Assembly: GCF_027587195.1 (NCBI RefSeq)
Contig: NZ_JAPDDP010000027.1
Coordinates: 1 to 64,000, forward strand
Direction of reading: 5' to 3'
DNA: 64,000 nt
From: Solirubrobacter phytolaccae
Lineage (GTDB): Bacteria; Actinomycetota; Thermoleophilia; Solirubrobacterales; Solirubrobacteraceae
A model generated the notes under the pieces. It saw only the letters and a list, made by a program, of their open reading frames with translations, did not search any database and was not told where the DNA came from. Made by a program: the position numbers and the translations under genes. Every line of letters starts with the position of its first letter. Position 1 is the stretch's first letter. Of this stretch, positions 1 to 64,000 are shown one piece after another.

Positions 1-525
<525 letters not shown>

Positions 526-534
526 TTAGAAATC

Positions 535-1230
535 TCAGTCAGCTTGACGCAGATTGTAGCCGGTCGGACACATCCTCAAAAGCGCGCAGTCATCACATTT
601 AGGCGACCTTGAATGACACGTCCGGCGACCGTGCCGGAGCAGGTTCACGTGCAGCTCGAGCTCCTGCCCGCGCGGCGTGAGGTCGAGCATCGCGTCATGG
701 AGCTCCTCGAACGGCGCCTTCTCGCGGAACAGGCCGAGGCGGGTGCCCACGCGGGAGACGTGCGTGTCGACCGGGATGTCGCGCTTGCCGTACGCGAACA
801 GGAGCACGCACGCCGCGGTCTTGCGGCCGACGCCCGGGAGCGAGACGAGCAGGTCGCGGCCCTCGTCAACGCTCATTGTCACGAGATCCGCGTCGAAGGT
901 GTCGATGTCGATCGCCCGCAGGATGGCCTGAATCCGGGCCGACTTGACCTTCGAGATGCCGCCGCGGCGGATCGCCAGCTCCACGTCCGCGTTCGGCGCG
1001 TCGCGTACGGCGGCCCAATCCGGGAAGCGCTCGCGCAGCGACAGATACGCGATGTCGCGGTTGCGATCGTTGGTGGACTGCGACAGGACGGTCAGGATCA
1101 GCTCGTCGAGCCCTTGGCCGTGCGGCGGGGCGAACGGGCGCCCGTAGACGAGCCGCAGACGGTCACGGATGCGGCGGACGCGGGCTCGATCGGGCGGGGT
1201 CACGGCGGCCACCGTATCGACGCGCGCCAC
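535..1230 (-). CDS. nth: Endonuclease III-like HhH-GPD DNA glycosylase/AP lyase
   Basis: Base-excision repair enzyme of the endonuclease III family that removes oxidised pyrimidines and cleaves abasic sites. I choose the GTG at 1230 (231 residues, start VARVDTVAAV); the reading frame stays open upstream but overlaps the promoter of the divergent gene. The helix-hairpin-helix LPGVGRKTA carries the catalytic lysine, and PVDTHVSRV carries the catalytic aspartate. The C-terminal C-x6-C-x2-C-x5-C loop (CHSRSPKCDDCALLRMC) gives all four ligands of the [4Fe-4S] cluster. Its length matches bacterial Nth. It lies upstream of dnaK on the same strand and is divergent from the CAP gene. Confidence 0.93.
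   Translation of the reverse strand: MARVDTVAAVTPPDRARVRRIRDRLRLVYGRPFAPPHGQGLDELILTVLSQSTNDRNRDIAYLSLRERFPDWAAVRDAPNADVELAIRRGGISKVKSARIQAILRAIDIDTFDADLVTMSVDEGRDLLVSLPGVGRKTAACVLLFAYGKRDIPVDTHVSRVGTRLGLFREKAPFEELHDAMLDLTPRGQELELHVNLLRHGRRTCHSRSPKCDDCALLRMCPTGYNLRQAD
553..581 (-). promoter_or_regulatory. Candidate dnaK promoter inside the 3' end of nth
   Basis: Read on the minus strand there is TTTTGA, a 17-base spacer, then TACAAT (a 5/6 match to the consensus -10). Transcription would start near 545, giving a leader of about 35 bases before dnaK. It lies within the codons for the nth iron-sulfur cluster loop. This is pattern evidence only. Confidence 0.4.
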
Positions 1231-1239
1231 TACCCCGGA

Positions 1240-1269
1240 TTGGCGCTTTTCAGTCCGGTTATGTATATT
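1240..1269 (+). promoter_or_regulatory. Candidate sigma-70-type promoter for the CAP gene
   Basis: TTGGCG (1240-1245), an 18-base spacer and TATATT (1264-1269), in a locally AT-rich patch of otherwise GC-rich DNA. Transcription would start near 1277, leaving a leader of about 160 bases before the ATG at 1436. Confidence 0.5.
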
Positions 1270-1276
1270 TTCTGAC

Positions 1277-1435
1277 GGGATCCGGGGCGACCGAGCTGCG
1301 GACACCCAGAGCGACCTACTAGGTTGCGGGCCGCGCGGACGGAATTCGCGCTGGTCGAAGCACGGCGACGGACTGCGCCGAGAAATGGTCAAAAACCCCG
1401 GTGGCCTTGGTCGGGCTGCCGGTCCCAGGGGGCAC
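1277..1435 (+). promoter_or_regulatory. Long, possibly structured 5' leader of the CAP gene
   Basis: About 160 noncoding bases separate the likely transcription start from the CAP start codon. A hairpin GCGACC-UACUA-GGUUGC lies at 1311-1327, and other GC-rich inverted segments follow. I could not match it to the ydaO/c-di-AMP consensus or another known riboswitch. The frame of the CAP gene stays open upward to 1169, but no ribosome binding site or signal-peptide logic supports a longer protein. Confidence 0.3.
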
Positions 1436-1900
1436 ATGTCCGTCAAGACGCTGCGTCGAGCGCTGCTCGCCGTGCTCATGATCTGCGTGTTATCGCCGAG
1501 CGCCGTCGCGCAGGCTTCCGTGCGCACCGATCGCCTCGAGGCGGGCATCGTCCGCGCGATGAACGACTACCGCGCCCAGCACGGCCTGCCGAAGCTGCAC
1601 CAGCAGCGCGGGTTCGCGCGTGCCGCGGACGTCCACTCCGCGAAGATGCTGCGCGAGAACAAGATGGCCCACGACCAGTACGGCAAGCGCGTCCGGCGCT
1701 ACGTCCGCCGCGTCAAGCGTGTCGGCGAGACGCTCGCCTGGATGAGCCGCTGCAGCCCGTCCGCCGTCGTGGCCATGTGGGCCAAGTCCTCGAGCCACCG
1801 CCACGTGATGCTCTCGCGCTCGTTCCGCCGCGTCGGCGTCGCCCGCCGCGCGACCTCGAACGTCTGCTTCGTCACCGCGGATTTCGGCACCGCCAAGTAA
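1436..1900 (+). CDS. Secreted CAP/SCP-domain protein
   Basis: A 154-residue exported protein of the CAP superfamily (cysteine-rich secretory/PR-1 fold). The ATG at 1436 has a GGGGG site just upstream and opens a classic signal peptide (MSVKTLRRALLAVLMICVL... ending near AVAQA). The mature part begins with the family pattern RAMNDYRAQHGLPKL, then AADVHSAKMLRENKMAHDQ (first His of the CAP cavity), GETLAW, and a final region with SSSHRHVMLSRSFRRVGVA (second conserved His). Two cysteines (CSPS and NVCF) could form a disulfide. Bacterial members are usually extracellular and often linked to the cell wall; the molecular activity is unknown. It stands alone behind a long leader. Confidence 0.88.
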   Translation: MSVKTLRRALLAVLMICVLSPSAVAQASVRTDRLEAGIVRAMNDYRAQHGLPKLHQQRGFARAADVHSAKMLRENKMAHDQYGKRVRRYVRRVKRVGETLAWMSRCSPSAVVAMWAKSSSHRHVMLSRSFRRVGVARRATSNVCFVTADFGTAK

Positions 1901-1942
1901 GCACGGGGCCCGCCCGGGCAGCGGGTAGGCTCTCTTCCGCAC

Positions 1943-3502
1943 ATGCGGCGCGCGTTCGAGCACCCTCTCGCGCCGGCGCTTGGTTGCGCGCTGGCCTGCT
2001 TGGCCTACCTGATTCTTCAGCCGGCCACCGCCGACATGGCCGCGCACAGCTACCGCGCGTGGCTGTTCGAGCACCAGGGCCTGACCGTCTGGAACGCCCA
2101 GTGGTACGGCGGCCACCACGTGCTGGGCTACTCGCTGCTGTTCGCGCCCTTCGCGCTGGTCCTCGGCCCCGCGCTCGTCGGCGTCGTCTCGGCGATCGTC
2201 GCCACGGCGCTGTTCCCGCGGCTCGCGCAGGCCCACGCGCCGTCGCGTACGAGCGGCGCGATCGCCTCGTGGCTGTTCACCGCGGGCGTGCTCTCGAACG
2301 TCGCGATCGGGCGGATGCCGTTCCTGCTCGGGATCGCGTTCGGCGTCGCCGCGTGGACGGTCGGCCGCCGCGGCCGGCGCGCGATCGGCGGCTTCCTCGG
2401 GCTGTGCACGATGCTCGCCAGCCCGGTCGCGGGCGTGTTCCTGATGCTCGGCGCGTGCGCGAAGCTCATCGCCGACGGCCGCCCCGGGCTCAAGACCGCC
2501 CTGTGGATCTTCATCCCGACGCTGAGCGGCGGGATCGCGCTCTGGGCGCTGTTCCCCGAGGGCGGCAACGACCGCTTCACCGCGTCCGCGTTCTGGCCGA
2601 TGCTCGTCCTCAGCGCCGCGGGCGTCGCGCTGCTCGCCCCGGGCCGGCGGACGATCTGGGCGGGTGGGCTGCTGTACCTGGGCGTGCTCGTCGGCGCGTT
2701 CTTCGTGCCGTCGCCGTTCGGGCAGAACGCGCTGCGGCTCGGCGTGCTGGCCGGGCCGTCCGTGCTCGCGCTCGCGCACCGCAAGAAGGTGCCGGCGATC
2801 GCGGTGGTCGTGATCGGCGCCGGGCTGCTGTACCTGCAGTGGCTGCCGGCCGTGCGCGCCGTGGCCGAGGCCCACGGCGACCCGTCGACCCGGCTGGCGT
2901 TCCAGGCCGAGGCGCGTGACTTCTTGACGAAGATGGCCAAGCCCGGCGAGCGCGTCGAGGTGCCGCTGACCAAGAACCACTGGGAGGCGGCGGACCTCGC
3001 GAAGGTCGTCCCGCTCGCCCGCGGCTGGGAGCGCCAGCTCGACGCGAAGGCCAACCCGATCTTCTACGACGACGAGCAGCTGACGCCCGTCCGCTACCAC
3101 GAGTGGCTGCGCGAGAACGCGGTGCGCTTCGTCGCCTTGCCGAACGCGCCGCTGGACTACTCGGCCCGCGCGGAGGCGGTGCTGCTCGAAACCGGCGGGC
3201 TCGACTACCTCGAGCTCGTCTACGAGTCGCCGCGCTGGCGCATCTGGGAGCTGCGTGACCCGGTCTCGCCCGCGTCCAACGGGGCCACGCTGCTCGCCGC
3301 CGGGCCGAACTGGTTCATGGTCAACGCGTCCAAGCCGACCGTCGTCCGCTACCGCTACACGCCGTACTGGCAGACCACGAACGCGTGCGTGAGCCGGGCG
3401 CCGGGTGGTTGGACGCGCGTCGAGCCCGAGGAGCCCGGCGTGCTGATGGTCCAGGCGCGCTTCGGCCTCGAGCGCAGTCGGCGCGCGAAGACCTGCCATT
3501 AG
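1943..3502 (+). CDS. Polytopic membrane protein, GT-C / PTPS_related-like
   Basis: A 519-residue protein with about ten hydrophobic helices in its first 300 residues and a soluble C-terminal domain. The opening ADMAAHSYRAWLFEHQG...NAQWYGGHHVLGYSLL resembles the first loop of GT-C-type or PTPS_related membrane proteins, which often use lipid-linked sugars. I see no motif that fixes a substrate. A -10-like TAGGCT (1926-1931) sits 11 bases before the ATG and there is no clear Shine-Dalgarno site, so the transcript may be nearly leaderless. It is followed 13 bases later by a PAP2 gene and then by the inositol-lipid genes, which suggests a role in envelope lipid or glycolipid synthesis. Confidence 0.75.
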   Translation: MRRAFEHPLAPALGCALACLAYLILQPATADMAAHSYRAWLFEHQGLTVWNAQWYGGHHVLGYSLLFAPFALVLGPALVGVVSAIVATALFPRLAQAHAPSRTSGAIASWLFTAGVLSNVAIGRMPFLLGIAFGVAAWTVGRRGRRAIGGFLGLCTMLASPVAGVFLMLGACAKLIADGRPGLKTALWIFIPTLSGGIALWALFPEGGNDRFTASAFWPMLVLSAAGVALLAPGRRTIWAGGLLYLGVLVGAFFVPSPFGQNALRLGVLAGPSVLALAHRKKVPAIAVVVIGAGLLYLQWLPAVRAVAEAHGDPSTRLAFQAEARDFLTKMAKPGERVEVPLTKNHWEAADLAKVVPLARGWERQLDAKANPIFYDDEQLTPVRYHEWLRENAVRFVALPNAPLDYSARAEAVLLETGGLDYLELVYESPRWRIWELRDPVSPASNGATLLAAGPNWFMVNASKPTVVRYRYTPYWQTTNACVSRAPGGWTRVEPEEPGVLMVQARFGLERSRRAKTCH

Positions 3503-3515
3503 TCTTTCTGGGACG

Positions 3516-4283
3516 TTGCTGTCCCGCGTGCTCCCCCGCGGTCCCCGAGACCTCCTCTGGCAGATCCTCCTGTTCTGCGGCGCCTACTGGGTCTACCGGC
3601 TCGTGCGCGGGCAGGTGTTCGACCAGTCGGCGGCGGCGTTCGCGAACGCCCGCTGGATCGTCGACCTGCAGCAGACCCTGCACGTCTTCGTCGAGCCCGA
3701 CATCCAGCGCTGGGCGATCAGCACGGGCTGGGTCGAGGGCGTGGGCTCGTGGATGTACCTGAACACGCACTTCGTGGTCACCACGTTCACGCTCGCGTTC
3801 ATCTACCTCGCCCGCAACGAGCACTTCTACTGGGTGCGGAACATGTTCATGGTCGCGATGGGGTTCGCGCTCCTCGGCTACGTCCTGTTCCCGACCGCGC
3901 CGCCGCGGCTGATGCCCGGGCTCGGCTTCATCGACTCCGTGTCGGACTTCACCGGCGTCTCGAGCGACTCGGACGTCAACGCGCTCTACAACCCGTACGC
4001 GGCCGTGCCGTCGATGCACGTCGGCTTCGCGCTGATGCTCGCGATCTCGATGGTGCGGATGACGCGCCACACGTGGCTGAAAGCGCTGTGGGTGCTGTAC
4101 CCCGTCGTGGTGTCGTTCGTGGTGGTCGTGACCGCCAACCACTGGGTGTTCGACGCGGTCACCGGAGCGCTCGTCGCGGTCGTCTCCGCCGTCGCCGCGC
4201 AGACGGTCCTGTCCCGTGTCCGACCCGCTCAGTGGGCGTGGGAGCCGGAGCCGGCCCTACCCGCGCCGGCTCGCGCCGGATAG
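3516..4283 (+). CDS. PAP2 superfamily membrane protein (Aur1/Ipt1-like phosphotransferase or phosphatase)
   Basis: A 255-residue membrane protein with about six helices. The active-site motifs of the PAP2_3/inositolphosphotransferase branch are present: AAVPSMHVGFA carries the first catalytic histidine, and TANHWVFDAVTG carries the second histidine and its supporting aspartate. Members either remove phosphate from lipid pyrophosphates or transfer phosphoinositol between lipids. Start is TTG at 3516 after a GGGAC stretch; no ATG or GTG makes a better N-terminus. The stop codon TAG is part of the TAGGCT -10-like element of the next gene. The position beside a phosphatidylinositol-phosphate-synthase-like gene and ino1 favours a lipid-headgroup role. 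Confidence 0.8.
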   Translation: MLSRVLPRGPRDLLWQILLFCGAYWVYRLVRGQVFDQSAAAFANARWIVDLQQTLHVFVEPDIQRWAISTGWVEGVGSWMYLNTHFVVTTFTLAFIYLARNEHFYWVRNMFMVAMGFALLGYVLFPTAPPRLMPGLGFIDSVSDFTGVSSDSDVNALYNPYAAVPSMHVGFALMLAISMVRMTRHTWLKALWVLYPVVVSFVVVVTANHWVFDAVTGALVAVVSAVAAQTVLSRVRPAQWAWEPEPALPAPARAG

Positions 4284-4296
4284 GCTGCGCGGCCGA

Positions 4297-4902
4297 ATGG
4301 CCACTCGCGACTACCAGACGGTCATGCGCAACCGTCTCATCGAATCACGGCTCACACCGAACGCGATCTCGCTGACCGGGTTCGTGCTCTGCGTCGTATC
4401 CGCCGTGCTGATCCTGCAGGGCTGGTGGATCGCGGGCGGCATCGCGTTCATCGTCGGCTCCGTCTGCGACACGCTGGACGGACGCTACTCGCGGATGTCC
4501 GGCAAGGGCTCGCCGTTCGGCGCGTTCCTGGACTCGACGCTGGATCGCCTGGAAGAGGGCATCGTCCTCGCCGCGGTCGGCGTCCAGTTCGTGCGCGACG
4601 ACGACCTGACGTTCATCTTCGGCGCCGACGTCGCCGTCGGGGTCACGGTCCTCGCCGTCCTCGCCTCGCTGATGGTCTCGTACACGCGAGCCCGGGCCGA
4701 GGCGCTCGGCGTCGAGTGCAAGGTCGGCATCGCGGACCGCGCCGTGCGCGTCGTGGTGCTGTCCGCCGGCCTCGTCTTCGGCTTCGTCCAGGCGATCGAG
4801 CCGGCCGTGTACCTCCTGGCCGCCATGGCGGTCATCACCGTCTTCCAGCGCATCTTCCACGTGCGCTCCGAGCTGACTAAGCCTGTAACCGACGCCGTCT
4901 AG
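4297..4902 (+). CDS. CDP-alcohol phosphatidyltransferase, probably phosphatidylinositol phosphate synthase
   Basis: A 201-residue membrane enzyme that joins a CDP-diacylglycerol phosphatidyl group to an alcohol. The family signature D-x2-D-G-x2-x-R-x8-G-x3-D-x3-D is complete (from [10 protein letters not shown] to [11 protein letters not shown]), with Ser where Ala is usual before the Arg. In Actinobacteria the partner of inositol-3-phosphate is the PIP synthase of this family, and the next gene here makes inositol-3-phosphate, so that role is likely. Phosphatidylglycerophosphate synthase is the main alternative. The ATG at 4297 follows a -10-like TAGGCT (4281-4286) by 10 bases without a Shine-Dalgarno site, consistent with a leaderless transcript. 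Confidence 0.85.
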
Positions 4903-4911
4903 TGGTGTTAT

Positions 4912-4924
4912 TGACCGTCGGTCA
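4912..4924. promoter_or_regulatory. 13-bp palindrome in the ino1 leader
   Basis: TGACCG-T-CGGTCA, a perfect dyad with 6-bp arms, lies 10 bases after the phosphatidyltransferase stop and 10 bases before the ino1 Shine-Dalgarno site. Its form resembles TetR-family operators. No regulator gene is adjacent. Confidence 0.4.
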
Positions 4925-4948
4925 CCAACCATCGAAGGGGAAATAGCC

Positions 4949-6139
4949 TTGACGGCGTCTACGAACGGCAACGGTCGTTACCAGAACGAAAAGGTCCGCG
5001 TCGCGATCATCGGCGTGGGCAACTGCGCGAACGCCTTCGTGCAGGGCGTGCACTACTACAAGAACGCTGATGCGAACGCTCGCGTCCCGGGCCTCATGCA
5101 CGTCGACCTCGGCGGCTACCACGTGGGCGACATCGAGTTCTCCGCGGCGTTCGACATCGACTCCGAGAAGGTCGGCAAGGACCTCTCCGAGGCGATCTGG
5201 TCCGGCCAGAACAACACGATCAAGTTCCTCAAGGAGGACGTTCCGCACCTGAACGTCCCGGTTCAGCGCGGCATGACCCATGACGGTCTTGGCAAGTACC
5301 TCTCGCAGAAGATCACGAAGGCCCCGGGCTCGACGGTCGACATCGTCCAGGTCCTGAAGGACACGAAGACCGACGTCGTCGTCTCCTACCTCCCGGTCGG
5401 CTCCGAGCAGGCCACCAAGTGGTACGTGGAGCAGATCCTCGAGGCCGGCTGCGCGATGGTCAACTGCATCCCGGTGTTCATCGCCCGCGAGGACTACTGG
5501 GACAACCGCTTCAAGAAGGCCGGCCTCCCGATCGTCGGCGACGACATCAAGTCCCAGGTCGGCGCGACCATCGTCCACCGCCAGCTGGCCCGCCTGTTCG
5601 GCGACCGTGGCGTCGAGCTGCAGCGCACGTCGCAGCTCAACGTGGGCGGCAACATGGACTTCTACAACATGCTCGAGCGCGAGCGCCTCGAGTCGAAGAA
5701 GATCTCCAAGACGAACGCGGTCACCTCGATCGTCGACCACGAGATGCCCGAGCACGACGTCCACGTCGGCCCGTCGGACTACGTGCCGTGGCTCACGGAC
5801 CGCAAGTGGGCGCATATCCGCCTCGAGGGCGCGGCCTTCGGCGACGTGCCGCTGACCGCCGAGCTCAAGCTCGAGGTCTGGGACTCCCCGAACTCGGCCG
5901 GCATCGTCATCGACGCCGCCCGCTGCTGCAAGCTCGCCATGAACAACGGCATCGGCGGCCAGCTCGACGGCCCGTCGTCGTACCTGATGAAGTCGCCGCA
6001 CACGCAGCGCCCGGACGACGCGGCGCGCACGGCGACCGAGGACTTCATCGCCCGCTACACGCGTGCCGAGAAGGTCTCCCGCGCCGCGCGTGAGAAGAAG
6101 GCCGCCGAGGCCTCCTCCGAGAAGACCGCGGCCGAGTAG
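4949..6139 (+). CDS. ino1: Inositol-3-phosphate synthase (NAD-dependent)
   Basis: Converts glucose-6-phosphate to 1L-myo-inositol-3-phosphate, the headgroup for phosphatidylinositol and related compounds. The 396-residue sequence is very like actinobacterial Ino1: the Rossmann glycine loop [47 protein letters not shown] followed by [16 protein letters not shown], and [11 protein letters not shown]. The start is TTG at 4949 with AAGGGG (4935-4940) eight bases upstream. The C-terminus carries an extra Ala/Lys/Glu-rich tail of about 25 residues not needed for catalysis. It is the last gene of the 1.9-6.1 kb lipid cluster, and the preceding palindrome may be its operator. Confidence 0.96.
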
Positions 6140-6159
6140 CGGACGCATCTCCGAACGCT

Positions 6160-6194
6160 CAGCGGTGAGCGCGCTCATACCGTGTTCACCGCTG
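6160..6194. terminator. Weak inverted repeat between convergent genes
   Basis: CAGCGGTGA and TCACCGCTG (9-bp arms) are separated by 17 bases, between the ino1 stop and the stop of the opposing gene. No T-run follows on either strand. It could act as a bidirectional terminator. Confidence 0.3.
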
Positions 6195-6242
6195 TGCTTC
6201 GACTGACCACGCTCTCACTCCAGGCCACCGACTATCTCGGGG

Positions 6243-7451
6243 CTACGCGGTGAGCGTGTCCGTGAGCCGGTGCTCGATGCCCGCGAGACCGGTGGCCCGC
6301 GCGGTGGCGCGGACGCGCGTCCCGGGTCTCACGAGCTTGTAGCCCGACAGGATCACGTCGCCGTCCTCGTCGGCGCGGTAGCGCCGCCCGTCGATGGTCA
6401 CGCGGCTCCCGGGCACCGCGTTGTACAGCCGAACCTCGATCGCGCGCCGGCCCCGTCGGTGGCGGTCGTAGTCGTAGTCGACGACGAGCTGCGGCGCGCG
6501 TGAGCCCACCATGACCGCGGTCGGGGTCGTCGCCACGCACAGGTGGCTCGACACGACGCACGTGGCGTCGTGGAACGGGCCGCTCGGGGTGCGTGAGGGC
6601 TCGTAGTTCCCGAGCCCGCGCGAGAGCAGGATCGCGCCGTCCGTGGTCGTGGCCACGCAGAAGGCGCGCGGTGCGCAGCCGATCGTCGCCAGCCCGGGCG
6701 GCGCCGTGCGGGTGATCCAGGTGCTCGGCTCGAACTGGATGATGCCGTACGTGTGGGTGCCGTCGGCGCCGACGCAGCCGACGAACGTGCACGCCAGGAT
6801 CGTGAATGGCCGCTCGACGCGGTACCGCCGCCAACTGGCGGGGCTGGACGGGCGCGTGCTGATCAGCACCTCGCCGGTCGCATCGGCCGCGGCGCAGACG
6901 CCGCTGGACGCGCACGCGAGCGCCGTGACCGGGTCGGGGTCGATCACGGTCCAGGCGTCCGGCGTCCAGACGGCGAGCCCGTCGGCCCCGACCGCGCACA
7001 GGCGATCCGACGCGCACGCCACCCGGACGCGGTCGGCGGCGCGCCGCTCGATCGGGACGGACAGCGGATCCCAGGCGTTCGACAGCCACAGCGTCAGCGG
7101 CCCGTTCCCGCCCGCCACGGCGCAGAACGGCGTGTCGCCGCGCGTGCAGTCGATGTCGGTCGCGATCCCCGGCGGCCCGAGCGTCTCGACCCGCTTCCAG
7201 CGGCTGGTGGCCGCGAGGTCGGCCGTGGAGAGGACGTACGTACCCCGCGCGTCGGCGGCGACGAGCGAGCACGTCCGCTGCTTCGTGCAGCCCACGTTCC
7301 CGACCGTCAGCCCGGAGCCGCCCGGCGCCCGCGGGACCGACCACTCCCACTGCGCGTACGCCGGCGCCGGCAGCAGCAGAAGCGCGAGCAGGACGAGCAC
7401 GATCCGGAGCACACCCGTCCCGTACCCGCGAGAGGGATCGAAGATTCTCAC
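6243..7451 (-). CDS. Secreted protein with seven cysteine-paired repeats (beta-propeller-like)
   Basis: A 402-residue exported protein (GTG at 7451). A GTG at 7412 would give 389 residues and a more compact signal peptide beginning MLRIVLVLLALLLLPAPAYA. After the signal there are seven repeats of about 35-45 residues, each centred on a cysteine pair, e.g. VGCTKQRTCSLV, IDCTRGDTPFCAV, VACASDRLCAVG, LACASSGVCAAA, LACTFVGCVG, IGCAPRAFCVAT, ATCVVSSHLCVAT, each followed by a strand-turn-strand. That count and spacing suit a seven-bladed propeller with one disulfide per blade. The last 90 residues form a separate basic domain (VDYDYDRHRRGRR...). No catalytic motif is visible. It faces ino1 convergently and the next gene divergently. 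Confidence 0.82.
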   Translation of the reverse strand: MRIFDPSRGYGTGVLRIVLVLLALLLLPAPAYAQWEWSVPRAPGGSGLTVGNVGCTKQRTCSLVAADARGTYVLSTADLAATSRWKRVETLGPPGIATDIDCTRGDTPFCAVAGGNGPLTLWLSNAWDPLSVPIERRAADRVRVACASDRLCAVGADGLAVWTPDAWTVIDPDPVTALACASSGVCAAADATGEVLISTRPSSPASWRRYRVERPFTILACTFVGCVGADGTHTYGIIQFEPSTWITRTAPPGLATIGCAPRAFCVATTTDGAILLSRGLGNYEPSRTPSGPFHDATCVVSSHLCVATTPTAVMVGSRAPQLVVDYDYDRHRRGRRAIEVRLYNAVPGSRVTIDGRRYRADEDGDVILSGYKLVRPGTRVRATARATGLAGIEHRLTDTLTA

Positions 7452-7504
7452 CGCGAGGATCCCTTGAGCAGTATGGTCGTCAAAACCGGCTCTGGAGTGG
7501 CTGA

Positions 7505-8539
7505 ATGATCGACCTCACCGGAATCCCGGCGCTGGACTTGGCGCTGGGCATGGCGTTCGTCTTCTTCCTGCTGTCGACGCTCGCCGCGACGATCCAGGAG
7601 CTCATTGCGTCGTTCCTGGGGCTGCGGGCGCGCACGCTCGAACAGGGCTTGCGGAGCATGCTCGAGGACGAGCAGGTGGGCTGGAAGTACGTCGACAACT
7701 TCTACGACCACCCACTGATCAAGACGCTGTACAAGACGGCCCGCCCCGCCGTACTCACCGGCGGAGACGTTCCGGTGGCTGCCGACGAGAATGCGGTCGA
7801 CCCCGACCCCAAGGGGCGGCGCGCCGCCGTGGCGCAGCGCAATTTCATCGAGCGGGCCGTTTCGTTCTTCGGCCCGACCAGCGGGCCGTCCTACATCTCC
7901 CCGCGCGCGTTCGCGACCGTGGTGCTGGACCCGGAGAAGCTCTTCGGCCAGGCCTCGGCGGTCGCCAGCGAGGCCCCGGGCACTTTGGGCGAGCGTCTCC
8001 AGGCCGTCGTGAAGGACAGCCAGAGCGACGTCGAGCGCGAGCGGCTCCGGCTCGAGGCCTGGTACGACGACACCATGGCGCGCGTCTCGGGCTGGTACAA
8101 GCGCAAGTCGCAGATCATGCTGCTGGTGATCGGCACCGCGCTCGCGATCGGGATCAACGCGAACGCGATCCGCATGGGCGAGCGGATGTGGAAGGACGAC
8201 ACCGTCCGGTCCGCGGTCGTCGCCAAGGCCACAGCGCTCGAGACGCCGACCGGCACCGAGCAGGCGACGGCCGCGCAGGACCAGCTCAAGCGGGCCGCGG
8301 ACGACGTCGACTCCGTCGTCAAGCTGGGCATCCCGCTCGGCTGGGGCGAGGACGCGAAGGCGTACCCGTGGTGGAAGACGGTCCCGGGCTGGGTGCTGAC
8401 GATCCTCGCGATCTCGCTCGGCGCGCCGTTCTGGTTCGACGCGCTCGGACGCCTGTCGCGCATTCGGTCGAGCGGAAAACCCGAGACGCCGCTGCCGGCC
8501 ACCGCCAGCGGGCAGGCAAACGAGCGCGTCCGGACGTAG
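7505..8539 (+). CDS. Membrane protein of unknown function
   Basis: A 344-residue protein with one hydrophobic helix at the N-terminus (LALGMAFVFFLLSTLAATIQEL), a long charged central region, a helix near residue 200 (IMLLVIGTALAIGINANAI) and one near residue 300 (GWVLTILAISLGAPFWFDAL). The pattern LGLRARTLEQGLRSML after the first helix recurs in an uncharacterised bacterial family; I know no function for it. The ATG at 7505 lacks a strong ribosome site. It is divergent from the repeat protein and 43 bases ahead of the glycosyltransferase-PHP gene. Confidence 0.78.
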   Translation: MIDLTGIPALDLALGMAFVFFLLSTLAATIQELIASFLGLRARTLEQGLRSMLEDEQVGWKYVDNFYDHPLIKTLYKTARPAVLTGGDVPVAADENAVDPDPKGRRAAVAQRNFIERAVSFFGPTSGPSYISPRAFATVVLDPEKLFGQASAVASEAPGTLGERLQAVVKDSQSDVERERLRLEAWYDDTMARVSGWYKRKSQIMLLVIGTALAIGINANAIRMGERMWKDDTVRSAVVAKATALETPTGTEQATAAQDQLKRAADDVDSVVKLGIPLGWGEDAKAYPWWKTVPGWVLTILAISLGAPFWFDALGRLSRIRSSGKPETPLPATASGQANERVRT

Positions 8540-8582
8540 CCCCCGGGCACCGGAGGTGCGCGGGTGACTATCCTCCCGCGGA

Positions 8583-10484
8583 GTGGCTGAACGGTTCGCC
8601 ATCGCCCAGGTCGCGCCGCATCCGCTCGAAGACGCGAACGAGGTGGGGACGTTCGCGGGCGAGGTCTCGAAGGAACTCGCTGCGCGGGGGCACAAAGTCC
8701 TGCTCCTCGCGCCGAGTCGGTCGCCCGAGCTCGTGCGTGAGTCGCGCCGGCTCATCCGGGCCGCGCACAAGCATCCCGAGGACCTGTTCGACCCCGAGGG
8801 CGGGGTCCGGGTGCTCGGCGTCGGCGAGCTGCTGTTCAACGCGAGCCGCAAGGGGATCAACCCCGCGCCGCCGGTGGACATCGCGCGCACGATCGAGGAG
8901 GTGCTGTCGGTCGCGCCGCTGGACTTCGTGCACGTGCACGAGCCGTGGGCGCCGAGCGCCGGGTCCGTCGCGCTGCGCCACAGCCGCGCGCTGAACGTGG
9001 GCTCCTTCCACGCGCCGGCCGAGCGGGTGCTCTCGACGCAGGTGGCGCGCAAGTTCGTCGAGCTGTTCTTCGGCCGGATGGACGCGCGCACCGCGTCCTA
9101 CGAGGCGACGGCGGAGCTGATGAACACGTTCTTCCCGTCCTCGTACCGGCTGCTGCGCCCTGGCGTGACGCCCGAGCCGCGCGAGGCGCGGACCGGCGGT
9201 CCGTTGCGGATCGCGTTCTCGGACCGCGAGGAGCGCGGCGCGCTGCGGCTGTTCCTGCGCGCGCTCCGGCACCTCCCGGAGGAGCTGCCGTGGGAGGCCG
9301 TCGTCTACACCAAGACCGGCATCCCGACACTGCGGTCCAGCCTGCGCAACCGCGTGACGGTCGTGTCCGACGAGGACGCCGCGTTCGCGGCGGCGGACAT
9401 CGTCGTGGCCGCGAGCCTCGGGCAGGTGACGGCTCCCGGCGTGCTCGTGAAGGCGCTCGGCGTCGGCGCGGTGCCGCTCGCGGCGCGGGTGCCCGTCTAC
9501 GAGGAGGTGCTGCGCGAGGGAGACCTCGGACTGCACTTCGACGTCGGCGACGTGGACGTGCTGGCGGCCCAGCTCGAGCGGGCGATCCGGGACGCGGACC
9601 TGCGCACCAAGCTGGCGAAGGCCGGCGGCGAGGCGCGCCAGGAGCTCGCCTGGTCGGGCGTGGCCGACCAGGTCGAGGAGATCTACCGCGGCCTCGCGGC
9701 GCTCCGGCACGACCCGGACCCCAAGCCCGAAGTGCGCGCCCGCGTGAAGAAGAACCCGCTCATCGACGTCGACCTGCACATGCACACCGACCACTCGAGC
9801 GACTGCGCCACGCCGGTCGACGTGCTGCTCGCGACGGCCCGTGACGTCGGCCTGGGCGCGATCGCGGTCACCGACCACAACGAGATCTCCGGCGCGTACG
9901 AGGCGGCGGAGAAGGCCGCGCAGTACGGCGTGAAGGTGATCATCGGCGAGGAGGTCATGACCGCCGACCAGGGCGAGGTCATCGGCCTGTTCCTGACCGA
10001 GAAGATCCCCCGCGGGATGACGCTCGAGGAGACGATCGCCGAGATCCGCCGCCAGGGCGGGATCGTCTACGTGCCGCACCCGTTCGACCGGCTGCACGCG
10101 GTGCCCGACTACGAGCACATGCTCAAGGTCGTGAACCAGATCGACGCGATCGAGGTCTTCAACCCGCGGATCGCGATCCCGGCCTTCAACGAGGAGGCCG
10201 TGCGCTTCGCGGGCAAGTACCGGATCGTCGGCGGCGCCGGAACTGACAGCCATGTTGCACAGGGCCTGGGCTCCGTCCGGATCACGATGCGGGACTTCGA
10301 CGGGCCCGAGGAGTTCCTCGAATCGCTGCGCGACGCGGACATCGCCGCCAAGCCTTCTTCCCTGCGTTACGCCCAAGTTCAGGCCCTGAAGTTCCTCCAG
10401 ACGAAGGCCACCCCACCGGCCGCTCGGCGAGCCACTCGCCGGCGCAAGGTGGCCAAGGCCGTGGCGGGTCGCGGCGGGCAGTGA
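8583..10484 (+). CDS. Fusion of a GT4-like glycosyltransferase and a PHP-family metal hydrolase
   Basis: A 633-residue two-domain protein. Residues 1 to about 385 look like a GT-B glycosyltransferase of family 4 (AQVAPHPLEDANEVGTFAGE near the start, HVHEPWAPSAG, SFHAP, and VVAASLGQVTAPGVLVKALG). The E-x7-E motif that binds the nucleotide sugar in GT4 enzymes is not recognisable: the place has Q and K. Residues from about 395 to 605 are a complete PHP domain with metal ligands DLHMHTDHS, VTDHNE, IGEEVM, YVPHPFDRLH, VEVFNPR and GTDSHV, expected to be a phosphoesterase. The basic tail ARRATRRRKVAK may bind nucleic acid or membrane. Start is GTG at 8583. The next gene begins one base after its stop. 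Confidence 0.85.
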   Translation: MAERFAIAQVAPHPLEDANEVGTFAGEVSKELAARGHKVLLLAPSRSPELVRESRRLIRAAHKHPEDLFDPEGGVRVLGVGELLFNASRKGINPAPPVDIARTIEEVLSVAPLDFVHVHEPWAPSAGSVALRHSRALNVGSFHAPAERVLSTQVARKFVELFFGRMDARTASYEATAELMNTFFPSSYRLLRPGVTPEPREARTGGPLRIAFSDREERGALRLFLRALRHLPEELPWEAVVYTKTGIPTLRSSLRNRVTVVSDEDAAFAAADIVVAASLGQVTAPGVLVKALGVGAVPLAARVPVYEEVLREGDLGLHFDVGDVDVLAAQLERAIRDADLRTKLAKAGGEARQELAWSGVADQVEEIYRGLAALRHDPDPKPEVRARVKKNPLIDVDLHMHTDHSSDCATPVDVLLATARDVGLGAIAVTDHNEISGAYEAAEKAAQYGVKVIIGEEVMTADQGEVIGLFLTEKIPRGMTLEETIAEIRRQGGIVYVPHPFDRLHAVPDYEHMLKVVNQIDAIEVFNPRIAIPAFNEEAVRFAGKYRIVGGAGTDSHVAQGLGSVRITMRDFDGPEEFLESLRDADIAAKPSSLRYAQVQALKFLQTKATPPAARRATRRRKVAKAVAGRGGQ

Positions 10485-10485
10485 C

Positions 10486-11139
10486 TTGCAGGGGCAAGGA
10501 GAACCCGGCCCCGGCGTGAACCTCGGTGGCGGAATGCCCGCCACCGACGACGAGATCCGCGAGAAGTACCTCGAGCGCGCCATCCGCGAGCTCAACACGT
10601 TCACCCACGACCTGCAGAGCTGCGAGCGCTGCGCACGCGGCAATCTGATGCCGGTGCTCGGCTCGGGCCACCCGCAGGCGGACGTGTTCATGCTCAAGTA
10701 CGCGCCGACCCCCGCGGAGGTCGAGGAGGGCGTTGCCTTCTACGGCCGCGCGGGCACCGCGATGATGAAGTCGCTCCGGCGACTCGACATCGACCCCCTG
10801 GTCGTCTACGGCACGCTGTGCGTGAAGTGCCCGGTCGCCGATCCCTCGCTCGCCGCGCCGGAGTGCGTCGCGCGGCTCGTGGAGGAGATCGCGATCGTGC
10901 AGCCCAAGATCGTGGTGGTCATGGGCACCGAAGCGCTCGACGTGCTGAACGACCTCCAGCTGCCCCTCGCCCGCGAGATCCTCGAGATCCCGGGGGACAT
11001 CCAACGCCTGACCCCGTCGATCGAGGCGCTGTACGTGCCCGACATCGATCGCTCGCTCGACGAGGAGACCGCCAAGCGCGACTTCTGGCGCGCGTTCCGG
11101 GAGCTGGGGACCTGGTGGAGCGACTTCCCGCCGTACTAG
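10486..11139 (+). CDS. Uracil-DNA glycosylase superfamily protein with iron-sulfur cysteines and an altered active site
   Basis: Up to 217 residues. TTG 10486 is the longest start. GTG 10516 lies 14 bases after an AAGGAG, and ATG 10534 follows GGTGGCGG, so the true N-terminus may be 10-16 residues shorter. The layout follows family 4/5 UDGs: an early C-x2-C (SCERCARGN), a second pair of positions (LCVKCPV and PECVARL) expected to complete a [4Fe-4S] cluster, and a Rossmann-like core VVVMGTEAL. The usual GEAPG motif is replaced by LKYAPTPAE, and the HPS motif by ALYVPDID, so uracil excision is doubtful. It may bind DNA or act on another substrate. It overlaps the next gene by 25 bases. Confidence 0.75.
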   Translation: MQGQGEPGPGVNLGGGMPATDDEIREKYLERAIRELNTFTHDLQSCERCARGNLMPVLGSGHPQADVFMLKYAPTPAEVEEGVAFYGRAGTAMMKSLRRLDIDPLVVYGTLCVKCPVADPSLAAPECVARLVEEIAIVQPKIVVVMGTEALDVLNDLQLPLAREILEIPGDIQRLTPSIEALYVPDIDRSLDEETAKRDFWRAFRELGTWWSDFPPY

Positions 11140-11756
11140 CCCTCGACGACCTCGCGCGGATCCCGCTGGCGGAGGGGATCGAGTACCGGCCGATCCGCCG
11201 GCCGCTGGGTGTGACCGCGTTCGGCATCAACGCCTACAGCGCGGACGAAGGCCGCGTGATCGAGGAGCACGACGAGCTCGGCTCGGGGTCCGGCAAGCAC
11301 GAGGAGCTGTACTTCGTCGCCACCGGGCACGCGAAGTTCGTGATCGACGGCACCGAGCACGACGCGCCCGCCGGCACGTTGCTGTTCGTCCAGCCCGAGC
11401 AGCGCCGCGGGGCGACCGCGCACGCGGCGGGCACGACGGTGCTGGTGATCGGCGGCAAGCCGGGCGCGGCGGGCCCGCCTTCGCCGTTCGAGTACTGGTA
11501 CTTCGCCGGCCCGCTCGCCGAGGCGGGCGAGCCCGAGAAGGCCTACGTGATCGCCTCCGAAGGCCTCCAGCACTACCCGGACAACCCCGGCCTGCAGTAC
11601 AACCTCGCGTGTTACGCGGCGCTGGCCGGGCGCCGCGAGGACGCCCTGCGCCACATCAGGACCGCGTTCGAGCTGCGGCCCGAGTCTCGCGAGTGGGCTC
11701 GCGACGACGCCGACCTGGACCTAATCCGTGCCGATATCGAGCACGACCTTGCCTAG
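11115..11756 (+). CDS. Cupin domain plus TPR protein
   Basis: A 213-residue cytosolic protein. I choose GTG 11115 (start VERLPAVLALDD) because GGGGA lies just upstream; it overlaps the previous stop by 25 bases. Residues 20-120 are a cupin barrel (GKHEELYFVATGHAKFVIDG with a KHEE metal-site pattern, then PAGTLLFVQPEQRR). The C-terminal 90 residues form a TPR-like pair (YVIASEGLQHYPDN, LACYAALAGRREDALRHI) ending in DDADLDLIR, as in TPR_NGP-type repeats. Function unknown; possibly a sensor or small-molecule binding scaffold. Its 3' end overlaps the opposite-strand oxidoreductase gene by 36 bases. Confidence 0.82.
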   Translation: MERLPAVLALDDLARIPLAEGIEYRPIRRPLGVTAFGINAYSADEGRVIEEHDELGSGSGKHEELYFVATGHAKFVIDGTEHDAPAGTLLFVQPEQRRGATAHAAGTTVLVIGGKPGAAGPPSPFEYWYFAGPLAEAGEPEKAYVIASEGLQHYPDNPGLQYNLACYAALAGRREDALRHIRTAFELRPESREWARDDADLDLIRADIEHDLA

Positions 11757-12671
11757 CTTCTTGCCGGCGCCGAACCGCTCGTAGGCCGCGGGCGCGTCCT
11801 CGAGCGGGAAGCTCGCGGTCACCGGCACGGAGAGGTCGCCGGACGCGAAGCCCGGCAGGACCATCTTCTCGACGAGCCGCGCCGCGACCGCCTTCTCCTC
11901 GATCGGCCGTGTGCGCAGCGTGGAGCCGTGGATGCGGCCCCGCTTCTGCATCAGCTTCATCAGGTTGATCTCGGTCACGGCGCCCGCGCCCACGCCGATG
12001 ACGCAGATCCGTCCGCCGGTCGCGAGCGCGTCGAGGTTGCCGCTCAGGTTGATCGCGCCGACGAGCTCGAGGATCACGTCGAACTCGCCCGCCTCGACGA
12101 AGTCCTCGGGCGCGATCGCGTTCACGGCGCCGAGCGCGCCGACCTGCTCGCGGGCGTGCGGGTCGCGCACCGAAGCCGTCACCCGCGCGCCGGCCATCAC
12201 GCCGAGCTGGACGGCGGCCATGCCGACGCCGCCCGCCGCGCCGTGCACGAGCAGCCGCTCGCCGACGGTCAGCCCGGCCTGGGTGAAGAGCGCGTCGTGG
12301 GCGGTGGTGAAGACCTCCGGCACGCCGCCCGCGGCGGTCCAGTCGAGCTCGTCGGGCACGGGCATCGCGGTGCGCTCGTGGACGACCGCGTACTCGGCCT
12401 GGCCGGCACCCGAGACCACGGCCATGACGCGGTCGCCGGGCTCGAAGCGCCCGACGCGGCGCCCGCAGGCGACCACTTCGCCCGCGAGCTCGAGCCCCGG
12501 GATGTCGGCCGGGACCCCCGGCGGCGGTGGGTAGTGCCCGGCGACCTGCAGGATGTCGGCACCGTTGAGCCCGGCGGCGCGGACGCGGACGAGCAGCTGC
12601 CCGTCCTGGGGCTCGGGATCGGGACGGTCGGCGACCTCGATCTGGCCGTCGACGATGGTGGCGGCACGCAT
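11721..12671 (-). CDS. Zinc-independent MDR-family NADPH:quinone oxidoreductase
   Basis: A 316-residue medium-chain dehydrogenase/reductase. The N-terminal GroES-like domain has AAGLNGADILQVAGHYPPPPG and PGLELAGEVVACG, typical of quinone oxidoreductases (Qor/PIG3 type), without the catalytic and structural zinc cysteines. The Rossmann domain has LLVHGAAGGVGMAAVQLG, the NADP-binding AAGGVG motif. The tail FPLEDAPAAYERFGAGKKLGKVVLDI is standard. It probably reduces quinones or enones with NADPH. Start is ATG at 12671. It is divergent from the hydrolase gene with 69 bases between, and its last 36 bases lie inside the 3' end of the cupin-TPR gene. Confidence 0.9.
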   Translation of the reverse strand: MRAATIVDGQIEVADRPDPEPQDGQLLVRVRAAGLNGADILQVAGHYPPPPGVPADIPGLELAGEVVACGRRVGRFEPGDRVMAVVSGAGQAEYAVVHERTAMPVPDELDWTAAGGVPEVFTTAHDALFTQAGLTVGERLLVHGAAGGVGMAAVQLGVMAGARVTASVRDPHAREQVGALGAVNAIAPEDFVEAGEFDVILELVGAINLSGNLDALATGGRICVIGVGAGAVTEINLMKLMQKRGRIHGSTLRTRPIEEKAVAARLVEKMVLPGFASGDLSVPVTASFPLEDAPAAYERFGAGKKLGKVVLDIGTD

Positions 12672-12740
12672 GATCCGAACGGTACTCCGCTGGCGCTGGA
12701 CGTTCGTTTGTGGTGATCCGCACAGAATTCGGGTAAATAT

Positions 12741-13508
12741 GTGGACGTGGGCGTTTCACTTCCGCACTTCCCCCCGCTGTGGCGCGAGTCCTTCGCCGGC
12801 GTGGAGGCCGCGGCGCTCCGCCGCAGCTCCGTCTGGCGCGGCGGCGGGGTCCCGGACGGTGAGGGCCACCCCGTCCTGCTCATCCCCGGCTTCATGGCCG
12901 GCGACGGGTCACTGGCGACGATGACCCAGTGGCTGCGTCAGAACGGCTACCACACGCGCCGGGCCGGGATCCGCTGGAACGTCGGCTGCTCCGCCGAGGC
13001 GTGCACGCGGATCGAGGAGCGGCTCGAGCGCTTCGCCGAGGAGGCCGGAGAGCGCGTCGCGCTCGTCGGCCAGAGCCGCGGCGGGATCTTCGCCCGCCAC
13101 CTCGCGGTCCGCCGCCCGGACCTCGTGAGCGGGATCGTCACGCTCGGCTCGCCGACGGTCAACCAGCTCCACACGCACCCGGTCGTGCTCGCCAACATCG
13201 CCCTGCTGGGCGCGCTCGGCACGGGCCGAGTACCCGGCATGCTCCGCGTCAGCTGCCTCCGCGGCGCCTGCTGCGAGCGCTTCCGCGAGGAGTTCCGCGC
13301 CGACGTCCCGCCCGAGGTCGGCTACACCGCGATCTACTCCAAGACGGACGGGATCGTGCACTGGCGCGCCTGCCTGGACCCGTGCGCCGACAAGGTCGAG
13401 GTCCGCGCCTCCCACATGGGCATGGGCCTCAACGCCGAGGTCTTCGCCGAGGTCGGCCACGCGCTCGCGTCCTTCAAGGACGAGCACATGTGGGCGCAGG
13501 CCGCTTAG
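12741..13508 (+). CDS. Alpha/beta-hydrolase, lipase-like
   Basis: A 255-residue cytosolic alpha/beta-hydrolase. HPVLLIPGFMAGDGSL supplies the oxyanion-hole strand. VALVGQSRGGIFARHLA is the nucleophile elbow G-x-S-x-G. The aspartate is probably in IYSKTDGIVHW and the histidine in RASHMGMGLN near the C-terminus, as in LipA/PGAP1-like esterases. Paired cysteines (VGCSAEAC, SCLRGACC, CLDPC) are unusually many for a cytosolic enzyme and may form disulfides if it is exported by an unseen route. Start is GTG 12741; GTG 12747 is possible because TAAATA (12734-12739) could be the -10 of a leaderless transcript. Confidence 0.85.
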   Translation: MDVGVSLPHFPPLWRESFAGVEAAALRRSSVWRGGGVPDGEGHPVLLIPGFMAGDGSLATMTQWLRQNGYHTRRAGIRWNVGCSAEACTRIEERLERFAEEAGERVALVGQSRGGIFARHLAVRRPDLVSGIVTLGSPTVNQLHTHPVVLANIALLGALGTGRVPGMLRVSCLRGACCERFREEFRADVPPEVGYTAIYSKTDGIVHWRACLDPCADKVEVRASHMGMGLNAEVFAEVGHALASFKDEHMWAQAA

Positions 13509-13518
13509 AGTTGTAGGT

Positions 13519-13734
13519 ATGGCCAGACACCAGCCCGCGGGCCGACAGCACGCCGGCGAGCCACCGCCGCCGAAGGTGACCATGCGGTTCGACGCGGCCA
13601 CGGGACGCTTCGTGCCCGTCGAGGAGCCGCGCGAGACGACGCCGACCACCGAGGCCGCGGAGCGCCCGCCCACGCCGGACGATCCGCGCCCCGCCGCCTA
13701 TCGCAACATCCCGCCGTTCGGCGGCGCCGTCTAG
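13519..13734 (+). CDS. Small proline-rich hypothetical protein
   Basis: 71 residues, Pro- and acid-rich, ending RNIPPFGGAV. The stretch MRFDAATGRFVPVEEP looks like a short conserved motif rather than random shadow coding. The ATG comes 10 bases after the hydrolase stop; TAGAGT (13506-13511) could be a -10 for a leaderless message. The stop codon shares CTAG with the stop of the opposing gene. No function can be given. Confidence 0.5.
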   Translation: MARHQPAGRQHAGEPPPPKVTMRFDAATGRFVPVEEPRETTPTTEAAERPPTPDDPRPAAYRNIPPFGGAV

Positions 13735-14738
13735 CGCGCAGTCACTTTCCCGCTCGTGATGAGCTTGCCGTCCGCGTGCACGCGGACGGTCAGGTTGCCG
13801 CGCCGCACCGGCGCCGTGATCGCCGTCGTGCCGGCCTTGGCCAGGAACGTGGTCGTGAACGCCTTCTTGCCGCCGCCGGACACCTTCACCGCGACCTTGC
13901 ACGGCGCCGCGCAGGTGATCCGGCCGAGGCTGAGCTTGCCCTTGGCCCGCAGCGCGCGTTGGCGCAGCGTCACCGTGGGCGCGGGAAGGGGCGGAGCGAC
14001 CTTGTCGAGCAGCACCCCGGTCACCGGCGTCCCGAGCGGGCCGACGGGCGCCGACACGGCGCGCAACGCCGACGGCGCCGAGAGGTCGTGGGGGTACGTC
14101 GTGCCCCACAGCAGCGGGACCGGCATCGGCAGCCCGCGCCGGTCCTTGGGCACGCGTTGCTCGGTCACGAACAGGTAGCGCCCCGCGAAGGCGGCGGGGA
14201 TGCCGGCCACACCGCCATAGCTGATGGCCGTGCCCGGGGTGACGTCGACGCACGGCACGGGGCAGCCCTGGATCTGCGGCAGGTACAGGCAGCCGGTGCC
14301 CTCGGGCGTCAGGCACGCGCTCAGGACCTGCGCGCTGAGGTCGTCGAGCCAGCCGCCCGTCCACGTGCCGTCGACCGCGAGCGCGTCACCGGTGGCGAAG
14401 AGCCGGCCGGTGATGGTCGGCGGTGCCGTGCGCTGCACCTGCCCCCGCCACGTCGGGCTGCGCTCGAGCACCGCGCCGTCGCGGCGGAGCTCGAACGTCG
14501 TCCCCGCCGGGGTGTCGCCCGGTTCATAGTCGGCCGGACCGGTCGCGGCGAACGTGCAGGGACCGCCGTCCGCCGGGCACGCGAACACCTCGTACGGGTG
14601 CCCGGGTGTGGTCAGGTAGTCCAGCCGGACCTTGGGATTTCCGTCGGAGGCCAGGTCCCAATGGGCCTGGGCGGCAGCGGGCACAAGCAGGGCGGCGACC
14701 GCCGCCGCGAGCAGGGCGACACGGAGCATGAGCGCCAC
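13731..14738 (-). CDS. Secreted protein, paralogue of the 20313-21263 product
   Basis: A 335-residue exported protein (GTG 14738; ATG 14729 also possible) with signal MLRVALLAAAVAALLVPAAAQA. The mature part has a cysteine-paired beta-rich core (FACPADGGPCTFAA, ACLTPEGTGCLYLP, GCPVPCVDV) and a C-terminal 85-residue domain (LSLGRITCAAPCKVAVKVSG, then TTAITAPVRRGNLTVRVHADGK). The protein at 20313-21263 has the same order: FVCPPGGTPC, DRRGIPVPV, LRLGSVTCPARCEVAVTVVG, TVRVYVDGR. The two flank the giant ThuA protein gene on the same strand. The tail domain resembles stress-protein-like Ig modules of Solirubrobacterales; function unknown. Confidence 0.8.
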   Translation of the reverse strand: MALMLRVALLAAAVAALLVPAAAQAHWDLASDGNPKVRLDYLTTPGHPYEVFACPADGGPCTFAATGPADYEPGDTPAGTTFELRRDGAVLERSPTWRGQVQRTAPPTITGRLFATGDALAVDGTWTGGWLDDLSAQVLSACLTPEGTGCLYLPQIQGCPVPCVDVTPGTAISYGGVAGIPAAFAGRYLFVTEQRVPKDRRGLPMPVPLLWGTTYPHDLSAPSALRAVSAPVGPLGTPVTGVLLDKVAPPLPAPTVTLRQRALRAKGKLSLGRITCAAPCKVAVKVSGGGKKAFTTTFLAKAGTTAITAPVRRGNLTVRVHADGKLITSGKVTAR

Positions 14739-14791
14739 ATTAGTGGCGACGTGCCAAATGTGGACGCGAACGAACGTCTAGTTCGCAAGCG

Positions 14792-14823
14792 CCCGGGGGC
14801 GGCGATCGCTCGCCGCCCCCGGG
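14792..14823 (-). terminator. Strong GC hairpin after the giant secreted protein gene
   Basis: A perfect 14-bp stem (CCCGGGGGCGGCGA with its complement) and a TCGC loop, just downstream of the stop at 14836 on the minus strand. No U-tract follows, as is common for actinobacterial terminators. It should separate transcription of the giant gene from its downstream paralogue. Confidence 0.75.
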
Positions 14824-14835
14824 ACGATCAGCGTC

Positions 14836-17800
14836 CTACGGGGTGGTGGTGCTCAGGGTGAACACCAGCGTGGTGCTGTAGCGGCCCGACCGCAGCGCGT
14901 CGCTCTCGGCGATCGACTGCTGGAACGCGAGGTCCACGGTGGTCTTGCCGACCGGGCCCGTCCAGCTGACGAGCGCGGACGGGATGCCCTGCCACTGACC
15001 CGTGCCCGCCTTGACCTGCAGCGGCTTCGGCAGCGAGTAGGTGCCGTTGGTCAGGTAGCCGGTCTTCGCCGCACCCGGATCGTTCACGCTCAGCGCCGCG
15101 TCGCCGGCCGTCGAGACGACCGTCGCCTGGGTGGTGGCCGTGTAGTCACGGGTGACGCCGGGCACGAACGTCGGGAACGTCGCCGTCGTGCCGAGCGTGA
15201 GCCCGAGCGTCGGCGGCACGTCGCTGCCGAGCTCGAACGGCGCGGTGACCGCCGCGCCCTCGACGGTCACGACGACCGTCTTCTCGGCGGTGAGCTTGCC
15301 GTCGGACACCGTCACCTTGGCCGTGTAGGTCCCGGCCGTGGCGAACGTGGTCGTCGGGTTCTTCACCGTCGAGTCGACCGTGCCGTTGCCGTCGAGGTCC
15401 CACGCGTACGTGAGCGTGTCCCCGTCCGGATCGGTGGCCGTGACGTCGTACTGCGGCTTCAGCGGCGCCGTGCCCGTGTTGGGCGTGGCGGTCGCGGCCG
15501 AGATCACCGGGGCACGGTTGGCCGGAACGCCGCTTCCGAGACGGAAGAAGTCGAACCGCGCCGGCTGGCCGTTGCCGTGGTAGCCGGCGATGCCGATCTT
15601 GGCGCCCGCCAGCGAAGCCAGCGGCTTGCCGATGCTGAACGCCGTCCACGTGACGCCGTCCATCGACCACGCGGCAGAGACGTTGGTGCCGTCGCTGCTC
15701 ATCTTCAGCCACACGCCGGTCGTGTTCGCGTTCGCCGGCAGCGCGCCCGAGCGGTCACGGCTGGAGACGTTGGTCGTCGCCCCGTTGATGTCCTGACCGA
15801 ACTCGATCCGGAAGCCGTCGCCCTCCGTGTCCATGAGCATGAGCTTGAGGAAGTTCTTCGGGTCCTTGTACAGGACCAGGCCCCCCTGCTCGTACGAGCC
15901 GCCCTGGGCGATCTTGACCTTCGTGACGGCCTCCCACTTGCCGGCCTGCGGGGCCGGCTGGAGGAGGACGTTCTTGGCGGTGTCGACCCCGTTGTAGAGG
16001 TCGCCGTCGATGGCGTCGATCTGCAGCTCGCCGTCGACGACACGGGTCTCGCCCGCGACCGGACGCAGGACCGTGGTCCAGCGGCAGTCGCTGACCGAGG
16101 TGCCGTCGAACTCGTCGCTCGCCGTCGAGAGGTTGAACCACTCGAAGCTCGCCGGCGTGCCCGCCGTGCCGTTGAAGGCCGAGATGCCGAGCAGCGGGCT
16201 CGTCATCCGGTCCAGCGGCTGCGGCGTGCCGACCTGCGTGAAGTTCACGCCGTCACGCGAGAACCACACGGTCAGGTTCGTGCCGTCGCTCTGCATGCGC
16301 AGGTAGACGGTGTTGCCGGCGCTGGTCGGGAAGAGCGCCGAGCGCGCCACGTACGCGTCCGCACCCGACCGCAGCCCGACGAACTCGACGTTGCGGCCCT
16401 CCGCGGTGCGGATGAAGGCGGCCTTGTAGATCTCGGCAGTGCCCTGGTTGAGGATGATCGCCGCCTGCTCGCCGTTGGCGACCTGGGCGAGGCTGACCTT
16501 GGTGGTCGCCGTCCACACGCCGGCCGGGGCCGGGCGGGAGACGACGTTCTTGGCGGTCACGGCACCGGTCCACAGGTCACCGGCGACGGCGTTGATCTTC
16601 AGGACGCCGTTCTCGACCTTGTAGTTGGCCGCGTCCTCGCGGGTGATCGTCGGCCAGACCGTGCGGTCCAGCGTCGAGCCCGTGAAGGTGTCGGTGCCCG
16701 GGCAGGTGCCGAGGACCTCGATCGGGAAGGACTTCGAGGTCGCGCGACCGTCGGCGTCCGTGGCGGTCACCGTGGCGGTGTAGAGGCCGCGCTGGGTGTA
16801 CGTGTAGGACGCGGTGGCCGTGGTGGCCGTCGCGCCCGGGACGCCGAAGTTCCAGGCGTACGTGACCGCCTTGCCCTCCGGGTCGACGGCGCTGGCGGTG
16901 AAGTCGACCTTGAGCGGGGCCGCGCCGGTGAGCGGCGTGGCGGTCGCGGTCAGGTTCGGAGCCGCGTTGCCGTTGGCGCCCGGACCGTTGAACGTGAGCT
17001 CGTCGATGTCGAAGCCGGTCGTGGCCGCGACGACGTAGAGGTCACGCGTGCCGCCCGGATCGGTGATCGCGGCCGGCGCCTGCACCAGGTACTGCTCCCA
17101 GTCGCCGGAGGCGGTGACCGGGACGTTCGCGACCAGCGGGCCGGTCGGGGAGTCCGCGTGCAGCTCGATGCGGCCGGCGGCCGTGCCGCTGGTGCGGAAC
17201 GTGACGCTGTCGATGCCGACCATGTTGATCTTGTCGAAGCGCAGGTAGTCGCCCACGTCGGTGTAGCCCATGCGGCCGTTGCCACCCGCGCCGCTGGCGG
17301 CGAGGTTCGGCGTGAAGCCGCTGTTGACGTCGGCCTGCTCGCCCTGGAGCGTCTTCCACTCGAGCTCGACCTGGTTGGAGCTGGTCAGCTCCAGGCCGGT
17401 CGTCTTGTCCGTGTACTGGGCCGAGACGATGTACCAGACGTGCTGGGTCTTGTCCTCCCAGGCCGCCGGGATCGTGAACTCGCCCGAGCAGCCGGTCAGC
17501 GACTGGTCACCGTGCGAGTGGTCGTTGTGGCCGAGCGCGGTGTTGACGAGGACCTTCGAGCAGTCGATCGTCCCGTCCTCGGGATCGGTGACCGTGACCG
17601 TGTACTTGATCTTGTCGCCGTACTCGAAGAACGCGCCCTGCGCCGGCAGGTTGACCTTCACCGTCGGAGCGGTGTTGCCCGCGGTGATGTTGAAGGAGTC
17701 GAACGCCTCCTGGCCGGTGGCGTCCTTGATCGTCAAGGTCGCCGTGCGCTTGCCCGCCGTCGTGTAGGTGTACGTCGGGCTGATGGCCGTCGAGTCCGTG

Positions 17801-20145
17801 GTGCCGTTGCCGTCGAAGTCCCACGCGTACGTGAGCGGCGTGCCGTCCGGGTCGAGGGAGCCCTCGGCCGAGAACTTGACCGTCAGCGGCGCCGGGCCGG
17901 ACGTCTTGTCGGCCGTGGCCTTGACGATCGGCGAGCGGGCGCCCTGGACGTAGTCGATCCGGTAGACCGCCGAGTTCGCGTCGCCCTGGAAGAAGCCGCC
18001 CGTGCCGTAGTCGAGCACGTACAGCGCGCCGTCCGGGCCGAACTGCATGTCGATCGGCTGCTTGATCGGGAAGCCCTGGAACCAGGTCTCGACCGTCGGG
18101 AACGTCAGGTCGGCGGTGCCGCCGGTGAACGTCTTGATCCACGCGCGGCCGTACTCGTAGGCGAAGTTCTTGCCGTCGAAGTAGGCGGGGAACTTCGTCG
18201 TGGACGGGTTGGCGGCGTTGTACTGGTAGGTCGGGCCGCCCATCGGGGACTCCGAGCCCGAGCCGAACTCGGGGATCGAGCCGCCGTCGTAGTCGATCCA
18301 GGCCGGGACGGCCGCGGGGATGTCGACGAGGCCGGTGTTGAAGCGCGACTCGTTCTTGAGCGCGGCGCAGTTGAACTTGCCGCCGGTCTGCGTGCCGAAG
18401 TCGTAGTCGTTGTAGGCCTGGTTCTTGCCGATGCAGTAAGGCCAGCCGTAGTTGCCGGGCTGCTTGATCAGGTTGAACTCGACCAGGCCGCCCGGGCCGC
18501 GGTTCGCGTTGGCGGCGCCGGCGTCGGGGCCGTACTCGCCGAGGTAGATGTAGCCGGTCTTCTTGTCGACCGAGAAGCGGAACGGGTTGCGGAAGCCCAT
18601 GGCGTAGATCTCGGGCTTGGTGCCCATCGTGCCGGGCGTGAACATGTTGCCGGCCGGGATCGTGTAGGTGCCGTCCTCGGCGACCTTGATCCGGAGCACC
18701 TTGCCGCGGAGGTCGTTCGTGTTGCCGGCGGTGCGGCGCGCGTCGAACGCGGGGTTCTTGTTCGCGCGGTCGTCGAGCGGCGCGTAGCCGTCGGACGAGA
18801 ACGGGTTGGAGTCGTCGCCCGTGACGACGTACAGGTTGCCCTGCGCGTCGAAGTCCATGTCGCCGCCGACGTGGCAGCACTGGCCGCGGTCGGTCGGGAT
18901 CTGGAGGATCTTCTGCTCGGACGCGAGGTCGAGCTTGTTGTCGTCACCGAGCTTGAAGCGCGAGACCTGGTTGTAGCCCTTGTACGGCGCGAACGCGGCG
19001 TCGTTGCCGTCGGTCGGCGCGTCGGTCAGCGGCGTGGTCAGGCGCGGGGCGTAGAAGAGGTAGACCCACTTGTTCTGCGTGAAGTTGGGGTCGACCGCGA
19101 CGCCCTGCAGGCCGTCCTCGTCGTGCGAGTAGACGTTGATCGTCGCGGCCAGCGAGGTGACCGAGTTCGGCGTCGTGATGAAGACGCGGCCGTCACGGGC
19201 GGTGTGCAGGACGCGGCGGTCCGGCAGCACGTCGAGGGAGATCGGCTCGCCGATCTTGTCGGCGCCCTTGGCCAGCGTGGCGATCTCGAAGTCGTCCGTG
19301 GACGGGGTGCGCTGGCGCTCCGGCCCGCAGTCCGCGTCGACGTTCTTGGCGGCGGTCTTCAGGCCACCGAGGAGGTGCTTGAGCGCGTCCGGCTCGGAGA
19401 AGGTCGCCTGCGTGTGGCCGATGCCCGTGTACCAGGCGCGGCCACCGTCGAAGTTGGTGCACCAGGCGATCGGGTGGTCGTCGGCCGCGGCGGAGTCGTC
19501 CACCTCGTCGTAGGTCGACTCGTCGACCGTCGCCAGAACGTGGACGCCGCTCGTGCGCGGCGAGTAGTCCGGGATGTTCGGCTGGTTGCCGTTGACCACC
19601 GGGTTGTTCGGCTTCTGGAAGTTGTACCACTCGTCATTGCGCGTCCAGGCGGCCGGGATGCCCGTCGTGGAGGGCTCGTCGCCGTCCTCGATGCGGATCG
19701 TCGCCTGCGGCGTGCCGTTCGGGTGGTTGCGGAAGTACGCGCCCACCATCTGGCCGTAGTAGGGCCACGTGTACTCGGTGTCCGAGGCGGCGTGGACGCC
19801 GACCCAGCCGCCACCGGCGTGCATGTAGCGCTCGAACGCGTCCTGCTGGTCCTTGTTGAGGATGTCGCCCGTCGTCGACATGAAGACGATGACGTCGTAC
19901 TGGGCGAGGTTCGCATCGGTGAAGACGGCCGCGTCCTCGCTGGCGTCGACCGTGAAGTTGTTTTCCGTCCCGAGCTTCTGGATCGCCGCGATGCCCTGCG
20001 GGATCGAGTCGTGACGGAAGCCGGCGGTCTTCGAGAAGACCAGCACCTTGGACAGCGGATCAGCCGCGTGCGCGGGCGCCGCGCTGAACGCGCAGGCGAG
20101 AATGGCAACGAGCAGTGCAACGACTGCTCCACCTCTGGAACGCAA
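14836..20145 (-). CDS. Giant secreted multidomain protein: ThuA - sugar dehydrogenase propeller - PKD - CBM6 - PKD - two ConA-like - PKD
   Basis: 1769 residues from TTG 20145, chosen because AGGAGGAG lies 7 bases upstream; the longer GTG 20175 would put this site inside the gene. A signal peptide ends at APAHA. Order: ThuA-like domain (VLVFSKTAGFRHDSI...GHTQATF, about 30-270); a glucose/sorbosone-dehydrogenase six-bladed propeller (ISLDVLPDRRVLHTARDGRV, GQCCHVGGDMDFD, YLGEYGPDAG, about 285-740); PKD (PLTYAWDFDGNGTTDST); an Ig-like region; CBM6-like (NGRMGYTDVGDYLRFDKI); PKD (VTYAWNFG); two concanavalin-like domains of about 180 residues sharing the PxGxWxAxTKV pattern; a last PKD (LTYAWDLDGNGTVDST); and a final strand-rich domain. 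It is probably an extracellular enzyme attacking a polysaccharide-linked sugar, but no substrate can be read. Confidence 0.88.
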   Translation of the reverse strand: MRSRGGAVVALLVAILACAFSAAPAHAADPLSKVLVFSKTAGFRHDSIPQGIAAIQKLGTENNFTVDASEDAAVFTDANLAQYDVIVFMSTTGDILNKDQQDAFERYMHAGGGWVGVHAASDTEYTWPYYGQMVGAYFRNHPNGTPQATIRIEDGDEPSTTGIPAAWTRNDEWYNFQKPNNPVVNGNQPNIPDYSPRTSGVHVLATVDESTYDEVDDSAAADDHPIAWCTNFDGGRAWYTGIGHTQATFSEPDALKHLLGGLKTAAKNVDADCGPERQRTPSTDDFEIATLAKGADKIGEPISLDVLPDRRVLHTARDGRVFITTPNSVTSLAATINVYSHDEDGLQGVAVDPNFTQNKWVYLFYAPRLTTPLTDAPTDGNDAAFAPYKGYNQVSRFKLGDDNKLDLASEQKILQIPTDRGQCCHVGGDMDFDAQGNLYVVTGDDSNPFSSDGYAPLDDRANKNPAFDARRTAGNTNDLRGKVLRIKVAEDGTYTIPAGNMFTPGTMGTKPEIYAMGFRNPFRFSVDKKTGYIYLGEYGPDAGAANANRGPGGLVEFNLIKQPGNYGWPYCIGKNQAYNDYDFGTQTGGKFNCAALKNESRFNTGLVDIPAAVPAWIDYDGGSIPEFGSGSESPMGGPTYQYNAANPSTTKFPAYFDGKNFAYEYGRAWIKTFTGGTADLTFPTVETWFQGFPIKQPIDMQFGPDGALYVLDYGTGGFFQGDANSAVYRIDYVQGARSPIVKATADKTSGPAPLTVKFSAEGSLDPDGTPLTYAWDFDGNGTTDSTAISPTYTYTTAGKRTATLTIKDATGQEAFDSFNITAGNTAPTVKVNLPAQGAFFEYGDKIKYTVTVTDPEDGTIDCSKVLVNTALGHNDHSHGDQSLTGCSGEFTIPAAWEDKTQHVWYIVSAQYTDKTTGLELTSSNQVELEWKTLQGEQADVNSGFTPNLAASGAGGNGRMGYTDVGDYLRFDKINMVGIDSVTFRTSGTAAGRIELHADSPTGPLVANVPVTASGDWEQYLVQAPAAITDPGGTRDLYVVAATTGFDIDELTFNGPGANGNAAPNLTATATPLTGAAPLKVDFTASAVDPEGKAVTYAWNFGVPGATATTATASYTYTQRGLYTATVTATDADGRATSKSFPIEVLGTCPGTDTFTGSTLDRTVWPTITREDAANYKVENGVLKINAVAGDLWTGAVTAKNVVSRPAPAGVWTATTKVSLAQVANGEQAAIILNQGTAEIYKAAFIRTAEGRNVEFVGLRSGADAYVARSALFPTSAGNTVYLRMQSDGTNLTVWFSRDGVNFTQVGTPQPLDRMTSPLLGISAFNGTAGTPASFEWFNLSTASDEFDGTSVSDCRWTTVLRPVAGETRVVDGELQIDAIDGDLYNGVDTAKNVLLQPAPQAGKWEAVTKVKIAQGGSYEQGGLVLYKDPKNFLKLMLMDTEGDGFRIEFGQDINGATTNVSSRDRSGALPANANTTGVWLKMSSDGTNVSAAWSMDGVTWTAFSIGKPLASLAGAKIGIAGYHGNGQPARFDFFRLGSGVPANRAPVISAATATPNTGTAPLKPQYDVTATDPDGDTLTYAWDLDGNGTVDSTVKNPTTTFATAGTYTAKVTVSDGKLTAEKTVVVTVEGAAVTAPFELGSDVPPTLGLTLGTTATFPTFVPGVTRDYTATTQATVVSTAGDAALSVNDPGAAKTGYLTNGTYSLPKPLQVKAGTGQWQGIPSALVSWTGPVGKTTVDLAFQQSIAESDALRSGRYSTTLVFTLSTTTP

Positions 20146-20166
20146 GAAGACTCTCCTCCTCGATTG

Positions 20167-20192
20167 CGCGTCCACGAATCCTTGTGGACGCG
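20167..20192. promoter_or_regulatory. Inverted repeat in the leader of the giant gene
   Basis: CGCGTCCAC and GTGGACGCG (perfect 9-bp arms, 8-base loop) lie just upstream of the AGGAGGAG site of the 14836-20145 gene. In RNA it forms a hairpin that ends about 6 bases before that site, so it may tune translation or mRNA stability. It also covers the alternative GTG start. Confidence 0.5.
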
Positions 20193-20204
20193 AAGGTCCG
20201 CAAA

Positions 20205-20244
20205 ATTATCACGGTTTTATCGAGGGTTGGACGAATGTTCGTCC
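20205..20244 (-). promoter_or_regulatory. Candidate promoter and overlapping operator of the giant gene
   Basis: On the minus strand GATAAT (20210-20205) could be the -10. The perfect dyad GGACGAA-TG-TTCGTCC (20229-20244) covers the expected -35 position, as a repressor operator would. The dyad does not fit LexA boxes. Confidence 0.4.
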
Positions 20245-20312
20245 AGGACTTGACTTAAGTGGCGCGTCCGGCCGTGGTTACACGTTTACGTAGGAAGCAA
20301 ACGCTTTCCGCG

Positions 20313-21263
20313 TCAGCGTGCGACGACACGGATCGTGCGTTCGAGGCGCCCGTCGACGTAGACGCGGACGGTCAGCTTGCCGCTGCGGTAGGGAGCCGCG
20401 ATCGCCTTCGTGCCCTCGGCATGGAAGCCGGATTCGTGCTTGCGCTTGCCGCCGCCGACGACGGTCACCGCGACCTCGCAGCGGGCGGGGCAGGTCACGC
20501 TCCCGAGCCGGAGCTTGCCGTCGAGGCGGAACGGCCGCTCGCGCAGCGTGAGCGTGAACGCGGGCTTGATCGGCCCGAGCGGCGCGGACAGCTGCGTTCG
20601 CGGTTCGGGCTTGAAGTCCCACGGACGGTCGTCGTTCCACGGCCCCGGCTTCGCGATCACGGGAACGGGGATCCCCCGCCGGTCGCTGGGGGACGGGTCC
20701 TGGCTCACGAACAGGAAGAAGCCCGCGAGCGCATCCGGGATGGGACGGCCGTCGGACCGGCGGTCCGTGATCGTGTCGCAGGCGGAGCCGCACGCCCTGA
20801 GGTAAGCGGGCAACGAGTGGCAGCCGGTCGCGGTCGTCGTCCGGCAGGCGAACACGCGGATCTCGTTCCGGGTGTCGCCCCATCCGCCCTGCCAGGTTCC
20901 GGCCGTCCACACGGCCCGGGCACGGGCCACGGCCGGGCCGGTGATCGCGGGCGGCGTCGCCGCCGTGACCTGGCCCTGCCACGCCGGGCTCCGATCGGTC
21001 CCCAGCTCAGCCGTCCGCACCTCGAACGTCGTGCCCACCGCGGTCTCACCGGGCGCGAAGGCCCTGCGGTCGTGCTCGCTCGTGTTCCAGCCGCCCTCCA
21101 CGCACGGCGTGCCGCCGGGCGGGCAGACGAAGACCTGATCCTGGCTGCCGGTGTGCGTCGTGATCAGCGGCTGACCGTCGGCGGTCAGCCGCCAGGCGGC
21201 GTCAGCGGAGGCGGGTAGGGCAAGGGCGACGAGCAGCGCCGCGAGGAGCACGCGTCCAGGCAT
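20313..21263 (-). CDS. Secreted protein, paralogue of the 13731-14738 product
   Basis: A 316-residue exported protein (ATG 21263) with signal MPGRVLLAALLVALALPASADA. It shares the domain order, cysteine pairs and C-terminal domain of the 13731-14738 product (for example TFEVRTAELGTDRSPAWQGQV against TFELRRDGAVLERSPTWRGQV). It lies upstream of the giant ThuA gene on the same strand, with 167 bases of promoter-like DNA between. A small hairpin (GGAAAGC-GUUU-GCUUCC on the minus strand, 20293-20309) directly follows its stop and may end transcription. Function unknown; it may partner the giant enzyme. Confidence 0.82.
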   Translation of the reverse strand: MPGRVLLAALLVALALPASADAAWRLTADGQPLITTHTGSQDQVFVCPPGGTPCVEGGWNTSEHDRRAFAPGETAVGTTFEVRTAELGTDRSPAWQGQVTAATPPAITGPAVARARAVWTAGTWQGGWGDTRNEIRVFACRTTTATGCHSLPAYLRACGSACDTITDRRSDGRPIPDALAGFFLFVSQDPSPSDRRGIPVPVIAKPGPWNDDRPWDFKPEPRTQLSAPLGPIKPAFTLTLRERPFRLDGKLRLGSVTCPARCEVAVTVVGGGKRKHESGFHAEGTKAIAAPYRSGKLTVRVYVDGRLERTIRVVAR

Positions 21264-21311
21264 GCGGCCAAGCTAGCGCCGACGCGCCACTCTCGAACCT
21301 CGAACGGTCGG

Positions 21312-22691
21312 CTAGTCGCGATCGGGGTTCTTGACCCCGTCCGGACCCGCTTCCAGCAGCGCCACGCACTCGATGTGCGGGGTCTGCGGGAACATGTCGA
21401 CCGGGCGGACCTTCTTGAGCTGGTACCCGGCCTCGACGAGCTGCGCGGCGTTGGGCGCGAGCGTCGTCGGGTTGCAGGAGACGTAGACGATCCGCGACGG
21501 GGCGGCGTCGACGATCCGGCGCACGATCTTGGCCGAGAGGCCCGCGCGCGGCGGGTCGATCACGGCGAGGTCGGGCTTGCCCTCGGCCTCCACCAGGTCG
21601 CGCAGCGCGAGGCGCGCGTCGCCGGCGTAGAAGTTCGCGTTCTGGATGTCGTTGAGCTTCGCGTTGGCGATCGCGTCGGCGACGGCGGGCGCGACGATCT
21701 CCAGGCCGGTCACGTGGCGGGCGCGGGTGGCCAGCGTCAGCGCGATCGTGCCGATGCCCGAGTACAGGTCGAAGACCTTCTCGTGGCCGCGCAGCCCGGC
21801 GTACTCGAGCGCGACGTCGTAGAGCTTGTGCGCCATCTCGGTGTTCGTCTGGAAGAACGCCTCGGGCGAGATCAGGAAGTCCAGCGTGTTGATCTTGTCG
21901 ACGAGCTGGGGCGCGCCGGCGAGCAGTGTCGTCTCGCCGCCCGTCGTGGTCTCGCCCAGGTCGGCGGTCTGCGTCCACCAGAGGCCGTCGCAGTCGACCG
22001 CGTCGATGAAGCCGTCGACGTCGAGCTTGCCGGGCGAGGTGATCAGGCGCACCTGCGTCTGCCCGGTCATCCGGCCCTCGCGGATCACGAGGTTGCGCAG
22101 GAAGCCGCGCTGGTCGCGGCGATCCCACGGCATCAGGCCGTTGCAGAACTTCAGGACCTGCCGGCGCAGCTCGTTGACCTTCTCGGAGGCGAGCATGCAG
22201 TCGTCCATCGGGACGATGTCGTTCCAGCGGCCGGGCGCGTGGAAGCCGCACACGAGCTCGCCCTCGGGGCCGGAGCCGAACGAGAACTCGAACTTGTTGC
22301 GGTACCGCCACTCCTGCTCGGCGGGGACGATCGGCTCGATCTCGAACCCGTCCAGCTTCCCGATCCGGCGCAGCGCGTCCTCGACCTGCTCGGCCTTGAC
22401 CTCGAGCTGCTTCGCGTACGGCATGACCTGCCACGGCGCGCCCGGATGGTCGGCGACCGGCGCGATCCGGTCCGGGGACGGTTCCACGACCTCCACCACG
22501 CGAGCCTCGGCGTAGGCGCGCTTGGCCTTGCCGACCTCGGCCTTGACCCGGTCACCCGGGACCCCACCGGCGACGAAGAGCACGTAGCCGCCCTCGGTGC
22601 GGGCGACGCCGTTCCCGCCGTGGGCGAGGGAATCGATGGTGAGTTCAAGCACGTCGCCGCGCGAGGGTCGAGTCGAAGTTGGCGAAGACAT
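21312..22691 (-). CDS. Class I SAM-dependent RNA (uracil-5-)-methyltransferase, TrmA/RlmD family
   Basis: 459 residues from ATG 22691. The N-terminal TRAM domain (LELTIDSLAHGGNGVARTEGG) binds RNA. The catalytic domain shows FFQTNTEMA, the SAM loop FDLYSGIGTIAL, VIDPPRAGL, and YVSCNPTTLAPN with the nucleophilic cysteine; the C-terminal FPQTPHIECVALLE holds the general-base glutamate. The enzyme makes 5-methyluridine in rRNA or tRNA. The CGGC stretch that helps hold the [4Fe-4S] cluster in RlmD is replaced by GAPWQVMPYAKQLE, so this is a cluster-less variant. It is divergent from map with only 21 bases between the starts. Confidence 0.92.
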   Translation of the reverse strand: MSSPTSTRPSRGDVLELTIDSLAHGGNGVARTEGGYVLFVAGGVPGDRVKAEVGKAKRAYAEARVVEVVEPSPDRIAPVADHPGAPWQVMPYAKQLEVKAEQVEDALRRIGKLDGFEIEPIVPAEQEWRYRNKFEFSFGSGPEGELVCGFHAPGRWNDIVPMDDCMLASEKVNELRRQVLKFCNGLMPWDRRDQRGFLRNLVIREGRMTGQTQVRLITSPGKLDVDGFIDAVDCDGLWWTQTADLGETTTGGETTLLAGAPQLVDKINTLDFLISPEAFFQTNTEMAHKLYDVALEYAGLRGHEKVFDLYSGIGTIALTLATRARHVTGLEIVAPAVADAIANAKLNDIQNANFYAGDARLALRDLVEAEGKPDLAVIDPPRAGLSAKIVRRIVDAAPSRIVYVSCNPTTLAPNAAQLVEAGYQLKKVRPVDMFPQTPHIECVALLEAGPDGVKNPDRD

Positions 22692-22712
22692 GGGATGTGT
22701 GAGGATGACAGG

Positions 22713-23447
22713 GTGTCCATCGACTCCCCTGATGAGCTGGCCGCTCTGCGCGCCGCCGGCCGCGTCGTCGCCGAGGCGATCCGCGAGATGGCCCGTCGCG
22801 TCCGCCCCGGCGTGAGCACGGGCGAGCTCGACGACGTCGCCGCGCAGGTCTTCAAGCGCTACGGCGCGCGCTCGGGCCCGCAGCTCGACTACGACTTCCC
22901 CGGCGTCACGTGCCTCTCCGTCGACGACGAGGCCGTGCACGGCATCCCCGGTCCGCGCCGACTGCGCGAGGGGCAGCTGATCAAGCTCGACGTGACCGCC
23001 GAGCTGGACGGCTTCTACGCCGACGCCTGCCGCACCGTCCCCGTCGGACGCGTGCGCCCGCGCGAGCAGCGCCTGATGGCGGCGTCGCAGTCCGCTTTGA
23101 AGCGCGGCCTCGAGGCGGCGACGGCCGGCGTGAACGTCGGCGTCGTCGGCAAGGCCGTCAACGACGAGGTCAGCCGCCGCGGGTTCAGCGTGATCGAGGA
23201 GCTCGCGGGCCACGGCATCGGCCGCAAGATCCACGAGGAGCCCGACGTCCCGAACATCGACTGGGACGGCCCGACGCTCACCGACGGCCTCGTGATCACG
23301 ATCGAGCCGATCATCGCGGCCGGCGACGGCGAGGTCTACATGCACGACGACGGCTGGACCGTGAAGACCTACGACGGCTCCTCGTGCGCGCACTTCGAGC
23401 ACACGATCGTGATCACGGAAGCCGCCCCGATCCTCCTGACGGCATGA
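22713..23447 (+). CDS. map: Methionine aminopeptidase, type I
   Basis: Removes the N-terminal methionine from nascent proteins. 244 residues from GTG 22713, with GAGG about 8 bases upstream. All expected residues are present: the histidine in CLSVDDEAVHGIP, metal-ligand aspartates in KLDVTAELDGFYADACRTV, the histidine in LAGHGIGRKIHEEP, and glutamates in ITIEPI and FEHTIVIT. It is a stand-alone copy, not in a secY-adk-map ribosomal operon. The following aldo/keto reductase start overlaps its stop (ATGA). Confidence 0.96.
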   Translation: MSIDSPDELAALRAAGRVVAEAIREMARRVRPGVSTGELDDVAAQVFKRYGARSGPQLDYDFPGVTCLSVDDEAVHGIPGPRRLREGQLIKLDVTAELDGFYADACRTVPVGRVRPREQRLMAASQSALKRGLEAATAGVNVGVVGKAVNDEVSRRGFSVIEELAGHGIGRKIHEEPDVPNIDWDGPTLTDGLVITIEPIIAAGDGEVYMHDDGWTVKTYDGSSCAHFEHTIVITEAAPILLTA

Positions 23448-24373
23448 CGGTCGTCCCCGGGAGGCTCGGCCTCGGCTGCATGGGCATGACGTGGGCCTAC
23501 GGCGCCGCGGACCGCGACGACGCCGAGTCGATCCGCGTGATCCACCGCGCCGCGGAGCTCGGCGTGACGCTGCTCGACACGGCCGACATGTACGGGCCGT
23601 TCACGAACGAGACGCTGGTGGGCAAGGCCATCGCCGGCCGCCGCGACGACTACTTCGTCGCCACCAAGTGCGGGCTCGTGGTCGAGGACGCCGCCGAGTA
23701 CGTCCTCGCCAAGGACGGGCGGCCCGAGCACGTGCGCGAGGCCGTCGACGGCTCGCTGCAGCGGCTCGGGATCGACCACATCGACCTCTACCAGCTGCAC
23801 CGCGTCGACCCGGAGGTCCCGCTCGAGGAGACCTGGGGCGCGATGGCCTCGCTCGTCACCGAGGGCAAGGTCCGCGCGCTCGGGCTGTCCGAGGTGAGCG
23901 TGGAGGAGATCGAGCGCGCGCACGCGATCCACCCGGTGGCGTCCGTGCAGTCGGAGGGCTCGCTGTGGACGCGGATCGCGTTCGAGGCCGTCGTGCCGTG
24001 GTGCGTCGCCAACGACGCCGCGTTCCTGCCGTTCGCCCCGCTCGGCCGCGGGTTCCTGACCGGCGCGCTGAAGCCGCAGAGCTTCCCGGCGGGTGACTTC
24101 CGCAAGAACAACCCGCGCTTCCAGCCTGAGGCGATGGACGCCAACCAGGCGCTGGTGGCGAAGGTGATCGAGGTCGCGGAGCGGCGTGAGGTCACCCCCG
24201 CGCAGGTCGCGCTCGCGTGGCTGCTGGCTCAGGGCTCGTGCGTCGTCCCGATCCCCGGCACGAAGAAGGTCTCGCGCCTGGAGGAGAACGCGGCGGCGGC
24301 GAGCGTGACGCTCACCGCCGAGGACCTCGCGGAGCTCGACGAGCTCCCCGAGGCGGTTGGCTCGCGTTACTGA
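23444..24373 (+). CDS. Aldo/keto reductase
   Basis: A 309-residue NADPH-dependent reductase with a TIM barrel. The tetrad is complete: Asp and Tyr in LLDTADMYGP, Lys in YFVATKCGL, and His in LYQLHRVD. The coenzyme loop is PIPGTKKVSRLEENA. It belongs to the plant-auxin-induced/AKR13-like branch with LGLGCMGMTWAYG at the start. The ATG overlaps the map stop by 4 bases (ATGA), so the two are translationally coupled. It ends 7 bases inside the opposite-strand small gene. Confidence 0.93.
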   Translation: MTVVPGRLGLGCMGMTWAYGAADRDDAESIRVIHRAAELGVTLLDTADMYGPFTNETLVGKAIAGRRDDYFVATKCGLVVEDAAEYVLAKDGRPEHVREAVDGSLQRLGIDHIDLYQLHRVDPEVPLEETWGAMASLVTEGKVRALGLSEVSVEEIERAHAIHPVASVQSEGSLWTRIAFEAVVPWCVANDAAFLPFAPLGRGFLTGALKPQSFPAGDFRKNNPRFQPEAMDANQALVAKVIEVAERREVTPAQVALAWLLAQGSCVVPIPGTKKVSRLEENAAAASVTLTAEDLAELDELPEAVGSRY

Positions 24374-24735
24374 TCGAGCCGCGAGTCGGTGGCGTTGAGC
24401 ACCGTCTTGCGGTTCGCGTTGCGGCGCTCGTAGTCACGCACGCGGCGCAGGTCCACCGTCTCGAGCGCGTCGAGCTGGGACACGATCTGCGCCGCGGTCA
24501 GGTCGTCGTAGTCGGCGATGGGGAACTCGTCCTCGCCGACCCCGATCGCGGCCTTGACCTCCTGCAGCACCCGGTCGGCGGGCGCCGAGATCGCGCGCCG
24601 CACGATCTCCGACATCAGCTCGGCCGCGTCGTCGCGGGTCATCCGGCCGCGGCGGACCGCGTCGTCGAGCGTGTCCTGCAGGCGCTCACGCGTGATCACC
24701 ATCACGTCGAGCGGGTTCTTGAGCTGCGGGGACAT
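24367..24735 (-). CDS. Small helical protein downstream of argF, unknown function
   Basis: 122 residues from ATG 24735. Mostly charged helix: ITRERLQDTLDDAVRRGRMTRDDAAELMSEIV, then a second acidic helix and a basic tail RRVRDYERRNANRKTVLN. It looks like a phasin- or coiled-coil-type polypeptide, but I recognise no family with certainty. It starts 14 bases after the argF stop on the same strand and is likely co-transcribed with argF. Confidence 0.72.
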   Translation of the reverse strand: MSPQLKNPLDVMVITRERLQDTLDDAVRRGRMTRDDAAELMSEIVRRAISAPADRVLQEVKAAIGVGEDEFPIADYDDLTAAQIVSQLDALETVDLRRVRDYERRNANRKTVLNATDSRLDQ

Positions 24736-24749
24736 CGGGCCGATCCTGC

Positions 24750-25646
24750 CTACCCCTCGTCCGCCGGGGGCGAAACGAGGAGTTCGAGCAGCGCCTTCTG
24801 GGCGTGGCGGCGGTTCTCGGCCTGGTCCCAGATCCGCTGGCGGTCGCCGTAGAGCACGGACTCGGTGATCTCCTCGCCCGGATGCGCCGGAAGGCAGTGC
24901 AAGGCGATCGCGCCGTCGTTGGCGTGATCGAGCAGCGCGTCGGTGATCGCGTAGTCGGCGAGCGCCTCGCGGCGGGCGGCGGCGGAGCTCTCGTCGTCGC
25001 TCATGCTCACCCACACGTCGGTGTAGACGGCGTCGGCACCCTTGACCGCCTCGACCGGGTCGGTGAACAGCTTCGCCGGCGTGTCGGTGATCTGGTAGCC
25101 GTCCGGCGCGGCGATCCGCACCTCCATACCGGCGATGTCGCCGACCACGGCCAGCGAGCGCGCGACGTTGTTGCCGTCGCCGACGTACGTGATCACGCGG
25201 CCGCTGAGCTCCCCGAACGTCTCCTTCAGCGTGAGCAGGTCGGCGATCGCCTGGCACGGGTGATGCCCCGGGCTCAGCATGTTCACCACGGGGACGGTCG
25301 CGTGCTCGGCCAGCCCGTTCAGCTCGTCCTCGTTGCCCGTGCGCAGGCCGATGATCTCGCTGTGGCGGGAGAGGATGTACGCGGTGTCGCGCACGGACTC
25401 GCCGCGCGTGAGCTGCATCTCGTCCGGGCGCAGGATCATCGGGTGCCCGCCCAGCTCGAACACGCCGGACTCGAACGACGTCCGCGTGCGGGTGGACGGC
25501 TTGTTGAACACCAGCGCGACGGTGCGGCCCTCGAGTGCACGCGAGGACAGCGGAGCCTCCTTGAGCGCGGCCGCTCGATGCAGGAGGAGTGAGAGCCGCG
25601 GCGCGTCCAGCTCGGCGCCGGTGATGAAGTGTTGGGGTGCTGGCAT
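24750..25646 (-). CDS. argF: Ornithine carbamoyltransferase
   Basis: Arginine biosynthesis: carbamoyl phosphate plus ornithine gives citrulline. 298 residues. The carbamoyl-phosphate motif is FNKPSTRTRTSFE, followed by GHHPCQAIADLLTL and the ornithine motif HCLPAHPGEEI. ATG 25646 has GAGG about 10 bases upstream. No other arg gene is near. The start codon lies inside the 5' end of the divergent EEP gene (10-base overlap), so the two promoters must lie in each other's coding sequence. Confidence 0.95.
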   Translation of the reverse strand: MPAPQHFITGAELDAPRLSLLLHRAAALKEAPLSSRALEGRTVALVFNKPSTRTRTSFESGVFELGGHPMILRPDEMQLTRGESVRDTAYILSRHSEIIGLRTGNEDELNGLAEHATVPVVNMLSPGHHPCQAIADLLTLKETFGELSGRVITYVGDGNNVARSLAVVGDIAGMEVRIAAPDGYQITDTPAKLFTDPVEAVKGADAVYTDVWVSMSDDESSAAARREALADYAITDALLDHANDGAIALHCLPAHPGEEITESVLYGDRQRIWDQAENRRHAQKALLELLVSPPADEG

Positions 25647-26281
25647 TGAGCTGGAACCTCTACCACGGTCGCGCGCGAAATCCCGTGCGGCGATCGTTGC
25701 TCGACGAGTTTTCCGAAGCTTTGGCGGGCTGGGAATGGGACGTCGCCATCTTGCAGGAAGTGCCGCCGTGGTGGCCTGCGGTGCTCGGCGAGCGCTGTGG
25801 CGCGTCCGCGCGCTGGGTGCTGACGTCGCGCAACTTCGGGCTCGCGCTGCGGCGGGCCGTTTCCGACCGGAATCCGGAGTTGCTCAAGGCGAACGGCGGT
25901 GGATGCAACGCGATCCTCGTTCGCGGAGCGGTCGGGGACCATCGTGTCGTCCGTCTGACGTGGTGGCCGGAGCGGCGGTGGGCGCACGGGATCGTGCTCG
26001 CCGACGGGCTGACGGTCGTGAACTTGCACGCTTCGACCCACCGGGACGAGTGGGCGGCGCGCGACGTGGCCCGGGCCGCGGAGGCGTGGGCGTTCGACAC
26101 GCCGCTGCTGCTCGGCGGGGACCTGAACCTGCGCCGGCCGGCGATCGACGGGATGACGTGGCTCGGCGGCAACCACGTGGACCACTTCTTCGCGCGCGGC
26201 GCCGCGGGCTCTGGCTTCGAGGTGCTCGAGCGCGGGCCGTTGTCCGACCACCCGCCGATCCGGGTCCGGGTCAGCCTCTGA
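25637..26281 (+). CDS. Endonuclease/exonuclease/phosphatase-family hydrolase
   Basis: A 214-residue cytosolic EEP-fold enzyme. Active-site residues are present: Asn in LSWNLYHG, Glu in ILQEVPP, the LHASTH region, Asp/Asn in GGDLNLRRP, and the terminal LSDHPPI with the catalytic Asp-His pair. Substrate could be DNA, a phosphodiester or an inositol phosphate; this cannot be decided. GTG 25637 is the only start that keeps the first core strand whole, and it overlaps the argF start head-to-head. Its 3' end overlaps the opposing SnoaL-like gene by 11 bases. Confidence 0.87.
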   Translation: MLALSWNLYHGRARNPVRRSLLDEFSEALAGWEWDVAILQEVPPWWPAVLGERCGASARWVLTSRNFGLALRRAVSDRNPELLKANGGGCNAILVRGAVGDHRVVRLTWWPERRWAHGIVLADGLTVVNLHASTHRDEWAARDVARAAEAWAFDTPLLLGGDLNLRRPAIDGMTWLGGNHVDHFFARGAAGSGFEVLERGPLSDHPPIRVRVSL

Positions 26282-26741
26282 GCCCGAACCCGCGCAGCAT
26301 CAACATCGCCCGCTCGCCCGCCGTGCCCGGCTTCGGGACGACGCCGAGGTCCATCGCGGCGCTGTAGACGTCGAAGAAGGCGCGGACGCGCAGGAAGCGC
26401 TGCTCGTCGTCCAGCTCCGCGTAGACGACGGCGTGGACCTCCAGCTGCCGCTTGGTCGGGTGGATGCGCCCGATCTCACCCAGGTGCGTACCGAGGATGC
26501 GGCAGGGCGCGGAGACGAACGTGCCGTTGCTCAGCCGCGCGCCGGTCGAGTTCACCCGCGCGTCGGGCAGCGCCTTCCACAGCTGGCGCGCGTGCCGAGC
26601 GAGCCGCCGCGTGCCGATCAGCGGCTCCTCGGTCAACGGGTCCTCGTAGTGGACGTCCGGGCTGCAGATGGATTCGAACCCCCGCGCATCACGGCCCGAC
26701 CAGGCGCGGTCCCACGCGTCGAAGAGCTCGTCCACCTCCAT
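26271..26741 (-). CDS. SnoaL-like/NTF2-fold protein
   Basis: 156 residues starting MEVDELFDAWDRAWSGRD at ATG 26741. The pattern FESICSPDVHYEDPLTEEPLIGTRRLARHARQL is typical of SnoaL-like polyketide-cyclase folds, with an aromatic-lined cavity. Enzymatic role unknown. The frame stays open upward into the LamG remnant, but that stretch is read in a frame that makes no domain sense, so I end the gene here. It lies 20 bases after the remnant on the same strand. Confidence 0.82.
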   Translation of the reverse strand: MEVDELFDAWDRAWSGRDARGFESICSPDVHYEDPLTEEPLIGTRRLARHARQLWKALPDARVNSTGARLSNGTFVSAPCRILGTHLGEIGRIHPTKRQLEVHAVVYAELDDEQRFLRVRAFFDVYSAAMDLGVVPKPGTAGERAMLMLRGFGLRG

Positions 26742-26761
26742 CGGACGCCATGATGGCTGAC

Positions 26762-27110
26762 TTACACCCCGGGCGGCCCGAACGTCCAGCCGGCGCCGTT
26801 CAAGAGGGTGGCGTCGGTGGTGTGCAGGCCCTCGGGCGCCGTCGACGTACACGTCCAGACGCGCGCCCGGCTCCCACACGACCGCGAAGTGATGCCAGTC
26901 GCCGTCGTTGACCACCGTCGTTCCGGACACCTCGACCTCGGAGAGGAACACGCGCACGAGGCCGCCGCTGATGTCGTCGAGCAGCAGGGCGGAGGCCGCC
27001 GCACTCGTGGGAACGGCAAGCGCGGCGACGAGCAACAGGGGCGCGAGCAGCGCGCGCAGGAGCGAGGCCGCAGACCAGCGACCTTGGGCGAGGCGTGAAG
27101 ACAGTGGTCA
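26762..27110 (-). pseudogene. Frameshifted LamG/concanavalin-domain secreted protein remnant
   Basis: One minus-strand frame encodes a hydrophobic signal-like stretch (LLRALLAPLLLVAALAVPTSA) and then LamG strands (NDGDWHHFAVVWEPG, LDVYVDGA). Just after YVDGA (near 26838-26842) the homology moves to another frame: EGLHTTDATLLNGAGWTFGPPGV, then stop. Removing one C from the CCC there restores one continuous LamG C-terminus. In addition the signal-peptide frame has no ATG or GTG after its upstream stop, only CTG or TTG. Either this is a decayed gene or the assembly has a one-base error. Confidence 0.7.
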
Positions 27111-27182
27111 GTCGTCGAACCCGAAGCCTCGATTGCCCTTTTTCTTGCCCTTCCGGGCCTCGCGATCACGGACGTTTGGCGC

Positions 27183-27212
27183 TTGCGTGCGCTTCCGCAG
27201 CCGGGTTAGGGT
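27183..27212 (+). promoter_or_regulatory. Promoter of the beta-helix array, probably leaderless
   Basis: TTGCGT (27183-27188), an 18-base spacer, TAGGGT (27207-27212), then 9 bases to the ATG at 27222. The promoter before the sixth gene has the same geometry. No Shine-Dalgarno site is present, so the mRNA probably begins at or within a few bases of the start codon. Confidence 0.55.
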
Positions 27213-27221
27213 CGCCTGTAG

Positions 27222-28856
27222 ATGAGACTTCGAGTGGCGATGCTCGCCGTAGCCGCGAGCCTCGCCGTGGCGGGCCCCGCCGCGGCGGACACGTACACGG
27301 TGACGGGGAGTGCCGACAACTCGATCCCGGCTGGATGTGCGCCGGCCGGAGCCGGGGCGTGGACGTGCACGATGCTGCGCGCAGCCGTCAACGCGGCGAA
27401 CGCATCGACGACGGTGGACGACGAGATCCTGATCACGTCGCCGACGGTCAATCTCCCGGTCGGGCAGATCGACATCACCGACAACGCGACGATCGCGGGC
27501 CTGGGCGCTCGTCAGACGACGATCGACGCGACCGGGGCCGGAGCGCCCGCGTTCCGGATCACCGGGAACTCGACCGTCACGCTCGCGAACATGACTGTCC
27601 GGCGTGGGACGAACGCGAACGTCGACGTCTTCGACGGCTCCCAGGTCAGCCTCGCGTTCGTGCGGCTGACCGCCGCGACGAGCGGAGTCGGCCTCCTCAA
27701 CGAGGGCGAGGCCATCGTCACCTACAGCCTGATCGACGGCAACCCCGGCGGCGGGATCAGAAACGTCGGCGGAGGCGGCCCGGCAATCCTGACCCTGGGC
27801 GACTCGACGATCGCCGGCAACACCGGCGCCGGCATCAACTCGATCGGCAACAGCGCCAACGACGTCGACATCTTGTACTCGACGATCGCGCGAAACACCG
27901 GAGCCGGCCTGGCCTTCGACAGCCAACAGCTCGCGAACGTGGAGGCCTCGATCATCGCCAACAACAGCGTGAGCTGTTCCGGCGGCACGGTGGACGGGAC
28001 CTCCAACGTCGAGAGCACGACGAGCTGCGCGCTCGACGCGGGAACGAACCGGGTGGTCTCCGACCCGCTTCTGGCCGCCGGCCTCAGCAACCAGGGTGGC
28101 TTCACCGACGTCCTGACGATCCCCGCCAACAGCCCGGCCGCCGACTACGTGTCGCCGTGCTTCCTGTTGATCGACCAGCGGGCCTTCAACCGGCCCGCGA
28201 ACCAGCCCTGCGACGCCGGAGCGTACGATCGCGACGCGGTCGACCCGGGCTTCGTCGTCGACCCGCAGCCGACGCCCACGCCGACCCCTGCTCCGCCGCA
28301 GCCGACTCCGACGCCCGCGCCGCCGGCCGAGCCGACGCCGGTCCCGAACCGGAGCGTCGTCGGCGACGAGGAGCGCGGCACGGTCAAGGTCAAGCTGCCC
28401 GGCACGAGCAGGTTCGTCGACCTCAACGACGTGACGAGCCTGCCGAACAACACGGAGATCGACGCGCGCAAGGGCGCGATCAAGATCAAGGCGGTGCCGA
28501 AGGCGGGCGCCCCGGCCGAGGAGGCGACGTTCTCCGAGGGTCTGTTCAAGCTCAATCAGCGGGGCGGGGTGACCACGCTGACGCTGAGCGAGGTACTCGA
28601 CTGCCCGAAGGGCAAGAAGGCGTCGCTAGCCGCCAAGAAGGCCAAGAAGCGCAAGCTCTGGGGTGACGGCAAGGGCGCGTTCCGCACCCAGGGCAAGTAC
28701 AGCGCCGCCACGGTGCGCGGCACCAAGTGGCTCGTCGAGGACACGTGCACGACCACGACCGTCCGCGTCACGCAGGGCGTGGTCCGTGCAACCGGGCAGG
28801 GCAAGTCGTACACCGTCCGCGCCGGCCAGAAACGCGTGTTCCGGGCGAGGAAGTGA
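27222..28856 (+). CDS. Array gene 1: secreted beta-helix protein with FecR-like C-terminal module
   Basis: 544 residues. Signal peptide MRLRVAMLAVAASLAVAGPAAA. Next is a CSLREA-like start (CTMLRAAVNAANAS) and a right-handed beta-helix with repeated short rungs (VTLANMTVRRGT, ATIAGLGARQTTI, NSANDVDILYSTIARNTGAGL), closing with the choice-of-anchor-Q motif DQRAFNRP...CDAGAYD near residue 340. A PTPTPAPP linker follows, then the 170-residue C-terminal module (RSVVGDEERGTVKVK to the end), containing RKLWGDGKGAFRTQGKYSAA and VRGTKWLVEDTC. No Ig module. It is probably surface-exposed and non-enzymatic. The next gene starts in its stop codon (GTGA). Confidence 0.88.
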   Translation: MRLRVAMLAVAASLAVAGPAAADTYTVTGSADNSIPAGCAPAGAGAWTCTMLRAAVNAANASTTVDDEILITSPTVNLPVGQIDITDNATIAGLGARQTTIDATGAGAPAFRITGNSTVTLANMTVRRGTNANVDVFDGSQVSLAFVRLTAATSGVGLLNEGEAIVTYSLIDGNPGGGIRNVGGGGPAILTLGDSTIAGNTGAGINSIGNSANDVDILYSTIARNTGAGLAFDSQQLANVEASIIANNSVSCSGGTVDGTSNVESTTSCALDAGTNRVVSDPLLAAGLSNQGGFTDVLTIPANSPAADYVSPCFLLIDQRAFNRPANQPCDAGAYDRDAVDPGFVVDPQPTPTPTPAPPQPTPTPAPPAEPTPVPNRSVVGDEERGTVKVKLPGTSRFVDLNDVTSLPNNTEIDARKGAIKIKAVPKAGAPAEEATFSEGLFKLNQRGGVTTLTLSEVLDCPKGKKASLAAKKAKKRKLWGDGKGAFRTQGKYSAATVRGTKWLVEDTCTTTTVRVTQGVVRATGQGKSYTVRAGQKRVFRARK

Positions 28857-30580
28857 ACGCGCGGGCGGGACGCCGGGGGACGATGCTCGCCGCCGTGGCG
28901 AGCCTCGCCACGGCGAGTCCCGCCGCGGCTTCCACCTACACCGTGACCGGCTTCACCGACAGCTTGACCGGCTCGTGCCAACCCGCCGGCCTCGAGGCGT
29001 TCGCGTGCACGACGCTGCGCGCCGCCGTGACGCAGTCGAACACGAGCGCGGGCGCCGACGCGATCACGCTCGGGGCGGGCCGCTACGACCTGACGGCCGG
29101 TGACCTGCTGATCAGCGACGGCTTGACGGTGTCCGGCGTCGGCCCGCGCCAGACGACGGTGTCCGCCAATCAGAGCGACCGCGTGTTCACGATCGGCGCG
29201 GACGCCGACGCGACGATCGGGTTGATGACGATCCGCGACGGGTCGATCGGCAGCGGACCGGGCGGCAACATCCTGGTCAACCAGGCGGCGACGCTCGGGC
29301 TGACGTTCGCGCGCGTGACCAACGGCACCGCCACCCAGGGCGCGGGCATCAGCAACCAGGGCGAGCTGACCGTCGCGTTCAGCACGATCGACGGGAACGT
29401 CGCGACGACGATCGGCGGCGGCATCGACAACAACGGCATCGACGACGGCGCCCAGGTGATCGTCGGCGACTCGACGATCGCCGGGAACACCGCGCCCGAG
29501 GGCGGCGGCATCAGCTCCCGCGGCGGCCTCAACACCTTCGACCTGCTGCACGCCACGATCGCCCGCAACACCGGCTCGGGGATCTGGTTCCAGGAGCAGC
29601 AGGACACGCTGGCCGTGGGCTCGATCCTCGCCGGCAACAGCACGGGCAGCTGCACGGGAACCGGGACGCTGAGCGGCAACCTGAACGTCGACAGCGGCAG
29701 CACCTGCGGGCTCGCGCCGACCGGCAACCAGCTCAACACCGACCCGCAGCTCGCCCTCACGCTCAGCAACCAGGGCGGCCAGTTCAGCACGGACGTGCTG
29801 ACGATCCCGGCGACCAGCCCGGCGGCCAACTCCGTGACGCCCTGCTTCAGCCAGCTCGACCAGCGCAACTTCAGCCGCGGCGGCGCGCCGTGCGACGCCG
29901 GCGCCTACGACCACGACGGGATCGACCCGGGCGGCGGCCCTGGGCCCGATCCGGACCCCACGCCGACGCCCACTCCCGACCCTCCGCCGCCTCCGCCCGC
30001 GATCCCCGCGGCCCAGCCGACGCCGACGCCCGCGCCGACCGTGACACCCACGCCGACGCCGGTCGCCAACCGGCAGATCGTCGTCGAGGAGCAGCGGGGC
30101 ACGGTGAAGGTGCAGCTGCCGGGCACGAAGACGTTCGTGGATCTCGACGCAACTCGCGGCGTCCCGGTGGGTTCGACGATCGACACGAGAAAAGGCGCCG
30201 TCGTGCTCACGGCGGTACCGAAGCCGGGCGCCCCGCCCGAGAAGGCGACGTTCTATGACGGGTTGTTCAAGGTGACCCAGTCCGGCGGCCTGACGACGCT
30301 CACGCTGACCGAGGAGCTCGACTGCCCCAGGCCGGGCCGTGCGTCGCTCGCTCAGAGAAAGCCGAAGAAGCGCAAGCTCTGGGGTGACGGCAAGGGCGCC
30401 TTCCGCACCCAGGGCAAGTACAGCGCCGCCACCGTCCGCGGCACCAAGTGGGTCCTGGAGGACACGTGCACGTCCACGACCATTCGCGTGACGCAGGGCA
30501 CCGTCTACGGCCTCGACCGCCGCGGCAAGCGGGTCATCGTCCGCCCCGGCAAGCCGCTCGTGGTGCGGGCGAAGCCGTGA
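28853..30580 (+). CDS. Array gene 2: secreted beta-helix protein with FecR-like C-terminal module
   Basis: 575 residues from GTG 28853, which overlaps the previous stop by 4 bases and supplies the basic n-region (VNARAGRRGT) of the signal peptide; ATG 28883 would leave a signal without positive charge. CSLREA-like CTTLRAAVTQSNTS, then beta-helix rungs (LMTIRDGSIGSGPGGNI, QVIVGDSTIAGNTAP), anchor-Q closing DQRNFSRGGAPCDAGAYD, a long Pro/Thr linker (PTPTPTPDPPPPPP), and the shared module with FVDLDATRGVPVGSTIDTRK and RKLWGDGKGAFRTQGKYSAA. No Ig module. The last domain ends in VRPGKPLVVRAKP. Confidence 0.87.
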   Translation: MNARAGRRGTMLAAVASLATASPAAASTYTVTGFTDSLTGSCQPAGLEAFACTTLRAAVTQSNTSAGADAITLGAGRYDLTAGDLLISDGLTVSGVGPRQTTVSANQSDRVFTIGADADATIGLMTIRDGSIGSGPGGNILVNQAATLGLTFARVTNGTATQGAGISNQGELTVAFSTIDGNVATTIGGGIDNNGIDDGAQVIVGDSTIAGNTAPEGGGISSRGGLNTFDLLHATIARNTGSGIWFQEQQDTLAVGSILAGNSTGSCTGTGTLSGNLNVDSGSTCGLAPTGNQLNTDPQLALTLSNQGGQFSTDVLTIPATSPAANSVTPCFSQLDQRNFSRGGAPCDAGAYDHDGIDPGGGPGPDPDPTPTPTPDPPPPPPAIPAAQPTPTPAPTVTPTPTPVANRQIVVEEQRGTVKVQLPGTKTFVDLDATRGVPVGSTIDTRKGAVVLTAVPKPGAPPEKATFYDGLFKVTQSGGLTTLTLTEELDCPRPGRASLAQRKPKKRKLWGDGKGAFRTQGKYSAATVRGTKWVLEDTCTSTTIRVTQGTVYGLDRRGKRVIVRPGKPLVVRAKP

Positions 30581-32457
30581 GGCGGCTCCTGCTGACGACG
30601 GTCGGCGCGATGCTGCTCGGCGCGGCGCCGGCGCATGCGGAGACGTTCCAGGTCAACACGGCGCTGGACACCGCGAGCTGCGACGCGATCGCCTGCTCCC
30701 TGCGCGGAGCGTTGGCCGCCGCGGTCGCCAACGGCGTCGCGGAGGACGACGTGATCAACCTGCCGGCGGGCACGTACGCGGTGCCCGAGTTGAGCGTGAG
30801 CGGAGCCAACGCGCGACGCATCACCGTGAGCGGCGCCGGAGCCAATGCGACGTTCGTGCAGCCGGCCGGCGCGACGCGGGTCTTCTCCTTGTCGAGCACC
30901 GGCTTCGATCCCGGGCAGTTCGTGCTGCGCGGTTTGACCGTCCGGGGCGGACGGCCGGCGTCTGGGGCGGGCGGAAACATCTCTGCCTCGAGCATCGTGC
31001 TCGGGCTCGAAGACGTGCGGATCACCGACGGGCGCGCGACCGCCGGCGGCGGGCTCTCCGTGATCGGGGCCTCCGGGACGACCGGCCTGGTGATCTCGCG
31101 CAGCCTGATCGACACGAACGCGGCGACCGGTGTCAGCGGCGGCAACGGCGGCGGTATCTCGATGCCTGGCCAGACGTTCCCGTTCGCGGCCACGATCACG
31201 GACTCCACGATCGCCTTCAACACGGCCGCGGGCTCGGGTGCGGGCATCTCGATCACGAGCAACTCGGCGCCCACCCTGCGTGGCGCGACCGTCGCGTTCA
31301 ACACCGCGACCGCCGGGGTGGGGGGCATCCAGTCGTCGAGTACGGCCGCGACGATCCAGGGCTCGATCTTCGCCGGCAACCGCGGCGCGAACAACGCGGT
31401 GCAGAACTGCTCGTTCAACGGTGCCGTCACCGATCAGGGCGGCAACATCGAGGACAGCAACCAGTGCGGCGCGGCCACCGCCGCGAGCCGCCAGAACACC
31501 GAGCCGCAGCTCGCGACGGCGCTCGACGGCTCGCAGCCGCCCGCCCTCGCCGTGGTTCCGGGCAGCCCGGCCGTCGACTTCGCCGCCTGCGCCGGCCGGA
31601 CGCTCGATCAGCGCTCCACGCCTCGCCCGCAAGGTGCGTTGTGCGACGCCGGCGCGTACGAGTACAACCCGCCGCCGTCCACCGCCGTCGCCGGCGCCGC
31701 GCCGCCGTTCACGTTCAGCTCCAGCGAGGCGGGGTCGACGTTCGAGTGCTCGCTCGACGGCGGGCCGTTCGTCGCCTGCGCCTCGCCGTACAACCCGGGC
31801 GCCGCGCCCGGGACGCACACGCTCGCGGTGCGGGCGGTCGACGCGCAGGGGGTTCCCGACCCGAACCCGCAGACCGTCACGTTCACGGTCCAGCCGCCGC
31901 CGACCGCCACGCCGACCGTGACGCCGTCGCCCACGCCGACCCCGGTCGTGAACCGCACCGTGGTGGTCGCGGAGGTCAAGGGCACCGTGAAGATCAAGCG
32001 CAAGGGCAGCAAGCGCTACGTCGATCTCAACGCGGCCGAGGGCATCCCCGTCGGATCGAGCGTCGACACGCGCAAGGGCACGGTCGAGCTGACGTCGGTC
32101 CCGAAGGCCGGCGCCCCGCCCGAAAAGGCCCGGTTCTACGACGGCCTCTTCACGATCGCCCAGTCGAAGGGCATCACGACGCTCAAGCTGAGCGAGCAGC
32201 TCGCCCGCTGCCCGAAGGGCAAGGCCTCCGCGGCCGCCAAGAAGGCCAAGAAGCGCAAGCTCTGGGGCGACGGCAAGGGCGCGTTCCGCACCCAGGGCAA
32301 GTACAGCGCCGCCACTGTCCGCGGCACCAAGTGGCTCGTCGAGGACTCGTGCGCGGGCACGCTCACGCGGGTCACCCAGGGCTCGGTGCGCGTCGAGCAC
32401 GGGAAGAAGCGCATCATCGTGCGGGCCGGTGGGCGCTACCTGGCGAAGCCGCGATGA
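30577..32457 (+). CDS. Array gene 3: secreted beta-helix protein with one Ig-like module and FecR-like C-terminus
   Basis: 626 residues from GTG 30577 (GTGA overlap). Signal VRRLLLTTVGAMLLGAAPAHA. CSLRGALAAAVANGVAEDDVI is the clearest CSLREA-like motif. A beta-helix extends to about residue 365, closing with LDQRSTPRPQGALCDAGAYE. Unlike genes 1 and 2 it then carries one Ig-like module (PFTFSSSEAGSTFECSLDG, CASPYNPGAAPGTHTLAVRA) of the type amplified in genes 5 and 6. A PTPTVTPSPTPTP linker and the shared module (KRKGSKRYVDLNAAEGIPVG, RKLWGDGKGAFRTQGKYSAA, VEDSCAGTLTRVTQG) follow. Confidence 0.87.
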   Translation: MRRLLLTTVGAMLLGAAPAHAETFQVNTALDTASCDAIACSLRGALAAAVANGVAEDDVINLPAGTYAVPELSVSGANARRITVSGAGANATFVQPAGATRVFSLSSTGFDPGQFVLRGLTVRGGRPASGAGGNISASSIVLGLEDVRITDGRATAGGGLSVIGASGTTGLVISRSLIDTNAATGVSGGNGGGISMPGQTFPFAATITDSTIAFNTAAGSGAGISITSNSAPTLRGATVAFNTATAGVGGIQSSSTAATIQGSIFAGNRGANNAVQNCSFNGAVTDQGGNIEDSNQCGAATAASRQNTEPQLATALDGSQPPALAVVPGSPAVDFAACAGRTLDQRSTPRPQGALCDAGAYEYNPPPSTAVAGAAPPFTFSSSEAGSTFECSLDGGPFVACASPYNPGAAPGTHTLAVRAVDAQGVPDPNPQTVTFTVQPPPTATPTVTPSPTPTPVVNRTVVVAEVKGTVKIKRKGSKRYVDLNAAEGIPVGSSVDTRKGTVELTSVPKAGAPPEKARFYDGLFTIAQSKGITTLKLSEQLARCPKGKASAAAKKAKKRKLWGDGKGAFRTQGKYSAATVRGTKWLVEDSCAGTLTRVTQGSVRVEHGKKRIIVRAGGRYLAKPR

Positions 32458-34169
32458 AACGCGCGCTGCTCACGCTCGCCGCCGCGCTGGCGTTCGCCGC
32501 GCCCGCGTCCGCGGCGACCTTCACGGTGACGACCACGACCGACAGCGGCGGCTCGTGCCCGCCGATCCGCCAGCAGCAATGCACGCTGCGTACGGCGCTG
32601 GGCCAAGCCGCGCAGAACAGCGAGGCCGACACGATCACGCTCCCCGCCGGCACATACGAGCTCAACCCGCAGCTCGGCGAGCTGACGATCTCGGGTGAGG
32701 CGGCGCTGCTCGGCGCGGGCGCGGGGCAGACGACCATCCGGAGCCCGGGTGGGTTCCGCGTCTTCAGCGTCGCCTCGGGTGGCGGGAACGCGATCTCCGG
32801 CGTGACGATCACCGGCGGCACCGCGACGAGCGGCTCCGAGACGATCGGCGGGAACGTCGAGATGGCGCACGGGGCCGATCTCGCGCTCGACCACGTCCGC
32901 ATCACGGGCGGCACGGCGTTCCGTGGCGGCGGCATCGCCACGGGCGGCGGCGGCAGCCTCGAGATCCGCCACAGCCTGATCGACAACAACGTCGCCCAGC
33001 CCGGCGGCCAGTCGCCGCTCGGTGACGGCGGCGGCATCCTCATGCGCTCCAACGACAACCCGCAGACGCTGCTCGTCGCGGACACGACGATCGCGTTCAA
33101 CCGCGCGTCGCGCGGCGCGGGGATCACGGCCACCGAGCAGAACGGCAACCAGTCGCGGCTCGAGCGCGTGACCGTCGCCGACAACGCCGCAAGCGTGACC
33201 ACGGGCGGCGGACTGCTGATCACCGACCAGCAGCGCGTCGAGGTCCGCGCGTCGATCTTCGCGCGCAACACCGGCAACTTCAGCCAGGCAGCGTCGCTGA
33301 TCGGCCCGTCGAACTGCGGTCCGACGCGCCCGACCAGCGCGGGCGCGAACGTGGAGTCAGGGGCGGACTGCGGCTTCGAGCGCCAGAACACGACCGGCGG
33401 ACTGGCCGTCACGCTCACCGACGGTGGCGGTCAGACGCCCGTACTCGCGCTGCCCTGGACGAGCGATGTGCACGACTTCGCCGGCGGGTGCGACGGCACC
33501 GACCAGCGCGACGTCGCGCGACCGCAAGGCGCTGGCTGTGACCCGGGCGCCTACGAGGCCACCGAGCCGCCTCCGCCGCCGCAGGCCACACCGGTCCCGA
33601 CCGCCGTTGCGACCCAGACGCCGACCGCGACTCCCCCACCGGCCCCGACGCCCGTCGTGAACCAGACGATCGTCGTCGCGCCCGGCGGCGGCACCGTGCT
33701 CGTCAAGCTCAAGGGCGCGAGCCAGTACGCGCCGCTGGACGTCACCAAGGGCATCCCGGTCGGCTCGACCGTCGACACCCGCAAGGGCCGCGTGCGCCTG
33801 ACGTCGATCCCGAAGGCGGGCGCGCCGCCCCAGACCGCGCTCTTCTACGACGGCCTGTTCAAGGTCACGCAGAAGGGCGGGATCACGGACCTCCAGCTCG
33901 TGGAGCCGCTCGCGGCCTGCCCGAAGGGCCGCGCGAGCGCCGCCGCGAAGAAGGCCAAGAAGCGCAAGCTGTGGGGCGACGGCAAGGGCGCGTTCCGCAC
34001 CAGCGGCAAGTACTCCGCCGCCACCGTCCGCGGCACGAAGTGGCTCGTCGAGGACTCCTGCGCCGGCACGCTGACCCGTGTCGCCCAGGGCTCCGTGCGC
34101 GTCACGCACGGCAAGCGGACGATTGTCGTACGCGCCGGGAAGCGCTATCTGGCCCGACCTAACCGCTAG
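32454..34169 (+). CDS. Array gene 4: secreted beta-helix protein with FecR-like C-terminal module
   Basis: 571 residues from ATG 32454, overlapping the previous stop (ATGA). Signal MKRALLTLAAALAFAAPASA. CTLRTALGQAAQNSEADTITL opens the beta-helix, with rungs such as VADTTIAFNRASRGAGIT and VEVRASIFARNTGNF. The anchor-Q closing is TDQRDVARPQGAGCDPGAYE. Then a PPPPQATPVPT linker and the shared module (LKGASQYAPLDVTKGIPVGS, FRTSGKYSAATVRGTKWLVE). No Ig module. The FRTS variant groups it with genes 5 and 6 rather than 1-3. It is the last of the four coupled genes. Confidence 0.87.
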   Translation: MKRALLTLAAALAFAAPASAATFTVTTTTDSGGSCPPIRQQQCTLRTALGQAAQNSEADTITLPAGTYELNPQLGELTISGEAALLGAGAGQTTIRSPGGFRVFSVASGGGNAISGVTITGGTATSGSETIGGNVEMAHGADLALDHVRITGGTAFRGGGIATGGGGSLEIRHSLIDNNVAQPGGQSPLGDGGGILMRSNDNPQTLLVADTTIAFNRASRGAGITATEQNGNQSRLERVTVADNAASVTTGGGLLITDQQRVEVRASIFARNTGNFSQAASLIGPSNCGPTRPTSAGANVESGADCGFERQNTTGGLAVTLTDGGGQTPVLALPWTSDVHDFAGGCDGTDQRDVARPQGAGCDPGAYEATEPPPPPQATPVPTAVATQTPTATPPPAPTPVVNQTIVVAPGGGTVLVKLKGASQYAPLDVTKGIPVGSTVDTRKGRVRLTSIPKAGAPPQTALFYDGLFKVTQKGGITDLQLVEPLAACPKGRASAAAKKAKKRKLWGDGKGAFRTSGKYSAATVRGTKWLVEDSCAGTLTRVAQGSVRVTHGKRTIVVRAGKRYLARPNR

Positions 34170-34226
34170 AACAGGGAAACTGGCGCGGGGACGGTTAGCC
34201 TCACTTTCAAGGAGGCCGGAGGATCG

Positions 34227-37220
34227 ATGCGGTTTACACGGATGTTCTTGCTGACGGTGGTCGCGTGCTTTGCGATCACCCCCGGCGCGTGGGCGGCGAC
34301 CTACAACGTGAACACGACGGACGACGTACCGGGCGACTGCCCGGCCACGTGCTCGATCCGTGGCGCGATCACCGCCGCCAACGCCAACGTCGACGGAGAC
34401 ACGATCGTCATCCCGGCGGGTCAGTACTCGCTCACGCAGACCCTCGCGCTGCGGGTGACGAACCCGGTCACGATCACCGGCGCCGGCGCGAACGTGACGA
34501 CGATCACCGCGAACCCGAGCGTCGAGATCCGCGCGCTCGAGATCGCCAACGCCACCGCCGCGATCTCCGGCCTCACGCTGCAGGGCGGCCAGGCGCTGTT
34601 CGGCATCAACGGCCCGCACGGCGGCGTGCTGATGGCCCAGTCGAGCACGGTCACGCTGGACGGCATCCACGTCTACGGCGGCTCCGCGCTGAGCGGCGGC
34701 GGCATCGCCAACCGCAACGGCACGATGACGATCAACCGGTCGCTGATCGAGCGCAACAGCGCCACGCAGGGCGGCGGTGACGGCGGCGGCATCATCAACT
34801 TCGGCGGTGACGGCGGCAGCGCGGCCTCGCTGACGATCCGCAACTCGACGATCGCGTCCAACACCGCGCGGCTCGCGGGCGGGCTGATCAGCTACGGCAG
34901 CCCGCAGAACACGGTCACGACCGAGGGCGTGACGATCGCCCAGAACCACGCGGGCGACCGCGGCACCGGCGCCGTGCAGATCGGCGAGGGCAGCTGGTTC
35001 GCCCAACTCACGCTGGTCGCCGACAACTTCCACGAGCAGACGTCGTCGAACTGCGGCGGCACCAAGGCCGTCTCCAACGGCTGGAACGTCGAGACCAGCA
35101 ACGGCGAGTGCGGCTTCACCCAGGAGGTCGACCGGCGCGTGCTCGACGCCAAGCTCGCCACCTCGCTCGACAACAACGGCGGCCCGACGCCGACGATGGC
35201 CCTGCTCCCGGGCAGCCCGGCGATCGACCTCCTCACCCAGCAGTCCTGCCCGGGCGTCGACCAGCGCGGCACGCTCCGCCCCAAGGGCGCCGGCTGCGAC
35301 GCGGGCGCGTTCGAGGCGGCCTACTGGGTCGCCATCACGGGTGGGCCTGAAGGCGGGACGCGCAACGCCACGCCGACGTTCACGTTCGGCTCCACCGAGG
35401 GCGCGGACGGCTTCCGCTGCCGGCTCGAGGGTCGCGACGCCGCCTTCTCGCCCTGCACCTCGCCCTACGTGGTCACGACCGCGCTGCCCGCCGGCGACTA
35501 CACCCTCCACGTCGAGGCGCTCCTCAACGGCCAGCCGCAGGGGACCGCGGAACGCAGCTTCGTGCTCGACACGCAGGCCCCGCCCGCGCCCATGGTCACC
35601 ACCCCCGCCAACAACAGCTTCCAGCGCGACACCGTGGTGACGTTCTCGGGCACCGCGGAGCCGAACGTGTTCATCCGCATCCTCGACGAGACCGGAGCCG
35701 AGATCGACTCGGTCAACGCGGACGGCACCGGCGCGTGGCTGCGCGTGACGAACCTGTCGCCGGGCCAGCACGACCTGAACGTGGTCGCGACCGACGCGGT
35801 CGGCGACTCCGCGCCGACGCCCGTGCGGGTGACGGTCGACCAGACGTTCCCGGTGGCCCAGATCGACGCCGGGCCGACGGTGTCCAACGGCGAGCAGATC
35901 ACGTACACCTACAGCGCCAACGAGCCCGCCACGTTCGAGTGCCAGCTCGTGGGCTGGGAACCGGATGCGCAGGAGTGCCCGGCGACCGGGAAGACGTACA
36001 CCGACGTCGATCCCGGCGAGTACCGCTTCGAGGTGCGCGCGATCGACCGGGCCGGCAATCACAGCGAGGCGCCGGCGCGGCAGAACCTCGTCGTCGACCG
36101 GACGGCGCCCACCGTCGGCATCACCTCCGGCCCGCCCGCCCACACGGGCAGCAACGACGTCACGTTCACGTACACCTCCAACGAGCCCGACGGGACCTTC
36201 ATCTGCGGCCTGACCGGGCCTGGGGTCAGCGGCCCCGCGGAAGCGCCGTGCCCGGCGACCGGGAAGACCTACTTCGACCTGGGCGACGGGGCGTACGAGT
36301 TCAGCGTCAGCGCCGTCGATCGCGCGGGGAACCGCAGCGCGACGCCCGATCGCTTCGCGTTCGTCGTCGACACGGCGGCGACCGCCGCGCCCGAGGTCTC
36401 CGAGGCCGCGACCGACAGCATCGCGGCGACGTTCACGTTCTCGACGGCGCAGGCCGGCCGCACGCTCACCTGCCGCCTGGACGGCCCGGGACGCGGCGCC
36501 GACTTCGCGCCGTGCGCCTCGCCGCTGCGCTACGAGAACCTCGCCGCCGGCGACTACCGCTTCACCGTGCGCTCGACCGACTCGCTCGGCAACTTCGCCG
36601 ACGCGCCCGTCCGCACGTTCACGATCGCCGCACCGCAGCCGGCGCAGCCGACCCCGGTCCCCACGGCCAGCCCGACCCCGAGCCCGACGCCCGCGCCGGC
36701 CCCGACGGTCAACGAGGACGTGACGATCCGGCCGACCGGCAAGGTGCTGGTCAAGATCCTCGGCACCAACCAGTTCGTCGCCGTCAACTCGCTCGAGGAC
36801 ATCCCGCTCGGCTCGGAGATCGACACCACGAACGGGCGTGTCGTGCTGCGGTTCGAGACCGAGAAGGGCAAGGTCCAGACCGGCACGTTCTACGGCGGCA
36901 TCTTCAAGGTCACCCAGGTCGGCAAGATCCTCGACCTCAAGCTGACCGAGCCGCTCGCCGCCTGCCCGAAGAAGCAGGGCAAGGCGTCCACCGCGCAGAG
37001 CAAGAAGAAGAAGTCCCGCAAGCTGTGGGGCGACGGCAAGGGCGCGTTCCGCACCTCCGGCAAGTACTCCGCCGCCACCGTCCGCGGCACCAAGTGGCTC
37101 GTGCAGGACACCTGCTCCGGCACGCTGACGCGCGTGACGAGCGGCGTCGTGGCCGTCCGCTACCGCGGCAAGGACCGCCTGGTGCGCTCCGGCAAGCGCT
37201 TCCTGGCGAAGCCGTACTAA
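34227..37220 (+). CDS. Array gene 5: secreted beta-helix protein with five Ig-like modules and FecR-like C-terminus
   Basis: 997 residues. It has its own strong ribosome site (AAGGAGG at 34209-34215 and a second GGAGG) before ATG 34227, so it is not coupled to gene 4. Signal MRFTRMFLLTVVACFAITPGAWA. CSIRGAITAANANVDGDTIVI, a beta-helix to about residue 370 (DQRGTLRPKGAGCDAGAFE), then five Ig-like modules: four of the F-x-C-x-L type (GFRCRLEGRD, TFECQLVGWE, TFICGLTGPG, TLTCRLDGPG) and one bacterial-Ig type without cysteines (VVTFSGTAEPNVFIRILDE). A PTASPTPSPTPAP linker and the shared module with RKLWGDGKGAFRTSGKYSAA complete it. Confidence 0.87.
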   Translation: MRFTRMFLLTVVACFAITPGAWAATYNVNTTDDVPGDCPATCSIRGAITAANANVDGDTIVIPAGQYSLTQTLALRVTNPVTITGAGANVTTITANPSVEIRALEIANATAAISGLTLQGGQALFGINGPHGGVLMAQSSTVTLDGIHVYGGSALSGGGIANRNGTMTINRSLIERNSATQGGGDGGGIINFGGDGGSAASLTIRNSTIASNTARLAGGLISYGSPQNTVTTEGVTIAQNHAGDRGTGAVQIGEGSWFAQLTLVADNFHEQTSSNCGGTKAVSNGWNVETSNGECGFTQEVDRRVLDAKLATSLDNNGGPTPTMALLPGSPAIDLLTQQSCPGVDQRGTLRPKGAGCDAGAFEAAYWVAITGGPEGGTRNATPTFTFGSTEGADGFRCRLEGRDAAFSPCTSPYVVTTALPAGDYTLHVEALLNGQPQGTAERSFVLDTQAPPAPMVTTPANNSFQRDTVVTFSGTAEPNVFIRILDETGAEIDSVNADGTGAWLRVTNLSPGQHDLNVVATDAVGDSAPTPVRVTVDQTFPVAQIDAGPTVSNGEQITYTYSANEPATFECQLVGWEPDAQECPATGKTYTDVDPGEYRFEVRAIDRAGNHSEAPARQNLVVDRTAPTVGITSGPPAHTGSNDVTFTYTSNEPDGTFICGLTGPGVSGPAEAPCPATGKTYFDLGDGAYEFSVSAVDRAGNRSATPDRFAFVVDTAATAAPEVSEAATDSIAATFTFSTAQAGRTLTCRLDGPGRGADFAPCASPLRYENLAAGDYRFTVRSTDSLGNFADAPVRTFTIAAPQPAQPTPVPTASPTPSPTPAPAPTVNEDVTIRPTGKVLVKILGTNQFVAVNSLEDIPLGSEIDTTNGRVVLRFETEKGKVQTGTFYGGIFKVTQVGKILDLKLTEPLAACPKKQGKASTAQSKKKKSRKLWGDGKGAFRTSGKYSAATVRGTKWLVQDTCSGTLTRVTSGVVAVRYRGKDRLVRSGKRFLAKPY

Positions 37221-37239
37221 AGAGCTGCCCATTTGGACG

Positions 37240-37269
37240 TTGTCCGCCACCTGACGTTCCGGTTAGTGT
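37240..37269 (+). promoter_or_regulatory. Promoter of array gene 6, probably leaderless
   Basis: TTGTCC (37240-37245), an 18-base spacer, TAGTGT (37264-37269), then exactly 9 bases to the ATG at 37279. Spacer and distance match the promoter of array gene 1. Confidence 0.55.
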
Positions 37270-37278
37270 CGCTCCGGA

Positions 37279-44525
<7,247 letters not shown>

Positions 44526-44529
<4 letters not shown>

Positions 44530-45629
44530 GCAGCGACTCCGGCAAAGCGTTGGGGGTTGGCGGGCGCGGCCCAGTCGGGCAGCGGCTCACCGTTGAGGAC
44601 GGAAGCGACGAGGTCGGCGGTGACCGGCGTGAGCAGGATCCCGTTGCGGAAGTGGCCCGTCGCCCAGACGAGGCCTTCCAGCGTGCCCGGCCCGATCGCG
44701 GGCAGGTTGTCCGGCGTCGCGGGCCGCAGCCCGGCGATCAGCTCCTCGATCTCGAGCTCGAAGATGCCCGGGACGAGCTCGGACAGGTCGCGCAGGAGCT
44801 CGTAGACGCCGCCCGCCGTGGGGGTCGTGTCCCAGCCGCGCTCCTCCATCGTCGCGCCGAGGATGTACTGGCCGTCGCCGCGCGGGACGAAGTACGCCTG
44901 CTCGCCGCGGATCGTGCGGGAGACCAGCCCCGGGCCGTTCGGGTCGCGCAGGCGCAGCACCTGGCCCTTGACCGGGCGAACCGGAACGCGCGCGGAGGCG
45001 GGCATGTCCAGCTTCGCGACGTCCACGCCCGCGGCGATCACGACCTGGTCCGCCCGCACGGTGCCCTCGGGGGTGATCACCCCGGTCACCCGGTCGCCGT
45101 CGAGCAGCAGGCCGGTCGCCCGCGCGTGGTCGTAGACGGTGACCTTGCGCTTCAACGCGGCGACGAGCTTGCGCGGGTCCACGGAGTGGTCGGACTCGAT
45201 GTGCAGCGCGAGCCGGACGGTCGGCGCGAGCGCGGGCTCCAGCTTGCGCGCCTGCGACGGCCGCAGCCGCTCCACGGGCAACCCGAGCCCGCGGCGGAAC
45301 TCGGCCAGGCGGTCGAGCGCCTCGGCCTCGTCGCGGTCGCGTGCGACGACCAGCGTCCCGACCTCGCGGTAGCCCGGCTCCTCGAGCTCCGCGCAGAACG
45401 CCGCGTACCGCTTCGCGCTCTCCAGCCCGAGCTGGAGCAGGTCGCCCTCGCCGAACTCGGCCTCCGAGACGGGCGCGAGCATCCCCGCGGCGACGTGCCA
45501 CGCGCCCGGTTCACCCGCGTCGATGACGACCGCACGCGCGCCGCGCTGCTCCGCACGCCACGCGCAGGCGAGACCGATCGGCCCGCCGCCGACGACCGCG
45601 ACGTCGAAGCTCTCTGACTGCGCTGACAC
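44526..45629 (-). CDS. thiO: Glycine oxidase ThiO
   Basis: FAD enzyme that oxidises glycine to the imine used by ThiG. 367 residues from GTG 45629. The FAD dinucleotide loop is VAVVGGGPIGLACAWRA, followed by GAWHVAAGMLAPVSEAEFGEG, VRPVKGQVLRLRDP and IAGLRPATPDNLPAIGPG with ATGHFRNGILLTPVTADL at the C-terminus, all typical of the ThiO/DAO family. First gene of thiO-thiS-thiG; the upstream leader is a TPP riboswitch. The GGGAGG at the 3' side of the riboswitch is the likely ribosome site, about 13 bases before the start. Confidence 0.94.
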
Positions 45630-45640
45630 TGGTACTGCTC

Positions 45641-45730
45641 GCCTCCCTACGCCGGCACGACCCGGATCAGGTTCGACGGTCGGCGCCCCGCTGGCGCCCT
45701 CTCAGCCCGAGTCTGCGGGCTCCCGTGTTC
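45641..45730 (-). promoter_or_regulatory. TPP riboswitch (THI box)
   Basis: Read on the minus strand: ACGGGAGCCCG, then GGGCTGAGAGGGCG (the CUGAGA core), a helix, and GAACCTGATCCGGGTCGTGC with GCGTAGGGAGG at the end. The CUGAGA and ACCUGAUC blocks are the two TPP-binding cores. It lies directly upstream of thiO. The GGGAGG of the last helix doubles as the ribosome site, so TPP binding would most likely block translation. Confidence 0.93.
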
Positions 45731-45755
45731 TGCGGTTCATGGTATCCCCTGGTGG

Positions 45756-46382
45756 GTGACCCCACGCGAGCGTCTGTCCTCCGCGCGCCTGTACCTCGTC
45801 TGCCCCGCTCGCGACCGTGAGTGGATCGCGGCGGCGGTGCGCGGCGGCGTCGACCTGATCCAGCTGCGCGACAAGGCCCTGGACGACGCCGGGCTGGTCG
45901 AGGCCGCGCGCGCGTTCGTCGGCCACGACGCGCTCTTCGTCCTCAACGACCGCCCCGACCTCGTCGAGGCGTGCGGCGCCGACGGCATCCACGTCGGCCA
46001 GGACGACATGACGCCCGCGCAGGCCCGCGCGCACGTGGGCGCCGACCGCATCGTCGGCCGCTCGACGCACGAGCCGGCCCAGGCCGCCGAGGCCGACGCA
46101 GACCCGAACGTCGACTACGTGGCCGTCGGGCCCGTGCACGCGACCCCGACCAAGCCGGGCCGCCCGGCCGCGGGCCTGCACTACGTCGCGCACGCCGCGA
46201 GCACCGTCGGCAAGCCGTGGTTCGCGATCGGCGGGCTGGACGCGACCAACGTGCACGAAGTCGTCGAGCGCGGCGCGACGCGGATCGTTGTCGTGCGCGC
46301 GATCACCGAGGCCGAAGACCCCGAGGCCGCGGCGCGCGAGCTCCGCGCCGCGCTGGAGGAGCCCGCGCGTGCCGGACGCTGA
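45756..46382 (+). CDS. thiE: Thiamine-phosphate synthase
   Basis: Joins hydroxymethylpyrimidine pyrophosphate and thiazole phosphate to thiamine phosphate. 208 residues from GTG 45756. Motifs: LYLVCPARD, VDLIQLRDKALDDA, LFVLNDRPDL, ADGIHVGQDDM, VGRSTHEPAQ, YVAVGPVHATPTKPGRP and WFAIGGLDATN. It is divergent from thiO and not behind the riboswitch; a TATCCCCT stretch upstream may be its -10. The next gene starts 14 bases inside its 3' end. Confidence 0.95.
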   Translation: MTPRERLSSARLYLVCPARDREWIAAAVRGGVDLIQLRDKALDDAGLVEAARAFVGHDALFVLNDRPDLVEACGADGIHVGQDDMTPAQARAHVGADRIVGRSTHEPAQAAEADADPNVDYVAVGPVHATPTKPGRPAAGLHYVAHAASTVGKPWFAIGGLDATNVHEVVERGATRIVVVRAITEAEDPEAAARELRAALEEPARAGR

Positions 46383-46890
46383 GGACGACCTCGCAGCGGC
46401 TCGTGAGGCGGCACGGCAGGACTTCGCGCGCGAGCAAGCCGAGGCGGGCCGCGCCCAGGCCGGGGATCGCAACGCGGGCATGCGGCGCGGCTACGCCCGC
46501 GGGCGCGCCCGTGACGACGCGATCCGCGCGCAGCTCACGCCGCTCGCGCCCGGCGAGCGCCCGCTCGGGCTCAAGCTCGCGGTCGTCGTCGTGCTGCTCA
46601 TCTGCGGCGCGAACGCGATCATCGCCGCGACGGACGAGCACTACCTGTACGCGGCGCTGTTCGCGGTCGGCGGGATCGCGCTCGCGGCCGGCCTGTGGGC
46701 GCGGATCTACCCCGTCGTGCTGCTCGTGGAGGCGCTGCTCGGCCTCGCGATCATCTTCGCCATCCTCGCGCTGATGCTCGCGACCACGCTGCTCGCCGCC
46801 CTCGCCTGCATCGCCGTGGTCGTGATCAGCGCCCCGGTGTTCTGGCTGCTGATCCGCGTGATGGCGCGCCTGCAGGTGCCCAGGCAGTGA
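46369..46890 (+). CDS. Small membrane protein of unknown function
   Basis: 173 residues from GTG 46369, with GGAGGAG about 7 bases upstream. The first 60 residues are charged and helical (AAAREAARQDFAREQAEAGRA). Three or four hydrophobic helices follow (LKLAVVVVLLICGANAIIAA, AALFAVGGIALAAGLWARI, VLLVEALLGLAIIFAILALM). It overlaps thiE and is coupled to the following transporter gene by GTGA. No family is recognised. Confidence 0.8.
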   Translation: MPDAEDDLAAAREAARQDFAREQAEAGRAQAGDRNAGMRRGYARGRARDDAIRAQLTPLAPGERPLGLKLAVVVVLLICGANAIIAATDEHYLYAALFAVGGIALAAGLWARIYPVVLLVEALLGLAIIFAILALMLATTLLAALACIAVVVISAPVFWLLIRVMARLQVPRQ

Positions 46891-47621
46891 CGCTGGCCGA
46901 GGCGATCGCGGTCGCCGCGGCCGGGTTCGCCGCGGGCGGCGTGAACACGATCGTCGGCTCCGGCTCGCTGATCACGTTCCCCACGCTGCTCGCGGTCGGC
47001 TACCCGTCGGTCGTCGCCAACGTGTCGAACTCGGTCGGGCTCGTGCCGGGCGGGATCAGCGGCGCGATCGGCTACCGGCGCGAGCTCCGCGGCCAGTGGC
47101 GGCGGGTCGGGTTCCTCGCCATCGGCACGACGTTCGGCGCGCTGCTCGGCGGGATCCTGCTGCTCGAGCTGCCGGAGTCGGTCTTCGACGCGGTCGTCCC
47201 GCTCCTGATCCTGCTCGCGGCCGTGTTGATGGCGATCAAGCGCACGCCGGCGGCCCACGCCGACACGGAGCGCAACGCCGCCGGCATCAGCGCCTCGTTC
47301 GCGACCGGCATCTACGGCGGCTACTTCGGCGCGGCGCAGGGGATCATCCTGATGTCGCTGCTGCGGCTCTGCTATCCGGACGACCTGCAGCGGCTGAACG
47401 CGGTCAAGATCGTGTGCACGGCGGTCGCGAACGGCGTCGCGGCGATCCTCTTCATCGCCGTCGCCGACGTCGCCTGGGAGGCGGCGGGCCTGATCGCGCT
47501 CGGGTCGATCGTGGGCGCACAGGTCGCGGCGAAGTACGGACGCCACATCCCCTCCGAAGTGCTCCGCTGGGTCGTGGTGGTCGTCGCGACCGTCGTCGCC
47601 GTGATTCTCTTCGTGACCTGA
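46887..47621 (+). CDS. TauE/SafE-family membrane transporter
   Basis: 244 residues from GTG 46887 (GTGA overlap). About eight hydrophobic helices. The two half-repeats carry family motifs: AAGFAAGGVNTIVGSGSLITFP with PSVVANVSNSVGLVPGGISG in the first, and ATGIYGGYFGAAQGIILMSLL with LNAVKIVCTAVANGVAAI in the second. The family exports sulfite, sulfoacetate or related organosulfonates; the substrate here is unknown. It sits after thiE, but no thiamine link is shown. Confidence 0.88.
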   Translation: MTLAEAIAVAAAGFAAGGVNTIVGSGSLITFPTLLAVGYPSVVANVSNSVGLVPGGISGAIGYRRELRGQWRRVGFLAIGTTFGALLGGILLLELPESVFDAVVPLLILLAAVLMAIKRTPAAHADTERNAAGISASFATGIYGGYFGAAQGIILMSLLRLCYPDDLQRLNAVKIVCTAVANGVAAILFIAVADVAWEAAGLIALGSIVGAQVAAKYGRHIPSEVLRWVVVVVATVVAVILFVT

Positions 47622-47670
47622 TTCCCATCACTTAGTCAAGTTCGATCCATTCCCGCCGAAGGAGTGGAGC

Positions 47671-50600
47671 ATGACCCTCACCCGCCGCCTTCGTGTCTTG
47701 CTGGCCTGTGCGGCCGCGCTCGTCCTGGCTCCCAGTGCCGCCCACGCGGCGACGATCACCTCCACGACCTCCGGTGACTGGGACGATCCAGCCACCTGGG
47801 CCGGAGGCGTCGTCCCGGGCTCATCGGACGCGGTCGTCGTCGACGACGCGGTCACGCTGACCGGCGACGTGACGGTCGCGGAGGTCACGGTCAACGGCGG
47901 CGCCATGCTCACGCTCGATGGCTCGCGGCTGACCAGCAGCGGCGACGTCTCCCTGCTCGGCGACTCCTACACCACCTCGTGGCTGACGGACGGCCCGCTC
48001 GACGTCGCCGGCGACCTGCTCATCCAGAACACCGCGATCTCGAACGCGACGATCACCGCCGCCGGCGGCAACACCGAGTTCAGCGGCCCGCTCCCCGGTG
48101 ACACGGAGGCGTCGTCGTTCTGGACGAACTCGACCTTCACGCAGAACTTCGGCGGGGTGACGTTCAGCGGCCACCGGTTGGCCGGCGCGGTGGACCCGGT
48201 GCTCAACGACGCCAACCTCACCGTGCGCGGCGTCAACGACCTTGACGGGCGCCAGCTCACGCTCACCGGCTGGGGCGGCGTGTTCTTCGAGCCGACCGCC
48301 GTGACGGGGATCGGCGGCGCGCCCATGCTCAACGTCGGCGCGCTCACCGTCAGCGGCATGCACCAGACGACCGTCGACTGGTCGGGCATCGTCGGCGGCG
48401 CCGCGGACACCGACCGCGTGAACCTGATCGCGGCCGCGGCCGGTGACGCGACCGACCTCATCTACAGCAGCGCCGGCAGCACCACGTTCGGCGGTCCGCT
48501 CACCGGCGAGTCGCTGTACGTGACCTATTCCGGCAACCCGCGCCCCGCGGCCAACCCGCTGCCGTCCGTGTCCTCGTCCAGCAGCCTGCCCGGGCACGCG
48601 GAGGAGGGCGACACGATCACCTGCGACCCGGGCACGTGGACGCCGGACGACACGAAGGTCTATTCCTGGGCATCCGACGGCAACGAGATCAGCGGCGAGA
48701 CCGGAAGCACGTTCGAGGTCACGAGCGCCCAGCTCACGACCGACATCACCTGCACGGTCTCCGTCACCGTCAACGGCGTCACCGGCACTGAGGAGTCCAG
48801 CAACGCGGTCCACGCCGACGTCGCGCCGGGCAACATCCTCGAGCCCGAGGTGTCCCCGACGACCGCTGCGGTCGGCGACGTCCTGACCTGCGACGAGGGC
48901 CTGTGGTCCGCGGTCTCGCCGAGCTACGCCTACACGTGGGAGCGCGACGGCGTGACGATCGGCGGCGCCACGGCGCGGACCTACACGACGGTGAGCGCCG
49001 ACGGCGACACCGACGTCACCTGCTCGGTCGTGGCCACCGACGGCCTCGCGAGCTCGGCCCCGGTGCAGTCGATCACGGCCGCGGCGGTCGCCGGCGGCCC
49101 GAGCGCGACCACGCCGCCGTCGGCGACGAGCACCCGCACCCCGACGAACCGCGCCACGACGGGCGACGTGATCACCTGCGACCCGGGCGTGTGGAACCCG
49201 GACGGCGCGAAGGCCTACGCCTGGAAGCGCAACGGCACGCCGATCGCCGGCGCGACCGCCACCACGTACACGGTCGTCGTCGCCGACCTCGGCACGGACC
49301 TCAAGTGCGCCGTGACGGTGACCGCGAGCGGCGAGAGCGGCAGCGCCGACTCCGCCGCGGTGACGGTCGTCGCCACGCCCACCAACTCCGTCGCCCCCGC
49401 GATCACCGGCACGTACGCCGCGGGCAAGGGCACGCCGGGCGAGCCGCTCACCTGTGGGGCGGGCACCTGGACCGGCAGCCCGACATACGGCTACTCGTGG
49501 AAGCGCGGCGCGACCGAAGTCGCCACGACGAGCGCCTACACCCCCGTCGGCGGCGACGTCGGCGCCACGCTCACCTGCACGGTGACCGCGACCGTCAACA
49601 CGATCGCCGGCGCGCCCGCGACCACGGCCGGCGTCACGATCTTCGCCACGCCCGGGAACACGACGGCGCCCGCGATCACCGGCACGCCCGTCGTCGGCAA
49701 GACACGGCTCGGTCTGGCACTGAGCTGCACCCCGGGCACGTGGACCGGCGGCCCGACGTTCACCTACGCGTGGGAGCGCGACGGCACGCCGATCGGCGGC
49801 GCGACGGCCGCCACCTACACGCCGGCCGGCGCCGACCTGAACACCGAGCTGACCTGCGTCGTCTCCGCCACGGCCAACGGCCTCACCACCCTGGCGACCA
49901 CGACCGGCGTCGACGTCGTCGCGGTCGCCGAGAACACGACGCCGCCGGCCGTCACCGGCACCCACGCCACCGGCAAGGGCACCCCGGGCGAGCAGCTCAC
50001 CTGCGGCACGGGCGCCTGGACGCTGAGCGCGACGTACAGCTTCTCGTGGAAGCGCGGCACCACCGAGGTCGCGACCATGAGCACCTACACGCCCGTCCTC
50101 GCCGACGTCGGCGCGACGCTCACGTGCGCCGTCACCGCCGACGCCAACGGCATCCCGAGCGCGCCGGCCGCGTCCACCGGCGTGACGATCTTCGCCGCGC
50201 CCGAGAACACGACGGCCCCGGCGATCACCGGCACGCCCGTCGCGGGCAAGACGCGGCTCGGCCTGGCGCTCACCTGCGCCCCGGGCACCTGGACGCACGG
50301 CCCGGCGTTCACCTACGCGTGGGAGCGCGACGGCACGCCGATCGGCGGCGCGACGTCCGCCACGTACACGCCGGCCGGCGCCGACCTGAACACCGAGCTC
50401 ACGTGCACCGTCACGGGCGCGGCCAACGGCCTCACCGGCACGCCGGTCACGGCCACGGGCGTCGACGTCGTCGAGACGGCGGAGAACACCGTGGCGCCGT
50501 CGATTACCGGGACGCTCGCCGCGGCCAAGTCGCTGCCCGGAACGGCCCTGACCTGCGACGCGGGCACGTGGACCCTCAGCCCGACGCTCGACTACGCGTG

Positions 50601-52290
50601 GAAGCGTGGGTCGACGACGGTCGCGACCACTGGCACCTACACCCCGGTCGCCGCCGACGCGGGCGCCACGCTCACGTGCGAGGTCACCGGCACCGCCAAC
50701 GGCGTGCCGAGCGCGGCCGTCGCCTCGACCGGCGTCGCGGTCCTCCCGAACCCGGACAACACCGCGGCCCCGGCGCTCAGCGGCTCCGGCATCGTCGGTG
50801 AGGCGCTCACGTGCGCCACCGGCAGCTGGGCCGGCACCCCGGACCTGTTCGTGCGCTGGCTGCGCGGCGACACCGTCGTCGCGTCCGGCTCGAGCGTCTA
50901 CACGCTCGTCCGCGCCGACCGCAACGCCGAGCTGCGCTGCAAGGTGACGGCGACGACGCTGGGTGCCGAGCGCACGGCGAGCTCCGCGCCGGTGACGGTC
51001 AAGGCCGCCGCCCCGATCACCATCACCGAGCAGCCCGAGGCGGTCATCACGACCCGCGGCGCGCGCGTGGCCTACACGCTCGCGCCCGACGTCACGGTCA
51101 CCGGCTGCACGCTCAACGGCACAGCGCTCGCGTCCTGCGCCAGCCCGATCGCCCTGGACTCGCTGGCGAGCACGGCCGACCACGCGCTGGTCATCAACCT
51201 CCGCAACGAGTACGGCGAGGACGAGACGCGCACGGTCAACTTCGCCACCCGGGTCGCCGGCCCGTCGGTGGCGATCACCAACTGGCCGGAGTTCAACCGG
51301 GCCCCCCGGTTCAGGCTCCTGGCGCTGAAGTTCCGCGTCGACGCTGGGGCGCTGGTGGCCTGCACGTTCGACGGCCGGCCCGTCTCGTGCAGCGCCGCGG
51401 GCGCCGACCTGCTCGTGCCCCGCAGCGGCGTGCACGTGTTCGAGGTGACCGCCACCGACGTCCACGGCGGCACGGGCTCGGACAAGCGGACCCTCGAGGT
51501 CGTCGAGGTCGGCAGCATCCTCCCGGTGAAGGTGCGCGGCGTCGCCGGCAGCACGATCACGATCCCGTCGGTGGAGGACCTGCGTGGGCACACGTTCAAG
51601 GCCAACGTCAGCGGTGTCACCGTGGTGCCGATCGGCTCCGGCGACCTGTCCTGGGGCCTGCTGATCAAGCTGCCGGCCAAGCCGGGCAAGGTCCGCCTGG
51701 ACACGTTCCACCCGTCGGACCCGGTCAACGAGATCGGCAGGACCGTGATCGAGGTCACCCAGGAGGAGGCGACGACCGTCGACGAGACGGCCGGCGGCCT
51801 GATCGACGCGAACTCGCCGCTCACCTGCCCGAAGGGCGCGGCCGGCTCGTTCTATGTCTGGTACATCGACGGCAAGCTCGTGCGCACCGACACGAGCAAC
51901 GTGTTCCCGGCCAAGCTGCTGCCCAAGACCGGCGAGGTGTCGTGCGCGGTCAACGACCCCATCAAGGGGTTGTCGCCGCAGGTCAAGACGCTGATCGACA
52001 ACGACGTCCGGCTCGCGCTCAAGGTCGTGGACAACGCCCTCTCGTTCGTCGTCAGCAAGAAGGTCTGGGTCGAGTTCAAGGTCGCCCAGGTGACCTCCTA
52101 CGGCCAGTCGTCCAGCGCCAAGCCCGTGAAGGCCCGCTACACGACGCTCAAGACCAAGAAGCAGACGCTCCGCCGGGGTTGGACCCGGATCTCGTTGGGC
52201 CGCAAGCTGCCGAAGTCGGGCTACCGGGTCACGGTCAAGATCAAGCGCGGGAAGCGGTACAGCAAGCCGTTGGTCCTCAGCAAGGGCTGA
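47671..52290 (+). CDS. Large secreted protein with nine Ig-like modules
   Basis: 1539 residues. ATG 47671 follows GAAGGAG. The signal ends at AAHA. The N-terminal part (ATITSTTSGDWDDPATWAGG) has the start typical of G8/beta-helix domains with short-strand rungs to about residue 290. Nine Ig-like modules of about 91 residues follow, each with the pattern N-T-x-A-P-x-I-T-G...LTC-x-x-G-x-W...Y-x-W-x-R...L-x-C. The last 500 residues contain two cysteine-containing beta modules, then a unique domain ending in basic strands (KARYTTLKTKKQTLRRGW, YRVTVKIKRGKRYSKPLVL). It lacks the FecR-like module of the array proteins, so it is a separate surface-protein type. Confidence 0.85.
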   Translation: MTLTRRLRVLLACAAALVLAPSAAHAATITSTTSGDWDDPATWAGGVVPGSSDAVVVDDAVTLTGDVTVAEVTVNGGAMLTLDGSRLTSSGDVSLLGDSYTTSWLTDGPLDVAGDLLIQNTAISNATITAAGGNTEFSGPLPGDTEASSFWTNSTFTQNFGGVTFSGHRLAGAVDPVLNDANLTVRGVNDLDGRQLTLTGWGGVFFEPTAVTGIGGAPMLNVGALTVSGMHQTTVDWSGIVGGAADTDRVNLIAAAAGDATDLIYSSAGSTTFGGPLTGESLYVTYSGNPRPAANPLPSVSSSSSLPGHAEEGDTITCDPGTWTPDDTKVYSWASDGNEISGETGSTFEVTSAQLTTDITCTVSVTVNGVTGTEESSNAVHADVAPGNILEPEVSPTTAAVGDVLTCDEGLWSAVSPSYAYTWERDGVTIGGATARTYTTVSADGDTDVTCSVVATDGLASSAPVQSITAAAVAGGPSATTPPSATSTRTPTNRATTGDVITCDPGVWNPDGAKAYAWKRNGTPIAGATATTYTVVVADLGTDLKCAVTVTASGESGSADSAAVTVVATPTNSVAPAITGTYAAGKGTPGEPLTCGAGTWTGSPTYGYSWKRGATEVATTSAYTPVGGDVGATLTCTVTATVNTIAGAPATTAGVTIFATPGNTTAPAITGTPVVGKTRLGLALSCTPGTWTGGPTFTYAWERDGTPIGGATAATYTPAGADLNTELTCVVSATANGLTTLATTTGVDVVAVAENTTPPAVTGTHATGKGTPGEQLTCGTGAWTLSATYSFSWKRGTTEVATMSTYTPVLADVGATLTCAVTADANGIPSAPAASTGVTIFAAPENTTAPAITGTPVAGKTRLGLALTCAPGTWTHGPAFTYAWERDGTPIGGATSATYTPAGADLNTELTCTVTGAANGLTGTPVTATGVDVVETAENTVAPSITGTLAAAKSLPGTALTCDAGTWTLSPTLDYAWKRGSTTVATTGTYTPVAADAGATLTCEVTGTANGVPSAAVASTGVAVLPNPDNTAAPALSGSGIVGEALTCATGSWAGTPDLFVRWLRGDTVVASGSSVYTLVRADRNAELRCKVTATTLGAERTASSAPVTVKAAAPITITEQPEAVITTRGARVAYTLAPDVTVTGCTLNGTALASCASPIALDSLASTADHALVINLRNEYGEDETRTVNFATRVAGPSVAITNWPEFNRAPRFRLLALKFRVDAGALVACTFDGRPVSCSAAGADLLVPRSGVHVFEVTATDVHGGTGSDKRTLEVVEVGSILPVKVRGVAGSTITIPSVEDLRGHTFKANVSGVTVVPIGSGDLSWGLLIKLPAKPGKVRLDTFHPSDPVNEIGRTVIEVTQEEATTVDETAGGLIDANSPLTCPKGAAGSFYVWYIDGKLVRTDTSNVFPAKLLPKTGEVSCAVNDPIKGLSPQVKTLIDNDVRLALKVVDNALSFVVSKKVWVEFKVAQVTSYGQSSSAKPVKARYTTLKTKKQTLRRGWTRISLGRKLPKSGYRVTVKIKRGKRYSKPLVLSKG
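48543..51004 (+). repeat. Ig-module tandem repeat with a two-module (549-bp) higher-order period
   Basis: Nine in-frame units of about 273 bp. Units 4, 6 and 8 resemble each other, and units 5 and 7 resemble each other. Landmarks recur exactly 549 bases apart (the ACCTACGCGTGGGAGCGCGA block at about 49762 and 50311, and the GGCAAGGGCAC block at about 49423 and 49972), so a pair of modules was duplicated as one piece. Confidence 0.85.
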
Positions 52291-52300
52291 GGGGCGGGAA

Positions 52301-52334
52301 AAGTGGCGGCCATGTACTAACGTGGCCGCCACTT
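52301..52334. terminator. Perfect 12-bp inverted repeat ending directly at the lpd start codon
   Basis: AAGTGGCGGCCA (52301-52312), a 10-base loop, and TGGCCGCCACTT (52323-52334), with the lpd ATG at 52335. It is the only strong hairpin after the large secreted-protein gene (stop 52290) and may terminate it. It also fills the place of a Shine-Dalgarno site for lpd, and none is present. Confidence 0.6.
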
Positions 52335-53705
52335 ATGCCTGAGCAATATGACTGCATCGTCATCGGCTCCGGGCCGGGTGGGTATGTCGCCGCGATCCGT
52401 GCCGCCCAGCTCGGGATGAAGACCGCCGTGGTGGAGAAGGACAAGGTCGGCGGGCGTTGCTTGAACTACGCCTGCATTCCGGCCAAGGCCGTCCTCCGTG
52501 TCGCCGACATCCTCTCTGAGATCGACGACGCCGACGAGTTCGGCATCGAGGTCTCCGGCCGCGAGGTCGATTTCTCCAAGGTCTCCGCCCGCCGCGAGAA
52601 GGTCGTCAAGACCCTCACCGGCGGTGTCAGCGGCCTGTTCAAGAAGAACAAGATCGACGTCATCGAGGGCGAGGGCTCCCTCGCCGAGGGCGGCGGCGTG
52701 AAGGTCGGCGACGACGTCTACCAGGCGTCGAAGGCGATCATCCTCGCCACCGGCTCCGTCCCCAAGCCCGTTCCCGGCACGCAGTTCGGCGGCCGCGTGA
52801 TCGGCACCGAGGAAGCGTGGGCGCTGCCCGAGCTGCCGAAGAAGATCGCCGTGCTCGGCGCCGGGGCCTCCGGCTCGGAGATCGCGTCGGCGTATGGTCG
52901 CCTCGGCACCGAGGTCCTGCTCTTCGAGATGCTGGACCGTGTCCTCCCGACCGAGGACGCGGACATCTCCAAGGTCGCCGGCCGCACCCTCGCCAAGCAG
53001 AACATCAAGATCAGCCTCGGCGTTCCCGTCGAGAACGTCCAGTCGCACGACGACAAGGTCACGTTCTCCTACGGCGACAAGACCGACGAGGCCGACTACC
53101 TGATCATCGCCGCCGGCCGCGGGCCGGACGTCGAGGCGCTCGGCCTCGACAAGGCGGGCGTCAAGCTCACCGACCGCGGCCTGATCGAGGTCGACGGCGC
53201 GCTGCGCACGTCGGTCGAGAAGGTCTACGCCATCGGTGACCTCGTCCCCGGGCCCGCGCTCGCGCACAAGGCGTCCGACGAGGGCGTCATCGCCGTCGAG
53301 GACGCGAACGGGATGAAGACGCACCCGATCGAGTACATCGACATCCCGCGCGCGACGTTCTGCACGCCCAACGTCGCCTCCTTCGGGCTGACCGAGGCGC
53401 AGGCGCGCGAGCAGGGCATCGACGTCGTCGTCGGCAAGGTCCAGTACGGCGCCGTCGGCGCCGGCACGGTCTACGGCGACCGCGGCGGCGTCATCAAGAT
53501 CATCGGCGACAAGAAGTACGGCGAGCTGGTCGGCGGCCACATCGTGGGCGCGAAGGCCACCGAGCTGATCCAGGAGCTGGTCAACGCCAAGGCGCTCGAG
53601 GGCGGCTACGCCGAAGTGGCGCGCATCATCCACGGCCATCCGACGCTGTCGGAAGGCGTGATGGAGGCCGCGCGTGCCGCAGACGGCTGGCTCATCCACG
53701 GATAA
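52335..53705 (+). CDS. lpd: Dihydrolipoyl dehydrogenase (E3)
   Basis: FAD/NAD enzyme that reoxidises dihydrolipoamide in 2-oxoacid dehydrogenase complexes. 456 residues. The FAD loop is IGSGPGGYVAAIRA. The redox disulfide is C42/C47 in GGRCLNYACIPAKAV. The NAD domain has VLGAGASGSEIASAYGRLG, the second FAD site is YAIGDLVPGPALAHKASDEG, and the C-terminal His-Glu pair is in HGHPTLSEGVMEA. It is separated from pdhAB by 2.8 kb. The ATG has no ribosome site and abuts a perfect inverted repeat. Confidence 0.95.
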   Translation: MPEQYDCIVIGSGPGGYVAAIRAAQLGMKTAVVEKDKVGGRCLNYACIPAKAVLRVADILSEIDDADEFGIEVSGREVDFSKVSARREKVVKTLTGGVSGLFKKNKIDVIEGEGSLAEGGGVKVGDDVYQASKAIILATGSVPKPVPGTQFGGRVIGTEEAWALPELPKKIAVLGAGASGSEIASAYGRLGTEVLLFEMLDRVLPTEDADISKVAGRTLAKQNIKISLGVPVENVQSHDDKVTFSYGDKTDEADYLIIAAGRGPDVEALGLDKAGVKLTDRGLIEVDGALRTSVEKVYAIGDLVPGPALAHKASDEGVIAVEDANGMKTHPIEYIDIPRATFCTPNVASFGLTEAQAREQGIDVVVGKVQYGAVGAGTVYGDRGGVIKIIGDKKYGELVGGHIVGAKATELIQELVNAKALEGGYAEVARIIHGHPTLSEGVMEAARAADGWLIHG

Positions 53706-54252
53706 GCCTGTCGGGCGGCAGCAGCCGCGTTTCTATTACGACCTCGCCTCCCCCGAGAGCTACCTCGTCGCCGAACGAGCGCTCCACGCGGTGGGCGAGG
53801 TCCCGGAGTGGATCCCGGTGAGCCTGCGCTCGCCGGCCTTCCGGTGCGCGGAGGAGATCGCCTCCTACCGTGAGGACGTCGAGCGCCGCGCGTCGGCGCT
53901 CGGCGTGCTGCCGATCCGCTGGCCCGAGCCCTTCCCGTCCGAGGATCTGCGGTGGGCGACGCTCGCCGCGACCTACGCGAAGTGGATCGGCCGCGGCGTC
54001 GCCTTCTCGCTCGCCGCGCTGCGTCAGGCGTTCGCGGGCGGCCGCGACCTCGGCGAGCGCGACAACGTGCTGCTCGCCGCCGCCGCGTGCGAGATGCACC
54101 CGCACGCGGTGATCAAAGGCGTCGAGCTGGGCTCCACCGCCCGCGCGCTGGAGGAGGCGCACGCACGGGCGGCCGCCGACGGCGTCGACACCGTCCCCGC
54201 GATCTGGGTCGACGGGCAGGTATTGGCCGGCGAACGCGCAATTCCGGTGTGA
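53674..54252 (+). CDS. DsbA-family protein, 2-hydroxychromene-2-carboxylate isomerase-like
   Basis: 192 residues from GTG 53674, with GGAGG 5 bases upstream; it overlaps the end of lpd by 32 bases. A thioredoxin fold with an alpha insert: RFYYDLASPESYLVAERAL is the isomerase-type active site without a CxxC, and VDTVPAIWVDGQVLAGE has the cis-proline loop. Such proteins use glutathione or act as isomerases; without CxxC a thiol oxidoreductase role is unlikely. The first 15 residues (SSTDKPVGRQQ) look unstructured, and a slightly later start is possible. Confidence 0.8.
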   Translation: MPQTAGSSTDKPVGRQQPRFYYDLASPESYLVAERALHAVGEVPEWIPVSLRSPAFRCAEEIASYREDVERRASALGVLPIRWPEPFPSEDLRWATLAATYAKWIGRGVAFSLAALRQAFAGGRDLGERDNVLLAAAACEMHPHAVIKGVELGSTARALEEAHARAAADGVDTVPAIWVDGQVLAGERAIPV

Positions 54253-54485
54253 TGCGCGCCAACCGGGCCTACGAGCTCCTCGTCCACCGCCAAGGACGCT
54301 TCTTCCGCCCGTCGGACAAGCTCGAGCAGGTCGAGGTGGTCGACATCGACACGGGCGAGACGATCCTGTTCTGGGACACCCGCCCGCGCGACACCGGCAA
54401 GCTCGCCCGCGCCCTACGCGCCGACCTCGCCCAGCTCGAGGCGGACGAGTTCCTCGCGCGCTGGCGCCGCTACGAGCTCAGCTAG
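54252..54485 (+). CDS. Small conserved-looking hypothetical protein
   Basis: 77 residues, MRANRAYELLVHRQGRFF to WRRYELS. The start codon overlaps the preceding stop (TGATG). Strand-rich front (VEVVDIDTGETILFWDT) and a helical tail. No known family. The stop shares CTAG with the stop of the opposing GNAT gene. Confidence 0.7.
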   Translation: MRANRAYELLVHRQGRFFRPSDKLEQVEVVDIDTGETILFWDTRPRDTGKLARALRADLAQLEADEFLARWRRYELS

Positions 54486-54973
54486 AGCGGCTTGCGGAAG
54501 TTGATCGAACGCGGCTCGTAGCCGGCGCGCTCGGTCCAGAACGGCACGGACACCGGCCCACGGTGGTACGTCGTGGTCTCCGCGACCACCGCGCCCCGCT
54601 CGCGGCCCCACGCCTCGGCGGCTTCGACCAGCGCGGTGCCCAGGCCCGCGCGGCGGTGCTCGCGCAGCACCGCCAGGTACTCGATGCTCAGGCGCGGGCG
54701 GGTCACGTCGACGGGCGACGCCCAGCGCGCGCCGTCCGGCGGACGGATCAAGCGCGCGTAGAGGCTGCCGACCACCTCGCCCTCGTGCTCGAGGACGAGG
54801 TCGAGCTCATCGCCGCCCGCGTCCGCGAGCTCCGCGTCCTGCCAGGCGGCGAACCCGTCCATGTCGGGCACGCGAAAGCGCTCCGGGTCGAGCTCGGCGT
54901 AGTGGGCGGCCAGGTCGGCGTGGACGCGCGCGAGCGCGGCGCCGTCGCCGGTGCGGGCGGGGCGGACGGTCAC
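54482..54973 (-). CDS. GNAT-family N-acetyltransferase
   Basis: 163 residues from GTG 54973. Acetyl-CoA motif A is present: YLAVLREHRRAGLGTALVEAAEAWGRERGA with the R-x-x-G-x-G/A loop. The start VTVRPARTGDGAALARVHA is typical. Substrate unknown. Its start overlaps the SRPBCC stop (GTGA), so the two are coupled. Confidence 0.9.
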   Translation of the reverse strand: MTVRPARTGDGAALARVHADLAAHYAELDPERFRVPDMDGFAAWQDAELADAGGDELDLVLEHEGEVVGSLYARLIRPPDGARWASPVDVTRPRLSIEYLAVLREHRRAGLGTALVEAAEAWGRERGAVVAETTTYHRGPVSVPFWTERAGYEPRSINFRKPL

Positions 54974-55353
54974 TCGGCGAGGCGAGCGAGACGGTCGATC
55001 ATCGTCTGGATGATCGGGCCGTAGGCGGCGGCAATCGCGCCTTCGAGCGGGCCGGGCGCGCGCAGGTCGACCGCGACCACGCTGCCGGAGCCCTGGCCGA
55101 CGACCCGGTGGGTCATCACCGCAGGCCCGACGCGCCACGTCCAGGAGCGCTCGGACTTGCTGGTGATCTTGGCCGGCACAGGGATCACGCCGAGCAGCCG
55201 CGCGGCGCCGACCGCGCCCGCGCGGACCTCCGGCGTGCCGAGGCCCCAGGCGCCGCGGACGTGGGGCGCCCAGGCCGACCAGGCGCCGGGGCGCGCCAGC
55301 AGCGCCCAGGCGACGGGGGCCGAAGCCGATGACTGAGCTGTCCACGTCCGCAT
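54970..55353 (-). CDS. SRPBCC-family (START-like) protein
   Basis: 127 residues from ATG 55353. The pattern SSASAPVAWALLARPGAWSAWAPHVRGA is the start of polyketide-cyclase/dehydrase-type SRPBCC domains. The middle ARLLGVIPVPAKITSKSERSWTW and the C-terminal amphipathic helix LEGAIAAAYGPIIQTMIDRL complete the fold. It probably binds a hydrophobic ligand. It lies 19 bases upstream of the alcohol dehydrogenase stop codon and is followed by the GNAT gene. Confidence 0.82.
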   Translation of the reverse strand: MRTWTAQSSASAPVAWALLARPGAWSAWAPHVRGAWGLGTPEVRAGAVGAARLLGVIPVPAKITSKSERSWTWRVGPAVMTHRVVGQGSGSVVAVDLRAPGPLEGAIAAAYGPIIQTMIDRLARLAE

Positions 55354-55372
55354 AGGTCTGGGCTACCCCCGC

Positions 55373-56416
55373 TCAGGCGCGCAGGACCACCTTCAACGCG
55401 TCATGCTCGCCCGCGGCGGCGAAGACGTCGTAGGCCTCCTCGATCTGGTCGAGCGCGAACTCGTGGGTGCCGAGCTTCTCGGCCTCCATCCGCCCGTCGC
55501 GGGCGAGCTTGAGCAGCGTCGGGATCGTGGTGCCGCTCACGAGCCCGGTGGTGATCGTGATGTTCTTGATCCACAGGTCCTCGAGGTGCAGCGTCGTCGG
55601 CGCGCCGTGCACGCCGATGTTGGCCACCGTGCCGCCCGCGCGCACGATTCGCGTGCACAGGTCGAAGGTCGCCGGGATGCCGACGGCCTCCATCGCCACG
55701 TCCACGCCCGCGCCGTCCGTCACCGCGAGGATCTCCTGCTCGGCGTTCTCGCCGCCCTGGACCGTGTGCGTCGCCCCGAACCGCTCCGCGTGCCGCAGCC
55801 GCGAGGTCTCCATGTCGACGGCGATGATCCGGCCGGCACCGGCGATCTTGGCCGTCATCATCGCCGCGAGCCCGACCGGCCCGGCGCCGACCACCGCGAT
55901 CGTGTCCCCCGGCTGCACGCGCCCGTTCTGGACGCCGATCTCGTAGCCCGTCGGGAGGATGTCGGCGAGGAACAGCACCTGCTCGTCCGACACCCCGTCC
56001 GGCACGAGATGGACCGACGTCTCGGCGTAGGGCACGCGCGCGTACTGCGCCTGCACGCCGTCGATCAGGTGGCCGAAGATCCAGCCGATCCCACCCACGG
56101 CGTCGCAGTGCGCGGCCATCCCGGCCTTGCACGGCCCGCAGCGCCCACACGAGGTGATCGCCGGCACGAGCACCTTGTCGCCCTGCTTCAGAGACGACAC
56201 CGCGGCACCCGTCTCGACGACCGTGCCCACCGCCTCGTGCCCGAGGATCCGCCCCTCGGTCACCGCGGGCACGTCGCCCTTGAGGATGTGCAGGTCGGTG
56301 CCGCAGATCGTCGTCGTGTCGACCTTGACGATCACGTCCGTCGGGTCCTGGATGCCCGGGTCGTCGACGTCGTCCCAGGATCGTTGCCCGGGCCCGCCGA
56401 ACACCAGCGCCTTCAT
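55373..56416 (-). CDS. Zinc-dependent alcohol dehydrogenase (MDR family)
   Basis: 347 residues from ATG 56416, with GGGGGAGAG upstream. Catalytic-zinc ligands are in TTTICGTDLHILKG and GRILGHEAVG. The structural zinc site SCGRCGPCKAGMAAHC has all four cysteines. The Rossmann loop is IAVVGAGPVGLAAMMTAKIAG with an acidic end (VDMETSRL), so NAD is likely the coenzyme. The profile is that of formaldehyde/short-chain alcohol dehydrogenases or threonine-dehydrogenase-like enzymes; the substrate is unclear. It is divergent from pdhA. Confidence 0.93.
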   Translation of the reverse strand: MKALVFGGPGQRSWDDVDDPGIQDPTDVIVKVDTTTICGTDLHILKGDVPAVTEGRILGHEAVGTVVETGAAVSSLKQGDKVLVPAITSCGRCGPCKAGMAAHCDAVGGIGWIFGHLIDGVQAQYARVPYAETSVHLVPDGVSDEQVLFLADILPTGYEIGVQNGRVQPGDTIAVVGAGPVGLAAMMTAKIAGAGRIIAVDMETSRLRHAERFGATHTVQGGENAEQEILAVTDGAGVDVAMEAVGIPATFDLCTRIVRAGGTVANIGVHGAPTTLHLEDLWIKNITITTGLVSGTTIPTLLKLARDGRMEAEKLGTHEFALDQIEEAYDVFAAAGEHDALKVVLRA

Positions 56417-56495
56417 CGCTCTCCCCCTTGAAGTTGACCGCCCCCGATGTTCATGCGGTCGCGTTACCGCGCCGCTGCATGGGTATGGACACCGC

Positions 56496-57446
56496 ATGGC
56501 CGATGGGCTCGACGAGGCGCGCGAATGGCTCGCGACGATGCTGTTGATCCGGCGCTTCGAGGAGCGCGCGGGGCAGATGTACGCCAAGAACAAGGTCGGC
56601 GGCTTCCTGCACCTGGCGATCGGTGAGGAGGCGACGATCGTCGGCGCCGTCCGGGCGATGCGCGACGAGGACTACCTGATCTCGACCTACCGCTCGCACG
56701 GCCACGCGATCGCGCGCGGCACCGACCCCAAGCGCGTCATGGCCGAGCTGTTCGGCAAGGCGACGGGCGTGTCGGGCGGACGCGGCGGCTCGATGCACAT
56801 GTTCGACGGCGAGCGCCGCTTCATGGGCGGCTACGGGATCGTCGGCGGCAACCTCCCGCTCGCGGCCGGGATCGCGTTCAGCAGCGACTACCGCGAGACC
56901 GAGGAGGTCACGGTCTGCGTGTTCGGCGACGGCGCCGCCAACCAGGGCACGTTCGGCGAGACGCTCAACCTCGCCGCGCTGTGGAAGCTTCCGGTCGTGT
57001 TCATGGTCACCAACAACCAGTTCGGCATGGGCACCTCGCTCGAGCGCCACTCCGCGCAGACCGACCTGCACAAGCGCGGCGAGGGCTACGGCGTGCCCGG
57101 CCTGCGCGCGGACGGGATGGACGTCGGCGACACCTACGAGGTCATGAGCGAGGCGATCGAGCGCGTCCGCGCCGACCGCACGCCGATCCTCGTCGAGGCC
57201 GTCACCTACCGCTTCGCCGGCCACTCGATGGCCGACCCCGAGGAGTACCGCGAGAAGGACGACGTCAAGGAGTGGCGCGAGCAGCACGATCCGATCAAGA
57301 ACTTCGCCGAGAAGCTCGAGGACGTGGACCTCGAAGCGCTCGACGAGGAGATCGGCGCGCGGATCGACGCCGCCGTCGAGTTCGCCGAGGACTCCGACTT
57401 CCCCACGCCCGAGTCGATCTACGACCACCTCTACGTCGATGGCTGA
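56496..57446 (+). CDS. pdhA: Pyruvate dehydrogenase E1 component, alpha subunit
   Basis: 316 residues from ATG 56496 (MADGLDEAREWLATMLLIRRFEE). ThDP binding: GDGAANQGTFGE ... FMVTNNQFG, the GDG-x-NN motif of the superfamily. Also HGHAIARGTD and RFAGHSMADPEEYRE with the phosphorylation-loop-like serine. Decarboxylates pyruvate (or a related 2-oxoacid) with the beta subunit encoded next, 8 bases overlapping. No ribosome site is clear. Confidence 0.93.
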   Translation: MADGLDEAREWLATMLLIRRFEERAGQMYAKNKVGGFLHLAIGEEATIVGAVRAMRDEDYLISTYRSHGHAIARGTDPKRVMAELFGKATGVSGGRGGSMHMFDGERRFMGGYGIVGGNLPLAAGIAFSSDYRETEEVTVCVFGDGAANQGTFGETLNLAALWKLPVVFMVTNNQFGMGTSLERHSAQTDLHKRGEGYGVPGLRADGMDVGDTYEVMSEAIERVRADRTPILVEAVTYRFAGHSMADPEEYREKDDVKEWREQHDPIKNFAEKLEDVDLEALDEEIGARIDAAVEFAEDSDFPTPESIYDHLYVDG

Positions 57447-58416
57447 GCTGCGCTACCGGGAGGCGCTCAACCAGGCGCTGCGCGAGGAGCTGGAGCGCGA
57501 CGAGCGCGTCTTCATCCTCGGCGAGGACATCGGCGTCTTCCAGGGCGCGTTCAAGGTCACCGACGGCCTGCTGGAGGCGTTCGGCGACAAGCGGGTGCGC
57601 GACACGCCGATCTCCGAGAACACGATCGTCGGCCTCGGCGTGGGCGCCGCGATGACCGGCCTGCGCCCGATCGTCGAGCTGATGACGGTCAACTTCAGTC
57701 TGCTCGCGATGGACCAGATCGTCAATCACATGGCCGCGATCCCATACATGTTCAACGGCCAGGCGCGCGTCCCGATGGTGGTGCGGATGCCGCAGGGCGC
57801 CGGCCACCAGCTCGGCCCCACGCACAGCCACTGCCTCGAGGCGATCTACCTCCACGTGCCCGGGATGCTGCTCGCCGTGCCGTCGACCCCCGCCGACGCC
57901 AAGGGCCTGCTCAAGGCCGCGATCCGCGACGACAACCCGGTCGTCTTCATCGAGCACGAGTCGCTCTACGGCGCCAAGGGCGAGGTCCCGGAGGACGAGG
58001 ACCACCTGGTCGAGTTCGGCCAGGCCGCGATCCGGCGCGAGGGCACCGACGTGACCATCGTCGGCATCTCGCGGATGGCGATCACCGCGCAGGAGGCGGC
58101 CGAGACGCTGGCGGAAGAGCACGACATCCAGGCCGAGGTGATCGACCCGCGCACGCTGCGCCCGCTCGACCTGCCGACGATCCTGGAGTCCGTCCGCAAG
58201 ACGAACCGCTGCGTGATCGTGGAGGAGGGCTGGCCGCACGGCGGCGTCGGCGCGAACCTCGCGGCGCTCATCCAGGAGCAGGCCTTCGACCACCTGGACG
58301 CGCCGATCCTGCGCGTGAGCGGCCTGGACCTGCCGATGCCGTACTCCAAGCCGCTCGAGCAGCTCGCGTTCCCGCACGCGGAGCAGGTCGTCGAGACGGT
58401 CAAGTCGCTCTTCTAG
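57439..58416 (+). CDS. pdhB: Pyruvate dehydrogenase E1 component, beta subunit
   Basis: 325 residues. Transketolase-like pyrimidine-binding domain (REALNQALREELERDERVF, ILGEDIGVFQGAFKVT, DTPISENTIVGLGVGAAMTG) with the catalytic glutamate in the SEN region. C-terminal domain EVIDPRTLRPLDLPTILESV and VEEGWPHGGVGANLAALI. Its 8-base overlap with pdhA suggests coupled expression of the heterotetramer. Confidence 0.94.
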   Translation: MAELRYREALNQALREELERDERVFILGEDIGVFQGAFKVTDGLLEAFGDKRVRDTPISENTIVGLGVGAAMTGLRPIVELMTVNFSLLAMDQIVNHMAAIPYMFNGQARVPMVVRMPQGAGHQLGPTHSHCLEAIYLHVPGMLLAVPSTPADAKGLLKAAIRDDNPVVFIEHESLYGAKGEVPEDEDHLVEFGQAAIRREGTDVTIVGISRMAITAQEAAETLAEEHDIQAEVIDPRTLRPLDLPTILESVRKTNRCVIVEEGWPHGGVGANLAALIQEQAFDHLDAPILRVSGLDLPMPYSKPLEQLAFPHAEQVVETVKSLF

Positions 58417-58437
58417 CGACTCGGGTGCAACAAGTCT

Positions 58438-58443
58438 TATAAC
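58438..58443 (+). promoter_or_regulatory. Candidate -10 element of the DUF4331 gene
   Basis: TATAAC within TCTTATAACCG, the only AT-rich spot in the 79 bases between pdhB and the next gene. No good -35 is visible. The leader would be about 45 bases. Confidence 0.3.
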
Positions 58444-58495
58444 CGCGCGGCGGGGTGGCGCGTAGAAGCGGCGACCCCAACCTCAGGAGCATCTC

Positions 58496-59941
58496 ATGAG
58501 GACAGCCCTGCTTGGCGCGGCGACCGTCGCCGCCCTCGCGGCCGGCACGCTGGCGACCACCGGCGTGCTCGGCTCCTCGCATCGCGAGGCCCCGCGCATC
58601 ATGCTCGACCCGAGCGCCGACAACACCGACCTCTACGCGTTCACGGCCCCGGACGCGCCCGGCAAGGTGACCGTGATCTCGAACTGGGTGCCGCTGCAGA
58701 ACCCGGCGGGCGGGCCGTACTTCGGCAAGCTCGACCCGGAGGCCCGGTACTACATCAAGATCGACAACACGGGCGACGGCGTCGAGGACGTCTCCTACCG
58801 CTGGCAGTTCCGGAACACGTTCCGGAACCCGAACTCGTTCCTGTACGCGGTGCCGCCGGTCAACGCGATCGGCGACAAGAACCTCAACTTCGTCCAGACC
58901 TACGACCTCTACCGCGGGCGCTACCGCGGCGGCAAGCTCGTGAGCGAGACCCGGATCGGCCACAACGTGCCGGTCGCGCCGGACAACGTCGGGCCCAAGA
59001 CGATGCCCAACTACGCGGCGGTCGCCGCGGGCGCCGTGAAGCCGCTGCCCGGCGGCGGCAAGACGTTCGTCGGCCCCGTCGACGACCCGTTCTTCGTCGA
59101 CCTCGGCTCGATCTTCGACGGCATCAACATCGACAAGCCCGGCCGCGCGGCGATCGGGCTCGGCAACCAGGGCGGCGGCAAGGACGACGTCTCCGGCTTC
59201 AACGTGCACTCGTTCGCGCTGCAGCTCCCGGCGGCCGAGCTCACGCGCGACGGCCGCGCGGTGGCCTCGCCGACCGCGCCGAACGCCGTCGTCGGCCTGT
59301 GGACGAGCACCGAGCGCAAGGCGATCAAGGTCAAGCGCGGCAAGGCCTCCGAGCGCTGGGTGCAGGTCAGCCGGCTCGGCAACCCGCTGATCAACGAGGT
59401 CGTGATCCCGATCGGGGCGAAGGACTTCTACAACGCCACCGCACCAAAGGACGACCTGAAGAACTTCGGGGCGGGCGCGCTCGCGCCGGAGCCCGCGAAG
59501 ATCCTCAACGCGCTGTTCAAGCTCGACATCAAGGAGACGGGCCGCACCGACGTCGTGCAGGCGCTGCTGACCGGCATCCCCGGGCTGACGCAGATCGCCC
59601 CCGGCGCAGTCCCCGCCGACACGCTGAAGTTCAACCTCGGCGTCCCGGCGTCCGCCAAGCCGAACCGCTTCGGCGTGCTCGCCGGTGACACCGCCGGCTT
59701 CCCGAACGGCCGCCGCCTGGCCGACGACGTGACCGACATCGAGCTGCGCGTGATCGCCGGCGCGCTGCTCAAGCCCGAGCAGGGCGGCAAGCAGATCCCG
59801 CTCGGCGACGGCATCGACGTCAACGACAAGCCGTTCCGGGACACGTTCCCGTACGTCGCGCTGCCCGACAGCGGCTTCGACGCCAAGTTCGGCCGCGTCG
59901 AGCCCGCCCACGCCCCCGTCCCGCAGCCCCCGACGCCGTGA
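58496..59941 (+). CDS. Secreted DUF4331-domain protein
   Basis: 481 residues. ATG 58496 has CAGGAGC upstream. Signal-like start MRTALLGAATVAALAAGTLATTG. The hallmark SSHREAPRIMLDPSADNTDLYAF follows at once, as in DUF4331 proteins, then many Asp/Asn-rich loops (IKIDNTGDGVEDVSYRWQF) and a conserved C-terminus (FPNGRRLADDVTDIELRVIAGALL). Function unknown; probably extracellular. The GTGA overlap with the next TPR gene is the usual pairing for this family. Confidence 0.9.
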   Translation: MRTALLGAATVAALAAGTLATTGVLGSSHREAPRIMLDPSADNTDLYAFTAPDAPGKVTVISNWVPLQNPAGGPYFGKLDPEARYYIKIDNTGDGVEDVSYRWQFRNTFRNPNSFLYAVPPVNAIGDKNLNFVQTYDLYRGRYRGGKLVSETRIGHNVPVAPDNVGPKTMPNYAAVAAGAVKPLPGGGKTFVGPVDDPFFVDLGSIFDGINIDKPGRAAIGLGNQGGGKDDVSGFNVHSFALQLPAAELTRDGRAVASPTAPNAVVGLWTSTERKAIKVKRGKASERWVQVSRLGNPLINEVVIPIGAKDFYNATAPKDDLKNFGAGALAPEPAKILNALFKLDIKETGRTDVVQALLTGIPGLTQIAPGAVPADTLKFNLGVPASAKPNRFGVLAGDTAGFPNGRRLADDVTDIELRVIAGALLKPEQGGKQIPLGDGIDVNDKPFRDTFPYVALPDSGFDAKFGRVEPAHAPVPQPPTP

Positions 59942-61152
59942 TCAAGCGCGCACTCATCGCCGTCACCGCCGCGTTCGTCGCGGCGGTGGCGGTCTTCGCC
60001 ACCCGCGGCGACGCGCCCGCCGCGACGCCCGTCGAGCGACCCGTCCTGACCGGGTCCGCCGCCGACATCCCCGTCCTCCAGCGGGCCGTGGACGCCGGCC
60101 AGGATGACTACCGGCCCGCGCTGGCGCAGGCCTACCTGCAGCGCTCGCGCGAGACCGAGGACCCGGCGGACTACGACCGCGCCTCGAAGGCGCTGGGCCG
60201 CCCGCGCACGCCGGACGCGTTCGCGACGGCCGCGCAGATCGCGGCCGCCCGCCACGAGTTCCCACGCGCGCTGCGGCTGGCGGCGCGCGCCGGGAACGTC
60301 GGCGACCCGATCCGCGTCGACTCGCTGGTCGAGCTCGGCCGCCTCGACGAGGCCGAGCGCGTCCTGCAGGCGATGATCGACCGCCGGCCGAACCTCGCCG
60401 GCTACGCCCGTGCCTCCTACGTGCGGGAGCTGCGCGGCGACCTCGACGGCGCCACCGAGGCCATGCGGCTCGCCGTCGCCGCGGGCGGGCCGACCGCCGA
60501 GAACAGCGCGTACGTGAGCATCCTGCTCGGCGAGCTCGAACGCCGGCGCGGGCGGCCCGTGACGGCACGCCGGGCGTACAAGCGGGCGCAGGCGCTCGTG
60601 CCGAACCACCCGGAGGTCGAGATGGGCCTCGCGCGGGTGGAGGCGGACGGCGCGCTCGAGGACGCGATCGCGCGGCTGGAGCGGCTCGTGGCGCGGATCC
60701 CGGACACGGACCACCTCGTCGCCCTCGGCGAGGCGCAGCTGGCGGCCGGGAAACCGGCGCAACGCACCTTCGAGCGCGTGGCCAGGAAGGCGAGCGTGCT
60801 CGGCAAGGTGAACGTCGACACGGCGCAGGAGTTCGCCGTCGTCGAGGCCGACCACGGCGATCCCCAGAAGGGCGTGAAGCTGGCCCGGTTCGCCTACGCG
60901 GAGGCGCCGAGCGCGCGGTCCGCGGACGCGCTCGGCTGGGCGCTGACCCGCGCCGGCAAGCCAAACGAGGGGCTTCGGTACGCGCGCATCGCGTTGCGTG
61001 ACGGGGCCGTCGACCCGCTGTGGCTGGCGCACGCCGGCCTGACCGAGATCGCCGCGGGCGGCGACGGGCGGCGCGAGCTGCGACGCGCGCTCGCCCACGG
61101 CCTCGACGGCTACCCCTGGCAGGCGCAGCGCGTGCGTCGCGCGCTGGCGTGA
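59938..61152 (+). CDS. TPR-repeat exported protein paired with DUF4331
   Basis: 404 residues from GTG 59938 (GTGA overlap). One N-terminal hydrophobic segment (IKRALIAVTAAFVAAVAVFA), acting as signal or anchor. The rest is TPR-like helices (YRPALAQAYLQRSRETEDPADYDRA, AYKRAQALVPNHPEVEMGLARVEAD, SARSADALGWALTRAGKPNEGLRYA). Probably an extracytoplasmic scaffold for the DUF4331 protein. Confidence 0.85.
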   Translation: MIKRALIAVTAAFVAAVAVFATRGDAPAATPVERPVLTGSAADIPVLQRAVDAGQDDYRPALAQAYLQRSRETEDPADYDRASKALGRPRTPDAFATAAQIAAARHEFPRALRLAARAGNVGDPIRVDSLVELGRLDEAERVLQAMIDRRPNLAGYARASYVRELRGDLDGATEAMRLAVAAGGPTAENSAYVSILLGELERRRGRPVTARRAYKRAQALVPNHPEVEMGLARVEADGALEDAIARLERLVARIPDTDHLVALGEAQLAAGKPAQRTFERVARKASVLGKVNVDTAQEFAVVEADHGDPQKGVKLARFAYAEAPSARSADALGWALTRAGKPNEGLRYARIALRDGAVDPLWLAHAGLTEIAAGGDGRRELRRALAHGLDGYPWQAQRVRRALA

Positions 61153-61188
61153 TCTGAAGCGGGCGGCCTCGCGTTACGGAACGACATC

Positions 61189-61581
61189 GTGACCGAGGCC
61201 GCCCTCCTCACCACCGTCCGCGCGCACGGGCTGCGCGTGTCGGCCGCTCGGCGGCACGTGCTCGGCCGGCTGCTCGCCGCCGAGCAGCCGCTGACGGCCG
61301 AGGAGCTCGCGGGCGGCGGGGACGTCGCGTCGGTGTACCGCAACCTCCACGCGCTCGAGACGATCGGCGTCGTGCGCCACGTGCACCTCGGCCACGGACC
61401 GGGTCGCTACGCGCTCAGCACCCGCGCCGCGGGCTGGGTGACGTGCGAGCTGTGCGGGCGCTCGACGCCGCTCTCCGCGGACGCGCTGAGCCGCATCCGG
61501 GCCGCGGTTTTCGACGTCGCTGGGGTCGACGCGCGCTTCGACCACTTCCCCATCGTGGGCCGTTGTGCGAAGTGCATCTAA
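61189..61581 (+). CDS. Fur-family metalloregulator
   Basis: 130 residues from GTG 61189. The winged-helix part is LRVSAARRHVLGRLLAAEQPLTAEELA with VASVYRNLHALETIGVVRHV (recognition helix). The structural zinc site has both pairs, CELC and CAKC. The dimer domain has FDHFPIVGRC. It is shorter than classical Fur and resembles Zur/PerR-like members; the sensed metal is not readable. The target could be the neighbouring DUF4331-TPR pair, but no obvious Fur box is seen. Confidence 0.9.
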   Translation: MTEAALLTTVRAHGLRVSAARRHVLGRLLAAEQPLTAEELAGGGDVASVYRNLHALETIGVVRHVHLGHGPGRYALSTRAAGWVTCELCGRSTPLSADALSRIRAAVFDVAGVDARFDHFPIVGRCAKCI

Positions 61582-61592
61582 TCTGTCGGCCG

Positions 61593-63221
61593 TTGAGCGG
61601 CCCAGGTGAGCGCGGACTGAAGGACGCGGCCCGGCACCTCGGTGCCGTCCTGCCGCACGGTCGGTCGTTGCCTGAGGTCGAATGGCAGTCGCGCCAGCGC
61701 GCGCTGCGGTGGTTGTTGTGGGCGCACGTCGTCGCGATCCCGATCATCACGCTGCTGTTCGACCAGGGTGTCGCCCAGGCGGCTCTGGACCTCTTCACGC
61801 CGACGTTCTTCGCCGTCGTCGCGCAGCTCAAGCGCGGCAGCCGGCGCGTGCAGTCGCTGATCGTGACGCTCGGCCTGCTCTCGTGCAGCGCGCTGATCGT
61901 CCACATCACCGGCGGGCTCAACCAGGCGTACTTCCACTTCTTCGTGATGGTCGCGGCGCTGTCGCTGTACGAGGACTGGCTGCCGTTCGCGACCGCCGTC
62001 CTCTACGTCGGCATCCAGCAGACGATCACGGCCGAGATCGTCGACTACGACGAGGCGAACTCGCCGTGGCGCTGGGCGGCCGTGCACTCGGCGTTCATCG
62101 CCGCGCTGTCGCTCGTGTGCCTGGCGACGTGGCGCGCCTCCGCCCGCGACCGCGAGGCGTTCCGGTCGCTGGTGGAGACGCTCGAGGAGGGCGTCGTGAT
62201 GGTCGACCGCGACGGGCGCATGGTGATGGCCAACCCGAGCGCGTCGCGGCTGCTCGGCATGGACCCCACGGAGGTCCTCAAGGGCTACGGCGACGACGGC
62301 GAGTGGTCGTTCATCGACTCCGACGGCCAGCCGCTGCCGCTGCGAGAGACGCCGCTGTTCATCACCGCGACCACCGGCGCGCCGCAGGTCGCCGTGGTCG
62401 CCGGGCTGCGCCGGCGGCGGGGGGAGACGCGCTGGCTCGCGGTCTCCACGCGCGCGGTCGAGAGCGACCGCGAGCCGCCCTACACGATCGTCGTCTCCTT
62501 CACCGACGTGACCGAGGAGCGCGAGGCCGCCGAGGCGCTCGAGCGCTCGAACACCGAGCTCTCCCAGTTCGCCTACATCGCCTCGCACGACCTGTCCGAG
62601 CCGCTCCGGATGGTCTCCAGCTACCTCGGCCTGCTGCGCCGCCGCTACCACGGCAAGCTCGACAAGGACGCGGACGAGTTCATCGAGTACGCCGTCGACG
62701 GCGCCGCCAGGATGCGGCAGCTGATCGAGGGCCTGCTCGAGTACTCCCGGGCGGGGCGTAGCGAGGACCCGGCGGAGCCCGTCGAGCTCGGCTCGGTGAC
62801 CGGGGACGTGCTGCGCTCGCTCGCGGCGGCGATGGTCGAGCACGCCGGGGAGATCGAGATCGGCGACCTGCCGACGGTGATGGGCGACCGCGGCCAGCTC
62901 GAGCAGCTGCTGCAGAACCTGATCGCGAACGCGCTCAAGTTCAACGGGGACGGGCGCGCGCGGGTGTGGGTCCGCGCGGAGGGCGAGGCGCACGGGATGA
63001 CGCAGATCGCGGTCGCGGACGCCGGCATCGGGATCGCTCCGGAGAAACGCGAGCACGTCTTCGAGATGTTCCAGCGCCTGCACGACCGCGAGGCCTACGA
63101 GGGCACGGGCATCGGGCTGGCCGTCTGCCGCAAGATCGTCGAGCGCCACGGCGGCCGGATCTGGGTCGACGAGCGCGAAGGCGGCGGCACCGTGTTTCGG
63201 TTCACGCTCCCCTCCGGGTAA
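61593..63221 (+). CDS. Membrane sensor histidine kinase with PAS domain
   Basis: 542 residues if TTG 61593 is used; GTG 61572 adds seven residues and overlaps the fur stop. TAATCT at 61579-61584 lies 8 bases before the TTG. About six hydrophobic helices (residues 40-190, a MASE-like sensor), then a PAS domain ([30 protein letters not shown]), HisKA with the phosphoacceptor His in [17 protein letters not shown], and an ATPase domain with LIANALKFN (N box), [16 protein letters not shown] (G1) and [18 protein letters not shown] (G2). No response regulator gene is adjacent, so it is an orphan kinase. Confidence 0.9.
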
Positions 63222-63234
63222 TACTGGGGTCCTT

Positions 63235-64000
63235 ATGGGAGACGTCGCCATGCCCCGCCTGTCGGACTCGATGGAAGAGGGGACCATCCTCAAGTGGCTC
63301 AAGTCCGACGGAGATGACGTCGCCAAGGGCGAAGAGCTCGTCGAGATCGAGACCGACAAGGCCAACATGACCTACGAGGCCGACGAGGCGGGCACGCTGG
63401 AGATCGTCGCCCAGGAGGGCGACACGCTCGCCGTCGGCGAGACGATCTGCAAGCTCGGCGAAGGCGGCGGCGGGTCCTCGGACGACGAGGACGAGTCCGA
63501 GGCCGAGGCCGAGGCGGACGAGCCCGAGCAGGTCGAGGAGCCCGAAGCCTCCGGGGACGAAGAAGAGGCCGACGAGCAGGGCGACGAGGGCGCGGCCGAC
63601 GAGGCTTCCGACGAGGAGCCCGAAGCCGAGGACGAGCCCGAAGACGAGGACTCGGACGACGACGAGGCCGAAGCGCCCGAAGCCGAGGAGTCCGCAGCCG
63701 ACGAGGGTGAGGCGGCCGACGAGGGTTCCGAGCGCGTCAAGGCCTCCCCGATCGCACGCCGGATCGCCTCCGAGCAGGGCATCGACCTGGCCTCGATCGA
63801 GGGCAGCGGCCCGGGCGGCCGGATCGTCAAGGCCGACGTCGAGAAGACGCCTGAGCCCGAGCAGGAGCAGCCCGCCGAGGAGGAGGCGCCGAAGAAGCGC
63901 CCGTCCGACCAGGGCCGCGGCGACGTCGAGCACGTCGAGCTCAACCGCCTGCAGCGCACCGTCGCGCGGCGGATGGCGGAGTCCAAGGCCACCGCGCCGG
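63235..64000 (+). CDS. 2-oxoacid dehydrogenase E2 (dihydrolipoamide acyltransferase), 5' part
   Basis: 255 codons before the window ends; the catalytic domain continues to the right. ATG 63235 follows TAATAC (63219-63224, overlapping the kinase stop) by 10 bases. Lipoyl domain residues 1-80 with the lipoylated K42 in ETDKANM. A very acidic linker of about 80 residues (Asp/Glu/Ala) replaces the usual Ala/Pro linker. Peripheral-subunit-binding domain: [21 protein letters not shown] and [15 protein letters not shown]. The start of the acyltransferase domain is [20 protein letters not shown]. With pdhA, pdhB and lpd it completes E1, E2 and E3 within 12 kb, but not as one operon. Confidence 0.93.

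What the first reader, a model, noticed from the sequence alone, without database searches (positions are those of the whole stretch)
14836..20145. 1769-residue ThuA-sugar-dehydrogenase fusion with PKD, CBM6 and two ConA-like domains
A ThuA-like domain, a GSDH-type propeller, three PKD domains, CBM6 and two concanavalin-like domains in one secreted chain look like a complete extracellular sugar-processing machine. ThuA and GSDH pairs occur in other bacteria, but the added tandem ConA domains and unique C-terminus are unusual.
Basis: partly seen in the sequence, partly recalled or inferred. Interest (0 to 1): 0.5.

Follow-up and report, generated by a model that had tools for sequence, protein, structure and literature searches.

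The report
Shared surface anchor on sugar enzymes
The long secreted sugar-enzyme protein is real, but its head is of a type found in other bacteria; the surprise is its tail, an uncatalogued domain that sits at the very end of at least 144 mostly secreted proteins in this soil bacterium and probably holds them on the cell surface.

Summary
In detail: a 1769-residue secreted protein (TTG start at 20145, good ribosome site) carries ThuA, GSDH propeller, PKD, CBM6, PKD, two ConA-like domains and PKD. Its head is not unusual: ThuA-GSDH fusions occur in at least 9 of 295 other Actinomycetota genomes sampled, and ThuA is amplified in Solirubrobacter. The 'unique C-terminus' is the opposite of unique. 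Its last ~130 residues are a domain without credible Pfam or NCBIfam match that ends exactly at the stop codon of at least 144 genes of this genome (144 of 144), mostly behind Sec-like signals (103 of 110 tested), on rhamnosidases, peptidases, amidases, phosphatases and ThuA proteins. All 7 Solirubrobacter genomes searched carry many copies; the other 139 family genomes 0-3. AlphaFold gives a confident beta-sandwich (pLDDT 95.7) nearest to donor-strand pilins; one copy is followed by a WxLIP-like gene in six genomes. I read it as a WxL-like surface-retention module. It fails WxL membership tests; anchoring is untested.

The parts
14836..20145 (-). gene for the 1769-aa secreted ThuA-GSDH-PKD-CBM6-PKD-ConA-ConA-PKD-CTD protein; start TTG at 20145-20143
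20153..20160 (-). ribosome binding site AGGAGGAG, 7 nt before the TTG
   Evidence: read directly
20065..20145 (-). Sec-type signal peptide, likely cleaved after ...APAHA (by eye)
   Evidence: read; crude rule applied to the carrier set
19357..20049 (-). ThuA domain (PF06283)
17947..19248 (-). GSDH-type beta-propeller (PF07995 matched over 18394-19248; the rest, to about 17947, is inferred); HVGG and RNP motifs present
17686..17934 (-). PKD domain 1
16987..17343 (-). CBM6
16732..16956 (-). PKD domain 2
16126..16722 (-). first ConA-like domain (GH43_C2/DUF1349; borders approximate, inferred)
   Evidence: one search reports two matched stretches; only the best has printed borders
15541..16119 (-). 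second ConA-like domain (GH43_C2)
15262..15441 (-). PKD domain 3 (K319L-like)
14839..15237 (-). C-terminal domain (CTD): uncatalogued, at least 144 copies in this genome, each ending at the stop codon

Best explanation
The protein is one of at least 144 proteins of this Solirubrobacter, mostly with export signals, that share one C-terminal domain, which I read as a surface-retention domain. Shown: gene, domain order, start, Sec-like signals on most carriers, the position of the CTD at the chain end, its amplification in the genus, and a confident beta-sandwich model. Inferred: after Sec export the CTD folds as a pilin-like Ig sandwich lacking its last strand and is held at the cell wall, completed or capped by a strand from a membrane-anchored WxLIP-like protein (gene found beside one CTD gene) or by direct wall binding, much as WxL domains hold proteins on Bacillota. 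The enzymes thus stay on the surface: CBM6 and the ConA domains bind polysaccharide, the propeller oxidises a sugar (probably with PQQ), ThuA acts on the same or the oxidised sugar, and the PKDs are spacers.
For: CTD ends exactly at the stop in 144 of 144 full-length copies: 110 distinct genes (118 of 118 significant hits before removing duplicates; 20 further internal rows in the same proteins all have independent E of 1 or worse) and 34 of 34 more; list. Sec-like signal in 103 of 110 carriers against 8 of 104 internal control stretches, by a crude rule. Carriers are diverse hydrolases and oxidoreductases. Amplified in 7 of 7 genus genomes, 0-3 copies in the other 139 family genomes. Model pLDDT 95.7, pTM 0.86; best PDB neighbours are donor-strand pilins (CsuA/B 6fqa_D Z 9.0, rmsd 2.8 over 120 residues). 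Six of six strong WxLIP-like genes lie directly downstream of a CTD gene on the same strand; the four read end in a hydrophobic, membrane-type helix (by eye). WxL + DUF916 pairs over the Pfam cut-offs exist in the same family (G612). In Bacillota, a WxLIP strand is predicted to fill a gap in WxL and complete its sandwich (PMC10599100, section 2.4 read).
Against: The WxLIP-like gene was not found at E 1e-5 in 2 of 7 Solirubrobacter genomes (G119, G608; near-identical scores suggest close relatives), although both carry many CTDs, and it adjoins only one CTD gene per genome. Weaker WxLIP-like matches occur in 13 family genomes without a CTD match (against 41). The own-genome WxLIP-like protein scores below the Pfam cut-off (19.0 against 27.3 bits). 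Profile comparison of CTD with WxL aligns only the last strand, probability 12%, and 1.3% against a single WxL. No Foldseek hit reached E 0.001. The solved WxL structure 9i25 is not among the 50 listed neighbours. No wall-binding or localisation data exist.
Confidence: 0.55

Rival explanations
1. The CTD is an export or sorting signal read by a dedicated secretion machine and then removed, as in the type IX system of Bacteroidota.
For: Strict C-terminal position with an invariant final Pro (110 of 110; 34 of 34), very diverse cargo, large copy number.
Against: 103 of 110 carriers have a Sec-like signal by a crude rule; type IX cargo also has one (recalled), so this is weak. S. deserti is described as Gram-stain positive (PMC10722151, passages). 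No NCBIfam sorting model is among the hits of 111 rows (best E 0.016, unrelated families).
Confidence: 0.13
2. The CTD is a polymerising pilin-like unit: CTD proteins join by donor-strand exchange into surface fibres or enzyme complexes, a cellulosome-like display without dockerins.
For: Nearest folds are fibre subunits: CfaB, Csu, FimA, TasA, TLP-1, CupE.
Against: Foldseek E-values only 0.003 or worse; donor-strand pilins usually offer a strand from a free N-terminus (recalled), whereas here the CTD follows large domains; chaperone-usher genes were not looked for.
Confidence: 0.12
3. The CTD is a stabilising or polysaccharide-binding end domain spread by gene duplication, and the enzymes are released freely.
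For: Beta-sandwich folds of this size often bind sugars (recalled); the domain is restricted to one family in the samples searched.
Against: A mere carbohydrate-binding module would not be expected at the exact C-terminus 144 of 144 times, nor on peptidases, amidases and phosphatases alike.
Confidence: 0.15
4. One reading: a one-off extracellular sugar machine with a unique C-terminus.
For: Domain order is right; GSDH motif positions are conserved.
Against: C-terminus recurs at least 143 times; paralogue of the whole chain at 45%; ThuA-GSDH fusions in at least 9 of 295 other phylum genomes sampled.
Confidence: 0.05

Closest known systems
WxL domain (PF13731) with WxLIP (PF06030/PF11797) in Bacillota
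   Same: Strictly C-terminal; beta-sandwich; similar last strand: CTD G-x-Y-x3-L-x-F-x-L-x4-P, WxL of G612 G-x-Y-x3-W-x-F-x-L-x3-P, WxL of Listeria innocua G-x-H-x3-I-x-W-x-L-x3-P; one CTD gene is followed by a secreted WxLIP-like protein with a membrane-type C-terminal helix.
   Different: No Trp-x-Leu motifs; ~130 rather than 160-190 residues; no Pfam WxL match (0 of 111 rows at E 10); at least 144 copies, many on enzymes, instead of a small/large WxL gene cluster; partner not found in 2 of 7 genomes.
Chaperone-usher and archaic (Csu, CfaB) pilins; TasA/TLP fibres
   Same: Nearest solved folds, Z up to 9.3.
   Different: 7-18% identity in the 50 rows; CTD is a C-terminal module of large proteins; no Foldseek hit below E 0.001.
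Actinomycetal ThuA-GSDH fusion proteins
   Same: ThuA and GSDH in one chain, full-length matches in at least 9 of 295 other phylum genomes sampled.
   Different: No CTD was found outside the family: 4 of 396 phylum genomes match, all in it (the two samples were drawn apart).
T9SS C-terminal domains (Bacteroidota)
   Same: A shared C-terminal Ig-like domain on many cargo proteins (recalled).
   Different: Different phylum, Gram-stain-positive genus, no sorting-model match.

Membership tests
WxL domain (PF13731) | Pfam profile match over cut-off | tested here: not met
   0 of 111 CTD rows match at E 10; a PF13731 scan of 15 genomes lists no CTD place in this genome
WxL domain (PF13731) | two Trp-x-Leu motifs | tested here: not met
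   CTD consensus has TAGDATLSV and LTFTL on what I take (by eye) as the comparable strands, no WxL; definition from PMC9772566 passages
WxL domain (PF13731) | always the C-terminal domain | tested here: met
   144 of 144
WxL domain (PF13731) | gene cluster with a DUF916/WxLIP protein | tested here: inconclusive
   6 of 6 strong WxLIP-like genes adjoin a CTD gene, but one per genome, below the Pfam cut-off in the two scanned, and none in 2 of 7 genus genomes
WxL domain (PF13731) | peptidoglycan binding | not testable with these tools
   needs a pull-down
Chaperone-usher/archaic pilin fold | incomplete Ig fold completed by a donor strand | tested here: inconclusive
   fold similarity Z 7.5-9.3 in the listed rows, Foldseek E 0.003 at best; donor strand not modelled
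Chaperone-usher/archaic pilin fold | chaperone and usher genes | not tested
   -
T9SS C-terminal domain | match to a curated sorting-domain model | tested here: not met
   no sorting model among the hits of 111 rows at E 10; that NCBIfam holds such models is recalled
ThuA (PF06283) | profile over cut-off | tested here: met
   250 bits, cut-off 33.4
GSDH / soluble PQQ sugar dehydrogenase (PF07995) | profile over cut-off | tested here: met
   125 bits, cut-off 25
GSDH / soluble PQQ sugar dehydrogenase (PF07995) | catalytic His and Arg-Asn of the PQQ pocket | tested here: inconclusive
   HVGG aligns with 3a9g and 7cdy, RNP with 2ism, 3a9g and 7cdy; that these are the PQQ residues is recalled from sGDH; the remaining pocket and calcium residues were not checked and the structure model failed
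TIGR03606 non-repeat PQQ dehydrogenase | curated cut-off | tested here: not met
   47.4 against 434.55 bits

The most novel reading that the evidence does not exclude
Probability: 0.33. Interest if true: 0.8.

Novelty: new variant of a known kind. Interest (0 to 1): 0.57.

Why it matters
If right, a genus of soil actinobacteria has a private way of keeping degradative enzymes on the cell, invisible to current annotation because neither Pfam nor NCBIfam has a matching profile. It marks in one stroke at least 144 candidate surface proteins, gives a possible tag for surface display in a Gram-stain-positive actinobacterium, and would join WxL domains and fibre-forming pilins into one idea of strand completion used for anchoring.

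Tried and rejected
Structure of the ThuA-GSDH head: AlphaFold on a 4-row alignment failed (pLDDT 41.3) and is not used. Foldseek of the CTD against viral models: nothing at E 0.001 or better. Sequence search of the PDB with the CTD profile: one hit, E 0.88. Profile comparison CTD-WxL: score 25.9 for the six-row WxL set and 22.2 for four rows; each beat 199 of 200 column shuffles. One shuffle in each set scored far higher (133.9 and 138.2); the first was re-run and looks like a numerical artefact of hhalign, 19 aligned columns at 21% identity; the second was not examined. Against a single WxL protein the probability was 1.3%. Only the last strand aligns, so I do not claim homology. Literature: WxL with Actinobacteria and DUF916, Solirubrobacter with C-terminal domain, Solirubrobacter with cell wall and surface protein, WxL with donor strand, 3-keto with ThuA, ThuA domain, 3-keto-disaccharide hydrolase (no paper) and Solirubrobacter with extracellular enzymes or comparative genomic: in these listings, only part of which were shown where hits were many, I saw no description of this domain. 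PMC10722151, the genus genome paper, has no occurrence of 'C-terminal' or 'ThuA' in its main text (term search). 9i25, a solved WxL domain, is not among the listed fold neighbours, which shows nothing either way.

Counting notes: alignment A1 has 111 rows but 110 distinct genes (L118 and L132:334-738 are one gene). Most rows were first chosen because their match reached the query's last residue, so the stop-codon test was repeated on the 34 copies that only the profile scan had shown. One search's domain table also held 20 internal rows, all insignificant (independent E 1 to 190). One search scored 150 of 215 first-look candidates and listed 148 matches; 144 are full-length, two are pieces of one further copy that also ends at the stop (L232), two are fragments. 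Copy numbers are therefore lower bounds. In some searches at most 27, 10 and 28 candidates per genome were scored; at most 19; three.

Full report
What was checked. The minus-strand frame 14836-20175 encodes 1779 codons from the first GTG. Pfam finds ThuA, GSDH, PKD, CBM6, PKD, two GH43_C2/ConA-like domains and PKD. Orthologues aligned over 1742-1780 columns exist in Solirubrobacter taibaiensis (91%), S. deserti and Solirubrobacter sp. CPCC 204708 (78%) and S. soli (70%), so the window very probably lies in that genus (the genome itself is unnamed).

The head is ordinary in kind. A profile of the ThuA-GSDH part finds matches in 25 of 296 phylum genomes; they span nearly the whole profile in one frame in 9 of the 295 other than this one (only three candidates per genome were scored, so this is a lower bound). 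Within the family, ThuA is amplified in the genus: 19 or more in six of seven genomes and 9 in the seventh, at most 2 in the other 139; this genome has 26 matches and 41 GSDH segments. A paralogue of the whole chain (45%, residues 5-1779) lies on another contig.

The tail is the finding. The own-genome search returned about a hundred places matching only the last 130-odd residues. I fetched 106 places whose match reached the query's end, and further ThuA loci. A profile search over all open frames of at least 80 codons in these stretches gave 118 proteins with a significant hit, each ending at the stop codon; 110 distinct genes remain after duplicates. A profile of them (A1) scanned against the whole genome gives 148 matches, 144 full-length. 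The 34 full-length copies not yet fetched were then taken: 34 of 34 end exactly at the stop. The consensus is VGGTVPATL-L-LG-PA-FGAF-PGV---YTA-T-ATV-STAGDATLSVSDP----GHLVNGAF-LPQPLQV...WTGPVSN--V--TFKQ-I-A-DALRTG-YSKTLTFTLSTT-P-stop, with Tyr, Leu, Gln, Leu, Gly, Tyr, Leu and the final Pro invariant in A1. No Pfam or NCBIfam family matches it credibly (best single-row hit E 0.0014 to SlpA_C, 1 of 111 rows).

Carriers. A crude Sec-signal rule fits 103 of 110 carriers, against 8 of 104 internal control stretches. Pfam on the parts before the tail (110 proteins in two batches) finds ThuA in 16, GSDH in 14, CBM6 in 13, M14 carboxypeptidase in 12, alpha-L-rhamnosidase in 7, 3-keto-disaccharide hydrolase in 6, S15 peptidase in at least 6 and amidase in at least 4; the tables list only the 25 commonest families per batch.

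Distribution. All 7 genus genomes reach the scored quota of 28 (107-227 first-look candidates, a loose count); 7 of the other 139 family genomes have 1-3 copies. In the order sample 8 of 151 genomes match, all in the family; in the phylum sample 4 of 396, all in the family. In two other genera a copy sits at the end of a protein of 410-419 residues (L147, L148).

Structure. AlphaFold on A1: pLDDT 95.7, pTM 0.86, seven strands. Foldseek's best PDB hits are donor-strand pilins, none at E 0.001 or better; the realignment gives Z up to 9.3, with CsuA/B 6fqa_D at Z 9.0, 2.8 A over 120 residues. Middling Z values are common, so this shows a fold class, not kinship. The seven-strand order fits a pilin-like Ig without strand G, but this is inference; I could not see coordinates.

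Link to WxL. In Bacillota, WxL domains are always C-terminal (PMC9772566, passages), are reported to bind peptidoglycan, and are predicted to be completed by a strand of the membrane protein WxLIP (PMC10599100, passages, section 2.4). Searching WxLIP (PF06030) in ten genomes gave weak hits, some beside CTD genes. A profile of two such proteins, each with a signal and a hydrophobic C-terminal helix (by eye), finds one strong gene in 5 of 7 Solirubrobacter genomes and in one other genus; 6 of 6 lie directly downstream of a CTD gene. Of the upstream genes, the own-genome one matches Metallophos (E 7.5e-7) and the other-genus one, cut at the locus edge, only at E 0.22; two more look alike by eye. 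This is one conserved gene pair, not six independent events. The same family holds WxL and DUF916 pairs over the Pfam cut-offs (G612; 25.8 bits against 25 and 43.2 against 27.3), and this genome has a small WxL-like gene, below the cut-off (21.8 bits), with a WxLIP-like neighbour (13.0 bits) next to a CTD gene (L164). Against the link: no WxL motifs, no profile match, only the last strand aligns, weaker WxLIP-like matches in 13 genomes without a CTD match, and two genus genomes without the partner.

Mechanism. Most likely the CTD keeps exported enzymes on the wall. Shown: signals, position, amplification, predicted fold. Inferred: wall retention; strand completion by a partner. For the enzyme itself, the propeller keeps HVGG and RNP at positions aligned with solved relatives; PQQ use, the substrate and what ThuA does remain inferred.

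Verdict. The tail domain is a new variant of C-terminal surface modules, not a WxL by test, though it may work like one.

Noticed in passing
window 13731-14738 and 20313-21263, both minus strand: Two secreted-looking paralogues (39.9% identical) flank the gene; neither has a Pfam family. In the four fetched orthologue loci a match at E 1e-20 is seen only in S. taibaiensis, better to the downstream one (55.6%).
   Followed up: partly
G000:C113:27928-41918 (L084, L037, L038, L040): Four CTD genes in 1004-1126-codon open frames stand in tandem.
   Followed up: no
L156 (G612:C22) and L165 (G612:C88): WxL and DUF916/WxLIP genes lie side by side in an actinobacterium; the passages I saw of the two WxL papers speak of Bacillota.
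   Followed up: partly
L164:895-2584 minus (G000:C136): A 213-aa WxL-like secreted protein with a WxLIP-like membrane protein, next to a CTD gene on the other strand.
   Followed up: partly
whole genome G000: 26 ThuA matches, at most 2 in any family genome outside the genus; six CTD carriers bear the 3-keto-disaccharide hydrolase domain, which hints at an extracellular 3-keto-sugar route.
   Followed up: partly
L230 and L231 (G000:C80:45131-45538, C66:109858-110265): Two very diverged CTD copies ending GSYRKVLLVTLSTD-P; one lies in an open frame of only 199 codons, so little more than the domain.
   Followed up: no
window 37279-43536 and 47671-52290, plus strand: Two giant proteins (2085 and 1539 codons) of repeated Ig-like domains (17 Big_13 stretches; 4 Ig_2 stretches); no CTD match is listed there.
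   Followed up: no
L023 (Marinicella marina): A ThuA-region match of 51% identity outside the actinobacteria.
   Followed up: no
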